A stretch of 64,000 bases of DNA from Accumulibacter sp. (GTDB lineage: Bacteria; Pseudomonadota; Gammaproteobacteria; Burkholderiales; Rhodocyclaceae). Made by a program: the position numbers and the translations under genes. Of this stretch, positions 1 to 64,000 are shown piece after piece. The stretch lies in contig JACKLX010000002.1 in NCBI GenBank assembly GCA_024235695.1, positions 124,001-188,000 on the forward strand, written 5' to 3'. The stretch's first letter is position 1. Each line of letters starts with the position of its first letter. Below the pieces are notes generated by a model. It searched no databases and was not told the origin of the DNA. It was given only the letters and a program-made list of their open reading frames with translations.

Positions 1-1
1 G

Positions 2-1546
2 CGGGCCTGGGCGTTTGGCAGGAGCCGATGGCTTGATTCGTCGGCTCTTCGTACCTTTCTGGCCGAGCAGCTGGAGGCGTTGCCCGAGCATCAGCGATTG
101 GCCGGAATCGCCGAGTTGTCGAACGGCGTCGATGCGCCGAAGTTCGCCGCGCAGGTCAGCGAGATTCGTCGCTGGATCGCCGATGGTGATTGCTACCAGA
201 TCAATCTCACTTTTCCGTTGACCTTCCGGATCTATGGTCACCCGCTGGCGCTCTATGCCGCACTTCGCGAACGACAACCGGTTCGCTACGGTGGCTACCT
301 GCGCGCCGGTGAGGAGACCATCCTGTCGTTCTCGCCGGAGTTGTTTTTCCAGCGCACGGGGTCGCGCGTGCTGGCACGGCCGATGAAGGGGACGGCAGCA
401 CGCGGCGAAACGCCGGCGGAGGATCAGGCCAACCGCGCCGCCTTGCTGGCGTCGGCGAAGGAGCGGGCCGAGAACGTGATGATCGTCGACCTGCTGCGCA
501 ACGACCTCGGGCGCTTGGCGCAGCCGGGCAAGGTGTCCGTCGAAGCACTGTGCGAAGTGGAGGCTTACCCGACCCTGTGGCAGATGGTGTCTACGGTCGC
601 CGCGGATTTGCCGGGGGTGCCCCTGGCAAACCTCTTTGGCGCGCTGTTTCCCTGCGGTTCGATTACCGGCGCGCCGAAGATTCGTGCCATGCAGCGGATT
701 GGTGAACTCGAGGGCGCGTCGCGTGGGCTGTATACCGGCAGTCTGGGGTGGTTGTCACCGGGCGGTGACTGCCGCTTCAACGTCGCCATCCGCAGCGTCG
801 AAGTCGGCCCGCACCAGCGGGGTACTCTCGGCGTGGGCAGCGGCATCGTGATCGACGCCGAACCGGCGCGCGAGTACGCGGAGTGCCTGTTGAAAGCGAG
901 TTTCCTGACCGCCTTCGATCCGGGATTCGAACTGCTCGAAACCCTGCGCCTGGAAGACGGCGAGTATCCGCTGCTGTCCTTGCACCTCGAACGCCTGCAG
1001 GATTCGGCCCGCCACCTGGGCTTTCGCTGTTCGCTTGCGGCAGTGTCGTCGGTGCTGGCGGAGGAAGCGGCTGCGCGGCAGGCGGGGCTCCATCGCGTGC
1101 GCCTGACGCTGGCGCACGATGGCCGTTGCGCAGCGCAGGTGTCGCCCCTGGCAAACCATCCGGCGTCGACCGGCTGCGTCGTGCTGGCGGCCGAAAGGCT
1201 GCCCGCCGATGACTACCTCCGGGCTTACAAGACGACGGCGCGCGCCCGCTACGATCGCGCTCTGGCGGCAGTGGCGGCGCGGCCCGAGGTGTTCGACGTG
1301 ATCTTCCTGAATAGTCGTGGGGAAGTCTGCGAAGGTGCGCGCAGCAACGTTTTCGTCGAGCGCGATGGGGTCCTGCTGACGCCGCCAGCGGCCTGTGGTC
1401 TGCTGCCGGGCGTCATGCGCCGCCGCCTGCTTGAATCGGGGCGTGCCGTCGAAAAGATACTGTGTCGCGAGGACTTGCGGCAGGCGCCGGCGCTGTATGT
1501 CGGCAACGCATTGCGCGGCCTGATGCCGGTGCGTCTCGTGCAGTGA
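2..1546 (+). CDS. pabB: Aminodeoxychorismate synthase component I fused to 4-amino-4-deoxychorismate lyase (PabB-PabC), 5' end outside window
   Basis: The frame is open from the first complete codon at position 2, so the N-terminus lies outside the window. The first part, to about 910, is a chorismate-binding PabB domain with CYQINLT, the MKGTAARG segment, DLLRNDLGR and CGSITGAPK. The second part, from about 925, is a class IV aminotransferase fold of the PabC type with FELLETLRL, the expected PLP lysine in YKTTARARYD (codon 1229-1231), SNVF and a LLPGVMR segment. Together they would convert chorismate to p-aminobenzoate and pyruvate for folate synthesis, with ammonia from a separate PabA. 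Such fusions are common in betaproteobacteria. The gene converges on valS. Confidence 0.92.
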   Translation, partial: RAWAFGRSRWLDSSALRTFLAEQLEALPEHQRLAGIAELSNGVDAPKFAAQVSEIRRWIADGDCYQINLTFPLTFRIYGHPLALYAALRERQPVRYGGYLRAGEETILSFSPELFFQRTGSRVLARPMKGTAARGETPAEDQANRAALLASAKERAENVMIVDLLRNDLGRLAQPGKVSVEALCEVEAYPTLWQMVSTVAADLPGVPLANLFGALFPCGSITGAPKIRAMQRIGELEGASRGLYTGSLGWLSPGGDCRFNVAIRSVEVGPHQRGTLGVGSGIVIDAEPAREYAECLLKASFLTAFDPGFELLETLRLEDGEYPLLSLHLERLQDSARHLGFRCSLAAVSSVLAEEAAARQAGLHRVRLTLAHDGRCAAQVSPLANHPASTGCVVLAAERLPADDYLRAYKTTARARYDRALAAVAARPEVFDVIFLNSRGEVCEGARSNVFVERDGVLLTPPAACGLLPGVMRRRLLESGRAVEKILCREDLRQAPALYVGNALRGLMPVRLVQ

Positions 1547-1555
1547 CTTGTCCGG

Positions 1556-1572
1556 CCCGTCGGAACGACGGG
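1556..1572. other. Short hairpin between convergent pabBC and valS
   Basis: A perfect 7-bp inverted repeat, CCCGTCG-GAA-CGACGGG, lies in the 75-bp gap between two convergent genes. A second GC-only palindrome, GCCCCGCGGGGC, follows at about 1585-1596. Neither is followed by a T-run, so a Rho-independent terminator role is only suggested by position. Confidence 0.3.
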
Positions 1573-1621
1573 TGATCAGCAGGCGCCCCGCGGGGCCACG
1601 GTCCGCAGCTGCTGTCGATGC

Positions 1622-4441
1622 CTATCCGCGGTTCAGGCGTTGGCGTTGTGGTTCCAGTTTATCGAGCGTGGCGACGAAGTCCTCGAGCCGCCTGGTCTCC
1701 TGAGCGACCACTGCCGCCGGTGCGCGGGCGACGAATTTCTCGTTGGCGAGCTTCGCTCTGGCCTTGCCGATCTCGGCCAGCAAGCGGGCGATTTCCTTGT
1801 CGAGCCGTTCGCTTTCGACGCCAATGTCGATCTCGATCTGCAGCATCAGCTTCGTCTCGCCGACGATCGCGACTGGCGCGCTGGCGTCGGCGGGAAGGTC
1901 GTCGACGATCGCCATCTCGGAAAGCTTGCAGAGCGGCTTGAGATAGGCGGCGAAGCCAGCAAGCGAGGCACTGTCTCCACTGGCCAGCAGTGGTACCCGC
2001 TGGGCTGGCGAGAGATTCATTTCGCCGCGCAGGTTACGGCAGGCGTAGGCCAGATCCTTCAGTTGCTGGACCTGACGTTCGCTGTCCGGGTCGATCTTTT
2101 CCATCTGCGGCTGCGGATAGGCGGTGAGCATGATCGAGTCGTGCGTCTTGCGGCCGGCGATTGGCGCCAGTGCCTGCCATAGTTCTTCGGTAATGAACGG
2201 CAGCAGCGGGTGCGCGAGGCGTAGAACGGCTTCCAGCACCCGCGCCAGCGTCCGGCGTGTGGCGCGGATTTCCTGCAGGCTGCCGTGCTGCAGCTGCACT
2301 TTCGACAGCTCGACATACCAGTCGCAGAACTCGTCCCAGACGAACTCGTAGATCGCGCGCGCCAGCAGGTCGAAGCGGTAGTCGGCGTAGTGTTGCGCAA
2401 TTTCTGCTTCGGTACGCTGCAAGCGGCTGACGATCCAGCGGTCGGCGAAGGAAAAGCGCAGCGTCGTCGAGCAGGTCTCCGGCGTGCAGGTGGCCAGTCC
2501 GAGGTCCTGGTCGGCGGTATGCATCAGGACGTAGCGTGCCGCGTTCCACAGCTTGTTGCAGAAATTGCGGTAGCCCTCGCAGCGGCTGAGGTCGAATTTG
2601 ATATCGCGGCCTGGACTGGCCAGCGACAGGAAGGTGAAGCGCAGGGCGTCGGTGCCGAAGGCCTGGATTCCCTGCGGAAACTCCTTGCGCGTACGCTTTT
2701 CGATCTGGGCGGCCTGTTTGGGGTTCATCAGGCCGCTGGTTCGTTTGTCGACCAGCGCTTCGAGATCGATGCCGTCGATCAGGTCGATCGGGTCGAGGAC
2801 GTTGCCCTTCGACTTGCTCATCTTCTGGCCTTCGGCATCGCGGATCAGGCCGTGCACGTAGACGTGCTTGAAAGGGATCTTGCCGGTGATGTGGCGGGTC
2901 ATCATCACCATCCGGGCGACCCAGAAAAAGATGATGTCGAAGCCGGTTACCAGCACCGTCGACGGCAGATAGAGGTCCAGCGCCGGGTTCGATGCGGCCG
3001 GCCATTGCGGCGTCCAGTCAAGTGTCGAGAAAGGCCACAGTGCCGACGAGTACCAGGTGTCAAGGACGTCGGCGTCGCGCGTCAGCGGGCCGCGGTAGCC
3101 TTGCTCGGCGGCTTCTGCTCTGGCTTCCGCCTCGTCGTGCGCAACGAAAATCCGGCCGTCTTCGCCATACCACGCGGGAATCTGGTGTCCCCACCACAAT
3201 TGCCGCGAGATACACCAGTCCTGTATGTTGTTCAGCCACTGGTTGTAGGTGTTGACCCAGTTTTCCGGAAAGAACCTGATCTCGCCCGAGGCGACGCACG
3301 CCAGAGCCTTGCCGGCGATGCTGCTGCCATCGGCGCCGACCTTGCTCATGGCCACGAACCACTGGTCGGTGAGCATCGGTTCGATGACCACGCCGGTGCG
3401 GTCGCCGCGTGGCACTTTCAGCGTGTGCGGCTCGACCTTGTCGAGGAAACCCTGCCGTTCGAGGTCGGCGACGATCTGCTGGCGCGCCGCGAAGCGGTCC
3501 ATGCCCCTGTAGCAGACCGGTGCATTCTCGTTGATCTTCGCGTCCAGCGTCAGAACGGAAATCATCGGCAGTTCGTGACGCTGGCCGACCGCGTAGTCGT
3601 TGAAGTCGTGCGCCGGCGTCACCTTGACGCAGCCGGTGCCGAACTCGAGGTCGACGTAGGCGTCGGCGATGACCGGGATATCGCGGTCACACAAGGGCAG
3701 TCTGACCATCTTCCCGAGCAGGTGACGGTAGCGCTGGTCGTCGGGATGAACCATCACCGCGGTGTCGCCAAGCATGGTTTCCGGGCGTGTCGTGGCGACC
3801 GTCAGCGTCGCGCTGCCGTCGGCCAGCGGATAGCGGATGTGCCACAGCTGGCCCTGCTCCTCCTCTTGTACCACTTCCAGATCGGAGACCGCGGTCTGCA
3901 GCACCGGGTCCCAATTGACCAGGCGCTTGCCACGGTAGATGAGGCCTTCCTTGTACAGCCGGACGAAGCTCTCGGTGACCGTCCTCGACAGGCCGGCATC
4001 CATGGTGAAACGCTCACGGCTCCAGTCTGGCGATGTCCCAAGCCGCCGCATCTGTCTGGTAATCGTGCTCCCCGAGAACTCCTTCCACTGCCAGACCCTT
4101 TCGAGGAACTTCTCGCGCCCGAGGTCGTGCCGGGAAATGCCCTGTCCGTCCAGTTGGCGTTCGACGACGATCTGGGTAGCGATGCCGGCGTGATCCGTTC
4201 CCGGCTGCCAAAGCGTGTTGTCGCCGCGCATGCGGTGGTAGCGGGTGAGCGCATCCATGATCGCCTGGTTGAAGCCGTGCCCCATGTGCAGGGTGCCGGT
4301 GACGTTGGGCGGCGGCAGGAGGATGCAGAAGGCTTCGCGCTTCGCGCGATCGAGACCGGCGGCGAAGTAGCCTCGGGCTTCCCAGTCGGGGTACCAGCGA
4401 CGTTCTATGTCCGCTGGTTCAAAGCTCTTGGCGAGTTCCAT
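1622..4441 (-). CDS. valS: Valyl-tRNA synthetase
   Basis: A 939-residue class I aminoacyl-tRNA synthetase that charges tRNA-Val. The HIGH-type motif is HMGHG at residues 52-56 after PPPNVTGT, and the KMSKS loop is in [13 protein letters not shown]. Between them lies the CP1 editing insertion, with [10 protein letters not shown] and [12 protein letters not shown]. The C-terminal 60-70 residues form the charged coiled-coil arm typical of ValRS. Length is normal for the family. It is the last gene of the leftward pepA-holC-(small gene)-valS run, about 100 bp after its neighbour, an arrangement common in betaproteobacteria. Confidence 0.98.
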
Positions 4442-4541
4442 GGGGGAGCGTCTTGTGGATTGCAGGAGCGCGCATTATACCGGATCGTGCCACTGCTCCG
4501 ATCGGCGACAGGCGCTGGCGCCGATGCCGCCAGATGCCGGC

Positions 4542-5036
4542 CTACTGCTTCTCGGCCGCCTCTGCTTGGCTGCTGTCAGGCGCTTCCAGGGGCAGCTGCA
4601 ACTGCCCTCGCTGCATGACGAAGTCGCGCACGGCGATGTTGATCGTCGTCGCGATGTCGCTGCGCAAGTTGCTGGTGGCGTCGCGCAATGAGGCCTCGAT
4701 CAAGGCCGGCAATTCGGCGGCCAGATGGCGGTCGAGCAATTCGGCAAGACTGGCGGCGAGTGCCGGGCGCAGGTTGGCGGCGATGCTGTCGATGCTTTCC
4801 TCCGGGGCGGGTTGCTCGGCAACGACCACCTCGGTAAGCAACGGCAAGTCATCTTCCTCGCCGCTCCGGCGGGTGAACCGCGTTGGGCCGTCGGGCGTAT
4901 CCGATACCGCCGCCGCCAGAAAGCTGCGCCGCCGGCGGCTTGGCCGCGGGTTCTTTCGGCGCTCGCCGAGCGTCGTGCCGGCCTCGGGTTTGATCAGCGA
5001 GTCGGCCCGGCTGAGCAGATCCTTGTCGTCGGCCAT
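4542..5036 (-). CDS. Hypothetical protein, DUF2486-like, between holC and valS
   Basis: A 164-residue protein. The ATG at 5036 shares one base with the holC stop (TGATG), so translation is probably coupled. The N-terminal half is basic and looks disordered (RRKNPRPSRRRR), followed by an acidic DDLPLLTEVVV segment. The C-terminal half is an amphipathic helical region with LRPALAASLAELLDRHLAAEL. The D-P-L-L-T-E-V motif and the position between holC and valS match the uncharacterised DUF2486 family of betaproteobacteria, by memory of the family and without a profile search. No function is known. A longer upstream extension would run entirely inside holC and is not needed. Confidence 0.75.
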   Translation of the reverse strand: MADDKDLLSRADSLIKPEAGTTLGERRKNPRPSRRRRSFLAAAVSDTPDGPTRFTRRSGEEDDLPLLTEVVVAEQPAPEESIDSIAANLRPALAASLAELLDRHLAAELPALIEASLRDATSNLRSDIATTINIAVRDFVMQRGQLQLPLEAPDSSQAEAAEKQ

Positions 5037-5461
5037 CAGCCGTTCCCCGCGCAATCGACATACCTGACGTCGTAGCCGCGATCCTTGTAGAAGCGGGCAC
5101 GTTGACGGCCGTCGGCACGCTCCTCGTCGCCTTGTCCGACGACTTCGATCAGACTGGTAAAGCGGGCAAAGCCTGGCGGTACGTCGCTGGCGAGGTTGAA
5201 CAGCCGCTCGTCGTGCGGCACCGAGTCGAGCTTGCTGGCGATCAACACCGGCGTTTCGTCGGCGAGCGGCGAGTTGACATCGACGTGCGGGACGAAGCCC
5301 GTCGGCGGTTGCGTCCACAGCTGGCGGTCGAGGGCAGCCGCAAGCTGCGCATCCGGCGCATAGACCAGCAAGGCCTTCTTCTGGGCGAAGGCCTTGCCGA
5401 TCAAGGCCGCGGTTGTGCGCACCCGATCCGGTGCGTTGTGATAGAAGAAGATCTGCGTCAC
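5036..5461 (-). CDS. holC: DNA polymerase III chi subunit
   Basis: A 141-residue HolC, the chi subunit of the clamp-loader complex, which links the replisome to single-stranded DNA-binding protein. The start MTQIFFYHNAPDR, the KKALLVYA strand and the PVLIASKLDSVPHDERLFNLASDVPPGF region are typical of the family. Translation starts at GTG (5461), overlapping the pepA stop by four bases (GTGA). The 3' end shares a base with the next gene. The order pepA-holC-valS is conserved in proteobacteria. Confidence 0.95.
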   Translation of the reverse strand: MTQIFFYHNAPDRVRTTAALIGKAFAQKKALLVYAPDAQLAAALDRQLWTQPPTGFVPHVDVNSPLADETPVLIASKLDSVPHDERLFNLASDVPPGFARFTSLIEVVGQGDEERADGRQRARFYKDRGYDVRYVDCAGNG

Positions 5462-6954
5462 CTGAGTTTCCCGCCGCGTTTCAGCAGGTAATGCATCAAC
5501 AAGGGCACCGGTCGTCCGGTGGCGCCCTTGTCGGCGCCAGACTTCCAGGCCGTGCCCGCGATGTCGAGGTGTGCCCAGACGTACTTCTTGGTGAAACGGG
5601 CGAGAAAGCAGGCGGCGGTGATGCTGCCGCCCCAGCGGCCACCGATGTTTGCCATGTCGGCGAAGGGGCTCTTGAGCAGTTCCTGATAGTCGTTCCAGAG
5701 CGGCATCTGCCAGGCGCGGTCGTGCGCTTCGTCACCGGCGTTCAGCAATTCCCTTGCCAGCGCATCGTTATTGGCGAAGAGACCGCTGGCGACATGGCCA
5801 AGGGCGATCACGCAGGCGCCGGTGAGGGTGGCGACGTCGATCACCGTGTCGGGTTCGAAGCGGGCGGCGTAGGTCAGCGCGTCGCACAGAATCAGGCGGC
5901 CTTCAGCGTCGGTATTGAGGATTTCGATGGTCTGCCCGGACATTGAGGTGACGATGTCGCCGGGCCGACTGGCGCCGCCGCCAGGCATGTTCTCGGTGCT
6001 CGGAACGACCACGGTCAGGTTGATTGGCAGCTTCAACAGCGCCGTCGCCTTGAGGGTGCCGAGGACGGTCGCCGCGCCGCACATGTCGTACTTCATCTCG
6101 TCCATCTCCGGCGCCGGCTTCAGCGAGATGCCGCCGGTGTCGAAGGTGACTCCCTTGCCGACCAGCAGCACCGGTTTTTCATCGCCCTTGCCGCCCTTGT
6201 ACTGCAGGACAATCAGCTTTGGATCCTGGTGCGAGCCCTTGGCAACGGAAAGCAGCGAGTGCATGCCCAGCGCCGCCATCTCGTCGCGTTCGATGACCTG
6301 GCAATCGATCTTGTGGTCTGCCGCGATCTTCAACGCAGTTTCCGCGAGATGGCCCGGGGTGCATACATTGCCGGGCAGGTTGGCGAGGTCCATGGCCAGC
6401 GCCATGCCTTCGGCTATCGCCTGCCCTTCGCTCAGCGCTTGTTCGGCGGCCGCCAGTTCGTTCCGGCGATCGACGACAAAGGTGAGCTTGCGCAGCGGCC
6501 GGCGGACCTTGTCCTTCTTGCTCTTGAACTGATCGAAGCGATAGACGGTCTGCTCGGCAACGATCGCCGCTTGCCGCACTCGCCAGGCCGCGCTGCGCTT
6601 GCGGACATTGGTTTCGGTCAGGAAGACCGTGCCGTCGAACGAGCCGGTCTCGTTCAGCGTCCTCACCGCACTGCGAACGGCGTCGCAATACTCCCGGTCG
6701 CCAAACTCCTTCTCCTTGCCCAGCCCGACCAGCAGCACCCGATCGCAGAGCGTTCCGGGGACATTGTGCAACAACAGCGTCGAGCCTGCCTTGCCCTCCA
6801 TGTCGCCGCGGCGAACGATGTCGGAAAGATGGCTGCGCGCCGCGTTGTCGATGAGTTCGGCGGCCAGTGTCAGCTTGCGCGGCTCGAAAACGCCGACCAC
6901 CACGCAGGCGCTGCGCTGCTTTTCCGGGCTGCCGCTTTTTATGCTAAATTCCAC
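5458..6954 (-). CDS. pepA: Leucyl aminopeptidase (cytosol aminopeptidase, M17)
   Basis: A 498-residue M17 metallopeptidase that removes N-terminal residues from peptides. In some bacteria it is also a DNA-binding accessory factor. The metal-binding and active-site signature NTDAEGRL is present, with GKGVTFDTGGISLKP and the glycine-rich MPGGGASRPGD. The start is GTG at 6954, placed by a strong Shine-Dalgarno (GGAGGGTGA) directly upstream. Length is normal. It is the first gene of the leftward pepA-holC-DUF-valS operon and is divergent from lptF across 73 bp. Confidence 0.97.
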   Translation of the reverse strand: MEFSIKSGSPEKQRSACVVVGVFEPRKLTLAAELIDNAARSHLSDIVRRGDMEGKAGSTLLLHNVPGTLCDRVLLVGLGKEKEFGDREYCDAVRSAVRTLNETGSFDGTVFLTETNVRKRSAAWRVRQAAIVAEQTVYRFDQFKSKKDKVRRPLRKLTFVVDRRNELAAAEQALSEGQAIAEGMALAMDLANLPGNVCTPGHLAETALKIAADHKIDCQVIERDEMAALGMHSLLSVAKGSHQDPKLIVLQYKGGKGDEKPVLLVGKGVTFDTGGISLKPAPEMDEMKYDMCGAATVLGTLKATALLKLPINLTVVVPSTENMPGGGASRPGDIVTSMSGQTIEILNTDAEGRLILCDALTYAARFEPDTVIDVATLTGACVIALGHVASGLFANNDALARELLNAGDEAHDRAWQMPLWNDYQELLKSPFADMANIGGRWGGSITAACFLARFTKKYVWAHLDIAGTAWKSGADKGATGRPVPLLMHYLLKRGGKLR

Positions 6955-6994
6955 TCACCCTCCTCAGGACCGGCGCGTTTCTTGCGAAGCGCCG

Positions 6995-7024
6995 ATTATC
7001 ACTGCAGTTTTTCACCAAAGTCAA
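6995..7024 (-). promoter_or_regulatory. Sigma70-type promoter for pepA
   Basis: On the minus strand a TTGACT hexamer (7024-7019) is followed, after an 18-bp spacer, by GATAAT (7000-6995). This is close to the sigma70 consensus and sits about 40 bp upstream of the pepA Shine-Dalgarno in the pepA/lptF divergent gap. Confidence 0.6.
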
Positions 7025-7027
7025 AGC

Positions 7028-8107
7028 ATGATCTTTCAGCGCGCCGCCCGACGCGAGTTTGCCCACTCGACTGCCGGCGTTTTCACCGCGCTTTTCGCGA
7101 TCATGGTGACCACGCAGCTGATTCGCCTGCTGAACGAGGCCGCCCAGGGCAGTGTTGACGCGGGCGCGGTGGCTGCCCTGCTCGGCTTCGCGGCGCTCAA
7201 TTATCTCCCGCCGCTGTTGTCGCTGTCCTTGTTTGTCGCCATCCTGCTGTCGCTATCGCGGAGTTACCGCGACTCCGAGATGGTGGTCTGGTTCTCGTCC
7301 GGACTGTCGCTCACGGCCTGGATGCGACCGGTCCTGACCTTCGCCCTGCCGCTGGTCGTAACCATCGCCGCGCTTTCGCTCTTCCTGTCACCCTGGGCCT
7401 TGTCGCAGAGTGCCGAGTTTCGCGGCAAGCTGAGCAACCGCAAGGACGCCGGCCAGGTCGCGCCCGGCAGGTTCCAGGAATCGTCCTCCGGCGATCGGGT
7501 GATCTTTGTTGAAGGAGTCGCCGATGATACCAGCCATGTACGCAACGTGTTTGTCAATGAACTTCAGCCTGACCGCCTCGGCGTCACGATGGCCGGTACA
7601 GGCCATCAGGAGATAGCGGACAACGGCGACCGCTTCATCGTCTTGCAGGATGGTCGCCGCTACGAACTGGAGCCGGGCACGGCGAAATTCCGCATTCTGG
7701 AATATGCGCGCTACGCCGTTCGCCTGGAAACCAAAGAGGCGCGCGGCATAGAGCGGACTCCCAAGAACATGCCCCTGGTCGAGTTGCTGCAAGTCGACCT
7801 GCCGGTCTATCGGGCCGAGTTGCTGTGGCGTCTCGGGATGCCGCTTTCGGCCATCGTGCTGGTCCTGCTGGCGATCCCGCTTGCCTTTGTCAATCCGCGA
7901 GCCGGGCGCTCGGCGAACATGCTGCTCGCCATTCTGGTGTACGTGCTCTACAACAACCTGCTGACCATCAGCGAGGGCTGGGTGGCCAGCGGCAGGCTGT
8001 CGTTCGCTGTCGGACTGCTGGCGGCCCACCTGCTGATGCTCTTTCTCCTGCCGCTGATGTTCTACCACCGAATTGCCGTATCGTCGTTCCGGCGCCTGTC
8101 ACGATGA
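7028..8107 (+). CDS. lptF: LPS export ABC transporter permease LptF
   Basis: A 359-residue inner-membrane permease of the YjgP/YjgQ family. With LptG and the LptB ATPase it extracts lipopolysaccharide from the inner membrane. It has the family layout: two-three N-terminal membrane helices (residues about 10-110), a periplasmic beta-jellyroll domain containing RVIFVEGV and NGDRFIVLQDGRRYE, then three C-terminal helices. The ATG at 7028 begins MIFQRAARREF, the expected N-terminus. Longer in-frame starts would lie inside divergent pepA. It overlaps lptG by four bases (ATGA). Confidence 0.96.
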   Translation: MIFQRAARREFAHSTAGVFTALFAIMVTTQLIRLLNEAAQGSVDAGAVAALLGFAALNYLPPLLSLSLFVAILLSLSRSYRDSEMVVWFSSGLSLTAWMRPVLTFALPLVVTIAALSLFLSPWALSQSAEFRGKLSNRKDAGQVAPGRFQESSSGDRVIFVEGVADDTSHVRNVFVNELQPDRLGVTMAGTGHQEIADNGDRFIVLQDGRRYELEPGTAKFRILEYARYAVRLETKEARGIERTPKNMPLVELLQVDLPVYRAELLWRLGMPLSAIVLVLLAIPLAFVNPRAGRSANMLLAILVYVLYNNLLTISEGWVASGRLSFAVGLLAAHLLMLFLLPLMFYHRIAVSSFRRLSR

Positions 8108-9177
8108 AGATCTATCGTCGTTATATCGCGCGCGAGGTGGTCGGCGGCGTCCTGCTGGTGTTGCTGGCATTTCTCGCCCTGTTTGCCTTCTTCGACATGC
8201 TCGGCGAGATCAACAACGTCGGCCAGGGAGGCTACCGGCTGCACCACGCCTTCGGCTTCGTCCTGCTGCGCGTCCCGGGGCGGGTCTATGAACTGATGCC
8301 GATTGCCGTTCTGATCGGTACGCTCTACGCCTTGTCTTCCCTGGCCAGACATTCCGAGATCACCGTCCTGCGGGTTTCCGGGATGTCGTCGCTGGCCTTG
8401 TTGCTCGGATTGTTCCAGGTGGCGGGCGCTTTCGCCGTGGCGACTTTCCTGATCGGCGAGTACGTCGCGCCGCCGGCCGAGCGGGCTGCCAATGAGCTGC
8501 GTCTGAAGGAACGCGGCAGGATGGTCGGACAGGACCTGCGTTCGGGACTCTGGGTCAAGGATGAACGCAGTTTCATCAATGTGCGTGTGGTGCTACCGGA
8601 TACGCGTTTGCGCGGCATCCGCATCTACGACTTCGACCCGGATGCGCGCTTGCGCTCGCTCACCGAAGCCGAGGCGGGTGAGTATGTTTTTCCCGACAGC
8701 TGGCGCCTGACCGGCGTGGTCCAGACAACCCTGCATGCCGACCGTTCGGAAGTACGGAGAATGCCCGAGTTCGTCTGGCGCTCGGCGCTGAACCCGGACA
8801 TTCTGGCGGTCCTGATGGTCGCTCCCGATCGCATGTCCTTGCGACACCTGTCGGCCTACACCAAGCACCTGTCAGAGAATCGTCAGACCACCAATCGCTA
8901 CGACATCGCTTTCTGGAAGAAGGTGGTCTACCCGCTGGCGGCGTTCGTGATGGTTGCGCTGGCGGTGCCGTTCGGTGGCGCTCATTACCGGGCGGATGGC
9001 GTCGGCCTCAAGATCTTCGCCGGGGTGATGGTTGGAATCCTGTTCCATATGCTCAACGGCTTGTTCGCGAATCTCGGCGCAATCAACAGCTGGTCGCCGG
9101 TGCTCAGTGCCGTGACGCCATCGGCCTTGTTCCTGGTGGCGGCGATCGCCATGGTTTGGTGGGTGGAGCGGCGCTAG
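8104..9177 (+). CDS. lptG: LPS export ABC transporter permease LptG
   Basis: A 357-residue partner of LptF. The N-terminus MKIYRRYIAREV, a helix with FFDMLGEI, the RVSGMSS coupling-helix region, a periplasmic jellyroll and three C-terminal helices ending in VWWVERR match LptG. The start codon overlaps the lptF stop (ATGA), consistent with stoichiometric expression. The gene ends against the convergent RDD gene, with the two 3' ends overlapping by four bases. Confidence 0.96.
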   Translation: MKIYRRYIAREVVGGVLLVLLAFLALFAFFDMLGEINNVGQGGYRLHHAFGFVLLRVPGRVYELMPIAVLIGTLYALSSLARHSEITVLRVSGMSSLALLLGLFQVAGAFAVATFLIGEYVAPPAERAANELRLKERGRMVGQDLRSGLWVKDERSFINVRVVLPDTRLRGIRIYDFDPDARLRSLTEAEAGEYVFPDSWRLTGVVQTTLHADRSEVRRMPEFVWRSALNPDILAVLMVAPDRMSLRHLSAYTKHLSENRQTTNRYDIAFWKKVVYPLAAFVMVALAVPFGGAHYRADGVGLKIFAGVMVGILFHMLNGLFANLGAINSWSPVLSAVTPSALFLVAAIAMVWWVERR

Positions 9178-9599
9178 TCCATTACCAGCTGTGTGCCGGC
9201 CAGGCGGTCGTGCAGGAACAGCCGGTCGCGGTCGAGCAGTGCCCAGATGATTCCGGCGCCGCCGAAGACGATACTGGGCCAGCATAGCAGGTAGCGCAAG
9301 AGAGCCTGCGCCGGACGGACGGCGAGTCCGTCTCGCGTCACCAGTCGGATGTGCCAGGTCTTCATGGCCAGCGTTTGCCGACCATTGCTCCAGAACCAGA
9401 GGCAATAGATCAGCATTACAAGGAAACCATGAGCCTGCACGATGACTGGCGCCGCCAGGCGATGGGCGAGGGCGCCCAGCAGCAGGTGGGGCAGAATCAG
9501 CAGTACGGCCAGCACGCCAAGCAACAGCAAGGACTCGTAGAGCATGCTGGCCAGGCGGCGGACGATGCTCGGCCGCCTGAACGGTTCCGACGCCGGCAT
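9174..9599 (-). CDS. RDD-family membrane protein
   Basis: A 141-residue protein with the RDD layout: an N-terminal RRLASMLYE segment, hydrophobic helices at about residues 18-40 and 60-75, the central KTWHIRLVTRDG strand, and a C-terminal DRDRLFLHDRLAGTQLV motif with the conserved aspartates. The ATG at 9599 shares one base with the preceding stop (TGATG). Function is unknown; some RDD proteins carry cations. It is the last gene of the sigma factor-DUF3619-DUF3106-RDD module. Confidence 0.88.
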   Translation of the reverse strand: MPASEPFRRPSIVRRLASMLYESLLLLGVLAVLLILPHLLLGALAHRLAAPVIVQAHGFLVMLIYCLWFWSNGRQTLAMKTWHIRLVTRDGLAVRPAQALLRYLLCWPSIVFGGAGIIWALLDRDRLFLHDRLAGTQLVMD

Positions 9600-10183
9600 C
9601 AATCCCTGGCGTCCGCTGCACTGGCGGGCGAGGCTCCCGGGGTGGTCGCCGGTGGCGGACGATGGATGCCAAGAGGCAGGAGGGCGGAAGAGCTGGTATT
9701 CAGACCGCTTGGCGTGCTGCTGCTGGCCTGCCCCGGTTTGGGTGCGAGCTGTCTGGCAGCGAGTTGCTTGAGCCTTTCCTTTTCCTCTGCCGGCAGGCTG
9801 GAGTATTCCTCCCATTTCTGCCTGAGTTGCTGTTGCTTCTCGACCGGCAGCTTGTTGGCGGTGCGGAAGTTCTCGCGCGCCACGCGCCGCTGTTCGGGCG
9901 TCAGTTTTCCCCAGACCACCATCTGCTCCTGAATTCGCCGTTGCTCTTGCGGCGTCATGTTGAAGAAGCGCCGCGTGATACCCAGCCATTTCTTCTGGCG
10001 GGCATAGTCCATGGCATCCCAGTCATAGCCCAGCGGCGCCAGGATGACCTTCTGTTCGACCGTCAGTTCACTCCATTGCGGTTGGGCCGGGGTCGCAATT
10101 GCAGACGGGCTGAGCACGTCTGCCCAGCCCGTAGCGGCGACAAGACTACTGAGGATTACTGCGATGCGGAGCTTTTCAGCCAT
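9599..10183 (-). CDS. Exported DUF3106 protein
   Basis: A 194-residue protein with a probable signal peptide (residues 1-21, ending near ATGWADV). A helical, Arg/Gln/Glu-rich region follows, with PLGYDWDAMDYARQKKWL and repeated MTPQEQRRIQEQM and LTPEQRRVARENF units. This looks like DUF3106, which resembles periplasmic Spy/CpxP-type helical proteins. The C-terminal 50 residues are Pro/Ser/Ala-rich and probably disordered. It overlaps the upstream DUF3619 gene by 28 bp and the downstream RDD gene by one base. Its partner or stress signal is unknown. Confidence 0.85.
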   Translation of the reverse strand: MAEKLRIAVILSSLVAATGWADVLSPSAIATPAQPQWSELTVEQKVILAPLGYDWDAMDYARQKKWLGITRRFFNMTPQEQRRIQEQMVVWGKLTPEQRRVARENFRTANKLPVEKQQQLRQKWEEYSSLPAEEKERLKQLAARQLAPKPGQASSSTPSGLNTSSSALLPLGIHRPPPATTPGASPASAADARD

Positions 10184-10533
10184 GCATCAAAGCCCCGGTC
10201 GGTGAGTGCAGCGATCGGCAGGTCGCCGGCCAGAAGAGCGCTGTCGATGGCCTCCAGTTCGGCGATGCTCTGGTCCGCCTGCCAGTAGGTGTAGGAGGCG
10301 ACGCCGACAACCAGCATCAAAGCCGCGATCACCTGCTTGAAGCGGGCGTTTTCCCACTGATCGTTGAGGAAACCGCCCGCTGCGGCGAGTACCGACTGGT
10401 GGGCGACGACTTTCTGCCGGGCCAGCGCCCGCTGCCTGGCGGCTTCCAGGCGCGCGTGCGTCGCCGGGGGCAGTTCGTGCAGTCCGCGGTTGAGGTGTTG
10501 CCGTGCCTTGTAGGCAAAATGCAGTTCATTCAT
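10156..10533 (-). CDS. DUF3619 single-pass membrane protein, possible anti-sigma partner
   Basis: A 125-residue protein with the DUF3619 N-terminus (MNELHFAYKARQHLNRGL), a cytoplasmic helical half, one membrane helix near residues 68-84 (FKQVIAALMLVVGVASY) and a short periplasmic tail. The start codon overlaps the sigma-factor stop (ATGA). A small single-pass protein encoded directly after a sigma factor is the usual position of an anti-sigma factor. That role is inferred from context only; no known anti-sigma fold was recognised. Confidence 0.82.
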   Translation of the reverse strand: MNELHFAYKARQHLNRGLHELPPATHARLEAARQRALARQKVVAHQSVLAAAGGFLNDQWENARFKQVIAALMLVVGVASYTYWQADQSIAELEAIDSALLAGDLPIAALTDRGFDAWLKSSASQ

Positions 10534-11237
10534 AGGGTCACTCCCTTTGCTTTCAGTGCCGCCGCCAGAGCGTGATTCGCACGAGAGCAGTGTGTCTTGA
10601 CGCTGCCCTCCGAGCAGCCCATGACCGTAGCCGTTTCAGCAACGTCCATATCCTCCCAGTAACGCAGCAGAAACGCTTCCCGTTGACGTCCAGGCAGCAA
10701 TTCTATCTCTTTCTCGATCATCGCCAGGACTTGTGCCTGCTCGAACTGGCCATGCGGCGTATTCGGCACATTGGACCCCGTTTCGCCACTGATCGTTTCC
10801 AGCGGATCGTGATCCTCGTCATCGCCAGGGGAAAGCGCCGACAGCAGCGTGGTCCATAGCGAGCGCACCTTGCTGCGCCGGTAATAGTCGCGGATGGTGT
10901 TCTGCAGGATCCGCTGGAACAACATCGGCAGTTCGGTCGGTGGACGGTCGCCGTACTTTTCAGCGAGCTTCATCATCGAGTCCTGAACGATATCCAGCGC
11001 GGACTCTTCGTTGCGCACCGCGAACATCGCTTGCTTGAACGCACGGCGTTCGACTGCTGCGAGAAAGTCTGACAGTTCGCGTTGGCTGGCCAGAGCGGGA
11101 ATCCTTGCTGTAGCCGGACGCGGAGCTGCGGTTTCCGGCGGCGGTTTTGTGTGAATGCCTTGACCAATCCAAGTCGAAGCTTTAACGTTGCAGACTTTTT
11201 TCGAGCAATTTGCTTGCTGGGGCGACGGTAATGACAA
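10530..11237 (-). CDS. RNA polymerase sigma factor, ECF-like
   Basis: A sigma-70 family factor with region 2 (FKQAMFAVRNEESALDIVQDSMMKLAEKY, in pieces) and region 4 (LLPGRQREAFLLRYWEDMDVAETATVMGCSEGSVKTH). The start is unresolved. The frame opens at TTG 11237, seven bases inside ilvB. Recognisable homology begins only at ASQRELSDFL, about residue 50, where a CTG codon at 11093 sits eight bases after an AGGA. No ATG or GTG lies between. The coordinates given are therefore the longest form, and the true protein may be about 187 residues. It heads the DUF3619-DUF3106-RDD module, divergent from ilvB. Confidence 0.85.
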   Translation of the reverse strand: MSLPSPQQANCSKKVCNVKASTWIGQGIHTKPPPETAAPRPATARIPALASQRELSDFLAAVERRAFKQAMFAVRNEESALDIVQDSMMKLAEKYGDRPPTELPMLFQRILQNTIRDYYRRSKVRSLWTTLLSALSPGDDEDHDPLETISGETGSNVPNTPHGQFEQAQVLAMIEKEIELLPGRQREAFLLRYWEDMDVAETATVMGCSEGSVKTHCSRANHALAAALKAKGVTL

Positions 11238-12943
11238 TGATGACCGGTGCGGAGATTGTAATCAGGTGCCTGCAGGAAGAAAAGGTCGACTACGTATTCG
11301 GCTATCCGGGTGGTGCAGTCCTTCATCTCTACGATGCGTTGTTCAAGCAGGACCAGGTCAAGCACGTACTGGTGCGCCACGAGCAGGCCGCCGTACACGC
11401 GGCCGACGGCCTGGCGCGTTCGACGACCAAGGTCGGTGTGGCTCTGGTTACCTCGGGTCCTGGCGCGACCAATGCCGTCACCGGTATTGCCACCGCCTAC
11501 ATGGACTCGATTCCCCTGGTGATCATCTCGGGGCAGGTGCCGACCGAATACATCGGCCAGGATGCCTTCCAGGAGTGCGATACCGTAGGCATTACCCGGC
11601 CGTGCGTGAAGCATAATTTTCTGGTTAACGACGTGCACAATCTGGCGCTGACCTTGAAGAAAGCGTTCTATATCGCCAACAGCGGTCGGCCGGGGCCGGT
11701 GGTGATCGACATTCCGAAGGATATTACGGCGGCGAAGTGCAGGTTCGAGTATCCGGAGACCATTCAGCTGCGTTCGTATAATCCGGTGGTCAAGGGCCAT
11801 CTGGGCCAGATCAAGAAAGCGGTTCATCTGCTGCTCGAGGCCAAGCGGCCGATGATCTACACCGGTGGTGGCGTCATCCTTTCCAACGGTTCGGAGCAAC
11901 TGACCAGACTCACCCGTCGGCTGGGCTTCCCGATTACCAATACCCTGATGGGGCTGGGATCCTATCCGGCGACCGACCGCCAGTTCCTCGGCATGCCGGG
12001 GATGCACGGCACCGTCGAGGCCAACCTGGCGATGCAGCACTGCGACGTGCTGCTGGCCATCGGTGCGCGTTTCGACGACCGGGTGATCGGTAATCCGATG
12101 AACTTCACCAGCCTGCCGCGCAAGATCATCCATGTCGATATCGACCCCTCGTCGATTTCCAAGCGGGTCAAGGTTGATGTGCCGATCGTCGGCAACGTCC
12201 CTGACGTCCTCGAGGAAATGCTCAAGCTGCTCGAGTCGGGCAATGCCGGTCCGGATGCCGAGGTGCTCGCCGGCTGGTGGAAGCAGATCGAAGAGTGGCG
12301 TGGCAAGCAGTGCATGAAGTACCGGATGAAGAAGAGCGTCATCATGCCGCAGTACGTCATTGAAAAATTGTACGAGGTCACCGGCGGCAAGGCGATCGTC
12401 ACTTCCGACGTTGGCCAGCACCAGATGTGGGCAGCACAATACTACAAGTTCGACCAGCCACGTCGCTGGCTCAACTCCGGCGGTCTCGGCACCATGGGGG
12501 TCGGCCTGCCTTACGCCATGGGGGCGTCGTTGGCGAACCCGGACATGCCGGTCGTTTGTGTCACCGGCGAGGGTTCGATCCAGATGTGCATCCAGGAGCT
12601 GTCAACCGCCAAGCAGTTTCGTCTGCCGATCAAGATCATCAATCTCAACAACCGCTACCTTGGCATGGTCCGCCAGTGGCAGGAGATGTTCTATGGCAGT
12701 CGCTACTCGGAGTCGTACATGGATTCACTGCCCGACTTCGTCAAGCTCGCCGAGGCCTACGGTCACGTAGGTATCCGTGTCGAGCGACCGGAGGACGTCG
12801 AGCCGGCGCTGAAGAAGGCCTTCGTCGACCACAAGGACGATCTGGTATTCATCGATTTCATCACCGATCAGAAGGCGAACGTCTTTCCGATGGTGGCAGC
12901 CGGCAAGGGCCTGGCGGACATGATCCTGACCGAAGATCTGTAA
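11231..12943 (+). CDS. ilvB: Acetolactate synthase large subunit
   Basis: A 570-residue thiamine-diphosphate enzyme that makes acetolactate or acetohydroxybutyrate, the first common step of Val/Leu/Ile synthesis. It has the N-terminal pyrimidine-binding domain (YVFGYPGGAVLHLYDAL, and HEQAAVHAADGLARS with the catalytic glutamate), a central FAD-type domain, and a C-terminal ThDP/Mg motif running from GEGSIQMC to NLNN. The ATG at 11231 is chosen over a TTG seven codons upstream. It starts the ilvBHC run, followed after 12 bp by its regulatory subunit. Confidence 0.97.
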   Translation: MTMMTGAEIVIRCLQEEKVDYVFGYPGGAVLHLYDALFKQDQVKHVLVRHEQAAVHAADGLARSTTKVGVALVTSGPGATNAVTGIATAYMDSIPLVIISGQVPTEYIGQDAFQECDTVGITRPCVKHNFLVNDVHNLALTLKKAFYIANSGRPGPVVIDIPKDITAAKCRFEYPETIQLRSYNPVVKGHLGQIKKAVHLLLEAKRPMIYTGGGVILSNGSEQLTRLTRRLGFPITNTLMGLGSYPATDRQFLGMPGMHGTVEANLAMQHCDVLLAIGARFDDRVIGNPMNFTSLPRKIIHVDIDPSSISKRVKVDVPIVGNVPDVLEEMLKLLESGNAGPDAEVLAGWWKQIEEWRGKQCMKYRMKKSVIMPQYVIEKLYEVTGGKAIVTSDVGQHQMWAAQYYKFDQPRRWLNSGGLGTMGVGLPYAMGASLANPDMPVVCVTGEGSIQMCIQELSTAKQFRLPIKIINLNNRYLGMVRQWQEMFYGSRYSESYMDSLPDFVKLAEAYGHVGIRVERPEDVEPALKKAFVDHKDDLVFIDFITDQKANVFPMVAAGKGLADMILTEDL

Positions 12944-12955
12944 GGGAAAGACAAG

Positions 12956-14493
<1,538 letters not shown>

Positions 14494-14564
14494 TCGAACA
14501 CAGGGCTTGCCGCGGCGAGGTGCGACCTCCTCCGCGCGCGAGCCCGCTCGCATCCCACAGCGCA

Positions 14565-15335
14565 ATGCCCGATATCAAGCCTCGCAAGACCCTTTTCAAC
14601 CCCGAGTTGCGGCGTCGCGGCATCTATCTGCTGCCCAACCTGTTCACCACCGCCGCCCTGTTCTGCGGATTTTTCGCCATCGTCAAGGCGATGACCGGCA
14701 GCTTCGAACAGGCCGCCGAGGCGATCTTCGTGGCCATGGTGCTCGATGGCCTCGATGGCCGGGTGGCGCGGATGACTCGCACGCAAAGCGCTTTCGGAGC
14801 GGAGTACGACTCGCTGTCGGACATGGTCTCCTTCGGTGTCGCACCGGCTCTGGTGACTTACGCCTGGGCGCTCAAGGACATGGGGCGACTCGGCTGGATC
14901 GCCGCCTTCATCTATTGCGTCGGGGCTGCCCTGCGCCTGGCGCGTTTCAATACCACGCTGGAAGTTGTCGACAAGCGCTACTTCCAGGGTCTGCCAAGCC
15001 CTGCCGCGGCGGCGCTGGTGGCCGGTTTCCTGTGGGTGATGATCGACAAGGACGTCGCTGCCGGCAACGTTCGCTGGCTGGCCTGCGCGCTGGTGATGTT
15101 CGCCGGCATCTCGATGGTGACCAATATCCAGTTCTACAGTTTCAAGGACGTCAATCTTCGCCGTAGCGTACCGTTTATCTTCGTCGTCGCCATTGCACTC
15201 GCATTTGCCGTGCTCTCGTACGATACGCCGGTGGCCCTTTTCGGCCTGTTTGTCGCCTATGCGCTGTCGGGCTACGTGCTGGCGCTGATGCGCCGTATCC
15301 GGCGCAAGGCGCCGCCGGCGCCGCCGCCGGCCTAG
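14565..15335 (+). CDS. pssA: CDP-diacylglycerol--serine O-phosphatidyltransferase
   Basis: A 256-residue polytopic membrane enzyme that makes phosphatidylserine, the precursor of phosphatidylethanolamine. The CDP-alcohol phosphotransferase signature DG-x2-AR-x8-G-x3-D-x3-D is present (DGLDGRVAR through EYDSLSD, about residues 65-87). At least six hydrophobic helices follow, and the tail is Pro/Ala-rich. The ATG at 14565 (MPDIKPRKTLFNPE) is preferred over an in-frame start 45 bp upstream because it gives the standard N-terminus. pssA between ilvC and leuA is a known betaproteobacterial order. Confidence 0.95.
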   Translation: MPDIKPRKTLFNPELRRRGIYLLPNLFTTAALFCGFFAIVKAMTGSFEQAAEAIFVAMVLDGLDGRVARMTRTQSAFGAEYDSLSDMVSFGVAPALVTYAWALKDMGRLGWIAAFIYCVGAALRLARFNTTLEVVDKRYFQGLPSPAAAALVAGFLWVMIDKDVAAGNVRWLACALVMFAGISMVTNIQFYSFKDVNLRRSVPFIFVVAIALAFAVLSYDTPVALFGLFVAYALSGYVLALMRRIRRKAPPAPPPA

Positions 15336-15616
15336 CCGGTGCCGAATGCTGGCCAGGAGGCGTGCGCCGGGGAGGTCGAAGCGGTGGCGGTTGCCGTTCG
15401 GTTCATTGACACGAAGTCTCGAAACTGTCTTGCCGTTCTTGTGCGCCTCTTCAATTCTGGCGGATATTCAGACGCGAATCCTGTATCTTTGCCAGCACGG
15501 TCGCGGCGCTGCGAGCGCCCGAAGACATCCTCCCACCGCCGCAGTTTCGGTCGGTAGGCCAGCATACAGGGGGCGCAGCGGCCGGCTATTCGCATGCTTA
15601 GCACCGGAGTCAGGAC

Positions 15617-17155
15617 ATGAAAGAACATCTCGTAATTTTCGACACGACGCTGCGCGATGGCGAACAAAGCCCAGGCGCTTCGATGACCAGGGACGAAAAG
15701 CTGCGCGTTGCGCGGCAACTCGAGCGAATGCGCGTCGACGTGATCGAAGCCGGTTTCGCCGCCGCATCACCCGGCGACTTCGACGCCATCAAGTCGATCG
15801 CGTCGGTGATCCGGGAGTCCGCGGTGTGTTCGCTTGCCCGTTCGAACGAGAATGATATCCGCCGTGCGGGAGAAGCGATCGCCCCGGCTGCGCGTGGCCG
15901 CATACATACCTTCATCGCTACCAGTCCGATTCACATGGAAAAGAAGCTGCGGATGACGCCTGATCAGGTGGTCGAATCGGCGGTGCGGGCAGTGCACTGG
16001 GCGCGCGAACATACCGACGACGTGGAGTTCTCGGCCGAGGACGCAGTACGTTCGGACGTCGATTTCCTCTGTCTGATCTTTGCCGAGGTGATCAAGGCCG
16101 GTGCCCGGACGATCAATGTTCCCGATACGGTGGGCTACAGCGTTCCCTCGGTCTGGGGCGATCTGATGCGCACGCTGATCGAGCGGGTGCCCGGATCCGA
16201 GCAGGTGGTGTGGTCGACGCATTGCCACAACGACCTGGGGATGGCAGTTGCCAATTCGCTGTCGGCGGTATTGGCCGGCGCGCGTCAGGTCGAATGCACG
16301 ATCAATGGCCTTGGCGAGCGGGCCGGGAACGCTTCACTCGAAGAAGTCGTGATGGCGGTCCGGACGCGTGGCGATCTCTTTCCTGTCGAGACGCGCATCG
16401 ATACGACGCAGATCGTGCCAGCCTCCAAACTGGTGTCGCAGATCACCGGCTATCCGGTCCAGCCCAACAAGGCCGTTGTCGGCGCCAACGCTTTTGCGCA
16501 CGAATCGGGAATTCATCAGGACGGCGTGCTCAAGCACCGCGAGACCTACGAAATCATGCGTGCCGAGGACGTTGGCTGGGCGCAGAACAAGCTGGTGCTG
16601 GGAAAACACTCGGGACGCAATGCCTTCAAGTCGCGGTTGGCGGCGTTGGCTATCGTGCTGGACAGCGAAGAGGCACTGAACGCGGCCTTTGCCCGTTTCA
16701 AGGAACTGGCCGACAAGAAGCACGAGATCTTTGACGAAGACCTGCAGGCCCTGGTTTCCGATGAAGAACTTGCCCAGGATGGCGAGTACTACAAGCTGGT
16801 CTACTCACGGGTGTGTTCGGAAACCGGCGAGACGCCTGCGGCCGACGTGACGCTTACCGTCGACGGTGCCGAGAAGAAGGCCTCGGGGGTTGGCAGTGGT
16901 CCCGTCGATGCGACCTTCAAGGCGATCGAGTCGGTTGCCGCCAGTGGCGCCCAATTGCTGCTCTATTCGGTCAACGCGATCACCACCGGTACCGACGCGC
17001 AGGGTGAAGTGACCGTACGCCTCGGCAAGTGCGGTCGGATCGTCAATGGCAACGGTGCGGACACCGATATCGTCATCGCATCGGCGAAAGCATATCTCAA
17101 TGCCCTGAACAAATTGCAGGCCCCCGATCGGCTGGATCCGCAGGCGGACGTCTGA
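15617..17155 (+). CDS. leuA: 2-isopropylmalate synthase
   Basis: A 512-residue enzyme that condenses acetyl-CoA and 2-ketoisovalerate, the first committed step of leucine synthesis. The N-terminal TIM barrel carries [13 protein letters not shown] (residues 8-20) and the metal-binding [13 protein letters not shown]. The C-terminal regulatory LeuA dimer domain runs from about residue 390 and is expected to mediate leucine feedback. It is separated from pssA by 281 bp, which hold no gene I can support. A TTGACA at 15406-15411 lacks a good -10 box, so the promoter is unresolved. No leucine-rich leader peptide was seen. Confidence 0.97.
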
Positions 17156-17161
17156 GCGAGC

Positions 17162-18345
<1,184 letters not shown>

Positions 18346-18394
18346 TCATCAAGCGCCCAGACCATTTCGGTGCTGCCGTCGGTCGGCCTTCGCC

Positions 18395-18770
18395 GTACGC
18401 CTCGGGCGTCGCCTGGTCGACAAGGACTTCGATGAGAACCGTGCCCGCCATGTTTTCAATGCGCTGTTCTCCCCGGGTGCCCACGGTCACCGTGATCCTC
18501 GGCATGGTAGCCCTTGTTCCTGGCTTTCTCGCCATCGTCGAGCCGCTTGGGTGGTTTCTGGCGCATGGCCTGTTTGCCCGAGGATGGCGGCGGGATGATC
18601 AGCGGCTACGTCCTTGACGTCTTCAGCAGGGCTGGCCAGTTTGCGGCGCTCGGTTTCGTGCTTCTAATGGCGACGGTGTTACCCTCGCTGCTGACCATCG
18701 AGCGAGCCTTCAATCGCGTCTGATCGGTGAAGCGGGGGCGTCGGTGGCGGCGGCACTTTGCTCGCGGCGA
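18395..18770 (+). pseudogene. yihY: Decayed remnant of a YihY (RNase BN-like) inner-membrane protein gene
   Basis: Similarity to YihY continues across three frames. First RRLVDKDFDENRARHVFNAL (18395-18470). Then, in another frame, VPTVTVILGMVALVPGFLAIVEPLG and FLAHGL (18475-18572). Then, in the third frame, LPEDGGGMISGYVLDVFSRAG and FVLLMATVLPSLLTIERAFNRV up to a TGA at 18721. Past the TGA the frame continues SVKRGRRWRRHF, so the stop may replace the Trp of the usual NRxW. Only about 120 of some 400 codons remain. yihY is normally intact beside wrbA in related bacteria (family knowledge). The 250 bp before it and 46 bp after hold nothing recognisable. Confidence 0.62.
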
Positions 18771-18816
18771 TGCTCCACTACCGCAGAACGGTCGCTGTTG
18801 GCGACCATCCCTGGCG

Positions 18817-20337
18817 CTAGAAGACGTTCTGGTCCGGTTCGATCGACAAGATCTCGACGCTCCCCGTCTGTTCGTCAATGCTGATGCTCTTGACCTCTCG
18901 CACGGTCAGGTTCTGCTCCTCGATCACCAGCAGCAGCTTCTTGTCCTGTCCGGTCAGAGCTCCCGATGCCACGACCAGCAGTTGACTGGAGCGGAGCATC
19001 GGAATCTCGGGGAGGATAAGGACTCGCAGGTGTTGCGTCCCCTGGTTGTCCGACGGTCTGGCGAGGATCGCCGGCACGGCTCTTGGCGCGAGGATCTGCA
19101 GCCCCAGCTCCAGATGCTCGGGGTTTTCCGAGAGCGCCCAGCGGACCACACAGATCTGCCAGTTCTGGTCGTCACCCGTACGCACTGCGGCTACGTCGCC
19201 CACCGACAAACTGCCGATCTTGCCAGATACGTGCATGACCGCATAGCCGTCCGGGCTTTCGTTGGTAATCATCCAGTTCGACAACTCGAGACTCGCGACA
19301 TTGCCCGTCTTGCAGAGTTGCCAGAGATCGTCGATGCCGGAGCTCAGGACGGTTCGATAGTTCTGCCGGCGGCGGTGAAAGCGGCGCTTGCCGGTTTCAC
19401 TCCAGCGCCACGCCAGACGGTGGAGAGCGCCTAACCCGGCGGCGGTCCCTGCGAAGTCTGGCAGGCTGATCGCTTGCGGTGAAGTGCCGGCCTTGAGCTG
19501 GGCGACCTGGGTCTTGAGCAGCACACCCAGCCGGGCGCACGAAAAACACTCGAACGGCGACGCCGACGGGGCCACCTTGCGTGCGGACGACAGGGCCGCG
19601 ATGTCGCGTGTCGGGTCGATCCAGAAGGTGCCCGGGGCGACGGCGGCAGAAGCGGAGATCATTTCCATCTGGCCGGCAAATCGCTCGAAGTACGCGGCCA
19701 GGAACAGCACCTCACGTGCCGTCAGTGACGCGGGCTGCGCACAGCCAAGGAGCACTGCCGCGTGGTAAATGTGTTGCAGGCTGCTCGTCTGGCCACGCGG
19801 GATCGCCGTCTCAAGTCGCAGGCGGCGCGCAGTGGCGTAGGTCTGATGCAGTTGCTGCCAGGCGCCGGCTGGCGCCGGAGCAGCGATCAGGTGGCTGATC
19901 ATCAGCTGCCGCGCGAGCGCGTGCAGGCTTCGCCAGAGGGCGAGATCGGCAGCCTGGTGCGGATCGGTGGTGTTCAGGCCATCGCCTCCCTCGAGCACTG
20001 CCAGCGTATCGTCAGCCAGCATTTGCAAGAGATCGAGCACGCTGCGGACCAGTCGTCGCGTCTTGCGCGGTACCGGCAGCAACAGGTCGGCGAGTTCGGG
20101 CAGCAGGGTCGCCAGGACTGACGAAGTGCGGGTGTACAAGCCATCCAGGGCGCTGGCGCGCTGCTTCGGCGTTCCGCCCACGTCGCGCAGAGCCTTGACC
20201 TGCGCACGCAAGGAGGGAAGTTCCTCGGCGGCATGTGGTGCCATTGGTGACTCGATCCACTGCAGAATGGTTCGTATGCCGGACTGCGGCAATTCGGCTT
20301 CATTGACGCCATGATCATCGGATGCGGTGTTGGTCAT
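18817..20337 (-). CDS. Uncharacterised 506-residue protein with PilZ-like C-terminal domain
   Basis: I do not recognise a named family. Residues 1 to about 330 are alpha-helical, with a leucine-rich stretch (LLPELADLLLPVPRKTRRLVRSVLDLL) and a FECFSCARLGVLL segment. From about residue 350 a beta-rich domain follows, with SNWMITNESPDGYAVMHV, GSLSVGDVAAVRTG and CVVRWALSENPEHLELGLQIL. That pattern (N-x-S-x-x-G-Y then V-R-W) is typical of degenerate PilZ domains, so c-di-GMP binding is possible. The ATG at 20337 has an AGGTGA Shine-Dalgarno. A TATAAT on the minus strand at 20485-20480 could be its -10 box but lacks a -35. Confidence 0.8.
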   Translation of the reverse strand: MTNTASDDHGVNEAELPQSGIRTILQWIESPMAPHAAEELPSLRAQVKALRDVGGTPKQRASALDGLYTRTSSVLATLLPELADLLLPVPRKTRRLVRSVLDLLQMLADDTLAVLEGGDGLNTTDPHQAADLALWRSLHALARQLMISHLIAAPAPAGAWQQLHQTYATARRLRLETAIPRGQTSSLQHIYHAAVLLGCAQPASLTAREVLFLAAYFERFAGQMEMISASAAVAPGTFWIDPTRDIAALSSARKVAPSASPFECFSCARLGVLLKTQVAQLKAGTSPQAISLPDFAGTAAGLGALHRLAWRWSETGKRRFHRRRQNYRTVLSSGIDDLWQLCKTGNVASLELSNWMITNESPDGYAVMHVSGKIGSLSVGDVAAVRTGDDQNWQICVVRWALSENPEHLELGLQILAPRAVPAILARPSDNQGTQHLRVLILPEIPMLRSSQLLVVASGALTGQDKKLLLVIEEQNLTVREVKSISIDEQTGSVEILSIEPDQNVF

Positions 20338-20689
20338 CGGGTCACCTGCCAAAGGGTCTTGCGTGCTAACGCGGTTGGCCTTGCCGGTACGTGCTGGCGC
20401 CCAGAGCGCCGGACGCCATCGTTTGATCGGAGTCCATGGCCCGGAGTCAGGCGCTTTTTTTCCGACTATGGTCCGGCCGATTATACCCGTGAGGCTTCAA
20501 TACGGGGGCTCGCGCGCTTGCCGTGGCGGTCGTCGGGGTGAGGCCCTGGCACCGCGGGCGCGGTACGCTTTCCTGCGGTTCCCGGATCTCGCCGGCGCGA
20601 GCCAGGATAATTGCTTCGCCGGGTTGAGCCGCGCGCATGGCCTGGGGAGCGATGTTTTCGGCTGGCTTGTCCACCGGCGCGCTGGAACA

Positions 20690-20717
20690 TGTTGAAAAGG
20701 CGCTTTCTTGCTATAAT
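20690..20717 (+). promoter_or_regulatory. Extended -10 promoter of the rpsP-rimM-trmD-rplS operon
   Basis: TATAAT at 20712-20717 is preceded by TGC, giving the extended -10 form TGnTATAAT. A TTGAAA at 20692-20697 is too close (14-bp spacer) to be a normal -35, which fits the extended -10 type. It is 33 bp before the rpsP start codon. The rest of the 413-bp gap 20338-20750 holds only the possible minus-strand -10 for the divergent gene. Confidence 0.65.
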
Positions 20718-20750
20718 CGACGCCTTTTTCTGCATTCGGAAGAACTTGAC

Positions 20751-21005
20751 ATGGTTGTTATTCGCCTTGCCCGTGGTGGCGCCAAGAAGCGTCCCTTTTA
20801 CAACATGGTGGTCGCCGACTCGCGGGCTCGCCGCGATGGTCGCTTCATCGAACGCATCGGCTTCTACAATCCGCTGGCTGCGGCGAACGAGCAGGGCCTG
20901 CGTATCGCGACCGACCGTCTCGGCTATTGGCAGCAGCAGGGTGCACAAGTGTCGTCGACGGTTGCTCGCCTGCTCAAGCAGTCCGCCGCCAAGGTGGCAG
21001 CCTGA
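20751..21005 (+). CDS. rpsP: 30S ribosomal protein S16
   Basis: An 84-residue bS16 with the canonical start [20 protein letters not shown], followed by [20 protein letters not shown]. The ATG at 20751 has a GGAAGAA Shine-Dalgarno. An upstream in-frame start would pass through the promoter and is rejected. It is the first gene of the classic rpsP-rimM-trmD-rplS operon. Confidence 0.98.
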
Positions 21006-21008
21006 GCC

Positions 21009-21581
21009 TTGCCGGCCGTTTCGCCGCCTGAAGTCGACGGTCTTACCGCGGCCAGCGAGGCGCCGCGTTCGGAGATCGTCGTCCTTGGCAAGATCGTGGG
21101 CGCACACGGCGTACAGGGCGCGCTTCGTGTCTTTCCTTTTGCCGACGATCCTGAAGGCTGGTCGCGGCTGCCGGCATGGTGGCTTGGTCGGGACGGCGAC
21201 GCTGCCGGTCTGTGGCGCCGGACGAGTCTGCTGAGTTGCGATGTGCGTAACGGTCTGTTGCTCGTCCGTCTGGAGGGCGTCGCCGATCGCTCCGCGGCGG
21301 AGGCAATGGCAGGCGTGCTGGTCGGGGTTCCGCAGACCGAATTGCCGGCGACGGCGGCGGGCGAGTACTACTGGGCCGAGCTCGTCGGCCTGCAAGTGAT
21401 CAATACGCGTGAGCAGTCGCTGGGCCGTGTTGTCGGGCTGATCGATACCCCGGCCAACGCCGTGCTACGGGTTGCCGACGACTCGCATGCCGAACGCCTG
21501 TTACCGTTCGTCGCAGCCGTCGTGCTGGAAGTTGACCTCGAGCGACGGTGCCTGCGCGTCGAGTGGGGGGCCGACTGGTGA
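21009..21581 (+). CDS. rimM: Ribosome maturation factor RimM
   Basis: A 190-residue 16S rRNA processing protein that assists 30S head assembly and binds S19. The N-terminal RimM domain has [21 protein letters not shown], and the C-terminal PRC-barrel has [12 protein letters not shown] and [22 protein letters not shown]. The start is TTG at 21009, four bases after the rpsP stop. No ATG is available before the conserved region. It overlaps trmD by GTGA. Confidence 0.96.
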
Positions 21582-22381
21582 TTCCGTCAGGCGGCGCGCC
21601 GGGCGGGCGGCCGTTCGTGGTCGATGTGGTGAGCTTGTTTCCCGAGATGTTCAGGGCGCTGGCGGATGCGGGCGTCACCCGCAGGGCACTGGCCACGGGG
21701 CGCTGGAACCTGCAGTTGTGGAATCCGCGTGATTTCACCGCCGACCGCCATCGCCGCGTCGACGACCGCCCGTATGGCGGCGGTCCGGGAATGGTGATGA
21801 TGCCCGAACCGCTGGCACTGGCGATCGCGGCGGCAAAGGCGAGGCAACACGCGGCTGGCGCGCTTGCCAGTCGGGTCATTTGCCTTTCGCCACAGGGCGC
21901 GCTGCTGACCCACCGGCGTGTGCTTCGGTTGGCGCAGGGTGATGAGGCGGTGGTACTGGTCTGTGGGCGCTACGAAGGCATTGACGAACGGCTGATCGAG
22001 GCTTGTGTCGACGAAGAGATTTCAATCGGTGATTTCGTTCTCTCGGGCGGCGAAATTCCGGCGATGGCGCTGATCGACGCCGTCGTCAGGCAGTTACCGG
22101 GTGTGCTGAACGACGTCGAGTCGGCACAACAGGATTCGTTTGTGGCGGGCTTGCTGGATTGCCCCCACTACACGCGGCCCGAGCAGTATGACGGGCGGCG
22201 GGTGCCGGAAGTGTTGCTTTCCGGTCACCACGAGCAGATACGACGCTGGCGGCTGCAACAGGCGCTGGGTCGGACATGGCAACGACGTCCCGAGTTGCTG
22301 GCGGGGCGTTCCTTGTCAAAATCGGAAACGCAACTCCTGGTGAGGTTTCAGGAGCAATGCGGTCAGGACAATAATGCGTAA
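21578..22381 (+). CDS. trmD: tRNA (guanine-N1)-methyltransferase TrmD
   Basis: A 267-residue SPOUT-class methyltransferase that makes m1G37 in tRNA and prevents frameshifting. It has the N-terminal [11 protein letters not shown] strand, [14 protein letters not shown], the trefoil-knot motif [14 protein letters not shown], and [13 protein letters not shown]. The GTG at 21578 overlaps the rimM stop (GTGA). An in-frame GTG ten codons upstream lies inside rimM and adds no family sequence. Confidence 0.97.
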
Positions 22382-22404
22382 TGCGCAGGCATGGAGTTTA
22401 TAAG

Positions 22405-22770
22405 ATGAATCTGATCGAGCAGCTTGAACAAGAAGAGATTGCCCGTCTGGGCAAAGTGGTTCCCTCATTTTCGCCTGGCGATACCGTCGTCGTCCAGGTC
22501 AAGGTCAGGGAAGGTACCCGGGAGCGTTTGCAGGCCTACGAGGGTGTGGTGATTGCCAAGCGCAACCGAGGCCTCAACTCGAGCTTCATCGTCCGCAAGG
22601 TTTCGTCGGGCGAAGGCGTCGAGCGTACCTTCCAGACCTACTCGCCACTGGTCGCAGCGATTGAGGTCAAGCGTCGTGGCGACGTTCGGCGTGCCAAGCT
22701 TTACTACCTGCGCGAGCGCTCGGGCAAGTCGGCGCGGATCAAGGAAAAACTGACGCGCAAGGCGCGCTGA
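22405..22770 (+). CDS. rplS: 50S ribosomal protein L19
   Basis: A 121-residue bL19 at the 30S/50S interface. It starts [12 protein letters not shown] and has [36 protein letters not shown], and the basic C-terminus [19 protein letters not shown]. The ATG at 22405 has a GGAG at 22393-22396. It is the last gene of the operon. Confidence 0.98.
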
Positions 22771-22797
22771 GCGACCGCGCAGCGACCATCGACGAAG

Positions 22798-22829
22798 AAG
22801 GGGGCGGGGTCGGGAGACGCCGCCGCCTT
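22798..22829 (+). terminator. Possible terminator after rplS
   Basis: AAGGGGGCGG (22798-22807) can pair with CCGCCGCCTT (22820-22829) with one mismatch across a 12-base loop, followed by TGCTTGT. The U-tract is weak. It lies between convergent rplS and folE2. Confidence 0.4.
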
Positions 22830-22848
22830 TGCTTGTGCGGTGCACTGC

Positions 22849-23667
22849 TCAGGCGCCGGCTCGCTTGTCGTCCTCGATCAGAGCGTACGCCGAATGATTG
22901 TGGATCGACTCGAAGTTCTCCGACTCGACCACGTAGGCATCGATCCGGCGCTCGGCGCTCAGGCGAGCGGCGACGTCGCGCACCATGTCTTCGACGAATT
23001 TCGGGTTGTCGTAAGCGCGTTCGGTGACGAATTTTTCGTCGGGGCGCTTGAGCAGGCCGTAAAGCTCGCAAGAGGCCTGCGACTCGACGAACTGCACCAC
23101 TTCCTCGATCCACAGGTGATCGTTGATCCTTACCGTCACCGTCACGTGCGAGCGCTGGTTGTGCGCGCCGCGTTCGGAGATCTCCTTGGAGCACGGGCAC
23201 AGGCTGGTGACCGGAACGACGACCTTGATCGTCGACTCGATCCGTCCATGGCAGATCTCGCCAATCAAGGTCACGTCGTAGTCCATCAGGCTTTGCACGC
23301 CAGACACCGGCGCGTCCTTGTTGATGAAGTACGGGAAGCTCATTTCGACATGGCCGGTCTCGGCCTCGAGCCGGTCTACCATGTCACGCAGCATGGCCGG
23401 GAAATTCTCGACCGAGATCTCGCGTTCATGGCTGTTGAGGATCTCCACGAAGCGCGACATGTGCGTGCCCTTGAAATTGTGCGGCAGGCCGACGTACATG
23501 TTGAACATGGCGATCGTGTGCTGCACGCCGCCGGACTTGTCGAGTACCTTGACCGGGTGACGGATAGCTTTGATCCCGACCTTGTTGATGGCTATCCGGC
23601 GGGTGTCGGCCGAGCCCTGGACGTCTGCCATCACGGCCGGGGCCTGCGGGGTTTCGGGTGCATTCAT
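22849..23667 (-). CDS. folE2: GTP cyclohydrolase FolE2 (type IB)
   Basis: A 272-residue cyclohydrolase that converts GTP to dihydroneopterin triphosphate for folate synthesis. It is a zinc-independent, structurally distinct substitute for FolE. The active-site motif [10 protein letters not shown], the [14 protein letters not shown] region and [10 protein letters not shown] near the C-terminus are characteristic. It lies 11 bp after dxs and is probably the last gene of the xseB-ispA-dxs-folE2 run. Confidence 0.95.
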
Positions 23668-23678
23668 GGCAGCTCCTG

Positions 23679-25586
23679 TCAGTCCTTCCGGTTGTCCGGC
23701 TGGCCGCGTCCCGGCGGCCGGTCGGCAGCGTCCACGGCGTCCTGCCGGGCGCGCACCGCGGCAACGATCCCGTTTCGGTCGAGGCCGATTTCGGCCAGCA
23801 GGATCGACTGGTCGCCTTGATCGATGAAGCGGTCGGGAATTCCCAGTCGCAGCAGCGGCACGTCGCTGGCGAATTCTTCCAGCACACGCCCGATCTCGGC
23901 GCCGGCGCCACCGATCAGCGCATTCTCTTCGACGCTGACCAGCAGCGAATGTTCCGCGGCCAGGCTGGCGATCAGTTCGCGGTCGATCGGCTTGACAAAG
24001 CGCATGTTGGCTACCGTTGCGTCGAGCTCCTCGGCAGCTTCGAGTGCCGGCGTGAGCATGCTGCCGAAGGCGAGCAGCGCGACCCGGCTGCCACGTCGGC
24101 GCATTTCGCCCTTGCCAAGAGGCAGTCCGACCAGCGCCTGGTCGATGTCAACACCGGGGCCGCTACCCCGCGGGTAGCGTACCGCGCTCGGGCAGTCGAG
24201 GTGGTAGGCGGTGGTCAGCATCTTGCGGCACTCGTTCTCATCGGTCGGCGCCATCACCACCATATTGGGAATGCAGGTCAGGAACGAGATGTCGAAGGTA
24301 CCGTGGTGCGTCGGGCCGTCGGCACCGACCAGGCCGCCGCGATCGAGCGCGAAGACCACTGGCAGCTTCTGCAGCGCTACGTCATGCACCAGCTGGTCGT
24401 AGCCGCGCTGCAAAAAGGTCGAGTAGATCGCCAGAACGGGCCGCATGCCCTCGCAGGCGAGGCCGGCGGCGAAGGTCACCGCGTGCTGCTCGGCGATACC
24501 GACGTCGTAGTAGCGCTCCGGGTAACGTTCGCTGAAGCGCAGTAGGCCCGAACCCTCCCGCATCGCCGGAGTGATGCCGACCAGGCGCGGGTCGGCCGCG
24601 GCCATGTCGCACAGCCAGTCACCGAAAACCTGCGTGTAGGTCGGTTTGGCGCCGCTCTTGCTGCCGGCAATACCGACCTCCGGCTTGAATCTGGAGACGC
24701 CATGGTAGAGGATCGGATCGACCTCGGCGAGCTTGTACCCCTGTCCTTTCTTGGTGATCACGTGCAGGAACTGCGGCCCCTTGAGGTTCTTCAGGTTGAG
24801 CAGCGTCGGTACCAGCGATTCGAGGTCGTGTCCGTCGATCGGGCCGATGTAGTTGAAGCCAAGTTCCTCGAACAGCGTACCAGGCGTCAGCATTCCCTTG
24901 ACATGTTCTTCGGCGCGCTTGGCGAACTCCAGTAGCGATGGCGAGAAGTCGAGAATCTTTTCGCCGGCCTTGCGCGCGGCGTTGAAGGTACTGCCCGAAA
25001 AAAGGCGCGCCAGATAGCGGTTGAGTGCTCCCACCGGCGGCGATATAGACATGTCATTGTCGTTGAGGACGACGAGCATGTCGGCATCGGCGACGCCGGC
25101 GTTGTTCAGTGCCTCGAAAGCCTGGCCGGCGGACATTGCGCCGTCGCCGATGATCGCCACCACCTTGCGCGTCTCCTGTTTGATCTTGGCGGCCAGCGCC
25201 ATGCCGAGCGCCGCCGAGATCGAGGTCGACGAGTGGCCCACGCCGAAGGTGTCGTAGCGGCTTTCGCTGCGCTTCGGAAAGCCGGAAATGCCGCCGTGCA
25301 TGCGCAGCGTGGCCATGCCATCGCGCCGCCCGGTAAGCGCTTTGTGGGCATAGGTCTGATGGCCAACATCCCAGACCAGACGGTCGTGCGGCGTCTCGAA
25401 TACGTAGTGGAGGGCGACCGTGAGTTCGACCGTGCCAAGGTTCGACGACAGGTGTCCGCCGGTTCTCGACACCGACTCGACGAGGAAGGCGCGTAACTCG
25501 TCGGCCAGCTGTGGCAAGTGTCGGCGGTCAAGCTTGCGCACCTGCGCCGGATCGCTGATGGTGTCAAGCAGAGGGTAGGGGGTCAT
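23679..25586 (-). CDS. dxs: 1-deoxy-D-xylulose-5-phosphate synthase
   Basis: A 635-residue transketolase-like ThDP enzyme that condenses pyruvate and glyceraldehyde 3-phosphate, the entry to the MEP isoprenoid pathway. The ThDP motif is [15 protein letters not shown] to LNDNDMSIS. Other signatures are [28 protein letters not shown] and [18 protein letters not shown]. It is followed by folE2 and preceded by ispA, so isoprenoid precursor and prenyl-diphosphate synthesis are encoded together. Confidence 0.98.
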
Positions 25587-25656
25587 TTTCTTGTCGGGTC
25601 CTGCAGAGGCGCTCGGATTGTCGGGGTGGACCGCGGGCGGTTAGCGGAAGCGGTGG

Positions 25657-26580
25657 CTAGAACTTGCGCTGGGTTATGAAATCGGTCAACTCGACCAGGC
25701 GACGCTTGCGTTCGCCGAAGACCGCGAGGGCGTCAAGTGCCTGGCGCTTGAGATCGGCCGCGAATTCGCGGGCGCGTTCGAGACCCATCAGGCTGACGTA
25801 GGTCGGTTTCTCCGCGGCGGCGTCCTTGCCCGCGGTCTTGCCCAGTGTTGCGGTGCTGGCCGTACAGTCGAGAATGTCGTCAACAACCTGGAACAGCAGT
25901 CCGGCACGCTTGGCAAAGCGGTCGAGCGAGGCGTTTTCGGAGCTGCTCAGCGCCGTGCCGCACAGCGCCCCAAGCAGCACCGCGGCGCGGATCAAGGCGC
26001 CGGTCTTGAGCGCGTGCATCAATTCGAGTTCGGGCTGGTTGAGGCTGGCGCCGACCGATTCCAGGTCGATCGACTGGCCACCGGCCATGCCCAGCGAGCC
26101 GCTGGCGCGGGCCAGCAGGCGCAGCATTTCCACTTGCCGTGGTGGGTCGCCGAAATCCTCGCGCGCCAGCAACTCGAAAGCCAGCGACTGCAGACTGTCG
26201 CCGACCAGCAGCGCGGTCGCTTCATCGTATTCGACGTGGCACGTCGGCCGGCCGCGCCGCAGGACGTCATCATCCATCGACGGGAGGTCGTCATGCACCA
26301 GCGAATAGCTGTGGATCAGTTCGACGGCGCAGGCAACGAACTCCAGTCGATGCGCTGCGGCGGCGGTCAATTCGCCGGCGGCGAAAGCGAGCAATGGTCG
26401 TACCCGCTTGCCGCCGTTGAGCGTCGCGTAGCGCATTGCCTGGTGCAGGCGTCCCGGAATGGCCTCGCCGGGCGGCAAACAGCGAGCAAGGCAGGTTTCC
26501 ACCTGCAGCTGGGTGCTGCGCATCCAGTCGGTGAACGGCACGCCTTCGGCTTTGCACGTCGCCGAGGGGGGCGTGCTCAT
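25657..26580 (-). CDS. ispA: Farnesyl diphosphate synthase (polyprenyl synthetase)
   Basis: A 307-residue all-alpha trans-prenyltransferase that builds farnesyl diphosphate from IPP and DMAPP, feeding quinone side chains and undecaprenyl carriers. The first Asp-rich motif is HDDLPSMDDD and the second is DDILD. GGKRVRPLL is the IPP-binding segment. The start overlaps the xseB stop (ATGA). An in-frame ATG about 19 codons inside is possible but less likely. Confidence 0.96.
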   Translation of the reverse strand: MSTPPSATCKAEGVPFTDWMRSTQLQVETCLARCLPPGEAIPGRLHQAMRYATLNGGKRVRPLLAFAAGELTAAAAHRLEFVACAVELIHSYSLVHDDLPSMDDDVLRRGRPTCHVEYDEATALLVGDSLQSLAFELLAREDFGDPPRQVEMLRLLARASGSLGMAGGQSIDLESVGASLNQPELELMHALKTGALIRAAVLLGALCGTALSSSENASLDRFAKRAGLLFQVVDDILDCTASTATLGKTAGKDAAAEKPTYVSLMGLERAREFAADLKRQALDALAVFGERKRRLVELTDFITQRKF

Positions 26581-26864
26581 TCGGCGTCTCCACCATCAGG
26601 AGTGAAAGCGCGCAGGGCGCCCTTCTCAAGGATCTGGATTTGGCGCTCGGCGTCGCCGAGCTGCTGTTGGCAATGCTCGAGCAGTTCGCTGCCACGGCGA
26701 TAGGCGGCGAGTGACTCCTCGAGCGGCAGGCGACCGCCCTCCATGTCCTGGACGATCTGTTCGAGCTCGGCGACGGCGGCCTCGAACTTCAGAGCGCCAA
26801 GCGGTCTTTCGGCTTGGACGGACGTGGCCAGGTCAACCGGGGGCTCGGGTTTGCTTCGTGGCAT
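26577..26864 (-). CDS. xseB: Exodeoxyribonuclease VII small subunit
   Basis: A 95-residue XseB that partners XseA in single-strand DNA degradation. The family core is FEAAVAELEQIVQDMEGGRLPLEESLAAYRRG (about residues 34-65), with the following EHCQQQLGDAERQI helix. The ATG at 26864 is chosen; a TTG six codons upstream is possible. It is the first gene of the leftward xseB-ispA-dxs-folE2 run, the usual order. Confidence 0.94.
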   Translation of the reverse strand: MPRSKPEPPVDLATSVQAERPLGALKFEAAVAELEQIVQDMEGGRLPLEESLAAYRRGSELLEHCQQQLGDAERQIQILEKGALRAFTPDGGDAE

Positions 26865-27051
26865 GAGAGGGGCTCGAATCAAACCGCCGAAAATAGCGTA
26901 TTAGTGCCCTTCCGGTCAAATGGCGGAGACGGCGTGCGCGTCGGCGAGCACCCTCTCGCCGGTGGGGCAAACGGTGGCACGGGCCTCGGGCGGCAAGAGC
27001 TCCGCCAGCGGCAGTGGTGCTACACTTGTGCAACGACAACGGGAGGAGACC

Positions 27052-27417
27052 ATGATAGTCATCGAAAACCAGCCGAGGCGCGTCGAGGTCACGGTGTATG
27101 CGGAATTCACCCTCGCTGATTATCAGGAGTTCGAGAACGCCGTCAATTACGTGATCCAGTTCGAGGGGCAGGTAGACTTGTTCTTTGACTTGCGCGAAAT
27201 GGCCGATTTCACGCTCGACGTCGCCTGGGAAGACATCGTCTTCTCGCGCGCGCACGCCAACGACTTCAGGCGGATCGCCGTGCTCACCGAGAGCCAGTGG
27301 GTGGCCTGGAGCGCTTGGCTGTCGCAGATTTTCGTGCACGCCGACATGCGGGTCTTCGACGACGAGCTCGAGGCTCGTTCCTGGCTGGGCGAAGACGCCG
27401 CCGAGGGAGACGGGTGA
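27052..27417 (+). CDS. SpoIIAA-like (STAS/SEC14-type) protein
   Basis: A 121-residue single-domain protein with the pattern of the SpoIIAA-like family: MIVIENQPRRVEVTVYAEFT, then VDLFFDLREMADFTLDVAWED and RIAVLTESQWVAW, ending in an acidic tail. Such proteins have a STAS-like or CRAL-TRIO-like fold, but their ligands are unknown. The ATG at 27052 has a strong GGGAGGAG Shine-Dalgarno. A TGCTACACT extended -10 lies at about 27018-27026. Its stop overlaps the sulfurtransferase start (GTGA). Confidence 0.85.
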   Translation: MIVIENQPRRVEVTVYAEFTLADYQEFENAVNYVIQFEGQVDLFFDLREMADFTLDVAWEDIVFSRAHANDFRRIAVLTESQWVAWSAWLSQIFVHADMRVFDDELEARSWLGEDAAEGDG

Positions 27418-28262
27418 GCTACTCGACGCTGGTCAGCAGCACGATCCTCGCCGATCGCCTGAACGATCCGGGCTGGCGTGTCTTTGATTGTCGGCATCAA
27501 CTCGCCGATCCCGAAGCCGGTGCCCGGGCCTACACGTTGGGGCACCTGCCGGGGGCGAGCTTTCTGCATCTCGATCGCGATCTGTCGGGCGAAAGGAATG
27601 GCAGCAACGGCCGTCATCCCTTGCCGAATCCGTTGCGCCTCGCCGCCAGGCTGGGCGAGGCTGGCGTCTCGCAGGAAACGCAGGTGGTTGCCTACGATGA
27701 TTCCGGAGGCATGATCGCCGGCCGTTTGTGGTGGTTGCTGCGCTGGCTGGGTCACGACCGCGTCGCCGTTCTCGATGGCGGTATCGATCGCTGGCTGGCG
27801 GAAGGCAGGCGATTGTCGACCGAACAGCCGGAAGTGCTCGCGGCAGTTCTCCGTGTCGCGCGCCGCGACTCGGTGGCGAGCACCCAGGAGGTGCTCGCCG
27901 ACATCCACGAAGGCCGCTTCTGCCTGATCGACGCGCGCAGCCCGGATCGTTTTCGCGGCGAGAACGAAACCCTCGACCCGGTCGCGGGGCACATCCCTGG
28001 CGCGCGCAATCGCTTCTTTCGCGACAATCTCGACGCCGACGGCTGTTTTCGTCCGGCCGCCGAACTGCGCCGCGAGTTTCTCGCGCTGCTTGCCGGGATC
28101 GACGCGCGACAGGCGGTGATGTCCTGCGGGTCGGGCGTCACCGCCTGCCACAACCTGCTGGCGATGGAGATTGCCGGGTTGCATGGTGCGCGTCTTTATG
28201 CCGGCTCGTGGAGCGAATGGTGCAGCGATCCCTCGCGACCGCTTGCTTGCCAGACCCCCTGA
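27414..28262 (+). CDS. Thiosulfate/3-mercaptopyruvate sulfurtransferase (two rhodanese domains)
   Basis: A 282-residue tandem-rhodanese protein. The N-terminal inactive domain has WRVFDCRHQLADP, GHLPGASFLHLDRDLSG and YDDSGGMIAGRLWWLLRWLGH. The C-terminal domain has LIDARSPDRFRGE, GHIPGARN and the catalytic loop CGSGVTA with Cys at about residue 238. The loop is closest to mercaptopyruvate sulfurtransferases (CGSGVTA) rather than classic rhodaneses. The GTG at 27414 overlaps the previous stop, so the pair is translationally coupled. Confidence 0.92.
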   Translation: MSYSTLVSSTILADRLNDPGWRVFDCRHQLADPEAGARAYTLGHLPGASFLHLDRDLSGERNGSNGRHPLPNPLRLAARLGEAGVSQETQVVAYDDSGGMIAGRLWWLLRWLGHDRVAVLDGGIDRWLAEGRRLSTEQPEVLAAVLRVARRDSVASTQEVLADIHEGRFCLIDARSPDRFRGENETLDPVAGHIPGARNRFFRDNLDADGCFRPAAELRREFLALLAGIDARQAVMSCGSGVTACHNLLAMEIAGLHGARLYAGSWSEWCSDPSRPLACQTP

Positions 28263-28435
28263 TCGGCCATTTCGAAAGGAAGTGATCTGCCGTGTCGTGG
28301 TGGACGCGCAACGCGTGGCGGGCTGCAAGACCGGCCTGCGGCTTGCTGCCCATGACGGCGAACGTGGTATTCTTCATGACGATAGCTAGCTGGGCAGCCG
28401 AATCACGGCAACTGGTACTGAGGGGAAAACAGCGG

Positions 28436-29200
28436 GTGAGGCCAAGCATTGATCGGCCAGGCAAAAGGGCAGGGACCGCGATTGCTGCCGCGTCCGCGAT
28501 TGCCCATCGCGCCTGGCATGGCCGACGGGCGGCAGGCGCGGTGTCGGCAGCGGACGAGGCGACTGCGCCGGTGCGGCGGTGGGCCCTTGCCCGCCTGGCA
28601 CTGGCCTTGCTGTGCGCAAGCCTGCTGCCGGCGCCGGTGATGGCACTGACCGTCGGCAATGTCTTCGTTTCCTACGTCGACGGCGTCCCGCGCTATGCCA
28701 GCCAGCGTCTGGATGCCAGCTACCGGCTGTTCATTCGCGGCGACAAGGTCACCAGAGTTGCCCGCAAGTCGTCGGTCACGGTGGACAGCGAGAGCCGGCA
28801 GCGGGGCAGGCGGCAATTGACGCCACTGATCGAGCACTACGCCCGCGTTCATCAGTTGGCGCCGGAACTGATCGCGGCGGTGGTCGGCGTCGAATCGGGC
28901 TTCAATGCCAGTGCCGTCTCGCCGAAAGGCGCCACCGGCGCCATGCAACTGATGCCGGCCACCGCAGCGCGCTACGGTGTCACTAACGCCGACGATCCGG
29001 CACAGAACATCGCCGCCGGCGCGCGCCATCTCAAGCAACTGCTCGCCAGCCACCACGGCAATGTCGCGCTGGCACTGGCGGCCTACAATGCCGGCCAGGG
29101 AGCGGTGGCCCGCTACGGCAGTCGCATCCCGCCCTATCGGGAAACCATGCTCTACGTGCCGGCGGTGCTGGCTGCGGCGGCACGGGGGAGCCACCAGTGA
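28436..29200 (+). CDS. Lytic transglycosylase, SLT-type, at head of the pseudopilus operon
   Basis: A 254-residue protein in the GTG-start form (28436; GAGGGG upstream). It has a basic leader, a hydrophobic secretion segment (ALARLALALLCASLLPAPVMA), a short linker, and a C-terminal SLT domain. The catalytic Glu is in VVGVESGFNASAVSPKGATGAMQLMP, followed by TAARYGV and LALAAYNAGQGAV. It cleaves peptidoglycan glycan strands, presumably opening the wall for the envelope machine that follows. Alternative ATG starts at 28352 and 28376 would place the signal segment even deeper. The 3' end overlaps the pseudopilin gene (GTGA). Confidence 0.85.
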   Translation: MRPSIDRPGKRAGTAIAAASAIAHRAWHGRRAAGAVSAADEATAPVRRWALARLALALLCASLLPAPVMALTVGNVFVSYVDGVPRYASQRLDASYRLFIRGDKVTRVARKSSVTVDSESRQRGRRQLTPLIEHYARVHQLAPELIAAVVGVESGFNASAVSPKGATGAMQLMPATAARYGVTNADDPAQNIAAGARHLKQLLASHHGNVALALAAYNAGQGAVARYGSRIPPYRETMLYVPAVLAAAARGSHQ

Positions 29201-29676
29201 CCGCCGGTACGGCCCGCGTCGGGCGGCCGGCCGGCGGCACGAGAAGCCTGTCGGGCGGTCGTCGCACGCCGCTTGCCGCAAGGGGCTTCACCCTGCTTGA
29301 ATTGCTGGTGGTGGTGACCATCATCGGTTTGCTGGCCGCCTACGTCGGCCCGAAATACTTCTCGCAACTGGGCCGTTCAGAACAGGGGATCGCCAGGGCC
29401 CAGGTCGAGGCCTTTGCCCGCGCGCTCGATACCTATCGCCTGGAGGTGGGCCGCTATCCGACCACTGAGGAAGGCCTCAATGCCCTGCTCCTCAGGCCGG
29501 CCAACACGGCGAAATGGAACGGTCCCTATCTGCAGAAGGCAGTTCCCCCGGATCCCTGGGGTCGAGCCTACATGTACCGCGCGCCGGGCGCCAACAGCGA
29601 CTTCGAAATCGTCTCCTACGGCAAGGACGGCCAGCCGGGAGGGACCGGCGACGCCGCCGACGTCATCTATCCTTGA
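29197..29676 (+). CDS. gspG: Major pseudopilin, GspG-type
   Basis: A 159-residue type II secretion major pseudopilin. Prepilin cleavage is expected after Gly30 (ARG^FTLLELLVVVTIIG), with Glu at mature position 5. The C-terminal domain carries the GspG signature RYPTTEEGLNAL, then WNGPYLQKAVPPDPWGRAYMYR and SDFEIVSYGKDGQPGGTGDAADV, the usual calcium-site region. The 30-residue leader is longer than usual. The GTG start overlaps the transglycosylase stop. Confidence 0.93.
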   Translation: MTAGTARVGRPAGGTRSLSGGRRTPLAARGFTLLELLVVVTIIGLLAAYVGPKYFSQLGRSEQGIARAQVEAFARALDTYRLEVGRYPTTEEGLNALLLRPANTAKWNGPYLQKAVPPDPWGRAYMYRAPGANSDFEIVSYGKDGQPGGTGDAADVIYP

Positions 29677-29692
29677 CACGCGGGGGGCCAGG

Positions 29693-30895
29693 ATGCGCTT
29701 TGAGGTTCGTGCCTTGTCTCCCGATAACCTGATCGAGACGCACACTGTCGACGCCTCCGACGCCGGCGAAGCCGGCCAGCTGCTCAAGCAGCGGCAACTG
29801 CAGCCACTGTCGATCAGGGCGGCCGGCGCTTCGGCTGGCGAGGCGACGCGTATGCCGGGGCGAGGCGGCAGATCGTTCTCGCTGCTGCTCTTCAGCACCG
29901 AGCTGCTGGCCCTGCTCGAGGCCGGGCTGAGCCTGGTCGAGGCCTTCGAAGCGCTGCTCGACAAGGAGACGTCGCCGGCCGCGCGCGCTGTCCTGCAGTC
30001 GCTCGGCCGCGACCTGCGCGACGGCTTGCGCTTCTCGGCGGCGCTGGCTCGCCAAGCCGAAGTGTTTCCGCCACTGTACGTCGGCATCGTTCGGGCGGCC
30101 GAGGGGACCAGCGACCTGCCGCAGGCGCTGTCGCGCTACATCGACTATCAGACGCGGCTCGACATGCTGCGCAGCAAGGTGCTCAGCGCGGCGATCTACC
30201 CGGCCATTCTGCTGATCGTTGGCGGCGCCGTGACGCTGTTCCTGATGGCGTATGTCGTGCCGCGTTTCGCCGGGGTGTACCAGGGCAGTGGCCGCTCGCT
30301 GCCGTGGCTGTCGCAGCGGCTCCTCGACTGGGGGCAGTTGGTCGGCCAGCACGCCAGCGCCGCCTTCTGGTCTCTGCTGGTGTTGACTCTGGTCGCCGCC
30401 TACTGGTTGCGTCGTTTCATCCAGAGCGGCCGCTGGCTCCTCTTCCTGACCCGCTTGCCGGGTATCGGCGAGCGGGTCAGGGTGATCGAACTGTCGCGGC
30501 TGTATCTGACCACCGGCATGCTGCTCGAAGGCGGCATTCCGATCCTGGCGGCGCTGGACATCGTCGGCAATACCGTTTCGCCGAGGACCCGCGAGGCGCT
30601 GCGCGCTGCCCGTGGCATTGTTTCCGACGGTGGCACGCTGTCACAGGGTTTCGACAGCAGCGGCCTGGCGACGCCGGTCGCGCTGCGCTTGCTGCGGGTC
30701 GGCGAACGATCGGGGCAACTGGGGGTCATGCTGACCCGTTCGGCGCTTTTTTACGAAGGTGAGAGCGCGCGCTGGATCGAGCGTTTTGCCAAGGTCTTCG
30801 AACCGCTGCTGATGACCGCCATCGGCCTGTTGATCGGGCTGATCGTGATCCTTCTGTACATGCCGATCTTCGACCTCGCCGGAACACTGCAATGA
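29693..30895 (+). CDS. gspF: Type II secretion/type IV pilus inner-membrane platform protein, GspF-like
   Basis: A 400-residue polytopic protein with two GspF (PulF/PilC) domains. The first, from about residue 65, has STELLALLEAGLSLVEAFEAL; the second has ELSRLYLTTGMLLEGGIPILAALD. There are three membrane helices (about residues 165-190, 215-235 and 365-390). It anchors the pseudopilus and contacts the ATPase. The ATG at 29693 is 16 bp after gspG. The end overlaps gspE (ATGA). Confidence 0.93.
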   Translation: MRFEVRALSPDNLIETHTVDASDAGEAGQLLKQRQLQPLSIRAAGASAGEATRMPGRGGRSFSLLLFSTELLALLEAGLSLVEAFEALLDKETSPAARAVLQSLGRDLRDGLRFSAALARQAEVFPPLYVGIVRAAEGTSDLPQALSRYIDYQTRLDMLRSKVLSAAIYPAILLIVGGAVTLFLMAYVVPRFAGVYQGSGRSLPWLSQRLLDWGQLVGQHASAAFWSLLVLTLVAAYWLRRFIQSGRWLLFLTRLPGIGERVRVIELSRLYLTTGMLLEGGIPILAALDIVGNTVSPRTREALRAARGIVSDGGTLSQGFDSSGLATPVALRLLRVGERSGQLGVMLTRSALFYEGESARWIERFAKVFEPLLMTAIGLLIGLIVILLYMPIFDLAGTLQ

Positions 30896-32595
30896 ACGCC
30901 CCTGGCCGGGATGATCACCAGGGCGTCGATGATGCCGTTCTGCACAGAGCCAGGGAGGCTGCCCGGCTATCCGGTCGCCCGCTGGTCTCGGAACTCGAGT
31001 CGCTGACCGGCGTCGAGCCGCGCCAACTGGTCGACGAGCTGGCCAGGCGCTTTCGCCTGGCGGTCACGGATACCGCCGAGATGCTCGCCTGCGCGCCGGC
31101 TTTCGACCTGCTGCCGCTGGTCAGGGCTCAGCTGCGCGGCTGCCTGCTGCTGCGTTCGACGCCGGCCGGCGCCGGCAGTCAGGTGATCGCTGTGATCGCT
31201 GATCCCTTCGACAGCGATGGCATGGTCTGGCTCGCCAGCCTGGTCGACGCACCGGTTCTCTTCCGTCTGGCGCTTGCCGCCGACATCCAGGCCTATCTGT
31301 CGAAGCATGAGGAGTCGGTGCACGCTGTCCAGTCACTGGTGCACGACGCCGGCACCGCGCCGGAGCAATACCGGACGGCCGAGGTGCTGAGTTATGCGTC
31401 GGTCAGTGGCGCTTCCAGCCCAGCCGTCAAGCTGGTCAATTCGACCGTCTACGACGCGGTACGCGCCGCGGCCAGCGACGTCCATCTCGAGAGCACACCG
31501 ACCGGCATCACCATCAAGTACCGTCTCGACGGCGTCCTCGACACGGTCGCGCAGATCAGCGGCGTGGCGCTCGCCGAGCAGGTCGTCTCGCGCCTGAAGG
31601 TCCTCGCCGAACTCGATATCGCCGAGCGGCGAACGCCGCAGGATGGCAGCTTTCGCGTCCAGGTCGCGGCTCGGGAGATCGATCTGCGGGTGTCGATCAT
31701 GCCGAGCATTCACGGCGAGGATGCCGTCGTGCGGATCCTCGACAAGCGCGGCGTGATCGAGGCGCACGGCTCGCTGACCCTGGACCTGCTGGGCTTCGAC
31801 GAGCATTCGTTGAAAGCCCTGCGGCGACTGGTCGAGGAACCCTATGGCATGCTGCTGGTCACCGGTCCGACCGGTTCGGGCAAGACGACGACGCTGTACG
31901 GAGCGATTTCCGAGCTCAACAACGGCCGCGACAAGATCATCACCATCGAGGATCCGGTCGAGTACCAGTTGCCCGGGGTCCTGCAGATTCCGGTCAATGA
32001 CCGCAAGGGCTTGACCTTTGCACGTGGATTGCGCTCGATCCTGCGGCACGACCCCGACAAGATCATGGTCGGTGAAATCCGCGACCGCGAGACGGCCGAG
32101 ATCGCTGTCCAGTCGGCGCTCACCGGGCACCTGGTGCTGACCACCGTGCATGCCAACAACGTGTTCGACGTCTTCGGCCGGTTTACCCACATGGGTATTG
32201 ATCCCTACGCCTTCGCCTCGGCATTGAACGGCATCTGGGCGCAGCGCCTGTTGCGCGTGAACTGCTTGCGCTGCAGCGAGCCCTACCTACCCGGTGCCGC
32301 CGAGCTCGAGCGTTTCGCGATGGTCAGCGACGATATGGCGCGTTTCGACTTTCGCCGCGGCGGTGGCTGTGGCGATTGCCGTGGCACCGGCTATCGCGGC
32401 CGCAAGGCGATTGCCGAGATCCTCAACCTGACCGACGAGCTGCGCGAACTGATCATCGAAAAACGTCCGATCAGGCAACTGAAGGAAGTGGCCTACCGCA
32501 ACGGTACCCGCAGCCTGACGGAAGCCGCATTGCGCCTGGTGGCCAGCGGTGAAACCACGCTCGACGAGCTGCGCCGTGTCACGCTTTCGGCTTGA
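30892..32595 (+). CDS. gspE: Type II secretion/pilus assembly ATPase, GspE/MshE-like
   Basis: A 567-residue secretion ATPase. An N-terminal MshEN/GspE-N domain (residues 1-150) is followed by the ATPase core: Walker A GPTGSGKTTT at about residues 325-334, an Asp box, Walker B IMVGEIRDRETAE and the His box LTTVHANN. A C-terminal four-Cys zinc module (CLRC and CGDC) is present, as in GspE and PilB-type extension ATPases. It powers pseudopilus assembly. It is coupled to gspF (ATGA) and overlaps the next gene by 20 bp. Confidence 0.95.
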   Translation: MNAPGRDDHQGVDDAVLHRAREAARLSGRPLVSELESLTGVEPRQLVDELARRFRLAVTDTAEMLACAPAFDLLPLVRAQLRGCLLLRSTPAGAGSQVIAVIADPFDSDGMVWLASLVDAPVLFRLALAADIQAYLSKHEESVHAVQSLVHDAGTAPEQYRTAEVLSYASVSGASSPAVKLVNSTVYDAVRAAASDVHLESTPTGITIKYRLDGVLDTVAQISGVALAEQVVSRLKVLAELDIAERRTPQDGSFRVQVAAREIDLRVSIMPSIHGEDAVVRILDKRGVIEAHGSLTLDLLGFDEHSLKALRRLVEEPYGMLLVTGPTGSGKTTTLYGAISELNNGRDKIITIEDPVEYQLPGVLQIPVNDRKGLTFARGLRSILRHDPDKIMVGEIRDRETAEIAVQSALTGHLVLTTVHANNVFDVFGRFTHMGIDPYAFASALNGIWAQRLLRVNCLRCSEPYLPGAAELERFAMVSDDMARFDFRRGGGCGDCRGTGYRGRKAIAEILNLTDELRELIIEKRPIRQLKEVAYRNGTRSLTEAALRLVASGETTLDELRRVTLSA

Positions 32596-33418
32596 GCAAC
32601 TGCTGCTCGGCTGCGCCGTCGACGCCGCCGTGCTGCTGGCCGAGCCCGCGTCGGCGAGCGCTGCCAGCGAGTTGCTGGCGTCGCTGGCGGTGGGACCCAC
32701 GTCACTCGCAGCCACGGCGGCCTTGTCCGTGGCCTTGCCGGGCCTGCGGATCGAGAAGGGCGCGCCGACGGCAGCCGTCTGTGACCTGAACGTGACGCTT
32801 GACGACAGTCTGGTCAGGAGTTTCGTCGTCACGCCGCCTGGTGGTGTGCGCGGACTGCGCGAACTGCGGGCCACGGCCGCGGCGCGCTTCGCGGCACTGT
32901 ATGGTGAACCCGCCGAGCAATGGCTGTTGGTTGCCGACTGGCATGCACTCGAGCCGTTCGTCGCCAGTGCGCTGCCGCGCGCCCTGTATCAGGCGCTTGG
33001 TCAGCTTGCGGCGAGCAACGGCTGGCGCCTCGATTCGGTGAGTCCGGCCCTGGTGCGCGTCTACAACCGCGTCTGCGACTCGATTCCGGCGAACGGCTGG
33101 CTGCTGGTCGGCTTCGGACAGACCTTGACGCTGCTCGCGACTCGCGACGACCGCGTCGTTGCGCTGCGCAGCCTGCGGCTCTCTGATGCCCCGGACCTTG
33201 TCGAGCTCGAAACCCTGCTGACGCAGGAACTCCTCCGTGTCCCGGCGAGTGCCGACCGCAACCAGCGGCGGTCGTTGCTGTGGGCGGGTGCCGCCGACTG
33301 GTTGCCGGCAGCGACGAGCCTCGCAGGCCTCGAGTCGCGCACGATGGTGATCCGTCATCCGGCCCATGCAGGTGCTTCGGCTGCCGGCCAACTGGCGCTC
33401 GCGGGCCGCCGCCGATGA
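32576..33418 (+). CDS. PilM/GspL-like cytoplasmic component of the pseudopilus platform (tentative)
   Basis: A 280-residue protein without obvious membrane helices. The fold pattern (ATRDDRVVALRSLRL, LETLLTQELLRV, LLWAGAADWL) suggests the actin-like PilM/MshI family. Its place between the ATPase and a PilN-like gene supports that. Sequence conservation is weak, so the assignment rests mainly on gene order. The GTG at 32576 overlaps gspE by 20 bp. The 3' end overlaps the next gene (ATGA). Confidence 0.7.
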   Translation: MSRFRLEQLLLGCAVDAAVLLAEPASASAASELLASLAVGPTSLAATAALSVALPGLRIEKGAPTAAVCDLNVTLDDSLVRSFVVTPPGGVRGLRELRATAAARFAALYGEPAEQWLLVADWHALEPFVASALPRALYQALGQLAASNGWRLDSVSPALVRVYNRVCDSIPANGWLLVGFGQTLTLLATRDDRVVALRSLRLSDAPDLVELETLLTQELLRVPASADRNQRRSLLWAGAADWLPAATSLAGLESRTMVIRHPAHAGASAAGQLALAGRRR

Positions 33419-33999
33419 AACCGCTGGCGATTGATTTCGTCGACCGTCGCTGCTGGCAATTGCCGCTGGCGACGCGCGCCAGGGCGATCCTGATCGCCCT
33501 CGCGGTCGCTGCCCTGCTGGCCGGCGGCGCATTGCTGTGGTACGCGTTGCACCTGGCCCGCGAGCTCGCCGATAGCGCGCAGGCGATCACCTTGGCGCGC
33601 CAGCAATTGGTCGCCCGCACGCCTCCGCCGCTACCACCGCTGCGACTCGCGGAACGACAGGTGCTGGCGATCAACGCCGCCGTCGCTCAGCTGAACACGC
33701 CCTGGCCAGCGCTGCTCGACGGCTTCGAGAACGTCGCCAGCGCCGATATCGCCCTGCTGCAGATCGAACCGGACCACCGTCGGCGTCTGGTCAAGGGGGT
33801 CGCCGAGGCGCGGAATCATCAAGCGATGCTCGACTACCTGGCAGCGCTCGGGTCAAGCGCGCCTTTTGCGCGGGCGATGGTCACCAAACAGGAGGTCAAC
33901 GACAAGGACCCGAACCGGCCGCTACGCTTCACCTTCGAAGCCTTGCTCGGTGATCCCGTGGCGGGGCCGACCTCGGCAACGGCAAAGGATGGCCAGTGA
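33415..33999 (+). CDS. PilN/GspL-C-like inner-membrane protein of the pseudopilus platform (tentative)
   Basis: A 194-residue bitopic protein with a short cytoplasmic N-terminus (LAIDFVDRRCWQLPLATRAR), one membrane helix at about residues 25-47 and a periplasmic coiled-coil plus ferredoxin-like domain (LLQIEPDHRRRLVKGVAEARNHQAMLDYLAAL). This is the topology of PilN and of the periplasmic part of GspL. Start and stop codons overlap its neighbours (ATGA and GTGA). Confidence 0.75.
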   Translation: MKPLAIDFVDRRCWQLPLATRARAILIALAVAALLAGGALLWYALHLARELADSAQAITLARQQLVARTPPPLPPLRLAERQVLAINAAVAQLNTPWPALLDGFENVASADIALLQIEPDHRRRLVKGVAEARNHQAMLDYLAALGSSAPFARAMVTKQEVNDKDPNRPLRFTFEALLGDPVAGPTSATAKDGQ

Positions 34000-34613
34000 G
34001 CGGGCTGCCGCCGATCGCCGACCGTCTGCGGCTGGCCGCCGAGATCTGGCTGCATAGGCACGGACCATGGTCGCTGGTGTTGGCGGTGATCTTCGGCTCG
34101 CTGCTGTCCCTGGCCTTGATCCTGCTGCCCGGCCTGCAGTCCGAGCTGGCGGCCAAACAGGCGACTCTCGCCGACTTGCAGGCGCGCCTGACGAGTGGCG
34201 ATTCGCCACCGGCTCCGCAGCAATCGGCGTCCGAAACTCACTACCAGTTGTTCCGCCAGACGCTCGCCGAAGAAGGCCAGGTGTTGGCGAGCATCCAGGC
34301 GGTACTCGATTCGGTCGCCAGCCACCAGTTGCTGAGCACCCGTGCCGAGTATCTGCGCGGCAACGATGCCCTGGCGCAGGCCGAGACCCTGCAGATGATC
34401 GTGCCGGTCAGGGGGCGCTATACCGACGTTCGTCGCTGGCTCGAGGAAACCCTGGCCAGGCAGCCCTTCATTGCGGTCAATGAATTGCGTTTCAAGCGTG
34501 AGGAGATTGGCCTCGACGAGATCGAGGCCCGGATTCGGCTGACCATCTGGCATCGCCCGGCGAAGTCGGCAGACCGGCTTGACGGTGTTGCCGCGGGCGA
34601 GGTGGATCGGTGA
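33996..34613 (+). CDS. PilO/GspM-like inner-membrane protein of the pseudopilus platform (tentative)
   Basis: A 205-residue bitopic protein. It has an N-terminal membrane helix at about residues 25-47, then a coiled coil (LQSELAAKQATLADLQARL), then a periplasmic domain with TLQMIVPVRGRYTDVRRWLEETL, which resembles GspM and PilO. With the preceding gene it probably forms the PilN-PilO-type heterodimer linking platform and secretin. The GTG start overlaps the previous stop, and its stop overlaps the next GTG. Confidence 0.75.
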   Translation: MSGLPPIADRLRLAAEIWLHRHGPWSLVLAVIFGSLLSLALILLPGLQSELAAKQATLADLQARLTSGDSPPAPQQSASETHYQLFRQTLAEEGQVLASIQAVLDSVASHQLLSTRAEYLRGNDALAQAETLQMIVPVRGRYTDVRRWLEETLARQPFIAVNELRFKREEIGLDEIEARIRLTIWHRPAKSADRLDGVAAGEVDR

Positions 34614-35146
34614 CTGCGGGCCGCCTGATCCTGTTCGCGATGCTGGTGCTGGCGGCATGGCTGGCGCTGTTCGGTGACAAGACGCCGTCTGGGCATGACC
34701 TCGCCGAGGTCGTCGCGCCAGCCGCCGGTCGCGACCGCCAAGCGGTGATCGACGGCGTGTTGTCGGGCCAGACCACCTCGAACCGCGAAGTGGCGGCGCT
34801 GATTCCGCGCCGGCAATTGATCCCGGCGGACGACCGGCAGGATGGCCGGCATCTTCGCGATTTGTTTCCGTCGCTGAGCTGGGCAGCATCGTCGCCGATG
34901 CCCGAGGGATCGGCGAATCCGCCGCCGCCGATGGCCCCGCCGCTCGCCTTCGTGTACCTTGGCAAGAAACTGGAGGCCGGGCAGTGGGAAGTCTATCTCG
35001 GGCGTGGCGACGAGGTGTTCATCGTCCGCGAGGGGATGAGCCTGGACGGCTCGTACAGGGTCAAGAGCATTGCGCCGCCGACATTGACCCTGATCTACCT
35101 GCCGCTGAAACAGTTGCAGACCATCCCGATCGGAGGATCGCCATAG
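34610..35146 (+). CDS. PilP/GspC-like periplasmic connector (tentative)
   Basis: A 178-residue protein with an N-terminal membrane anchor (ILFAMLVLAAWLALFG), a low-complexity Pro/Ala linker and a C-terminal small beta domain (PLAFVYLGKKLEAGQWEVYLGRGDEVFIV, SLDGSYRVKSI, LTLIYLPLKQLQTIPIG). This is the homology-region architecture of PilP and GspC, which bind the secretin N-domains. It is followed immediately by the secretin gene (TAGTG, one shared base), consistent with that role. Confidence 0.75.
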   Translation: MTAGRLILFAMLVLAAWLALFGDKTPSGHDLAEVVAPAAGRDRQAVIDGVLSGQTTSNREVAALIPRRQLIPADDRQDGRHLRDLFPSLSWAASSPMPEGSANPPPPMAPPLAFVYLGKKLEAGQWEVYLGRGDEVFIVREGMSLDGSYRVKSIAPPTLTLIYLPLKQLQTIPIGGSP

Positions 35147-37494
35147 TGAGCAATGACAAATCGGGCGCCAGTCGACGCACCGCGTGGCGGCGCTTCTGGC
35201 TGGGCGCGGTGGTGGCACTGCTGCTGGCCGGCTGTGCCGCGCAGAGCGCGTTTCAGGAGGGTCAGGCGTTGCTGGCGGCCGACCAGGTGGACGCCGGTTT
35301 GGCCAGAATCCAGGAGGCAATGGCGCTCGAACCGAGGTCGGCCGAGTATCGCATTGCCTACCTTCAGGCCGTGGAACGTTACGTCAATGCCAGCATCGCC
35401 AGGGGCGAGGTCGCCGTCGCCGAATCGCGCTATGACGTGGCCGAAGCCGCTTTCCGGCGCGCGCTGACCTTGCAGGCCGGTAACGAGCGGGCGCAGTCAG
35501 GATTGCGGCTGATCGATACCGCGCGCCGTCAAGAAGCGCTTTACGCCGAGGCGGCCGCCGCCTGGAGCCGGCACGACGCCGCTACGGCGCGCGCCAGCCT
35601 GCGCAAGATCCTGGCGACCAACCCGAACGACGAGCGTGCGCGGGCCCTGATGAGCGTCATCGACGAGAGCTCCGCCGGCCTCGCCAAGGACTCGGCGCTG
35701 GCCGCGGCGTACCGCAAGCCGATCACCATCGAGTTCCGCGATACGCCGCTGAAAACGGTTTTCGAGGTGATTTCGCGAACTTCTGGGCTCAACTTCGTGT
35801 TCGACAAGGACGTCCGCGCCGACCAGAAGGCGACCGTGTTTCTTCGCAACAGCACCATCGAAGCGGCGATCAACCTGTTGTTGCTGACCAACCAGCTCGA
35901 ACAACGCGTCCTCGACGGCAACTCGATCCTGATTTACCCGAATACGCCGGTCAAGCAGCGGGACTATCAGGCACTGACGGTAAGGACCTTCTACCTGGCG
36001 AATTCCGACGCCAAGACGGTCGCCGCAACGCTCAAGACGATCCTCAAGAGCCGCGACCTGGTGGTCGACGAGAAGCTCAACCTGCTGATGATCCGCGACA
36101 GTCCGGAAGCGATCCGCCTGGCCGAGAAACTGGTCGCCCTGCAGGACGTACCCGAACCAGAGGTGATGCTCGAAGTGGAGATTCTCGAGGTCAAACGCTC
36201 GCGCTTGCGCGACCTCGGCATCAAGTGGCCCGAAGCGCTGGCTCTCAGGCCGCTGCCTCTGGACGGACTGACCCTCCAGGATCTGCGCAACCTCAACTCG
36301 TCGACGATCGGCGTCGCCGTCGGCCCGACGGTGATCAACGCCCGGCAGCTCGATAGTGACGTCAACCTCCTGGCCAACCCGCGCATCCGCGCGCGCAACC
36401 GCGAAAAAGCCAAGATCCTGATCGGCGAACGCGTGCCGAACATCACCTCGACGATCACCGCCACCGGTTTTTCGTCGGAGTCGGTCGCCTACATCGACGT
36501 CGGTCTGAAGCTGGACATCGAGCCGACGATCTATCTCGACAACGAAGTCGCGATCAAGGTGACTTTGGAGGTCAGCAACATCGTCAACAAGGTCGAGACC
36601 AAATCCGGCACGGTCGCCTATCAGATCGGCACGCGCACGGCGACCAGCGTTCTGCGCCTCAAGGACGGCGAGAATCAGCTGCTGGCCGGCCTGATCAGCG
36701 ACGAGGATCGGCGAACTGCCAACAAGCTGCCTTTCCTGGGCGAGATTCCCTTGCTCGGCAGGCTATTCGGAAGCCACAACGAAGAGGGAATCAAGACCGA
36801 GATCGTGCTCTCGATCACGCCGCGGATCATCCGCAACATCAAGCGCCCGGAGGCCTATCTGGCCGAGTTCGACGCGGGTACCGAGAACAATTTCCGTGGC
36901 CGGGTGGCGGCTGGCGGCGAAGCACTGTTCGGCGCCGCGGCGGTCGCCGCCGCAGCCGGCGATGCGGCGCCGGTGTCGGCAACGCCGTCGGGCGCCGGGG
37001 CCGCCAGCCGCGGCGCGCAGGATGATCCGGCAGCGCCGCCGGCGACAGCGAATGCCGCCGAGGCGGCCGCTCAGCCAGGTGGATCGGCGCAGTTGTTGTG
37101 GCAGGGTCCGACACAGCTGAAGACCGGCGACAGCTTTGCCCTGCAGCTGGTGATGCAGGCTGATCGGCCGGTGGTCAGTCTGCCACTGGCGGTTGGATTC
37201 GACCCACGCGTCCTGCAGGTTGCCGATGTCAGCGAGGGGGCGTTCCTTGGGCAGGGCGGCGCGCCGACCAGCTTCAGCTATCGTGTCGATCCCGGTGGGC
37301 AGGTACTGATGACCGCGACGCGCTCCGGGACGGGTGGCGCGACCGCCGCCGACGTCGTCGCCACACTCAACTTCCGCGCGCTTGCGCCAGGCAACTCGCG
37401 TATCGAGCTGATCACCATCGCGCCGGTTGCGGCCGGCGGTGCGACGATCAACGCCAGTCTGCCTGGGCCGCACGTGCTGACCATTACCCAGTGA
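35146..37494 (+). CDS. gspD: Outer-membrane secretin (GspD/MshL-like) with C-terminal cohesin-like domain
   Basis: A 782-residue lipoprotein secretin. The lipobox is LLLAGC with Cys30. TPR-like helices follow (residues about 35-190: EGQALLAADQVDAGL, AEAAFRRALTLQAGNERAQ), then a secretin N-domain (TIEFRDTPLKTVFEVISR) and the beta-barrel domain ending KLPFLGEIPLLGRLFG and TEIVLSITPRII. An Ala/Gly-rich linker leads to a C-terminal cohesin-like beta domain (LKTGDSFALQLVM, VGFDPRVLQV, LNFRALAPGNSRIEL). The GTG at 35146 has a GGAGG upstream. An earlier in-frame start would lie in the preceding gene. Confidence 0.92.
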   Translation: MSNDKSGASRRTAWRRFWLGAVVALLLAGCAAQSAFQEGQALLAADQVDAGLARIQEAMALEPRSAEYRIAYLQAVERYVNASIARGEVAVAESRYDVAEAAFRRALTLQAGNERAQSGLRLIDTARRQEALYAEAAAAWSRHDAATARASLRKILATNPNDERARALMSVIDESSAGLAKDSALAAAYRKPITIEFRDTPLKTVFEVISRTSGLNFVFDKDVRADQKATVFLRNSTIEAAINLLLLTNQLEQRVLDGNSILIYPNTPVKQRDYQALTVRTFYLANSDAKTVAATLKTILKSRDLVVDEKLNLLMIRDSPEAIRLAEKLVALQDVPEPEVMLEVEILEVKRSRLRDLGIKWPEALALRPLPLDGLTLQDLRNLNSSTIGVAVGPTVINARQLDSDVNLLANPRIRARNREKAKILIGERVPNITSTITATGFSSESVAYIDVGLKLDIEPTIYLDNEVAIKVTLEVSNIVNKVETKSGTVAYQIGTRTATSVLRLKDGENQLLAGLISDEDRRTANKLPFLGEIPLLGRLFGSHNEEGIKTEIVLSITPRIIRNIKRPEAYLAEFDAGTENNFRGRVAAGGEALFGAAAVAAAAGDAAPVSATPSGAGAASRGAQDDPAAPPATANAAEAAAQPGGSAQLLWQGPTQLKTGDSFALQLVMQADRPVVSLPLAVGFDPRVLQVADVSEGAFLGQGGAPTSFSYRVDPGGQVLMTATRSGTGGATAADVVATLNFRALAPGNSRIELITIAPVAAGGATINASLPGPHVLTITQ

Positions 37495-37500
37495 TCGACG

Positions 37501-38043
37501 ATGTCGATGAGCGTGTTCTGTTTGCCGTCAGCTTTCGCCGCACGCCCTGCCGCGAGTTCGACCAGTCGCTCGGAAGGCGCCGGCGGCTTTTCGCTGATCG
37601 AATTGTTGATCACGCTGGCGGTGGTTGCGGTGCTTGCCGGCGTCGTCGTGCCGGTCGCCCAGACTGCCGTGCAGCGCGGCAAGGAGCAGGAACTGCGATT
37701 CGCCCTGCGTGACCTGCGTGCCGCCATCGACCGTTACAAGAAGGCCGGCGACGATGGCCGTATCCGCAAGTCGATGACCGACAGCGGCTATCCGGAGAAC
37801 CTGCAGGTTCTGCTCGAAGGCGAGGAGGACCTGCGCGACCCGAAGCACCGCAAGATCTACTTTCTGCGCCAAATCCCCCGTGATCCGATGCACCCGGACA
37901 GCCAGCTGTCGCCGGCCGACACCTGGGCCAAACGGGCCTACGCCAGCCCGCCCGACGATCCCCGCGAAGGCGACGACGTCTATGATGTTCATTCGAAATC
38001 GAGCGGCGTCGGGCTCAACGGCGTGCCGTACCGGCAATGGTGA
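37501..38043 (+). CDS. Type II pseudopilin
   Basis: A 180-residue pseudopilin with a 29-residue leader and a prepilin peptidase site after Gly29 (GG^FSLIELLITLAVVAVLAG), with Glu at mature position 5. The C-terminal part (YFLRQIPRDPMHPD, DTWAKRAY) resembles a GspG-like domain with the Pro-Met-His variant. It starts six bases after the secretin stop and overlaps the next pseudopilin by seven bases. Confidence 0.9.
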   Translation: MSMSVFCLPSAFAARPAASSTSRSEGAGGFSLIELLITLAVVAVLAGVVVPVAQTAVQRGKEQELRFALRDLRAAIDRYKKAGDDGRIRKSMTDSGYPENLQVLLEGEEDLRDPKHRKIYFLRQIPRDPMHPDSQLSPADTWAKRAYASPPDDPREGDDVYDVHSKSSGVGLNGVPYRQW

Positions 38044-38492
38044 TGATCGGCGATCAGCGCTGGCGGCCAGGAAAATGCCGACAGGCGGCCGAGTGCCACG
38101 GCGGCGAGGCCGGTCGGCCCGGGTGCCGGGGGTTCACGCTGATCGAGTTACTGGTCGTGCTGTCGATTCTCGCGCTGCTGCTGACCCTGGCGGTCCCGAG
38201 ATACCTGCACAGCATCGAGGTCTCGAAGGAGGCGGTGTTGCGCGAAAACCTGCATCTCGTTCGCGAAACGATCGACAAGTTCTACGGTGACAAGGGGCGC
38301 TATCCTGACAGCCTGGAAGAACTGGTCAGCGAAAAGTACCTGCGTTCGCTGCCCTACGATCCGATCACCGAGAGCACCAGCACCTGGACGTTGATTGCGC
38401 CCGATGCCGGCGACGTCGGCGGCGGCGTGTACGACCTCAAGAGCGGCGCCATCGGCGCGGCGCGCGACGGCAAGCCCTTCGCGGACTTGTAG
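38037..38492 (+). CDS. Type II pseudopilin, GspG-like
   Basis: A 151-residue pseudopilin with cleavage expected after Gly32 (CRG^FTLIELLVVLSILALLL) and Glu at mature position 5. The globular part has KFYGDKGRYPDSLEELV and SLPYDPITESTSTW, typical of GspG-like minor pseudopilins. The long Cys-containing leader is unusual. A start at 38043 is equally possible. Confidence 0.9.
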   Translation: MVMIGDQRWRPGKCRQAAECHGGEAGRPGCRGFTLIELLVVLSILALLLTLAVPRYLHSIEVSKEAVLRENLHLVRETIDKFYGDKGRYPDSLEELVSEKYLRSLPYDPITESTSTWTLIAPDAGDVGGGVYDLKSGAIGAARDGKPFADL

Positions 38493-38494
38493 CG

Positions 38495-39133
38495 ATGCTC
38501 GTCGCTTGTCTTCGCCGCAGCGGCGCCGGACGCCGCCAGACCGGCTTCACCTACCTCGGCTTGATGATCCTGGTCGCCATCCTGGCCCTGGCAACCAGCG
38601 GCACACTGACGCTGGGCAGCATCGTCCAGCGGCGCGACGCCGAGCAGAGGCTGCTCGAGGTCGGCGGCAGCTACCGGCAGGCGATTGCCAGTTACCTTAA
38701 CAGCAGTCCGGCAGGTGATCGTCGTTACCCCGCCGCGCTGACCGACCTGCTCAGGGACCCGCGCGATCCGGGCGTTCGTCGGCACTTGCGGCAGCTCTAC
38801 CCGGACCCGATTACCGGCAGCAGGGAATGGGGACTGGTGGCCGCCCCCGGTGGTGGCATCATGGGGGTACACAGTCGGTCGAAAGGGCAGCCGATCAAGA
38901 TCGCCGAGTTCGACCCGGAGAACGCGTCCTTCGAAGGAGCTGCGAGCTATTCCGACTGGCTGTTTGTCGCGACCTCGGCGCCGGCAGGCCAGGGTCTGGC
39001 GCCGGGCCAGGGTGACAACGCGCCGCCGCCGATGTTGCCGCAGTTTCCCGGCGGGGAAGTGCAGCCGAATGCTCCTGCGCTGTCCTTGCCGAAGCCGGTG
39101 CCGACGACTCATCCCGGGGCACCGCTGCGCTGA
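38495..39133 (+). CDS. Minor pseudopilin lacking Glu5
   Basis: A 212-residue protein with a prepilin-like leader ending Gly17 (RQTG^FTYLGLMILVAILALATSG). Mature position 5 is Gly, not Glu. The globular domain has RRYPAALTDLLRDPRDPGVRRHLRQLYPDPIT and WGLVAAPGGGIMGVHS, followed by a Pro/Gly-rich tail. Loss of Glu5 is typical of tip pseudopilins such as GspK, although size and domain here differ from GspK. It is the last gene of the operon. Confidence 0.85.
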   Translation: MLVACLRRSGAGRRQTGFTYLGLMILVAILALATSGTLTLGSIVQRRDAEQRLLEVGGSYRQAIASYLNSSPAGDRRYPAALTDLLRDPRDPGVRRHLRQLYPDPITGSREWGLVAAPGGGIMGVHSRSKGQPIKIAEFDPENASFEGAASYSDWLFVATSAPAGQGLAPGQGDNAPPPMLPQFPGGEVQPNAPALSLPKPVPTTHPGAPLR

Positions 39134-39289
39134 GTATCGCCATCTGGCGGATTGCTGTCACCTGGCGTCGCTCGACAGCAGCAGGGGTCGCGCCGGGTGG
39201 CGTGGCGACAAGGCTTCGTCACGCTCAGATTTCGCTTCAAACGCCGACAGTGCTGTGTTAGCGTCGAGTTTCGTGTCTTGGAGGAAAAC

Positions 39290-39685
39290 ATGATGATCAA
39301 TGGAAACCGTTTCAGGAAATTGAGCAAGGCAGCGTCTGCTGCCTGCGTGGCCGTGCTGTTCACTTGTAGTGCGATTGGCGCCGAAGAGGTACCGCTGGTC
39401 GATGGGACGCACTGGACGACGTCTGCTCCGGAAGTCAAGAAAGCCTATCTGGTGGGCCTGGCAAATGCCATGCAGATCGATCGGGCGTATCAGGCGGAAA
39501 CTTCCCGTGCTGCCGCGGACGATTTTTCCGTGATCGTCGCCACGGGGATGAAGGGCCAGACCCTCGACGCCGCTCTGGCAGCACTGGACAAGTGGTACGC
39601 CGCGCATCCCGATCGCTTGCAGCGACCGGTCATCGAGACCATCTGGTTTGAAATGGTCGTTCCCGGACTCAAGACAAACAAATAA
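39290..39685 (+). CDS. Small exported protein of unknown function
   Basis: A 131-residue protein with a signal peptide (residues 1-31, cleavage near AIGA-EE). The mature part has DGTHWTTSAPEVKKAYLVGLANAM and a C-terminal TLDAALAALDKWYAAHPDRLQRPVIETIWFEMVVP. I know this W-x-x-S-x-x-x-K-x-x-Y-L plus D-x-W-Y pattern from uncharacterised exported proteins of beta- and deltaproteobacteria, but no function is attached. The ATG at 39290 has a strong GGAGG. It lies 12 bp before a small lipoprotein gene, so the two are probably one operon. Confidence 0.85.
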   Translation: MMINGNRFRKLSKAASAACVAVLFTCSAIGAEEVPLVDGTHWTTSAPEVKKAYLVGLANAMQIDRAYQAETSRAAADDFSVIVATGMKGQTLDAALAALDKWYAAHPDRLQRPVIETIWFEMVVPGLKTNK

Positions 39686-39697
39686 CGGAGGCGAGAG

Positions 39698-39937
39698 ATG
39701 AAAAGAACTGGATTGGTTTTGGCGGCGACCGCGGCCCTGACGGTGATCGGCTGCACCAACATGACCCCGCGCGAGCAGGGAACGGTGAGCGGCGCGGCGA
39801 TCGGCGCGGCCGCCGGTGCCGGCATCGCTGCCATCTCGGGCGGCAACGGCTGGACCGGCGCGGCGATCGGCGGGGTCATCGGCGGCACGGTCGGCAACAT
39901 CAAGGGCAAGCAGCAACAGGAGCAACGCGGCTACTGA
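39698..39937 (+). CDS. Small glycine-zipper lipoprotein
   Basis: A 79-residue lipoprotein with a lipobox at LTVIGC (Cys19) and a C-terminal glycine-zipper region (GAAIGAAAGAGIAAISGG, GAAIGGVIGGTVGN), as in small outer-membrane or osmotically induced lipoproteins. It follows the exported protein gene after 12 bp, with a GGAGG Shine-Dalgarno. The function is not known. Confidence 0.87.
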   Translation: MKRTGLVLAATAALTVIGCTNMTPREQGTVSGAAIGAAAGAGIAAISGGNGWTGAAIGGVIGGTVGNIKGKQQQEQRGY

Positions 39938-39990
39938 GCGCGCTGCCCGCGCCGACAGTCATCGGCTGGGCAGACAGCCGTGACTTTCAA

Positions 39991-40024
39991 GGCAAGCCGA
40001 TCGGCAGGCGACGATCGGCTTGCC
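39991..40024. terminator. Strong 13-bp hairpin between convergent genes
   Basis: GGCAAGCCGATCG (39991-40003) and CGATCGGCTTGCC (40012-40024) form a perfect 13-bp stem with an 8-base loop. It lies between the rightward glycine-zipper gene and a leftward gene, so it probably ends both transcripts. No clear T-run follows on either strand, so termination could be Rho-assisted. Confidence 0.55.
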
Positions 40025-40050
40025 GGAACGTGGCCGAGTCAGCGGCTGCT

Positions 40051-40410
40051 CTATTTGGTGATGGGGTCGTTGCGGCCTGAAAACTGGTCGCTGAGGCGAA
40101 ACGCCGCATCACTGAAGGTGCCGCGCGGGTTGTAGTTGCAGTAGCGCGTGACGTGCTGCTCGACGGTGCCGCTGGAGATCGCCGATACCTGTTGGCTTCG
40201 ATTGGCGTAGTTGTGGCCGGTCAGGACGCCGCGTACCCACGCAACATTGAGCGCGCGCTGTTCGGCGTCGCTCTTCGATTCCGACCAGGCGCGGCACGAC
40301 ATGTCGTCGAGGCCGAGGATCTTGATCGGCACTTCGGCCGCGTCGGCGTTGCTGATCAGCATCGTCGCCAGCGCCAGGATCGCACGCTGCATGTACTTGC
40401 GTCGGAACAT
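40051..40410 (-). CDS. Small exported protein of unknown function with two conserved-looking cysteines
   Basis: A 119-residue protein with a signal peptide (RAILALATMLISNADA, cleavage near residue 25). The mature part has LGLDDMSCRAWSES, ALNVAWVRGVLTGHNYANRSQQV and VEQHVTRYCNYNPRGTF, then DAAFRLSDQFSGR. The two Cys could form a disulfide, as in small HdeA/Rap1a-like periplasmic proteins, but I cannot assign a family. The ATG at 40410 has an AAGGAG Shine-Dalgarno. It is divergent from gmk across 211 bp, where a TACAAT at 40585-40590 may be the gmk -10. Confidence 0.82.
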   Translation of the reverse strand: MFRRKYMQRAILALATMLISNADAAEVPIKILGLDDMSCRAWSESKSDAEQRALNVAWVRGVLTGHNYANRSQQVSAISSGTVEQHVTRYCNYNPRGTFSDAAFRLSDQFSGRNDPITK

Positions 40411-40621
40411 CGACTTGCTCCTTGCCAGGTGATCGTCTGAAGTCACTGATTGTCCACGCTAAGAGCCGGCGAGTCCATGCCGACGGGTCGCCTTCCGCCG
40501 CCGCGGCCCGTTTGCCACCGCGCAAAGCGCCGCGGTCGACCGCTGCCGGTGTCTGCCAGACTGCGCCACTGCTCGCCGCACGGGTACAATCAGATCTTCG
40601 CATTCGCCAGCCAACATCACC

Positions 40622-41230
40622 ATGATCGGGCAACTGTATATCGTCACCGCTCCTTCCGGCGCCGGCAAGACGACGCTGGTGCGCGCGCTGGTCGCGAACG
40701 ATCCGGGCATCGCAGTGTCCATTTCTCACACCACGCGTGCGCCGCGTGCCGGCGAGCGAGATGGCGTCGAGTACCACTTCGTCGCTGTGCAGGATTTTCT
40801 CGACAAGGTCGCGAATGACGATTTTCTCGAATGGGCAGAAGTGCATGGCAACTACTATGGCACCGCGAAAAGCGGCATCGAGGCGGTCCTGAATGCCGGT
40901 CACGACGTGCTGCTCGAGATCGATTGGCAGGGTGCACAGCAGGTGCGGCGATCGTTTGCGGCGACGATTGCCGTCTTCATTCTGCCGCCGTCGCTCGCCG
41001 AGCTCGAACGCCGCCTGTGCGGGCGGGGTACCGACAGTGCCGAAACGATCGCTCGCCGGGTGGCCGCTGCGCGTGAAGAGATGCGGCATGTGGATGAATT
41101 TGACTATGTTATTATCAACGACGATCTGCAGCAGGCGCTGCAGGACCTGTTGGCGGTGGTTAACGCCTCGCGACTCCGCTACGCCGTGCAGCGGCAGCGC
41201 CATTCGAGTTTGTTCACAACTATGCTTTGA
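40622..41230 (+). CDS. gmk: Guanylate kinase
   Basis: A 202-residue enzyme that phosphorylates GMP to GDP. It has the P-loop APSGAGKTTL (about residues 9-18), HTTRAPRAGERDGVEYHF (GMP binding) and EIDWQGAQQVR, followed by the LID and DYVIINDDL. It heads gmk-rpoZ-spoT, the conserved guanine-nucleotide/stringent response cluster. Confidence 0.98.
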   Translation: MIGQLYIVTAPSGAGKTTLVRALVANDPGIAVSISHTTRAPRAGERDGVEYHFVAVQDFLDKVANDDFLEWAEVHGNYYGTAKSGIEAVLNAGHDVLLEIDWQGAQQVRRSFAATIAVFILPPSLAELERRLCGRGTDSAETIARRVAAAREEMRHVDEFDYVIINDDLQQALQDLLAVVNASRLRYAVQRQRHSSLFTTML

Positions 41231-41248
41231 TTCCCGCGGGAGATTGAT

Positions 41249-41455
41249 ATGGCCAGAGTGACCGTAGACGATTGTCTGCATCGCGTTCCGAATCGTTTTC
41301 AGATGACTCTGGCGGCGACCTACCGCGCTCGCCAGCTGACCGCCGGTGCCTCTCCGCTGATCGATCCCGGTCGCGACAAGCCGACGGTAATCGCCCTGCG
41401 CGAGCTGGCAGCTGGCAAAGTCGGTCTGGAAATTCTCAACCGCGGTCAAGCCTGA
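41249..41455 (+). CDS. rpoZ: RNA polymerase omega subunit
   Basis: A 68-residue omega subunit that assists RNA polymerase assembly and forms part of a ppGpp site. [27 protein letters not shown] and [16 protein letters not shown] are typical. It is 18 bp after gmk and 12 bp before spoT. Confidence 0.97.
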
Positions 41456-41467
41456 CCCCTGCCTGAC

Positions 41468-43693
41468 TTGCTTGCGCAATGCGTAATCGTCGAACCGGTT
41501 GCCGCCGCAAGCACACGCGTTGAGCCAGCGGTGGCTGATCACCCTTCAGACTTCCTTCCGCCAGAGGACGATCCGGCCTATCGAGTCTTCATCGACAGCC
41601 TGAGCTACCTGCCGCCGGAAGAAGTGCAGATCGTCCGGAAGGCCTATCTGTTCAGCGAAGAAGCCCATCGCGGGCAGCTTCGCCTGTCGGGCGAACCCTA
41701 CATTACGCACCCGTTGGCGGTGGCGGGCGCCATCGCCGAGTGGCAAATGGATGTCGAAGGCGTCGTCGCCGCGTTGTTGCACGACGTGATGGAGGATACG
41801 TCGGTCGGCAAGGGCGAGATTGCCGAGCGTTTCGGCAAACCGGTGGCTGACCTGGTCGACGGCTTGTCGAAACTCGACAAGATCGAGTTCCAGTCTCAGG
41901 AAGACGCGCAGGCCGAGAATTTCCGCAAGATGCTGATGGCCATGGCCAGCGACCTGCGGGTGGTGCTGATCAAGCTGGCCGACCGTCATCACAATCTGCA
42001 GACGATGGCCGCCGTCCGCGTCGAAAAGCGCCGCCGAATCGCCCGCGAGACCCTCGAAATCTACGCGCCGATTGCCAATCGGCTCGGCCTCAACAAGCTT
42101 TTCAGCGAGCTGCAGGATCTCTCGTTCCAGTTGATCTATCCGATGCGCGCGCGCGTTCTCGGGCGCGCACTCAATGCCGCCCGGGGCAATCGGCGCGAGT
42201 TGTTGTCGCGCATTCTCGCCGGCATCAAGGGCAAGCTGCGCGCTGCCAATATCGACGCGCAGGTCTTCGGTCGCGAGAAAAGCCTCTATTCGATCTACCG
42301 CAAGATGCTCGACAAGCGGCTGTCATTCTCGCAAGTGCTGGACGTCTATGGCTTCCGCGTGGTGGTCAACGATGTGCCCACCACCTACCTGGCACTGGGT
42401 GCGCTGCACGCCCTTTACAAGCCGGTACCCGGGAAGTTCAAGGACTACATCGCGATTGCCAAGCCCAACGGTTACCAGTCCCTGCATACCACGTTGATCG
42501 GGCCGCATGGCACGCCGTTCGAGTTGCAGATCCGCACCGAGGCGATGGACAACGTCGCGCAGGAGGGGATCGCCTCGCATTGGCTGTACAAGGACAGCGA
42601 GTCCTTCGGTGCCGACCTGCAGAAGAAGACGACCAACTGGTTTCACTCGCTGCTGGACCTGCAGAACGCGACCGGCAATTCCTCCGAGTTCATCGAGCAT
42701 GTCAAGGTCGATCTCTTTCCGCACGAGATCTACGTTTTCACGCCGAAGGGCAAGATCATTCCCTTGCCGCGCGGCGCGACGGTGGTCGACCTGGCCTACG
42801 CCGTGCACACCGATATCGGCAATCAGGCGGTCATGGGCCGGGTCAACTTCAACATGGTGCCCTTGGCGACCGAGTTGACCAACGGTGACCGGGTCGAGAT
42901 CGTCACCGCGGCCGACGCCCATCCGCTCGCCGAATGGCTCAATCACGTCAAGACCGGCCGCGCTCGCAGCAAGATCCGCCACTACCTCAAGACGGCGCAG
43001 GATGACGAGTCCACGGCGCTCGGTGAAAAGATGCTCGGCCAGGAGTTGCGGGCGCTCGGCGTTGCTGCCTCCGAGGTGCCGGTGTCAAGATGGAAGAGCG
43101 TGCTGCGCGATTCGGGCAACAAGTTGATCAAGGAGGTCTACACCGACATCGGGCTCGGATTTCGCCTTGCCGGAGTCGTCGCTCGCCGCCTGCTGACGCT
43201 GGACGATTCGTCGCCGACTGCCGGCACGCCGGCATCATCGCTGGTGATCCGTGGCTCCGAGGGCATGGCCGTTCAGTTCGCTCCCTGCTGCCAGCCGATT
43301 CCCGGCGATCCGATCATCGGCTCGATCTGGAAGGGGAAGGGCCTGGTCATCCATACCCATGATTGTCCGGCCATCCGCAAGGCGCGGAGCGCCAAGCCGA
43401 CCAAGTGGATCGACGTCGAGTGGGAGCCGGAGCGCGACAGGCTGTTCAGCGTTCGCGTGCAGGTCGTGGTGCAGAATACCCTGGGCGCACTGGGAAGGAT
43501 CGCCACCGAAATCTCGAGCTCGGGGACGAACATCGTGAACGTCAACATGGACGACAGGCAGCCGGGGCTGTACACAACGCTGAATTTCACCGTCCAGGTG
43601 GCCGATCGCACTTCCCTGGCGCGGTTGATGCGCAGTCTGCGACGAATCCCGGAGGTGGTCCGCATTGCTCGCGCACAAGGGCTTCCTGCTTGA
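41468..43693 (+). CDS. spoT: Bifunctional (p)ppGpp synthetase/hydrolase SpoT
   Basis: A 741-residue RelA/SpoT homologue. The N-terminal HD hydrolase domain is intact (ITHPLAVAGAIAE, LLHDVMEDT, and NLQTMAAVRVEKR), so it should degrade (p)ppGpp. The synthetase domain has YSIYRKML, DVYGFRVVVND and FKDYIAIAKPNGYQSLHT. Then come the TGS domain (IYVFTPKGKIIPLPRGATVVDLAYAVH), a zinc-finger-like segment and a C-terminal ACT domain. No ATG fits: the TTG at 41468 follows an in-frame stop at 41453. Its stop overlaps the next TTG start. Confidence 0.95.
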   Translation: MLAQCVIVEPVAAASTRVEPAVADHPSDFLPPEDDPAYRVFIDSLSYLPPEEVQIVRKAYLFSEEAHRGQLRLSGEPYITHPLAVAGAIAEWQMDVEGVVAALLHDVMEDTSVGKGEIAERFGKPVADLVDGLSKLDKIEFQSQEDAQAENFRKMLMAMASDLRVVLIKLADRHHNLQTMAAVRVEKRRRIARETLEIYAPIANRLGLNKLFSELQDLSFQLIYPMRARVLGRALNAARGNRRELLSRILAGIKGKLRAANIDAQVFGREKSLYSIYRKMLDKRLSFSQVLDVYGFRVVVNDVPTTYLALGALHALYKPVPGKFKDYIAIAKPNGYQSLHTTLIGPHGTPFELQIRTEAMDNVAQEGIASHWLYKDSESFGADLQKKTTNWFHSLLDLQNATGNSSEFIEHVKVDLFPHEIYVFTPKGKIIPLPRGATVVDLAYAVHTDIGNQAVMGRVNFNMVPLATELTNGDRVEIVTAADAHPLAEWLNHVKTGRARSKIRHYLKTAQDDESTALGEKMLGQELRALGVAASEVPVSRWKSVLRDSGNKLIKEVYTDIGLGFRLAGVVARRLLTLDDSSPTAGTPASSLVIRGSEGMAVQFAPCCQPIPGDPIIGSIWKGKGLVIHTHDCPAIRKARSAKPTKWIDVEWEPERDRLFSVRVQVVVQNTLGALGRIATEISSSGTNIVNVNMDDRQPGLYTTLNFTVQVADRTSLARLMRSLRRIPEVVRIARAQGLPA

Positions 43694-44925
43694 AGATTCT
43701 GGTTCTCGGCGCTGGTGTCGTGGGTGTCACCAGCGCCTGGTACCTGGCCAGGGCGGGCCACCAGGTGACGGTGCTGGAGCGCCAGGCGGCGGCCGGGCTG
43801 GAGACCAGTTTTGCCAACGGCGGCCAGATTTCCGTCTCGCACGCCGAGCCGTGGGCCAACCCGCACGCGCCGCTGCGCGCGCTCGCCTGGATGAGGCGCG
43901 AGGATGCACCCTTGCTGTTCCGCTTGCGCTGGGACGCGGCACTGCTCGACTGGAGCCTGCGTTTCCTGCGCGAGTGCAGCGTCCGGCGGACGCGCGACAA
44001 CATTCGCAACATCGTCGCGCTTGCCCTCTACAGTCGCCGCCAGCTGCAGATACTGCGCGCCGAAGCCGAACTGGTCTACGACCATCTCGAGCGCGGCATC
44101 CTGCACGTCTACACCGATCGGCGCGAGTTTGCGGTGGCCCTCGAGGCCGCGGCGGTGATGCGTGACTTCGGCTGCGACCGACGGACGGTGAGCAGCGACG
44201 AATGCCTCGAGATCGAGCCGGCGCTGTTCCCCGCCAGGCGGCTGCTGGTCGGCGGTGACTATACGGCCAGCGACGAATCCGGCGACGCGCACCGCTTCAC
44301 GCAACAGCTTGCCATCCGCTGCGCGGCGCGCGGGGTGAACTTCCGTTACGGACTGGCCATCGACCGGCTTGACTCCTCGGCGGGCCGCATTGCCGGCGTG
44401 CTGGCGGGCGGCGAACTGCACCAGGCCGACGCCTACGTCGCGGCGCTCGGCAGTTACACGCCCTTGTTGCTGCGCCCACTCGGTCTGCGTCTGCCGGTCT
44501 ACCCGGCAAAAGGGTATTCGGCCACCGTCCCGCTCGGCAGTGACAGCGTCGCGCCGAGCGTCAGCCTGACCGACGACGGTCACAAGATCGTCTTTTCGCG
44601 TCTTGGCCAGCGCCTGCGAATCGCCGGTACGGCCGAGTTCAATGGCTACAATACCGAGCTCAATGCGGTGCGCTGCCGGGCCCTGACGCGTCGCGCGGCG
44701 GAGCTCTTTCCGGCCTTGCGGCCGGCTGGCGAGGTCGAATTCTGGTGTGGCCTGCGGCCGGCGACGCCGTCGAACGTGCCGGTGATTGGACGCTCGCCAA
44801 TTGCCAACCTGTTCATCAATACCGGCCACGGTACGCTTGGCTGGACGATGGCCTGCGGCTCGGCTGCGGCGCTGGCCGACATCGTCAGCGGCCGGCAGCC
44901 GGAGCCGCATTTTCGATTTCTCTGA
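43690..44925 (+). CDS. dadA: D-amino-acid dehydrogenase-like FAD oxidoreductase
   Basis: A 411-residue DAO-family flavoprotein. The FAD motif is GAGVVGVTSAWYLARAGHQVTVLE at the N-terminus. TSFANGGQISVSHAEPWANP, YSATVPL and a C-terminal GLRPATPSNVPVIG, with NTGHGTLGWTMACGS, are the DadA pattern, oxidising D-amino acids and passing electrons to quinones. The start is TTG 43690, overlapping the spoT stop (TTGA). Substrate range within the family cannot be read from sequence. Confidence 0.9.
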   Translation: MKILVLGAGVVGVTSAWYLARAGHQVTVLERQAAAGLETSFANGGQISVSHAEPWANPHAPLRALAWMRREDAPLLFRLRWDAALLDWSLRFLRECSVRRTRDNIRNIVALALYSRRQLQILRAEAELVYDHLERGILHVYTDRREFAVALEAAAVMRDFGCDRRTVSSDECLEIEPALFPARRLLVGGDYTASDESGDAHRFTQQLAIRCAARGVNFRYGLAIDRLDSSAGRIAGVLAGGELHQADAYVAALGSYTPLLLRPLGLRLPVYPAKGYSATVPLGSDSVAPSVSLTDDGHKIVFSRLGQRLRIAGTAEFNGYNTELNAVRCRALTRRAAELFPALRPAGEVEFWCGLRPATPSNVPVIGRSPIANLFINTGHGTLGWTMACGSAAALADIVSGRQPEPHFRFL

Positions 44926-45033
44926 ACGTGTGGCGGCCACGGCGGCGGTCATCGCGCGTATCCACCGTGATTGGCAAGCGCCGCCAGGCCACTCGCGGAC
45001 CTGACCCCATGCGTGCCTGAAGGTGCTGCCGTG

Positions 45034-45822
45034 ATGCTGATTGACACCCACTGCCATCTCGCTGCCGCCGAATTCGCCACCGATCGCCATCTTCTGGCGC
45101 CGGCGGCAAGGGCCGCCGGTGTGGCGGCGATGGTCGTTCCGGCCGTCGACATCGCCAGCCTCGCCGAGGTGCACGCATGCTGCGTACGCCATCCGGGATG
45201 TGCCGCGGCGTACGGCATTCATCCGCTGTTCGTCGGGCCGGCCGGCGAAAGCGATCTCGAGACCTTGCGCGGCCATCTTGAGCAAGCCCTGGCGGGGCCG
45301 CTTCGACCGGTCGCCGTCGGCGAGATCGGGCTCGACTTCTTCGTCGCCGACGCGGCCGTCGAGCGACAGGAGCATTTTTTCGTCGAACAACTCAAGATCG
45401 CCCGGGATACCGACCTGCCGGTGCTCCTGCACGTCCGTCGTGCGGTCGACCAGGTGCTCAAGAACCTGCGCCGGATCAAGGTCAGGGGCGGTATCGCACA
45501 TGCCTTCAACGGCAGTCGTCAACAAGCCGAAGAGTTCATCAAGCTCGGTTTCAAGCTGGGTTTCGGCGGCGCCCTGAGTTATTCCGGGTCGACACGGATC
45601 CGCCGGCTGGCCGCAGAATTGCCGCTGGCGTCGATCGTCCTCGAGACCGACGCGCCCGACATGCCGCCGGCCTGGATCGCCGGCAGCCGCAATACACCGC
45701 TGCAGTTGCCGCGAATCAACGAGGTGCTGGCGGCCTTGCGCGGTATCGACGCGGGCGTGTTGGCGAGTGCCACCTCGGCGAACGCGCTGGCCGTACTTCC
45801 CGAGTTGCGTTTGCCCGAGTGA
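45034..45822 (+). CDS. tatD: TatD-family metal-dependent hydrolase (DNase)
   Basis: A 262-residue TIM-barrel hydrolase of the TatD family with the metal motif DTHCHL at residues 4-9, AYGIHPLFVG, GEIGLDFF, HAFNGSRQQAEEFI and LETDAPDMPP. Members are nucleases involved in DNA repair or degradation. The ATG at 45034 gives the standard MLIDTHCHL start. The 108-bp gap to dadA holds nothing recognised. Confidence 0.92.
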   Translation: MLIDTHCHLAAAEFATDRHLLAPAARAAGVAAMVVPAVDIASLAEVHACCVRHPGCAAAYGIHPLFVGPAGESDLETLRGHLEQALAGPLRPVAVGEIGLDFFVADAAVERQEHFFVEQLKIARDTDLPVLLHVRRAVDQVLKNLRRIKVRGGIAHAFNGSRQQAEEFIKLGFKLGFGGALSYSGSTRIRRLAAELPLASIVLETDAPDMPPAWIAGSRNTPLQLPRINEVLAALRGIDAGVLASATSANALAVLPELRLPE

Positions 45823-45890
45823 TCGGGTACGTTACCGCCTGACGGCTTCGGGCTTCCGATTTTCCGAATGGGCGAGCAGCGGGCCAGCAA

Positions 45891-46763
45891 ATGAGCAGAG
45901 CATGGGACAGCTCCCTATCCGAAGCGCGCAAGCTCGATGCGCAAGCGACGGTCACGGTTGCCGATCTCGCAGGATTTCTTGCTGAAGACAACCATTGGCA
46001 TCCTCACAACATGAAAAACCACCTGGATCGACCGGCGGCTACCTGCGTGGCCGTCAAGGAAACCGTGCCCGCCGTACCGCACTATCTGCAGGCACATTAC
46101 TGGTGGGCCTACGTCCATCCGCGTGCCGTGCATGTCTTCGAGCGGCAATGGCTGGTCAACCTCATTCTCTGGGGTAACTACAAGCGTTTGTGCAATGCGG
46201 TACTGCACGATTACGGTCATGACCTGCCCGGGCGTACGCTGCAGATCGCTTGCGCCTACGGTGATCTGACCTCGCGACTGGTCAACTGCGTGGCTCCCGG
46301 CGGGTCGCTGGAAGTCGTCGATATCCTGCCGATCCAGCTCGACAATCTCGCCGGCAAGTTGCCGGCGGATGCGCCGATCAAGCTGCACTGCATGGATTCT
46401 GCGGCGCTTGCCTTTGCCGACGAGAGTTTCGACCGGGCGTTGTTGTTCTTCCTGTTGCACGAACAGCCGCAGGCCGTGCGCGAGCGGACGCTGGCAGAGG
46501 CTCTGCGGGTGGTGCGTCCGGGCGGCACGCTGACCATCGTCGACTATGCGCCGCCCAATCGATTCAACCCCTTGCGCTATTTCTGGAAGCCGGTCCTCGA
46601 TCGCCTGGAGCCGTTCGCGCACGACCTCTTCAGCGAGGAAGTCGCGGCCTGGTTACCGAAGGATGGCGCGCACCGTACGGTCAGCAAGCAAAGCTTCTTT
46701 GGTGGCATGTATCAGATATTGACGCTCGAAATCGTCGATCCGAGCAAAGGGTCGACTGGCTGA
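45891..46763 (+). CDS. rquA: Rhodoquinone biosynthesis methyltransferase-like protein RquA
   Basis: A 290-residue SAM-dependent methyltransferase-fold protein. The N-terminal block PHYLQAHYWWAY (63-74), then HPRAVHVFERQWLVNLILWGN, is what I recognise as the RquA hallmark. The class I fold follows, with a degenerate SAM motif I, LQIACAYGD (117-125), VVDILPIQLDNL, and LRVVRPGGTLTIVDYAPP. RquA converts ubiquinone to rhodoquinone, exchanging a methoxy for an amino group (established for the family). The first 40 residues look family-specific or dispensable, and an ATG at 46011 is an alternative start. It lies 100 bp before frdA. Confidence 0.88.
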   Translation: MSRAWDSSLSEARKLDAQATVTVADLAGFLAEDNHWHPHNMKNHLDRPAATCVAVKETVPAVPHYLQAHYWWAYVHPRAVHVFERQWLVNLILWGNYKRLCNAVLHDYGHDLPGRTLQIACAYGDLTSRLVNCVAPGGSLEVVDILPIQLDNLAGKLPADAPIKLHCMDSAALAFADESFDRALLFFLLHEQPQAVRERTLAEALRVVRPGGTLTIVDYAPPNRFNPLRYFWKPVLDRLEPFAHDLFSEEVAAWLPKDGAHRTVSKQSFFGGMYQILTLEIVDPSKGSTG

Positions 46764-46765
46764 CG

Positions 46766-46780
46766 AGCCGATTATCGGCT
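46766..46780. repeat. 15-bp palindrome between rquA and frdA
   Basis: AGCCGATTATCGGCT is a perfect inverted repeat (7+1+7) three bases after the rquA stop and 84 bp before frdA. It could be an operator half-site pair or a minimal RNA hairpin (6-bp stem, TTA loop). There is no T-run. It does not match an FNR box. Confidence 0.35.
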
Positions 46781-46863
46781 GGTCCCGTCGGAGCGCCAGC
46801 TCGGCCGGGGCTTCTCGGATGTTGGTCGTGACCGGCGCTGGCCGGCGCGAGAAAGGACGAAGC

Positions 46864-48651
46864 ATGGAGAGTTACAAGGCAGACGTCGTGATCGTCGGCG
46901 GCGGCGGGGCGGGCTTGCGGGCGGCAATCGCCGTCGCGGAATCCGACCCGGCGCTGAGGATCGCGCTGGTCTCGAAGGTCTATCCGATGCGCAGTCACAC
47001 CGTCGCCGCCGAAGGCGGCTCGGCGGGGGTGAAACTGCCCACGGACAGCCTCGAATACCATTTCAACGACACCGTCGGCGGTGGCGACTGGTTGTGCGAG
47101 CAGGACGTGGTCGAGTACTTCGTTGCCCATTGCAACGAGGAGTTGACCCAACTGGAGCACTGGGGTTGTCCGTGGAGTCGCACGCCGGACGGCCATGTCA
47201 ATGTCCGCGCTTTCGGCGGCATGAAGATCGAGCGCACCTGGTTTGCCGCCGACAAGACCGGCTTCCACATGCTGCACACGCTGTTTCAGACGTCGATCAA
47301 GTATCCCTCGATCAAGCGTTTCGATGAGCATTTCTGTGTCGACCTGGTGGTCGATGATGGTCGCGTGCAGGGCGTGGTCGCGATCGAGATCGGCTCGGGC
47401 GAGTTCACCCTGGTCGAGGGCCGGTCGGTGGTCATCGCCACCGGCGGCGCTGGCCGGGTGTTTCGCGAGAACACCAATGGCGGCGTCGTCACCGGCGACG
47501 GCATGGCGCTGGCGTACCGGCACGGCGTGCCGCTGCGTGACATGGAATTCGTCCAGTATCACCCGACCTGCATGCCCGGCACCGGCCTGCTTTTCACCGA
47601 GGCGTGTCGTGGTGAGGGCGGCTTTCTGGTTAACAAGGACGGCTATCGCTACCTGCAGGATTACGGCCTTGGCCCGGCCGAGCCGTCACCGCGCAACAAG
47701 GCGATGGAACTCGGGCCGCGTGACCGGCTGAGCCAGGCCTTCTGGTACGAGCAGCAGAAGGGGCGCACCATCGAAGGGCCGCACGGTTCGGTCGTCCATC
47801 TCGACCTGCGGCACCTCGGTGAAGCCAAGTTGCGCGAGCGCCTGCCGCAGATCTACGAGCTTGCCGAGCAGTTCCTCGGCGTCGATCCGGCGCGCGCACC
47901 GATCCCGGTGCGGCCGGCGGTGCATTACACCATGGGCGGCATCCTGGTCGACGGTCTCTGCGCGTCGCCCTTGCCCGGCCTCTACGCGGCTGGCGAATGT
48001 TCCAGTGTCGGCATCCATGGCGCCAACCGCCTGGGCTCCAACTCATTGTCCGAGCTCTGCGTTTTCGGCAAGGTCGCCGGCGTCGAAGCCGCCCGCTTTG
48101 CCAAGGCGGCAGCGCCGGGCAATTCGGCCACCCTGCTCAAGCAGGCACAGGCGGTCGAGCAACGCGTTCTCGGCGTCAAGCAGAACACCGGCGGCAACGA
48201 ACGGATCGCGACGCTGCGCAAGGAAATGGCGCAGACCATGGAAGACGGCTGCGGCATCTATCGCCTCGCCGAAACGATGCAGGCGACTTGCGACAAGCTC
48301 GACGAACTCAAGGAGCGCTTCAAGCGGGTGAACGTCGAGGACAAGTCGAGCGTCTGGAATACCGAGTGGCTCCTCGCCATCGAACTCGAGTACCAGATCG
48401 ACGTCGCGCAGAGCATGGCCTATTCGGCGCTCAATCGACGCGAGTCGCGTGGCGCCCACCAGCGCCTCGACGGTTTCGAGAAGCGCGACGACGAGAACTT
48501 CCTGCAACACTCGCAGGCGCACTATGTCGCTGGCGGCCCGCCGCGCATCGACTACGGCCCGGTCAAGATCACCAAGTCGCCGCCGGGCACGCGCGCTTAC
48601 GGTGCCGCAGGCGAAAAGGCAGAGCAGGAAAGGAAGGCATCTCATGGCTGA
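46864..48651 (+). CDS. frdA: Fumarate reductase flavoprotein subunit
   Basis: A 595-residue flavoprotein of the quinol:fumarate reductase group, reducing fumarate to succinate. The FAD motif is [14 protein letters not shown] near the N-terminus, and the flavin-linking His is in [66 protein letters not shown] and [13 protein letters not shown] closely follow enterobacterial FrdA rather than SdhA. The ATG at 46864 has an AAAGGA upstream. The next gene overlaps by eight bases. Confidence 0.95.
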
Positions 48652-49399
48652 GAATCAGAGAACGATTGAAATCGAGGTCCTGCGCTACCACCCGGAAAAG
48701 GACAAGGCGCCGTACCAGCAGGTGTTCCAGGTGCCGTTTACCGACGACATGTCGGTATTGCAGGGCGTGCAATACATCAAGGACTACCTCGACGGTTCGC
48801 TGAGCTTTCGCTGGTCGTGCCGGATGGCCATTTGCGGCAGTTGCGGAATGATGATCAACGGCAAACCCAGCCTGTCGTGCGAAACCTTCCTGCGCGACTA
48901 CTATCCGGCGCGGGTGCGCGTCGAAGCGCTGGCGCATTTCCCGATCGAGCGCGACCTGGTGATCAACATGGAAGGCTTCATCGAGAAGCTCGAGAGCATC
49001 CAGCCGTACATCATCCCCAGGGAAGCGCGCACGCTGGCCCAGGGTGAATACCTGCAGACGCCGGAACAGCTGAACGTTTACGAGCAGTTCAGTTCGTGCA
49101 TCAACTGCATGTTGTGCTACGCCGCATGTCCGCAGTTCGGGCTCAACCCGGCGTTCATCGGACCGGGAGCAATGGCCTTGCTGCATCGCTACAACGTCGA
49201 TTCGCGCGACGGCGGCAAGGCCGAGCGCATGGAGCTGGTCGCTTCGGAAGAGGGCGTCTTCCACTGCACGGCAGTTGGCTACTGCTCCGAGGTTTGCCCC
49301 AAGCACGTCGACCCGGCCAACGCCGTCAACCAGAACAAGACCAACGCCGCGGCCGACTATTTCCTGCGTTTCCTTGCCCCGAAGGGAGGTGCCAAGTGA
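48644..49399 (+). CDS. frdB: Fumarate reductase iron-sulfur subunit
   Basis: A 251-residue subunit with all three clusters: [2Fe-2S] Cys59/64/67/79 ([10 protein letters not shown]...C), [4Fe-4S] Cys152/155/158 (CINCMLC) and [3Fe-4S] from Cys162, 208, 214 and 218 ([17 protein letters not shown]). It carries electrons from the membrane quinol site to FrdA. The [17 protein letters not shown] segment is the Frd rather than Sdh form. It overlaps frdA by eight bases and frdC by four (GTGA). Confidence 0.96.
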
Positions 49400-49794
49400 A
49401 CAAGCGTCGTCCCTATGTTCGTTCGATGGACGGGTGGTGGCGGAAGAACCCGTTCTTCGTCGAGTACATGATCCACGAGGGCACCGCCCTGTTCGTCGCG
49501 GCCTACGCCGGCATCCTGCTCAACGGGCTGCTGCACCTGTCGCGGGGCGAGGCGGCCTGGAATGCCTGGCTAGACGGGCTCAAGAACCCGTGGTATGTCG
49601 CCTTCCACATGCTGGCGCTGGTTGCCATCGGCTATCACACCTACACCTGGTTCAAGATCATGCCGCGGACGATGCCGCCGGTTATCGTTGGCGGCAAGCG
49701 GCTCGCAGACGGCGCGATCACCGGCGGCGGCCTGGCCGTTGCCGCCGCCGCCAGTCTTGCCCTGCTCGCCGCAGTCTGGGGGATGGCGCGATGA
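49396..49794 (+). CDS. frdC: Fumarate reductase membrane subunit C
   Basis: A 132-residue membrane anchor with three helices (about residues 26-48, 64-83 and 106-128). It starts [20 protein letters not shown], aligning with E. coli FrdC. Glu28 in MIHEGTAL corresponds to the FrdC glutamate known to be important for quinol oxidation. The GTG at 49396 has GGGAGGT upstream and overlaps the frdB stop. No heme ligands are expected in this type. Confidence 0.94.
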
Positions 49795-50159
49795 AAGCGA
49801 TACGGAAACGTTCCAACGCACCGATTTTCTGGGCGCTGTTCGGGGCCGGCGGCATGCTGTCGGCGCTGCTCGGCCCGATGCTGGTGTTCATTACCGGCAT
49901 TGCCGTGCCGCTTGGCCTCTTGCTGCCGGCGGACACCATGAGCTACGCGAACATGCTGGCCTTTTCCCAGAACCTGATCGGCAAGGGTTTCATCTTCGCC
50001 GTCATCGCGCTCTTTCTGTGGCATGCGGCACACCGCATCTTCCACAGCCTGCACGACATCGGCATTCACGCCGGTACGGCAGCCAAGCTGATCTGCTACG
50101 GCGGCGCGATGCTGGGAACGCTGATCGCCGCGTACGCCTTGCTGGCGATCGGTTTCTAG
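49791..50159 (+). CDS. frdD: Fumarate reductase membrane subunit D
   Basis: A 122-residue second membrane anchor with three helices. KRSNAPIFWALFGAGGMLSALLGPM, LSLAFSQ-type NMLAFSQNLIGKGF, and LWHAAHRIFHSLHDIGIH align with E. coli FrdD. The start overlaps the frdC stop (ATGA). It completes a full frdABCD operon. Confidence 0.94.
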   Translation: MKAIRKRSNAPIFWALFGAGGMLSALLGPMLVFITGIAVPLGLLLPADTMSYANMLAFSQNLIGKGFIFAVIALFLWHAAHRIFHSLHDIGIHAGTAAKLICYGGAMLGTLIAAYALLAIGF

Positions 50160-50173
50160 GCGCGCCAGCCGGC

Positions 50174-50216
50174 AGGTCGGGTTGCCGAGCGCCAAGCTTG
50201 CAACCCGGCTTCTTTC
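50174..50216 (+). terminator. Terminator after frdABCD
   Basis: CGGGTTGC (50178-50185) pairs perfectly with GCAACCCG (50200-50207). The stem extends four more pairs with wobbles, and TTCTTTC follows. It lies 15 bp after frdD, before convergent ycgR. Confidence 0.6.
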
Positions 50217-50268
50217 GTGCCCCGGCTGTCGAGGCCGACCAGGTCGTCGCCAGCGCTCGCGCGGGCGC

Positions 50269-51072
50269 TCAGGCCATGCCGCTCAGGCGGGCCTTGCGTT
50301 CGCGTTCGATGCGCGTGATGTAGCGCTGTACCATGCTCATCCGTGCGCCGGGGAGATCGATGAATTCGCAGCCGACGCGAACGTAGCGCGCCCCCCCTCT
50401 GGTCGTCACATCGAACTTGTTGCGCACGCAGAGCCTGGCGACCAGCAACCCTTCTTCGGGAAGAGTCATCTTGCAGTCGCTGAGGACGGCGCCGCTCGGC
50501 AGCAGTGCCGCCAGGCTGGGGGTGGCCATCAGACCGACGCCGCCACCGCTGATGTCGAGCAGGGACGCTTCGGCGACCAGCGTGCTGCCATCGACGCGAC
50601 TGATCGCGGCGACGAATTTGACCGGCTTGGCGATTGGCGTCGACAGGCGAAAATACTCGCGACGCTGCAATCGCAGAACCTTGTCGGGCAAGGCCGCACG
50701 GAAAGCCGGACGGCCGGCGATCCGGGTTTCGGCAAGGCCACCGAGGGTGAATTGCACTTTCACCTTGTCGACCTCGGCCGACAATACCAACTGAGAGGCC
50801 TGCAGGGCCTGACCGTTGATCGCCTCGTCACGCCCCCAGTCGAGAAGCAGTTCGTCCGTCTCCGTCTGGATCTCGAGCAGCGAGGTCAGCAGGAAGGCCC
50901 TGCCGGAATCGATGTACGCGCTGACCAGCGCTCGCCGCTGGATCAGCGAGCGCAGCGCCGCGACGATCTCGGCCTTCGAGTGCAGCAGGTACTGACTGTA
51001 GGTCTCCGGCTGTTCGATTTCGAACTGCAGCGCTTGCGCGTCTGTTCTTCGCTGGCGGTTCGTTTCTTCCAT
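50269..51072 (-). CDS. ycgR: Flagellar brake protein YcgR (PilZ, c-di-GMP binding)
   Basis: A 267-residue protein with an N-terminal YcgR domain (residues about 20-125) and a C-terminal PilZ domain. The c-di-GMP motif R-x-x-x-R is in LQRREYFRLSTP, and D-x-S-x-x-G in LDISGGGVGL. On binding c-di-GMP, YcgR slows the flagellar motor. It sits at the end of the leftward flagellar cluster, which supports the assignment. Confidence 0.93.
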   Translation of the reverse strand: MEETNRQRRTDAQALQFEIEQPETYSQYLLHSKAEIVAALRSLIQRRALVSAYIDSGRAFLLTSLLEIQTETDELLLDWGRDEAINGQALQASQLVLSAEVDKVKVQFTLGGLAETRIAGRPAFRAALPDKVLRLQRREYFRLSTPIAKPVKFVAAISRVDGSTLVAEASLLDISGGGVGLMATPSLAALLPSGAVLSDCKMTLPEEGLLVARLCVRNKFDVTTRGGARYVRVGCEFIDLPGARMSMVQRYITRIERERKARLSGMA

Positions 51073-51145
51073 CTGTCTTCCTGGGGTCGCCTGGAGGCCG
51101 CAGTTTAAAGCAAAACGGGCGCACCGGTAACCGACGACGGCGACT

Positions 51146-51472
51146 TCAGGGCGGCTGATTCGTTTCGCTGGGGGGGATCAAAACGCCTGCGGTCATCGCC
51201 GTCTGGCCGTTCTCCAGCCGGTACAGCCAGGCCAGCAATTCGGCGATCGCCAGATAGAGCTGCGGCGGAATGTGCTGGTCGAGATCGACCTGCATCAGCA
51301 GCGAGACCAGTTCGGCCGATTCATGGACGTAGACGCCGTGTTCGTGCGCGCGCGCGATGATCTGCTCGGCCAGTACGCCTCGCCCCTTGGCGACCACCCG
51401 CGGTGCCGCGTCGGTCTGGCGATAGGCGAGGGCGACGGCGTTCTTCAGTGCGTCATCCGGAGCCCTGGGCAT
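51146..51472 (-). CDS. FhlB/EscU-like small protein (FlhB C-terminal domain homologue)
   Basis: A 108-residue protein that aligns with the cytoplasmic tail of the flagellar export switch FlhB: AVALAYRQTDAAPRVVAKGRGVLAEQIIARAHEHGV, HESAELVSLLMQVDLDQHIPPQLYLAIAELLAWLY. The autocleavage motif NPTH is absent, as usual for these stand-alone FhlB proteins. They may partly replace the FlhB tail in export specificity. It lies in the fliK neighbourhood, which fits a role in hook-length or substrate switching. Confidence 0.88.
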   Translation of the reverse strand: MPRAPDDALKNAVALAYRQTDAAPRVVAKGRGVLAEQIIARAHEHGVYVHESAELVSLLMQVDLDQHIPPQLYLAIAELLAWLYRLENGQTAMTAGVLIPPSETNQPP

Positions 51473-51505
51473 TTCCCCGACCTCCCTGCCTTGATGCCTT
51501 GTCGC

Positions 51506-53014
51506 TCATCGGCCAGCGATCGAATGATCGATCTCGAGATCCTGCGCGCGAACTTCAAACGCTGCCGGCGGCAAGTCGTCGCACCAGCGTTTCCACATCA
51601 CGCGCAACGCCCGTTCCAGGCCGGCTGCGATCAGCGCCGGCTGGCCGATGGCCGACCGCAGCAGGCGTTCGCGCAGGCCAGCCCGCAGCGCCGCCAGTGC
51701 CGTGATGTCGGTCGCGCAGGCGACACCTCTGGCAACAAAACCCGCCGCATCGTGGCTGATGAATGCATCCAGTCCGGTATGGCCCATGATCGACGCCCCC
51801 GGTCGTCCGGCAGCGGTATGACCGGCCAGCGTCAGCGTCGGAACGCCCATCCACAGCGCGTGCAGCGTGGTCGTTCCGCCAGTGTAGGGGAAGGTGTCGA
51901 GACAGATGTCGACCTGCCGATGCAGGCTCAGGTAGGTCGGCATGTCGGAGCGCGGATGGAAGCTCAGACGGTCTCGCTCGACGCCGTGACGAGCGAAGTC
52001 CTCGAGCAGTTGGTCCACTCGTCGATCGGGCCGCATCGCCCCGAGCAGCATCCGCGAGTTGGGCACTGCGGTCAGCAGTCGCGACCACAGGGCGATCACC
52101 GAAGGGCTGATCTTGGTTGGTCTGTTGAAGCTGCCGAAGGTGATATGTCCTTGGCGCAGGGCGGGCAGCGGGCTGACCGGCGGGGCGCCCGCGAACGGCA
52201 GGAAGGGCGCATTCGCCGGTAGCCGCACGATGCTTTCGACGAACTGGTCGTCGAGTTCGCCGGGCGGCAGATAGAAAGGGTCGGCCAGGAAATAGTCCAT
52301 CGCCTGCAGGCCGGTGGTGCCGGGATAGCCCATCCAGCTGACCTGCAGCGGTGCCGGTTTGCGCGCGAAAGTCAGCAGGCGATGATGGGCGGTATGGCCG
52401 CTCAGGTCGATGAGAACATCGATCGAATCGCTACGGATGCGGTCGGCCAGCGCCGCGTCCGATATCCCGGCAACCGAATGCCAGTGCCTCAGGTGCTGCC
52501 GCAGACGCTGTGTCACCTCGTCTTCGATGCGCTGGGCAGCATAGGCGTGCAGCGACAATCGTCGTTCGCCGGCGAGTTGGGCCAGCACCGGCTCGATGAA
52601 GTTCGCCACCGCGTGGTTACGCAGGTCGCTCGAAACGAAACCGACCTGCAAGCATCGCTCTGGGTCTTTCCGGTTGCTGTGCGCTGGCCAGTGAACGCGC
52701 AAGGGTGCTTCAAACTGTTCGCCGAACCGACGGTGTTCGGCAAGCAGCGTATCTGCGTCGATTTTTTCGCTGTGGCTCAGGCAGAAAAGCAGATTGCTGT
52801 GCGCCAGCGGGTCGATTCGGGTTGACCGCCAGCGCCTGCCGGCAGGCCGCTGGGGACTCGCGGTGTCGGCCCAGTTCGGTGAGCGTGACGCCGAGATTGA
52901 GCAGCGCATTGGCGAGGTCCGGCTTGATTTCCAGCGCGCGACGATAGCTGTCTTCGGCTTCGCTGAGGCGTTCCTGGTCGCGCAGGATGTTGCCCAGATT
53001 GTAGTGCGCTTCAT
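51506..53014 (-). CDS. GT41 catalytic fragment of the interrupted glycosyltransferase
   Basis: This is the longest intact piece of the interrupted gene. Real coding homology begins at about 52810 (DPLAHSNLLFCLSHSEKID); the 65 residues from ATG 53014 are TPR codons read out of frame. The GT41 domain has VGFVSSDLRNHAVANFIEPVL with the catalytic-type His, IDVLIDLSGHTAHHR, QVSWMGYPGTTG, FGSFNRPTKISP, and the UDP-sugar site DICLDTFPYTGGTTTLHALWMGVPT with TLAGHTAAGRPGASI. All core motifs appear intact, so the domain could be active if the frame is whole in the cell. Confidence 0.75.
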   Translation of the reverse strand: MKRTTIWATSCATRNASAKPKTAIVARWKSSRTSPMRCSISASRSPNWADTASPQRPAGRRWRSTRIDPLAHSNLLFCLSHSEKIDADTLLAEHRRFGEQFEAPLRVHWPAHSNRKDPERCLQVGFVSSDLRNHAVANFIEPVLAQLAGERRLSLHAYAAQRIEDEVTQRLRQHLRHWHSVAGISDAALADRIRSDSIDVLIDLSGHTAHHRLLTFARKPAPLQVSWMGYPGTTGLQAMDYFLADPFYLPPGELDDQFVESIVRLPANAPFLPFAGAPPVSPLPALRQGHITFGSFNRPTKISPSVIALWSRLLTAVPNSRMLLGAMRPDRRVDQLLEDFARHGVERDRLSFHPRSDMPTYLSLHRQVDICLDTFPYTGGTTTLHALWMGVPTLTLAGHTAAGRPGASIMGHTGLDAFISHDAAGFVARGVACATDITALAALRAGLRERLLRSAIGQPALIAAGLERALRVMWKRWCDDLPPAAFEVRAQDLEIDHSIAGR

Positions 53015-53651
53015 GCGAAGGAGGGTCGGAGTTGCAGGGCCCGCCGGAGACTGTCTTCGGCTTCAGTCAGTCGTCCCTGTTCCCTGAGCGCCACGCCAAG
53101 CACGACCAGTGCTTCTGGGAAGTCCGGTCGGTGTTGCAGGGCCAGGCGCCAGGCCGCTTCGGCCTCGGCGACTTGCCCACGGTCGCTTAGCAGACGTTGC
53201 CGAGGTTGAAATGCGCTTCCGCGAGGTCCGGCCGAAGCATGCAAGCGCGCTGTCCAGGGCGCTCGCCGCTTCCTCAGGTCTGCCCAGTGCCCCTGAGCGT
53301 ATCACCGAGGTTGTTGTGTGCCTCGGCATAATCGGCTTTGCAGCGCAACGCTTGCCGATAGCTGCTTTCGGCTTGATCGAGATGCCCTTGCGCCTTGAGG
53401 GTTCTTGCCCAGGCTGTTGTGCGCTTCGGCCAGCTCGGGGTTGAGGGTCAGTGCCTGCCGGCAGGCGGTTTCCGCTTCGGCCAGCTGGCCCAGGTCCATC
53501 AGAGTGTTGCCCAGGTTGCAGTGCGCCTCGGCGAAGGTCGGCTTCAGCGCCAGCGCGCGTCGATAACTCGTTTCTGCCTCGCGGTGACGTCCCTGCGCGC
53601 CGAGGACGTTACCGAGGTTGTAATGCGCTTCGGCGAAGTCGCTGTGGATCT

Positions 53652-54476
53652 TCAGCGCTTGCCGATGACACCGCCTCGGATTCGACGAGGTGGCCGTTTG
53701 GCCAGTACCAGGCCGAGATTGTTGTGGACTTGCTCATCGCCCGGCAGCAGGTCGGCCGCCCGTCGCATCGCGGCAAGGGCTTCGCCATCGCGTCCCTGCG
53801 ACTGCAGCATCGCGCCAAGCGCTTTCCAGCCAAGACCATGTTCCGGGAAACGTCCGGTCAGCGCCCGCGCGATCGTCTCACCTTCGCCGAAGCGGCCAGC
53901 GTTGAACAGTGTCACCAGGCGCTCTTCGTCCTGCACGCCTGGTTCGTCGCCCGTTTCGACTAGTGCTTCGCCTTCCTTGCCAGACGGCCTGACCGGGGAA
54001 ACCTGCCGACCCTCGGTCAACTCGACCGGAGTGGCTTCTCGCCGACCGTTGGCGAGACGCAACAGCAGGGCATCGACCGCGTCGCCGCGCAGCCCATGCT
54101 GTTGCCCGAGTGCCAGCAGCTGGCGGGCGGTGTCGTCCTGACCGGTCAGGAGCAAGGCGTCGATATAGCTCAGCCAGTATTGCGCCTCCTCAGGCCGTGC
54201 TTCCAGCGCAGCGTTGAGGTACTTCAGGCCTTCTGTCGGCTGCTGCCCTTGCATCGCCAGCAAGCCCAGCTTGTGGTTGGCTTGCGGGTGGCCCGGTTGC
54301 GCCCCGAGGATCGCCCGATAGAGCTGTCCGGCTTCGCTCAACTGCCCGGCTTGTTGGCAGGCGACGGCCTTGCCGAGGGCCTGGGCAAGGAGCTCGTCAA
54401 GACCGGTCGCCGACAAACCGTCCCGGCTGGCGCCCGATGCCTTGGGCGGCTCGGGGTCACTCGCCAGCCGGGACAT
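53652..54476 (-). CDS. N-terminal TPR fragment of the interrupted glycosyltransferase
   Basis: A 274-residue piece with TPR units (LYRAILGAQPGHPQANHKLG, AALEARPEEAQYWLSYIDALL, IARALTGRFPEHGLGWKALGAML, AADLLPGDEQVHNNLGLVLA). After LVLA the frame is lost and ends in a 13-residue non-homologous tail. The next frame continues NGHLVESEAV. The ATG at 54476 overlaps fliK by 20 bp, consistent with the flagellar operon. Confidence 0.7.
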   Translation of the reverse strand: MSRLASDPEPPKASGASRDGLSATGLDELLAQALGKAVACQQAGQLSEAGQLYRAILGAQPGHPQANHKLGLLAMQGQQPTEGLKYLNAALEARPEEAQYWLSYIDALLLTGQDDTARQLLALGQQHGLRGDAVDALLLRLANGRREATPVELTEGRQVSPVRPSGKEGEALVETGDEPGVQDEERLVTLFNAGRFGEGETIARALTGRFPEHGLGWKALGAMLQSQGRDGEALAAMRRAADLLPGDEQVHNNLGLVLAKRPPRRIRGGVIGKR

Positions 54477-55617
54477 GCACTTCGTTCTCCGGTGGCGCGG
54501 CGATGCCGAGAGCGGCGAGATCCAGTCCGGCGGTAGTGAACTGGCTGCGCAGTGTGGCCGCCTCGTCGCGCAGCAGGGCGCGCGTCTTGGCGTCGCCGGC
54601 GATCAGCGTCAGCATCAGCTGCTCACCCTGGATGTGCAATCTGGCGTCGACCTCGCCGAGTCGGGGCAGGGTCAGGCGTAAGCGCGTCTGCCACCGCTCG
54701 CCGCTATCGCCGCCGCCGCCCTGCTGGTCGGCGGTCTCGCTGTCGATTTGCCAATGGATTTGCTGGCCGGGCCAGACCTGTCCCTGCCAGGAGAAAGTCT
54801 GCGTCGCGAAGGCTTCGAGCTGCTGCTGCACGATCGCCTGGGCTTGCGGGGCGACCGGCTGGAGAGCTGGCGCGCCGGCGCCAGGAACCGCCGGTGCTGT
54901 GTGTGGCGATGGCGTGGCTGCTGCGGCCTTGCTTGCGAGCCCGCTTGCCGGCTCAGCGCCATCCGCCGCTACGCTGGCCACCTTGCCCGTCGCACCGTTG
55001 CCGGATGATCCTGGTTGCGCGGGTGTTGCGGACGCCAGCTTTCCCTGTGGCTCCTGCAGCAATTGCGCCTTGCTGTAGCGGCCCTCGACCCATTCCGCCT
55101 GATGCGCTTCGTAAAACATGCCGCTCTGAACGATCGCCTGCCTGAGCAGGGGGAGCAAGTCGTTGCCGCTGCGCGGCGGACTGCTGGCGAGCGGATGATT
55201 GCCGTTGAGTGGCAGCGCTGTCTGGCCGGCCTTGCCGTCACGAACCCCGCCAAGGAGATTGCTGATCAACTGGCCGGTGCGGCTCAAGCTGGTGGCGGCC
55301 GACTCGCCGCCCGCCCGGCTGGTCTCGGACGCCGCGCGGGCAACGACCGCCAGGGTCAGCTTGCCGTCGCTCTGGGCGACTTCCAGTTCGATGGCGTCGC
55401 CGCTCTTGGCGGCGAACGGCAGCGCCAGCGTGACGCTGCGCTGGTTGATCAGCGCGCGATAGCTGCCATTGGGCATCAGCGACTGGATTTCGGCGAGCAG
55501 GCGCTGGCCGGCGACCAGACCGACCAGTTTGTCGGTAATCTCCGGCGCCGGCAGGGCCGGCCGCAAGGCCAGGTCGGCAGCCGGTTGCAGGCGGTTGGCG
55601 AGGTCGGGGCCGAGCAT
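54457..55617 (-). CDS. fliK: Flagellar hook-length control protein FliK-like
   Basis: A 386-residue protein with a variable, Ala/Pro/Gln-rich N-terminal and middle part and a C-terminal FliK domain: VWPGQQIHWQIDSE, WQTRLRLTLPRLGEVDARLHIQGEQLMLTLIAGD, and RDEAATLRSQFTTAGLDLAALGI. FliK measures hook length and switches export through FlhB. Its presence after fliT, and the FhlB-like gene nearby, fit. It lies four bases after fliT. Confidence 0.85.
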   Translation of the reverse strand: MLGPDLANRLQPAADLALRPALPAPEITDKLVGLVAGQRLLAEIQSLMPNGSYRALINQRSVTLALPFAAKSGDAIELEVAQSDGKLTLAVVARAASETSRAGGESAATSLSRTGQLISNLLGGVRDGKAGQTALPLNGNHPLASSPPRSGNDLLPLLRQAIVQSGMFYEAHQAEWVEGRYSKAQLLQEPQGKLASATPAQPGSSGNGATGKVASVAADGAEPASGLASKAAAATPSPHTAPAVPGAGAPALQPVAPQAQAIVQQQLEAFATQTFSWQGQVWPGQQIHWQIDSETADQQGGGGDSGERWQTRLRLTLPRLGEVDARLHIQGEQLMLTLIAGDAKTRALLRDEAATLRSQFTTAGLDLAALGIAAPPENEVHVPAGE

Positions 55618-55621
55618 TTTC

Positions 55622-55912
55622 TCAGGCGCCGCCTGGCGCGGCCCGCAGCATTACGCGCAGTTCATTCTGGCGGACCGCGAGCAGTGGCTGAATGCGCGCG
55701 TCGCAGCGCAGGCAGGCCTCGATCAGCACGCGTGCACGCTCCTGGGCGGCGACCGGCAGGCCGACGGTCAGCGGCTCTGGCAGGCTGTCGGTCAGCGACC
55801 GCCGCGCGAGTTCGTGTTGGGCCAGCGCCTGCCAATCCTGCGCCGTTGCGGCGCCGAGCATTGCCTCGGAAAGCTCGGCCAGGCGTTCGAGGGTGCGCAA
55901 CGCGGCGGTCAT
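55622..55912 (-). CDS. fliT: Flagellar export chaperone FliT-like
   Basis: A 96-residue all-helical protein (LERLAELSEAMLGAATAQDWQALAQHELARR; ERARVLIEACLRCDARIQPLL). Sequence conservation in FliT is low, so the call rests on size, the helical D-W-x-x-L-x-x-x-E pattern and position after fliS, overlapping it by ATGA. FliT is the chaperone of FliD. Confidence 0.82.
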   Translation of the reverse strand: MTAALRTLERLAELSEAMLGAATAQDWQALAQHELARRSLTDSLPEPLTVGLPVAAQERARVLIEACLRCDARIQPLLAVRQNELRVMLRAAPGGA

Positions 55913-56322
55913 GCCACCGCTTGCTGCACCGCGTTCGGTGAAATCTCCCGCCAGGCGCCGTGAATTTCCTCGAGCAGGGTCGCGACTTCTTCGAGTGCGC
56001 GCAGATCGCCATCGAGGTTTGCCCTGAGCAGGCGCAAGACCAGGTAGTCGTAGAGCGCGTCGAGCCGTTGCGCGATTTCGCCGCCCTGTTCGAGATCGAG
56101 GCTGACCTTCAGACCATTGCCGATGATGTCGATCGCTTTCGAGATGGCTTCTCCGCGGGCGGCGATCTGCTGCTGCTGCATGGCGACGCGGGCGTTGCCG
56201 ATCGCCGCCTGGGCGCCTGCGAAGAGCAGCAGGATCAGCCGGTGCGGGTCGGCGACCTCGATCGCCGCGTCGACGCCCACCTTCTGGTAGGCCGAAATCG
56301 CATTTCTTGCATTGCCGAACAT
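55909..56322 (-). CDS. fliS: Flagellin-specific chaperone FliS
   Basis: A 137-residue helical chaperone with NAISAYQKVGVDAAIEVADPHRLILLLFAGAQAAI, the SKAIDIIGNGLKVSLDLEQGGEIAQRLDALYDYL core and DLRALEEVATLLEEIHGAW, typical of FliS. It binds the flagellin C-terminus to prevent polymerisation before export. It is directly adjacent to the fliD stop. Confidence 0.95.
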   Translation of the reverse strand: MFGNARNAISAYQKVGVDAAIEVADPHRLILLLFAGAQAAIGNARVAMQQQQIAARGEAISKAIDIIGNGLKVSLDLEQGGEIAQRLDALYDYLVLRLLRANLDGDLRALEEVATLLEEIHGAWREISPNAVQQAVA

Positions 56323-57753
56323 TTAGGACCCCTGGTTGAAATTGGGCAGGCTGGCGAGCTGCTGTTGGAGAAAAGTGCTGGTCTTGGTCATTCCCGAGAT
56401 CAGCAGGTCGAGCGAAGTGAACTGCTTGCGGTAGCGCGCCTCGATCTGCGTCAGGCGTGCCGAGATCGTTTCGGACTGTTTGCCGAGGCCCTTGATCGAC
56501 GTGCTGAGTCCTTCGCTGCGGGCGGCGATCAGCCCGCCGGCTCCGACCAGGCCGTCGGCGGCGGCTTTGAAAGCGCTGCCGTAGGCGGCGACGAGCTCGG
56601 CGACAGCGCCCAGGTCGTCGGCGATGGCGCTGCTCATCCTGGCTGCGTCAACGCTCAGCTTGCCGCTTTTCTGCATCGTCACGCCGATCTCGGAAAGATG
56701 TTGCAGGGTCGCCCCGGCGAGTGGCGAGGGCGGGTTGCCGAGCACCGTACGGAAGGCATTCTGGGCCGTGCGCAAGGTGGTTTCGCCGTTCAGCGCGCCC
56801 GCTTTCTTGCTCGCCGCATCGTAACTGCCGAGGCTGCCGGCGGTCGTCTGGAAATCGTTGAACGCCTTGACCAGCGCGTTGACTCCCGCGCTCAGGCTGG
56901 CGTTGTCCTTGCTGATCGTCAGTGTCGTGCTGATCGCCGTTGCCGGCGCTTCCGGGCCTTTGAGCAGATTGATCGTTAGGCCGTCGACCGCCGTCGTGAT
57001 GGTGTTGCTGAGGCCCGCGACGGCAATGCCGTTCAGCTTGAAGCTGGAACCCTGCGCCGCCTGTGTCTGCACCAGGGGATCGGTCAGCGGCTGCGGTGTC
57101 GCGTCGGGGTCGTAGGTCAGGCCGGCGACTCCGGAAAGCTTGATGAACTGGTTGCTGCCAGCGGTGCCGCTGGTCAGGATCAGCTGCTTGCCGGCCGTGC
57201 CGTTGATCACCAGCGCCGAGACCCCGGCGCCGGCGCCGTTGATCGCGTCGCGGATCTGCTCCGGCGTCGCGCCGTCGGCGATGGTGATGTCGGTGGTGGT
57301 GTGCGGGCTGGTGCCACCAGGCGAGTCGAGCGAAAGCGTCAGCGTGCCACCCACTGGCAGGGTGTCGCCGACGCCCGAGAAGGGCGTCGCCGTCCCGGTG
57401 GCGGTGACGACGCTGTGCGGCTTCGCGAGCTGGTTCACTTCCAGCTGATAGGTGCCGGCTACTGCCGTCGATGAGGTGCTGACCGAAGCGATGGTCGGGT
57501 CGCCGGCTGCCGCCTTCGCTACCGAAAATCTCTCGCTTGGTGTCGTGCCGCTTGCCGGCACCAGGCTGGCGGCAGCGCTTTGCAGTGCCGAGATCACGCC
57601 CTGCAGCGAACCGAGCGCCGAGATCTTGGCCTGAAAGCCGGCTTCCTTCTGGGCCAGCACGGTCAGCGGACGTTGTTCCAGCGACATCAGCTGGCTGACG
57701 ATGCTGTTGACGTCCAGGTTCGAGCCCAGACCCGGTGAGGAAAGCGCCATCAT
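56323..57753 (-). CDS. fliD: Flagellar filament cap protein FliD
   Basis: A 476-residue cap protein (HAP2). The N-terminal domain has GLGSNLDVNSIVSQLMSLEQRPL, and the C-terminal domain has KSGKLSVDAARMSSAIADD and KTSTFLQQQLASLPNF. The middle part holds flagellin-hook IN-type segments (TDITIADGATPEQIRDAINGAGAGVSALVI). A start at 57750 is equally possible. It follows flaG after 54 bp. Confidence 0.95.
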   Translation of the reverse strand: MMALSSPGLGSNLDVNSIVSQLMSLEQRPLTVLAQKEAGFQAKISALGSLQGVISALQSAAASLVPASGTTPSERFSVAKAAAGDPTIASVSTSSTAVAGTYQLEVNQLAKPHSVVTATGTATPFSGVGDTLPVGGTLTLSLDSPGGTSPHTTTDITIADGATPEQIRDAINGAGAGVSALVINGTAGKQLILTSGTAGSNQFIKLSGVAGLTYDPDATPQPLTDPLVQTQAAQGSSFKLNGIAVAGLSNTITTAVDGLTINLLKGPEAPATAISTTLTISKDNASLSAGVNALVKAFNDFQTTAGSLGSYDAASKKAGALNGETTLRTAQNAFRTVLGNPPSPLAGATLQHLSEIGVTMQKSGKLSVDAARMSSAIADDLGAVAELVAAYGSAFKAAADGLVGAGGLIAARSEGLSTSIKGLGKQSETISARLTQIEARYRKQFTSLDLLISGMTKTSTFLQQQLASLPNFNQGS

Positions 57754-57807
57754 CGTCTCCTGCGCCGCTGGCCAAAGGTCATGCCGGCGACGCGTCTTGC
57801 GTTCTTG

Positions 57808-58176
57808 TCAGGCCGTTTGGGTCACAAACAGCCCCTTGATGCTGTCCAGTGCCTTGGCAATCGAGAGCATTTCTTCGGATGGCATCTGGCGAATCACTTC
57901 CTTGGTCGCCCGATCGATGATCCTGACCACCAGTTGCCCGGTGTCTTCGTTGACGCTGAACTCGATATTGCTGTTGATCGGCTTGACGAACTCGCGGACG
58001 CTCTGGGTGGCGACTTCGAGCTTGTCGCGGTCGGGTTGTTGCGCCGGCGACGGTGTCCGGGAAAGCGCCGCAGCTGCTGGCAGTGTGTCGCCGGGTCCCG
58101 CGGTCGCACGCGCCCCATTGCTGACCAGCGCGTTGCCTTGCGGCTGTAGAGAAGCGCCAGCGGGTGGGATGTTCAT
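57808..58176 (-). CDS. flaG: FlaG family protein
   Basis: A 122-residue FlaG. A disordered Ala/Pro-rich N-terminus is followed by NSNIEFSVNEDTGQLVVRIIDRATKEVIRQMPSEEMLSIAKAL, the family signature. FlaG affects filament length in several bacteria. The ATG at 58176 has an AAGGAGTGAG Shine-Dalgarno. It is 87 bp after fliC. Confidence 0.93.
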   Translation of the reverse strand: MNIPPAGASLQPQGNALVSNGARATAGPGDTLPAAAALSRTPSPAQQPDRDKLEVATQSVREFVKPINSNIEFSVNEDTGQLVVRIIDRATKEVIRQMPSEEMLSIAKALDSIKGLFVTQTA

Positions 58177-58203
58177 TTCTCACTCCTTGCTGAAAAGGCA
58201 GCC

Positions 58204-58233
58204 GGGCGCGACCACGTTGCCGCGATCGCGCCC
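58204..58233 (-). terminator. Possible weak terminator after fliC
   Basis: GGGCGCGA and TCGCGCCC (58204-58211 and 58226-58233) form an 8-bp stem with a 14-base loop downstream of fliC on the minus strand. There is no immediate T-run, so it could attenuate rather than stop transcription into flaG. Confidence 0.35.
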
Positions 58234-58263
58234 CTGATCTTACCGCTATTCAAACCTTGCAGC

Positions 58264-60018
58264 TTAACCGCGCAGCAGCGAGAGGACGTTCTGCGGCAGC
58301 GAGTTGGCCTGCGCCAGCATCGCCGTGCCAGCCTGCTGCAGAATTTGCGCGCGGGTCAGATTGGCCGTTTCGGCAGCGAAGTCGGCATCGACGATACGGC
58401 TGCGAGACGCCGAAAGGTTCTCGGAGGTTGTCGCCAGGTTGCTGACGACGCTGCTGAACCGGTTCTGCAATGCACCGAGGTTGGCGCGACTTGAGTTGAT
58501 GTTGGCCAACGCCGAGTCGATCGTGGCGATTGCATTCTGCGCGCCGCTGGCGGTCGTCAGATCGACGCTGGCGATGCCGGCGCCGAAGGTCGCGGTCGCT
58601 GCCGTGTAACCGGCGGTCAGGGCGGTGGTGGCGATGTTGGCGCCGCCGACGTTGATTCCCGAGCTGCTGGTCGACGACAGCTTGATTCCGCCGTAGGTGT
58701 TGGTGGTGGTGTTGGCGGTGAAACCGGTGTTGGTCGCGGCAGCGGTGCCCTTGGTCTCGACGGTGATCGTGCGGCCGTCGGTGGCAGACAGGCTGATCTT
58801 CTTGCTGGTGTTGTCGAAGGTGGCGGTGACGCCGGTCTGGTTGGAGACCGCGTTGATCGCCGCGACGACGTTGTTGCCCTGGTCTGTGAAGTTGGCGTTG
58901 GTGCCCAGCGCAATCGCGCCGAGCTTGACGCCGTTGATCTTGATGTAGTCGGTATTGTCACCGGCGACGGCGGCGTTGGCACTGAGCGCGCCGCTGGTGA
59001 CGCTGGTGAGGGTGGCGACGGCCGAGACGCCGGTTTGCCCGGTGACCGTATTGAACGCGGCCGCCTTGGCGATCGCGCTGTCCGATCCGACGGTCGTGGT
59101 GCCCGCGGTCAGCCCGGTTTCGGTGGCCGTCGCCGTTCCGGTGAGTTCTATCTTGATGCCGTTGCCGTCTCTTGAAGTCAGCGTCAGCACGCCGCCGGTG
59201 CTGGTGGCAACCACGCCGGTGGTGGCGGTGACGGTATTGATCGCTGCCGCTACCGCCGTACCTTGCGCCGTGACGTCGGCACCGGCTGTGACCGCACCGG
59301 CCGATACACCGTTGATCTTAAGGTCTCCGTCCACCAGGGCGCCGGTGGCGGTGACGGCGGTACCGGTGATGCTCGCTGAACTCGAAACCCCGTCCGAGAC
59401 CGACGGGCCGACGCCGTAGCCATTGACCGTGATGCCACCGGTCGAGATCGCGCCGTTGGTCACCGTCGAGGTCAGCGAGGTGACGTACGAGGAGGTCGTG
59501 CCGACGCCAAGGGCATCGGCCTTGGCGCTGGCGATGGCATTGATCGAGATCTTTTCGCCGCTGTTCGCGCCGACCTGGAAGGCCTGCGAGTTGAAGGTGC
59601 CGTCGAGCACCTTGACGCCGTTGAACGCCGTCTGGCTGGCGACGGTGTTGATCTGCTGGACCAGCTGGTCGACTTCCTGCTGCAGGGCGGCACGGTCGGT
59701 GGCGGTGTTGGTCGCGTTGGCCGCCTGCACCGACAGTTCGCGCATCCGCTGCAGCGATTCGGTGATGCTCTGCAGGCCGCCTTCAGCGGTCTGCGCCAGC
59801 GAGATACCGTCGTTGGCGTTGCGCGAAGCCTGGTTGAGACCGTTGATCTGCGAGGTCATGCGCTGCGAAATGGCGAGGCCGGCGGCGTCGTCCTTGGCGC
59901 TGTTGATGCGCAGGCCAGATGACAGGCGCTGCAGTGACGAAGCCAGCGAGTTCTGCGACATGTTGAGACTGCGCTGCGAGTTGAGCGACGAGACGTTGGT
60001 GTTGATGACTTGGGGCAT
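58264..60018 (-). CDS. fliC: Flagellin with expanded, internally repeated central domain
   Basis: A 584-residue flagellin. The conserved D0/D1 N-terminus (INTNVSSLNSQRSLNMSQ, KDDAAGLAISQRMTSQINGLNQ) and C-terminus (RIVDADFAAETANLTRAQILQQAGTAMLAQAN, LPQNVLSLLRG) are intact. The central residues 175-490 are Thr/Ala/Gly-rich and contain two similar segments of about 80 residues, 230-308 and 356-438, sharing IKINGV, VAAIN-V, TGV-AT and a GTA-AT-TG ending. The ATG has an AGGAGAAGGAA Shine-Dalgarno. I could not find a convincing sigma28 or sigma54 promoter upstream. Confidence 0.96.
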   Translation of the reverse strand: MPQVINTNVSSLNSQRSLNMSQNSLASSLQRLSSGLRINSAKDDAAGLAISQRMTSQINGLNQASRNANDGISLAQTAEGGLQSITESLQRMRELSVQAANATNTATDRAALQQEVDQLVQQINTVASQTAFNGVKVLDGTFNSQAFQVGANSGEKISINAIASAKADALGVGTTSSYVTSLTSTVTNGAISTGGITVNGYGVGPSVSDGVSSSASITGTAVTATGALVDGDLKINGVSAGAVTAGADVTAQGTAVAAAINTVTATTGVVATSTGGVLTLTSRDGNGIKIELTGTATATETGLTAGTTTVGSDSAIAKAAAFNTVTGQTGVSAVATLTSVTSGALSANAAVAGDNTDYIKINGVKLGAIALGTNANFTDQGNNVVAAINAVSNQTGVTATFDNTSKKISLSATDGRTITVETKGTAAATNTGFTANTTTNTYGGIKLSSTSSSGINVGGANIATTALTAGYTAATATFGAGIASVDLTTASGAQNAIATIDSALANINSSRANLGALQNRFSSVVSNLATTSENLSASRSRIVDADFAAETANLTRAQILQQAGTAMLAQANSLPQNVLSLLRG

Positions 60019-60370
60019 TTTCCTTCTCCTATCACGATCAAATTGACTTCGGGTTGGCGGTGGCCCGTCAGGTGAGGCACTTGCCGGCCCTTACTTTGTG
60101 GCGGTTGTTTCTCTGACAATTTTCCTTACGACCTGCCGCTGGAAAACTTGAGCAATTTCCGCTTGGCGTGTCGCGTGGGTTTCTTATCGGCAGCTGGTTG
60201 AGGAAGTTGAGGGCGGCCAGTGAAAACTGCTGGGTCGCGCGTGCTGGTCGCCCCGGGCGCGCGGGCGCAGGCGCTGGCGGCCTTCACCGTTGCCACCGGC
60301 GGCCGTGCGAAGTTGCCGCAGCGCCGCTCGGCGCGCGACAACTCTGTGTTCAGCGCCGCCTCGAGGCGGT

Positions 60371-60376
60371 TATAAT
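60371..60376 (+). promoter_or_regulatory. TATAAT box in the fliC/surE gap
   Basis: A perfect TATAAT at 60371-60376 lies 89 bp upstream of an orphan terminator. The spaced -35 position (60348-60353, GTTCAG) is poor and no TGn extension is present, so the promoter is tentative. Confidence 0.35.
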
Positions 60377-60382
60377 TGATCT

Positions 60383-60491
60383 GCGTCTGGCTGCCGGAGT
60401 GTTTCGGGCCATGGCTGCCGGACAGTGGCTTCGGCGGACGTTCCAGGTGACTCCGTGGTCTGTGAAAAGGCCGGCAGATTGCCGGCCTTTT
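60383..60491 (+). ncRNA. Candidate small RNA (or leader transcript) between fliC and surE
   Basis: The 543-bp gap 60019-60561 separates divergent fliC and surE. It holds a TATAAT box and, 89 bp further, a strong intrinsic terminator oriented to stop rightward transcripts. No convincing coding frame lies between. A transcript of about 110 nt would fit a free small RNA. Alternatively it could be a terminated surE leader. Boundaries are approximate. Confidence 0.35.
60465..60491 (+). terminator. Strong intrinsic terminator upstream of surE
   Basis: AAAAGGCCGGCA (60465-60476) and TGCCGGCCTTTT (60480-60491) form a perfect 12-bp stem with a GAT loop and a T-run, followed by CTGTCTGTCTG. It could act on both strands. 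No annotated gene on either strand ends here. Confidence 0.75.
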
Positions 60492-60561
60492 CTGTCTGTC
60501 TGCCCGGGTTCGTGCGAGTTGGTATGAGTTCCTACACTTCGTGGATGTTGGTGGATTGAAG

Positions 60562-61305
60562 ATGCGGATCCTGCTCTGCAATGATGATGGTTATTTCGCA
60601 CCCGGGATCGAGCACCTGGCGCGCGCACTGTCGGAACTCGCGGAGATCACGGTGGTTGCGCCGGAGCGCGACCGCAGCGGCGCCAGCAATTCGCTGACTC
60701 TCGATCGCCCGCTGTCGCTCAAGCGCGCCGCGAACGGCTTCTATTACGTCAACGGCACGCCGACCGATTGTGTCCACCTGGCGGTCACCGGCATGCTCGA
60801 CGGCCTGCCCGACATGGTCGTTTCGGGAATCAACATCGGCGCCAACATGGGCGACGACACGATCTATTCGGGGACTGTCGCGGCCGCCACCGAGGGCTTC
60901 CTGCTGGGCGTTCCATCGATGGCCGTGTCGCTGTGCAGCAAGACCGGCGAGTACTTCGAGAGTGCGGCGCGAATCGCCTGTGAGCTGGTCGCGGTGCTCG
61001 AGGCGCAGGCGTTGCGCGAACCGGTGCTGCTCAACGTCAACGTTCCCGACGTACCCTGGGAGCAACTGCGCGGCAAGGTGGTCACCCGGCTCGGCAAGCG
61101 CCACAAGGCGGAGCCGGTGGTTCGGACGCTGTCGCCGCGTCACGAGACGGTGTACTGGGTCGGCGCCGCCGGCGAGGCGCAGGATGCCGGCGAGGGTACC
61201 GATTTCCACGCCGTGCAGAACAATCAGGTCTCGGTCACGCCGCTGCAGATGGACCTGACGCACAACGCCCAGCTGTCGCTGGTGCGCGGCTGGCTGCTAC
61301 AATGA
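60562..61305 (+). CDS. surE: 5'/3'-nucleotidase SurE
   Basis: A 247-residue SurE phosphatase acting on nucleoside monophosphates in stationary phase. The N-terminal metal motif is [16 protein letters not shown], then [27 protein letters not shown] and [26 protein letters not shown]. The ATG at 60562 gives the canonical [10 protein letters not shown]. It starts surE-pcm-nlpD-rpoS, the conserved stationary-phase cluster, and overlaps pcm by ATGA. Confidence 0.97.
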
Positions 61306-61961
61306 ACCGCGTCGTTTCGGGTGTCGGGATGACTTCGCAACGCACGCGGGCGCGCATGATCGAGCGTTTGCGCGAACAGGGGATCGACGACGAGGACGTT
61401 CTTGCGGCGATCGCCGCCGTGCCGCGGCACGTCTTTGTCGAAGAAGCGCTGGCCTCGCGAGCCTACGAAGACACCGCCCTGCCGCTGGGCTTCTCGCAGA
61501 CCATCTCACAGCCCTACGTGGTGGCGAGAATGATCGAAGCATTGCGTTCTGGCGGTCGTCCACTCGGCAAGACGCTGGAGATCGGCGCCGGCTGCGGCTA
61601 CCAGGCGGCCGTTCTCGCGCAGCTGACGGACGAGGTGTACGCGGTTGAGCGGATCGCGCCGCTGCTTGCCAAGGCCAAGCTCAACCTGCGTGCGATCAAG
61701 CAGCTGCGAGTGCGTCTGAAGCACGCCGACGGTCGTCTCGGACTGCCGGAGGCGGCGCCTTTTGATACCATCATCGTCGCGGCGGCGGCATCGCGCGTGC
61801 CGCAAGCGCTGGTGCAGCAGCTTGCGCCTGGCGGCCGGATGATCCTGCCGCTGGGGGTCGCGACTCAGTATCTGGCGCTGATCGAGAATCAGGGCGAAGC
61901 CTGTGTCGAAACGCGCCTCGACGCGGTGCGTTTCGTGCCGCTGTTAACGGGAGTCGAATGA
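61302..61961 (+). CDS. pcm: Protein-L-isoaspartate O-methyltransferase
   Basis: A 219-residue repair methyltransferase that converts isoaspartyl residues in aged proteins. [37 protein letters not shown] and the SAM motif [17 protein letters not shown] are typical, with KPGG-like [12 protein letters not shown] near the end. The ATG at 61302 overlaps surE. A second ATG at 61329 (MTSQRTR) may be the true start. Confidence 0.96.
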
Positions 61962-62848
61962 AGGATCAACGTTTTCTCGCCAGATGCGGGTCAGCAGCCG
62001 CTTTGCTGGCGGCACTCGTGCTCTCCGCCTGTGCGAGCAAGTCGCCGTCGTCGGTCAGCGACCGCGGTGCGGGCCAGGCGGCGATTACCCCGAGCAAGGA
62101 TTTCTACCTTGTCAAGAAAGGCGACACCCTGCACTCGATCGCCGTCGATCATGGCGTCGAATTCCGCGACCTGGTGTTATGGAACACCATCGACAATCCG
62201 AACCGCATACTGGTCGGTCAGCTGTTGCGGGTCAGGCCGCTGACATCCTCGGTGGCTGGTGCGGAGACGACGGTGGTGCGGCCGATCGACACCACCTCGG
62301 GGGTCGAGCAGCGATCTCTCGCCGGCGGCGGCGACAGCCTGAAGCGCGAGCCCAAGGCGGGCAAGGAGCCGTACTCCGAACAGACTCTGGCGAGGGCGCA
62401 GGCGTCGGTGCCGCCGAAAGCGGCCGCACCGGTTGCCGCCACCAGGACCGAAGAAGCGCCGGAAGCCGCGGCGGACAGCCAGGACGTGAGCTGGATTTGG
62501 CCGGCCAGCGGCCGCGTGGTCGGGACCTTCAGCGAAGGCGGTGCCAAGGGCATCGACATCTCCGGCAAGCCGGGTGACCCGGTGCTGGCCGCCGGCAGTG
62601 GCAAGGTGGTCTACAGCGGCACCGGCCTGCGCGGCTACGGCAAGCTGGTGATCGTCAAGCACAGCAGCACCTACCTGACCGCCTACGCGCACAACCAGAG
62701 CTTGCTGGTCAAGGAAGGGCAGAGTGTCGCCAAGGGGCAGAAGATTGCCGAAATGGGCAATACCGATGCTGACCAGGTCAAACTGCATTTCGAGGTCCGG
62801 CGTCAGGGCAAGCCGGTCGATCCGCTCAAGTATCTGCCGCCACGCTGA
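61958..62848 (+). CDS. nlpD: NlpD-type lipoprotein (LysM, degenerate M23 domain)
   Basis: A 296-residue lipoprotein with the lipobox LSAC (about Cys25). One LysM domain ([27 protein letters not shown], about residues 49-92) is followed by an Ala/Pro linker and a C-terminal M23 domain (residues about 170-296). The metal-binding positions are degenerate: KGIDIS replaces the usual H-x-G-x-D and LHFEV replaces H-x-H. So it should be a non-catalytic activator of amidases such as AmiC in cell separation. In several bacteria the rpoS promoter lies inside nlpD. Confidence 0.94.
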
Positions 62849-62853
62849 CGACC

Positions 62854-63813
62854 ATGGCGGGGATTTTCGATTCGGATCCTGATCGCCTCGAGAATCTTCT
62901 TAGCGAGTCCGAGTTCTCGGTCGACGAGCCGCTGCCGGAACCCGAGCCTGACGACTCGTCGAATCAGTCCCCGGAAGTCGAACTGCTCAATGACGTCACC
63001 CAGCACTACCTGAACGAGATCGGTGCCAAGCCGCTGTTCTCGCCAAGCGAGGAGGCGGACTGGGCAAGGCGGGCGAAGTCGGGAGAGTTCCTGGCGCGGC
63101 AGAAGATGATCGAGCACAACCTGCGGCTGGTGGTGAACATCGCCAAGCACTACCTCAACCGTGGCATGCCGCTGCTCGACCTGATCGAAGAGGGAAATCT
63201 CGGTCTGATCCACGCGATCGAAAAGTTCGATCCGGAACGTGGCTTCCGTTTTTCGACTTATGCCACCTGGTGGATCCGGCAAAGCATCGGACGCGCGATC
63301 ATGAACCAGTCACGGACGATTCGCCTGCCGGTGCACGTGGTCAAGGAAATCAACGTCGTGCTGCGCGCCATCCGTCATCTCGAAGCGGCCAACGGACGGG
63401 AAATCTGCCTCGACCAGATCGCCCATCTGATCGACCGGCCGGTTGGCGACGTGCGCCGGGTGATGGCGCTCAACGAGCGTATCGCTTCGCTCGATGCGCC
63501 GCTACAGGTCGACCCCAGCCGGACCATCGGCGAGGTGATCGCCGACGACAGCCTGGTCGAGCCGGACGAACTGCTGCAGTCCAGCGAAATCGGCGACTTG
63601 CTGAACAACTGGGTCGAACAACTCGCCGAAAAGCAGCAACAGGTGCTGCAACGCCGCTACGGCCTGGGCGGCTCGGCCACCAGCACGCTCGAGGAAATCG
63701 CCCTGGACCTCAACCTGACCCGCGAACGCGTCCGCCAGATCCAGATCGAGGCGCTCGACCAGCTGCGCCGGATCATCAGGCGCGGCGGCGTGACGCGCGA
63801 CAATCTGCTCTAG
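62854..63813 (+). CDS. rpoS: RNA polymerase sigma factor RpoS
   Basis: A 319-residue group 2 sigma factor, the stationary-phase/general stress sigma. Region 1.2 (DVTQHYLNEIGAKPLFSPSEE), region 2 (NLRLVVNIAKHYLNRGMPLLDLIEEGNLGLIHAIEKFDPERGFRFSTYATWWIRQ, in segments), region 3 and region 4 (ATSTLEEIALDLNLTRERVRQIQIEAL) are complete. The acidic N-terminus is RpoS-like. It follows nlpD after five bases. Its stop overlaps that of convergent mltB. Confidence 0.96.
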   Translation: MAGIFDSDPDRLENLLSESEFSVDEPLPEPEPDDSSNQSPEVELLNDVTQHYLNEIGAKPLFSPSEEADWARRAKSGEFLARQKMIEHNLRLVVNIAKHYLNRGMPLLDLIEEGNLGLIHAIEKFDPERGFRFSTYATWWIRQSIGRAIMNQSRTIRLPVHVVKEINVVLRAIRHLEAANGREICLDQIAHLIDRPVGDVRRVMALNERIASLDAPLQVDPSRTIGEVIADDSLVEPDELLQSSEIGDLLNNWVEQLAEKQQQVLQRRYGLGGSATSTLEEIALDLNLTRERVRQIQIEALDQLRRIIRRGGVTRDNLL

Positions 63814-64000
63814 GGTTTCGCCGCCAGGCGATTGTTGCGCACTTCCCGCAGCGCTTCGGCGAGTTGGAAGACCGACATCGCGTAGAAACTCGAGCGGTTG
63901 TAGCGGGTGATGACGTAGAAGTTGTCGAAGCCGAGCCAGTATTCGGTCGGTTCGTTCGGAGTGACCAGGTCGATCAGCGCTGCCGGTCGTCCGGCGTCGT
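63810..64000 (-). CDS. mltB: Lytic murein transglycosylase B (3' end only)
   Basis: The C-terminal 62 residues of a minus-strand gene that continues beyond the window. PALIDLVTPNEPTEYWLGFDNFYVITRYNRS and SFYAMSVFQLAEAL are the MltB C-terminal signature. The stop TAG (63812-63810) overlaps the rpoS stop TAG (63811-63813) by two bases, so the convergent genes share their ends and leave no room for a terminator. Confidence 0.88.
   Translation of the reverse strand, partial: DAGRPAALIDLVTPNEPTEYWLGFDNFYVITRYNRSSFYAMSVFQLAEALREVRNNRLAAKP

Follow-up and report, generated by a model that had tools for sequence, protein, structure and literature searches.

Accumulibacter is a model organism of biological phosphorus removal, and its anaerobic electron balance is an old question. 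In the stretch of DNA analysed here (the window: 64,000 nt of Accumulibacter sp. GCA_024235695.1, contig JACKLX010000002.1, positions 124,001-188,000 of the forward strand), rquA lies directly 5' of a full frdABCD set on the same strand (Table 1), and the locus raises the question of which quinol drives the encoded reductase. An earlier note on this DNA had proposed rhodoquinol, and with it a possible redox balance by way of succinate and propionyl-CoA. The frdABCD genes have been discussed for the electron balance of Accumulibacter in a paper whose main text, in its available parts, has no rquA or quinone, and which reports that Accumulibacter lacks some genes of the methylmalonyl-CoA pathway (PMC12604563). 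Elsewhere, a relative is credited with frd, and most Accumulibacter genomes are said to encode a separate 'novel quinol reductase' (PMC4930944). A literature search, reaching parts of the texts, found none that ties Accumulibacter to rhodoquinone. Our comparison covered 28 Ca. Accumulibacter genomes (the genus set) and 199 genomes of the family, and the window genome itself is 83.7% complete. Of 25 further named loci, 23 duplicate the rquA of a genus genome and were dropped as additional evidence, so that only L035 and L036, whose genomes lie outside the genome searches, add evidence.

Table 1. Features of the rquA-frdABCD locus and its upstream flank, in window coordinates
Feature	Position	Strand	Description
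tatD-type DNase gene	44971..45822	+	PF01026, E 6.7e-56; context, outside the cassette
Promoter-like element TTGCGT-N17-TACGTT	45805..45833	+	overlaps the end of tatD; precedes rquA
rquA	46011..46763	+	250 aa, rhodoquinone biosynthesis; NF038261 match, start from comparison of linked loci
Hairpin	46827..46849	+	immediately 5' of the frdA ribosome-binding site
frdA	46864..48651	+	fumarate reductase flavoprotein; NF006686 1047 bits (cut-off 854), TIGR01176 957 bits (cut-off 932.7)
frdB	48644..49399	+	iron-sulfur subunit; NF009051 418.8 bits (cut-off 333), E. coli FrdB 1kf6_B E 3e-97
frdC	49396..49794	+	membrane anchor, GTG start; PF02300 148.3 bits (cut-off 24.2), aligned to 1kf6_C
frdD	49791..50159	+	membrane anchor; NF003977 150.4 bits (cut-off 60), 1kf6_D E 3.1e-29

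The identification of the first gene as rquA, already made in the earlier note, is borne out by the NCBIfam equivalog model NF038261 (279.7 bits against a cut-off of 175), whereas UbiE/MenG-type models gave only 25-37 bits (best UbiE-type, 36.6), and these scores rule out a UbiE/UbiG-type methyltransferase. The RquA family is established to replace a methoxy group of ubiquinone with an amino group, yielding rhodoquinone (PMC9814641), and by its family membership the window protein is predicted to catalyse the same conversion. In Rhodospirillum rubrum RquA, joint replacement of D118 and D143 abolished rhodoquinone synthesis (PMC9814641). The window protein, of the same family, has Asp104 and Asp129, likewise 25 residues apart, and the presence of the two SAM-pocket Asp residues is judged from this spacing alone; the two positions are Asp in 83/83 and 79/83 of the RquA rows. 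The start was placed at the ATG at 46011 because every linked locus but L036 (27 of 28) has an ATG there and in-frame stops lie upstream of it in several relatives; a start that would give 290 aa was rejected. Among plasmid records, 24 match RquA and none covers more than 80% of the query.

The reductase is complete, as had been claimed, with all four subunits matched by family models. FrdC falls below the NCBIfam FrdC cut-off (96.6 against 143) and well above that of Pfam, and adjacent frd genes share a few overlapping bases. The frdA-D genes, with two membrane anchors, are those of a four-subunit quinol:fumarate reductase, which we take to be of class D. Like E. coli FrdABCD (1KF6, 1L0V), the window enzyme has four subunits and keeps the FrdC Glu and Trp-Phe, FrdB Lys, and FrdD His-Arg positions. 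However, the Glu after Trp-Phe is Lys here, and FrdC His27-Glu28 aligns to E. coli Arg28-Glu29 (1kf6_C), so that Glu29, the proton shuttle (PMC5907181), is kept while the Arg before it is His. The description of the subunits as enterobacterial in type thus holds for the four-subunit class and the FrdC Glu, but not for this neighbouring residue. Gene order differs as well, since ampC follows frdABCD in E. coli K-12 whereas rquA precedes it here.

The survey of related genomes that the earlier note had proposed indicates that the pairing is beyond chance, since the order tatD-rquA-frdA on one strand is kept in 26/26 rquA-positive genomes of the genus set (the contig stops inside frdA in L136 and just past frdA in L145). 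The two genes are therefore adjacent, on the same strand and across species, as looked for in an rquA-complex II operon, and in the window the 100 bp given for the distance between them agrees with the spacing between the stop codon of rquA and the ATG of frdA. The tatD gene was not found at L035 or L036, and in L036, a MAG, the order is frdABCD-rquA, with rquA downstream. Linkage to frdABCD is a trait of one RquA clade; in the stretches examined, it is missing from the family's remaining 55 rquA loci. In L088 (= G049) and L114 (= G030), rquA also directly follows a quinol:fumarate reductase, but this is a class-B frdCAB with a single-subunit-type cytochrome-b anchor (341 and 371 bits, cut-off 187), and its RquA is 37-38% identical to that of the window. 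Of the 199 family genomes, 24 have both rquA and FrdC, 61 rquA alone, and 46 FrdC alone (Fisher p 0.0005, kinship ignored); MenD and FrdC coincide in 8 (p 1).

Non-coding elements of the locus are also conserved. The promoter-like element ahead of rquA, a pattern picked after viewing the alignment of linked loci, has one match in 27/28 of these loci, including L147, which has a short leader, and L035, which lacks tatD; a generic sigma-70 scan returned no promoters and did not call this element. An FNR-type scan (up to two mismatches, the 330 bases before rquA plus the gap) found no site near the element in the window, where the sole match lies at -305 inside tatD, and an FNR-type site was rejected; in L035, a match at -208 coincides with the element. 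The gap between rquA and frdA has no terminator-like site. Its hairpin has 93.4% of cells paired among 26 sequences, and two-sided changes occur in 4 of 7 pairs, counts that ignore kinship. RNAalifold gave an energy of -5.87 with a covariation term of just -0.5, and three of six slid control versions equal the hairpin in two-sided pairs, but they pair only 27-55% of cells. No Rfam family exceeded its gathering score in the window.

The best reading of the locus, and in our judgement a probable one, is that rquA-frdABCD forms a five-gene operon for rhodoquinol-driven fumarate reduction. RquA would make rhodoquinone, a low-potential quinone, from ubiquinone; complex I or other dehydrogenases, putative in the window genome, would reduce it; and the haem-less four-subunit FrdABCD would oxidise the rhodoquinol and convert fumarate to succinate without oxygen. 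A single transcript from the conserved element before rquA would couple production of the quinone to that of the enzyme. The hairpin 5' of frdA may modulate how stable the frd segment is or how well it is translated, and the reductase is perhaps adapted to rhodoquinone at FrdC His27.

Adjacency of rquA and frd cannot by itself settle the donor, because the window genome has at least four menaquinone genes: menF, menD, and menA score over their cut-offs, and a menE-like gene scores under its own. The earlier note had named a full menaquinone pathway, with separate transcription of rquA, as evidence against its reading, and the genes found come near to this; the genome is not that of a rhodoquinone-only anaerobe, which would have no menaquinone genes. 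Since MenD is also present in 12 of the 28 genus genomes, rhodoquinol is not the sole possible donor, and A. phosphatis has been listed with the classical menaquinone pathway (PMC3914697). Menaquinol could then be the main donor, as in E. coli, with rquA a mere neighbour whose rhodoquinone serves other enzymes. We regard this as unlikely, given that 16 genus genomes (most of them drafts) lack MenD and 15 of them keep rquA, that FrdA of the MenD-less genomes is 89-96% identical to that of the window (14 compared), and that the only FrdC above cut-off in the window genome has the residue associated with rquA. The proposal of rhodoquinol as donor is thus well supported for the MenD-less members of the genus, but where men genes coexist it needs more than adjacency. 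The futalosine route to menaquinone was rejected, as no genome of the 199 passes the MqnC cut-off; relatives under the cut-off occur in 21 of them and in none of six genus genomes searched. An adjacent pair of U32-family genes, putatively encoding UbiU and UbiV of the O2-independent ubiquinone pathway, is present in the other 27 genus genomes and was not found in the incomplete window genome, where TrhP was the only member found.

Alternatively, FrdABCD might chiefly oxidise succinate, with ubiquinone as its partner. Enzymes of the fumarate reductase/succinate dehydrogenase type can run both ways, and among 17 family genomes whose frdABCD form a divergent clade, one has rquA and one has MenD. 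The window Frd lies outside that clade, however, its genome has a separate sdhCDAB, and rquA or MenD accompanies the window-type Frd in 27 of 29 family genomes, all of which makes this role very improbable.

The residue before the FrdC Glu mostly goes with rquA, being His in 41/43 rquA-positive rows, including 10/10 genomes with both rquA and MenD, and Arg in 5/5 MenD-only genomes. The exceptions are L036, where rquA is linked, and G009, which carry rquA and Arg; in addition, G035 and G156 have His and no rquA was found in them. Without L036 and G009, FrdC 27 alone among 914 columns tested carries a single fixed letter in each group (Arg in four MenD-only genomes and E. coli, His in 39/39; adding G101 alters nothing), but with the two kept it stops separating the groups. 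On the FrdA+FrdB tree the site changes only twice, and the best tree nests the MenD-only Arg trio within the His clade (SH-aLRT 89 and 91). The AU test does not reject a tree that unites every His row in a single clade (p 0.42), and a reversal to Arg in the trio was not accepted as an established event. Behind the pattern stand one or two changes, two rows break it, and an independent-pairs test had too few pairs. We therefore lean towards shared ancestry as the whole explanation, in which case the residue would be uninformative on quinone choice, despite the singular column and the nested trio. A more tentative possibility is that His27 acts as a quinone-choice switch, with His for rhodoquinol and Arg for menaquinol, along with the nearby changes FrdC Glu23, FrdC Lys87, and FrdB Asn226; one lineage with MenD and without rquA would have returned to Arg, and Accumulibacter with both gene sets would keep the rhodoquinol version. 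His27 may in this way adapt the reductase to rhodoquinol, and the residue pattern is a new lead.

The earlier note had held the pairing worth describing. The proximity of rquA to complex II genes has been in print since 2018, as Stairs et al. (PMC5953543) reported rquA at a distance of up to 15 genes from those of complex I, II or III in many bacterial genomes and suggested an operon of rquA with complex II genes, 12 cases having a second frd/sdh set elsewhere; the FrdC pattern is what is new. In contrast to the cases in that report, whose supplement may list Accumulibacter, the link here is immediate, to frdABCD, genus-wide, and accompanied by conserved non-coding elements. Ca. Thiosymbion oneisti, a gammaproteobacterium, likewise has frdABCD and rquA, and rhodoquinone was proposed to replace its missing menaquinone (PMC8269255); linkage is not reported in the available passages of that paper, and part of the genus studied here, unlike that symbiont, has men genes.

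Taken together, the position of rquA in front of frd and the change in FrdC suggest how the cell respires fumarate without air. If rhodoquinol drives Frd in the operon proposed here, models of the anaerobic phase would need a second quinone pool, and should FrdC position 27 determine which quinone is used, a single residue would help to read quinone use from sequence.

The window belongs to a 3.83-Mb genome of 32 contigs (83.7% complete), and the nearest relatives of its rquA in the named collection come from the Candidatus Accumulibacter genomes, that is, those listed as the genus. The rquA product scored 279.7 bits against the NCBIfam RquA equivalog (cut-off 175) and only about 37 bits against UbiE-type models, in agreement with its reading in the earlier note as RquA. 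Gene and family-model searches identified frdA, frdB, frdC, and frdD after rquA, and among solved structures FrdB, FrdC, and FrdD each matched a chain of E. coli FrdABCD best. Since a complete sdhCDAB is present on another contig of the same genome, frdABCD constitutes a second complex II. The start at 45891 (290 aa) given in the earlier note was not upheld: in most relatives, the alignment begins only at about residue 40. The ATG at 46011 is also an ATG in 27 of the 28 linked rquA-frdABCD loci and is preceded by in-frame stops in several relatives, and therefore we place the start of rquA there. The spacing between Asp104 and Asp129 of the encoded protein, 25 residues, matches that of D118 and D143 of R. 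rubrum RquA; replacing both residues in that protein is reported to have abolished rhodoquinone synthesis (PMC9814641). Earlier work has noted rquA no more than 15 genes away from those for complex I, II, or III, possibly in an operon (PMC5953543), the presence of rquA with frdABCD but without menaquinone (PMC8269255), and transcription of frdABCD in Accumulibacter (PMC12604563).

Among the 28 genus genomes searched, rquA was over the cut-off in 26, all except G201 and G209, and tatD, rquA, and frdA are consecutive on one strand in 26/26 of these, so that the adjacency of rquA and frdA pointed out earlier is kept in related genomes. Three of the contigs end early, L136 inside frdA, L145 immediately after it, and L144 inside frdD. 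In the Accumulibacter assembly G204 (L139), both rquA and frdA contain frame breaks, possibly by assembly error. G201 is 93% complete and contains MenD. Twenty-three of the 25 named loci carry an rquA identical to that of a genus genome and were left out of the counts, leaving L035 (Dechloromonas sp. SSD3), where rquA-frdABCD occurs without tatD, and L036 (MAG WH4.bin15), where the order is reversed, frdABCD then rquA. After frdABCD, L035 contains genes (12615-16415) resembling subunits of sodium-pumping methylmalonyl-CoA or malonate decarboxylase, all under cut-offs. Across the 199 family genomes, rquA is present in 61, six of them from the genus, and frdABCD was found beside rquA in none of the 55 non-genus loci within the stretches fetched, some of which are on short contigs (minimum 3.4 kb). 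In L088 and L114, a fumarate reductase does lie directly upstream of rquA; it is of the frdCAB form and has just one anchor, a cytochrome b. In an RquA tree of 83 rows made by a quick method, the 28 frdABCD-linked rows group together (SH-aLRT 99), and the nearest rows (G014, G127, G024, G085, and G062; 51-56% identical to RquA of the window) have no frd link within the stretches fetched.

Coordinates of rquA, of the elements flanking it, and of the frdCAB-linked rquA loci (window positions unless a locus is named)
Feature	Position	Strand	Remark
promoter-like element	45805-45833		before rquA; pattern match in window
rquA	46011-46763	+	250 aa; start from conserved ATG
hairpin	46827-46849		rquA-frdA gap, just before frdA ribosome site
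frdCAB-rquA	L088 4829-8989		4-base overlap between the frames of frdB and rquA
frdCAB-rquA	L114 6661-10974		single cytochrome-b anchor, rquA directly after

A promoter-like pattern, TTGC(G/T)(T/C)-N17-TA(C/G)G(G/T)T, which was chosen after the alignment had been seen, has a single match ahead of rquA in 27 of the 28 linked loci, including L035 despite its lack of tatD, and is absent in L036; a generic sigma-70 scan did not call it. The element lies 156 to 221 bases upstream of the rquA ATG, except in L147 (40 bases). The rquA leader of L147 (7847-8079) is about 165 bases shorter than those of most relatives, which brings the element this close. No terminator-like site was found between rquA and frdA by scanning the window. 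The hairpin in this gap has 93.4% of cells paired in 26 sequences, with changes on both sides in four of seven pairs, and 0, 2, and 1 of 500 shuffles (kinship ignored) reach its values for pairing, two-sided pairs, and two-sided cells, respectively. Slid versions have 22-55% of cells paired, three of the six likewise show four two-sided pairs, and the RNAalifold covariation term is small (-0.5). The hairpin thus lends weak to moderate support to an RNA spanning the rquA-frdA gap.

FrdC of the window has His27-Glu28 at the position of Arg28-Glu29 of E. coli FrdC; the Glu is conserved, whereas the preceding Arg, also seen in E. coli K-12, is replaced by His. In PMC5907181, Glu29 is described as a proton shuttle, and a docking prediction for a mycobacterial FrdC assigns ligand binding at this site to the Arg that matches Arg28. 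Genomes with FrdC split into a divergent clade (n=17), where rquA and MenD were each found in one genome, versus the type of the window (n=29), with rquA in 23, only MenD in four, and neither in two. The divergent loci (L162, L167, L184-L186, L188-L194, and L196-L200) encode FrdA 58-60% identical to that of the window. In a survey of 65 rows (L035 read from DNA), His is present in 41 of 43 rquA-positive rows (MenD searched in neither L035 nor L036), the exceptions with Arg being G009, of the divergent clade, and L036. All five MenD-only genomes, including G101 of the divergent clade, have Arg. His is present in 10/10 genomes with both genes, the window among them. Of the 17 rows where neither gene was found, 15 have Arg and belong without exception to the divergent clade; the other two, G035 (82% complete) and G156 (99% complete), have His.

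A column scan compared 40 rquA rows with four MenD-only genomes (G059, G109, G144, and G187) plus E. coli. It excluded G009 and L036, once both had been seen to carry Arg, and for FrdC also L035. Letters are disjoint in 9 of 914 columns (FrdC 23, 27, and 87; FrdB 147, 226, and 233; FrdA 304 and 453; FrdD 9), and with G009 and L036 left out FrdC 27 is the only one fixed within each group. FrdC 87 follows a conserved Trp-Phe and FrdB 233 a conserved Lys; Trp-Phe and Lys are quinone-pocket residues. With L036 kept, FrdC 27 is lost and six columns including FrdC 23 are left; with both kept, three. On a quick-method FrdA+FrdB tree, the FrdC site needs two changes and rquA five. The MenD-only Arg trio falls within the His clade (SH-aLRT 89 and 91), but the AU test does not reject a tree with just one His clade (p 0.42), and there are too few pairs for an independent-pairs test. 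The association of residue 27 with rquA may therefore be regarded as a lead, not proof; we found no earlier report of the pattern in the literature searched, including PMC5907181 and PMC10238741.

Regarding the quinone donor, the search for menaquinone genes that the earlier note had proposed covered four of them: menD (433 bits, cut-off 244), an adjoining isochorismate synthase gene (270 bits, cut-off 225), and menA elsewhere in the genome (175 bits, cut-off 102) are over their cut-offs, but the menE-like ligase beside menD and the isochorismate synthase gene is not (262 bits, cut-off 330). Since menaquinone genes accompanied rquA in 5 of 84 rquA genomes in PMC11707229, this genome is of the rarer kind. 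An adjacent U32-family gene pair, which we read as the UbiU-UbiV pair of the anaerobic route to ubiquinone, is present in 27/28 genus genomes; it was not found in the 83.7% complete genome of the window, whose single U32 match is TrhP. Among the 199 genomes, kinship ignored, rquA and FrdC (61 and 46 singly) co-occur in 24 (Fisher p 0.0005), as do MenD and FrdC in eight (Fisher p 1). For rquA with MenD the count is five, below expectation (p 0.025). Three FrdC matches with scores of 21-25 bits were removed before counting: G020 and G042, which are below the cut-off, and G155, which barely exceeds it. Within the genus, MenD is present in 12/28 genomes and rquA in 15 of the 16 without MenD, an absence that is not certain because most of these are drafts; G018, a one-contig genome, also lacks MenD. 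MqnC of the futalosine route is over the cut-off in 0/199 family genomes. By this gene content taken together, more than half of the genus genomes searched probably have rhodoquinone as their sole low-potential quinone.
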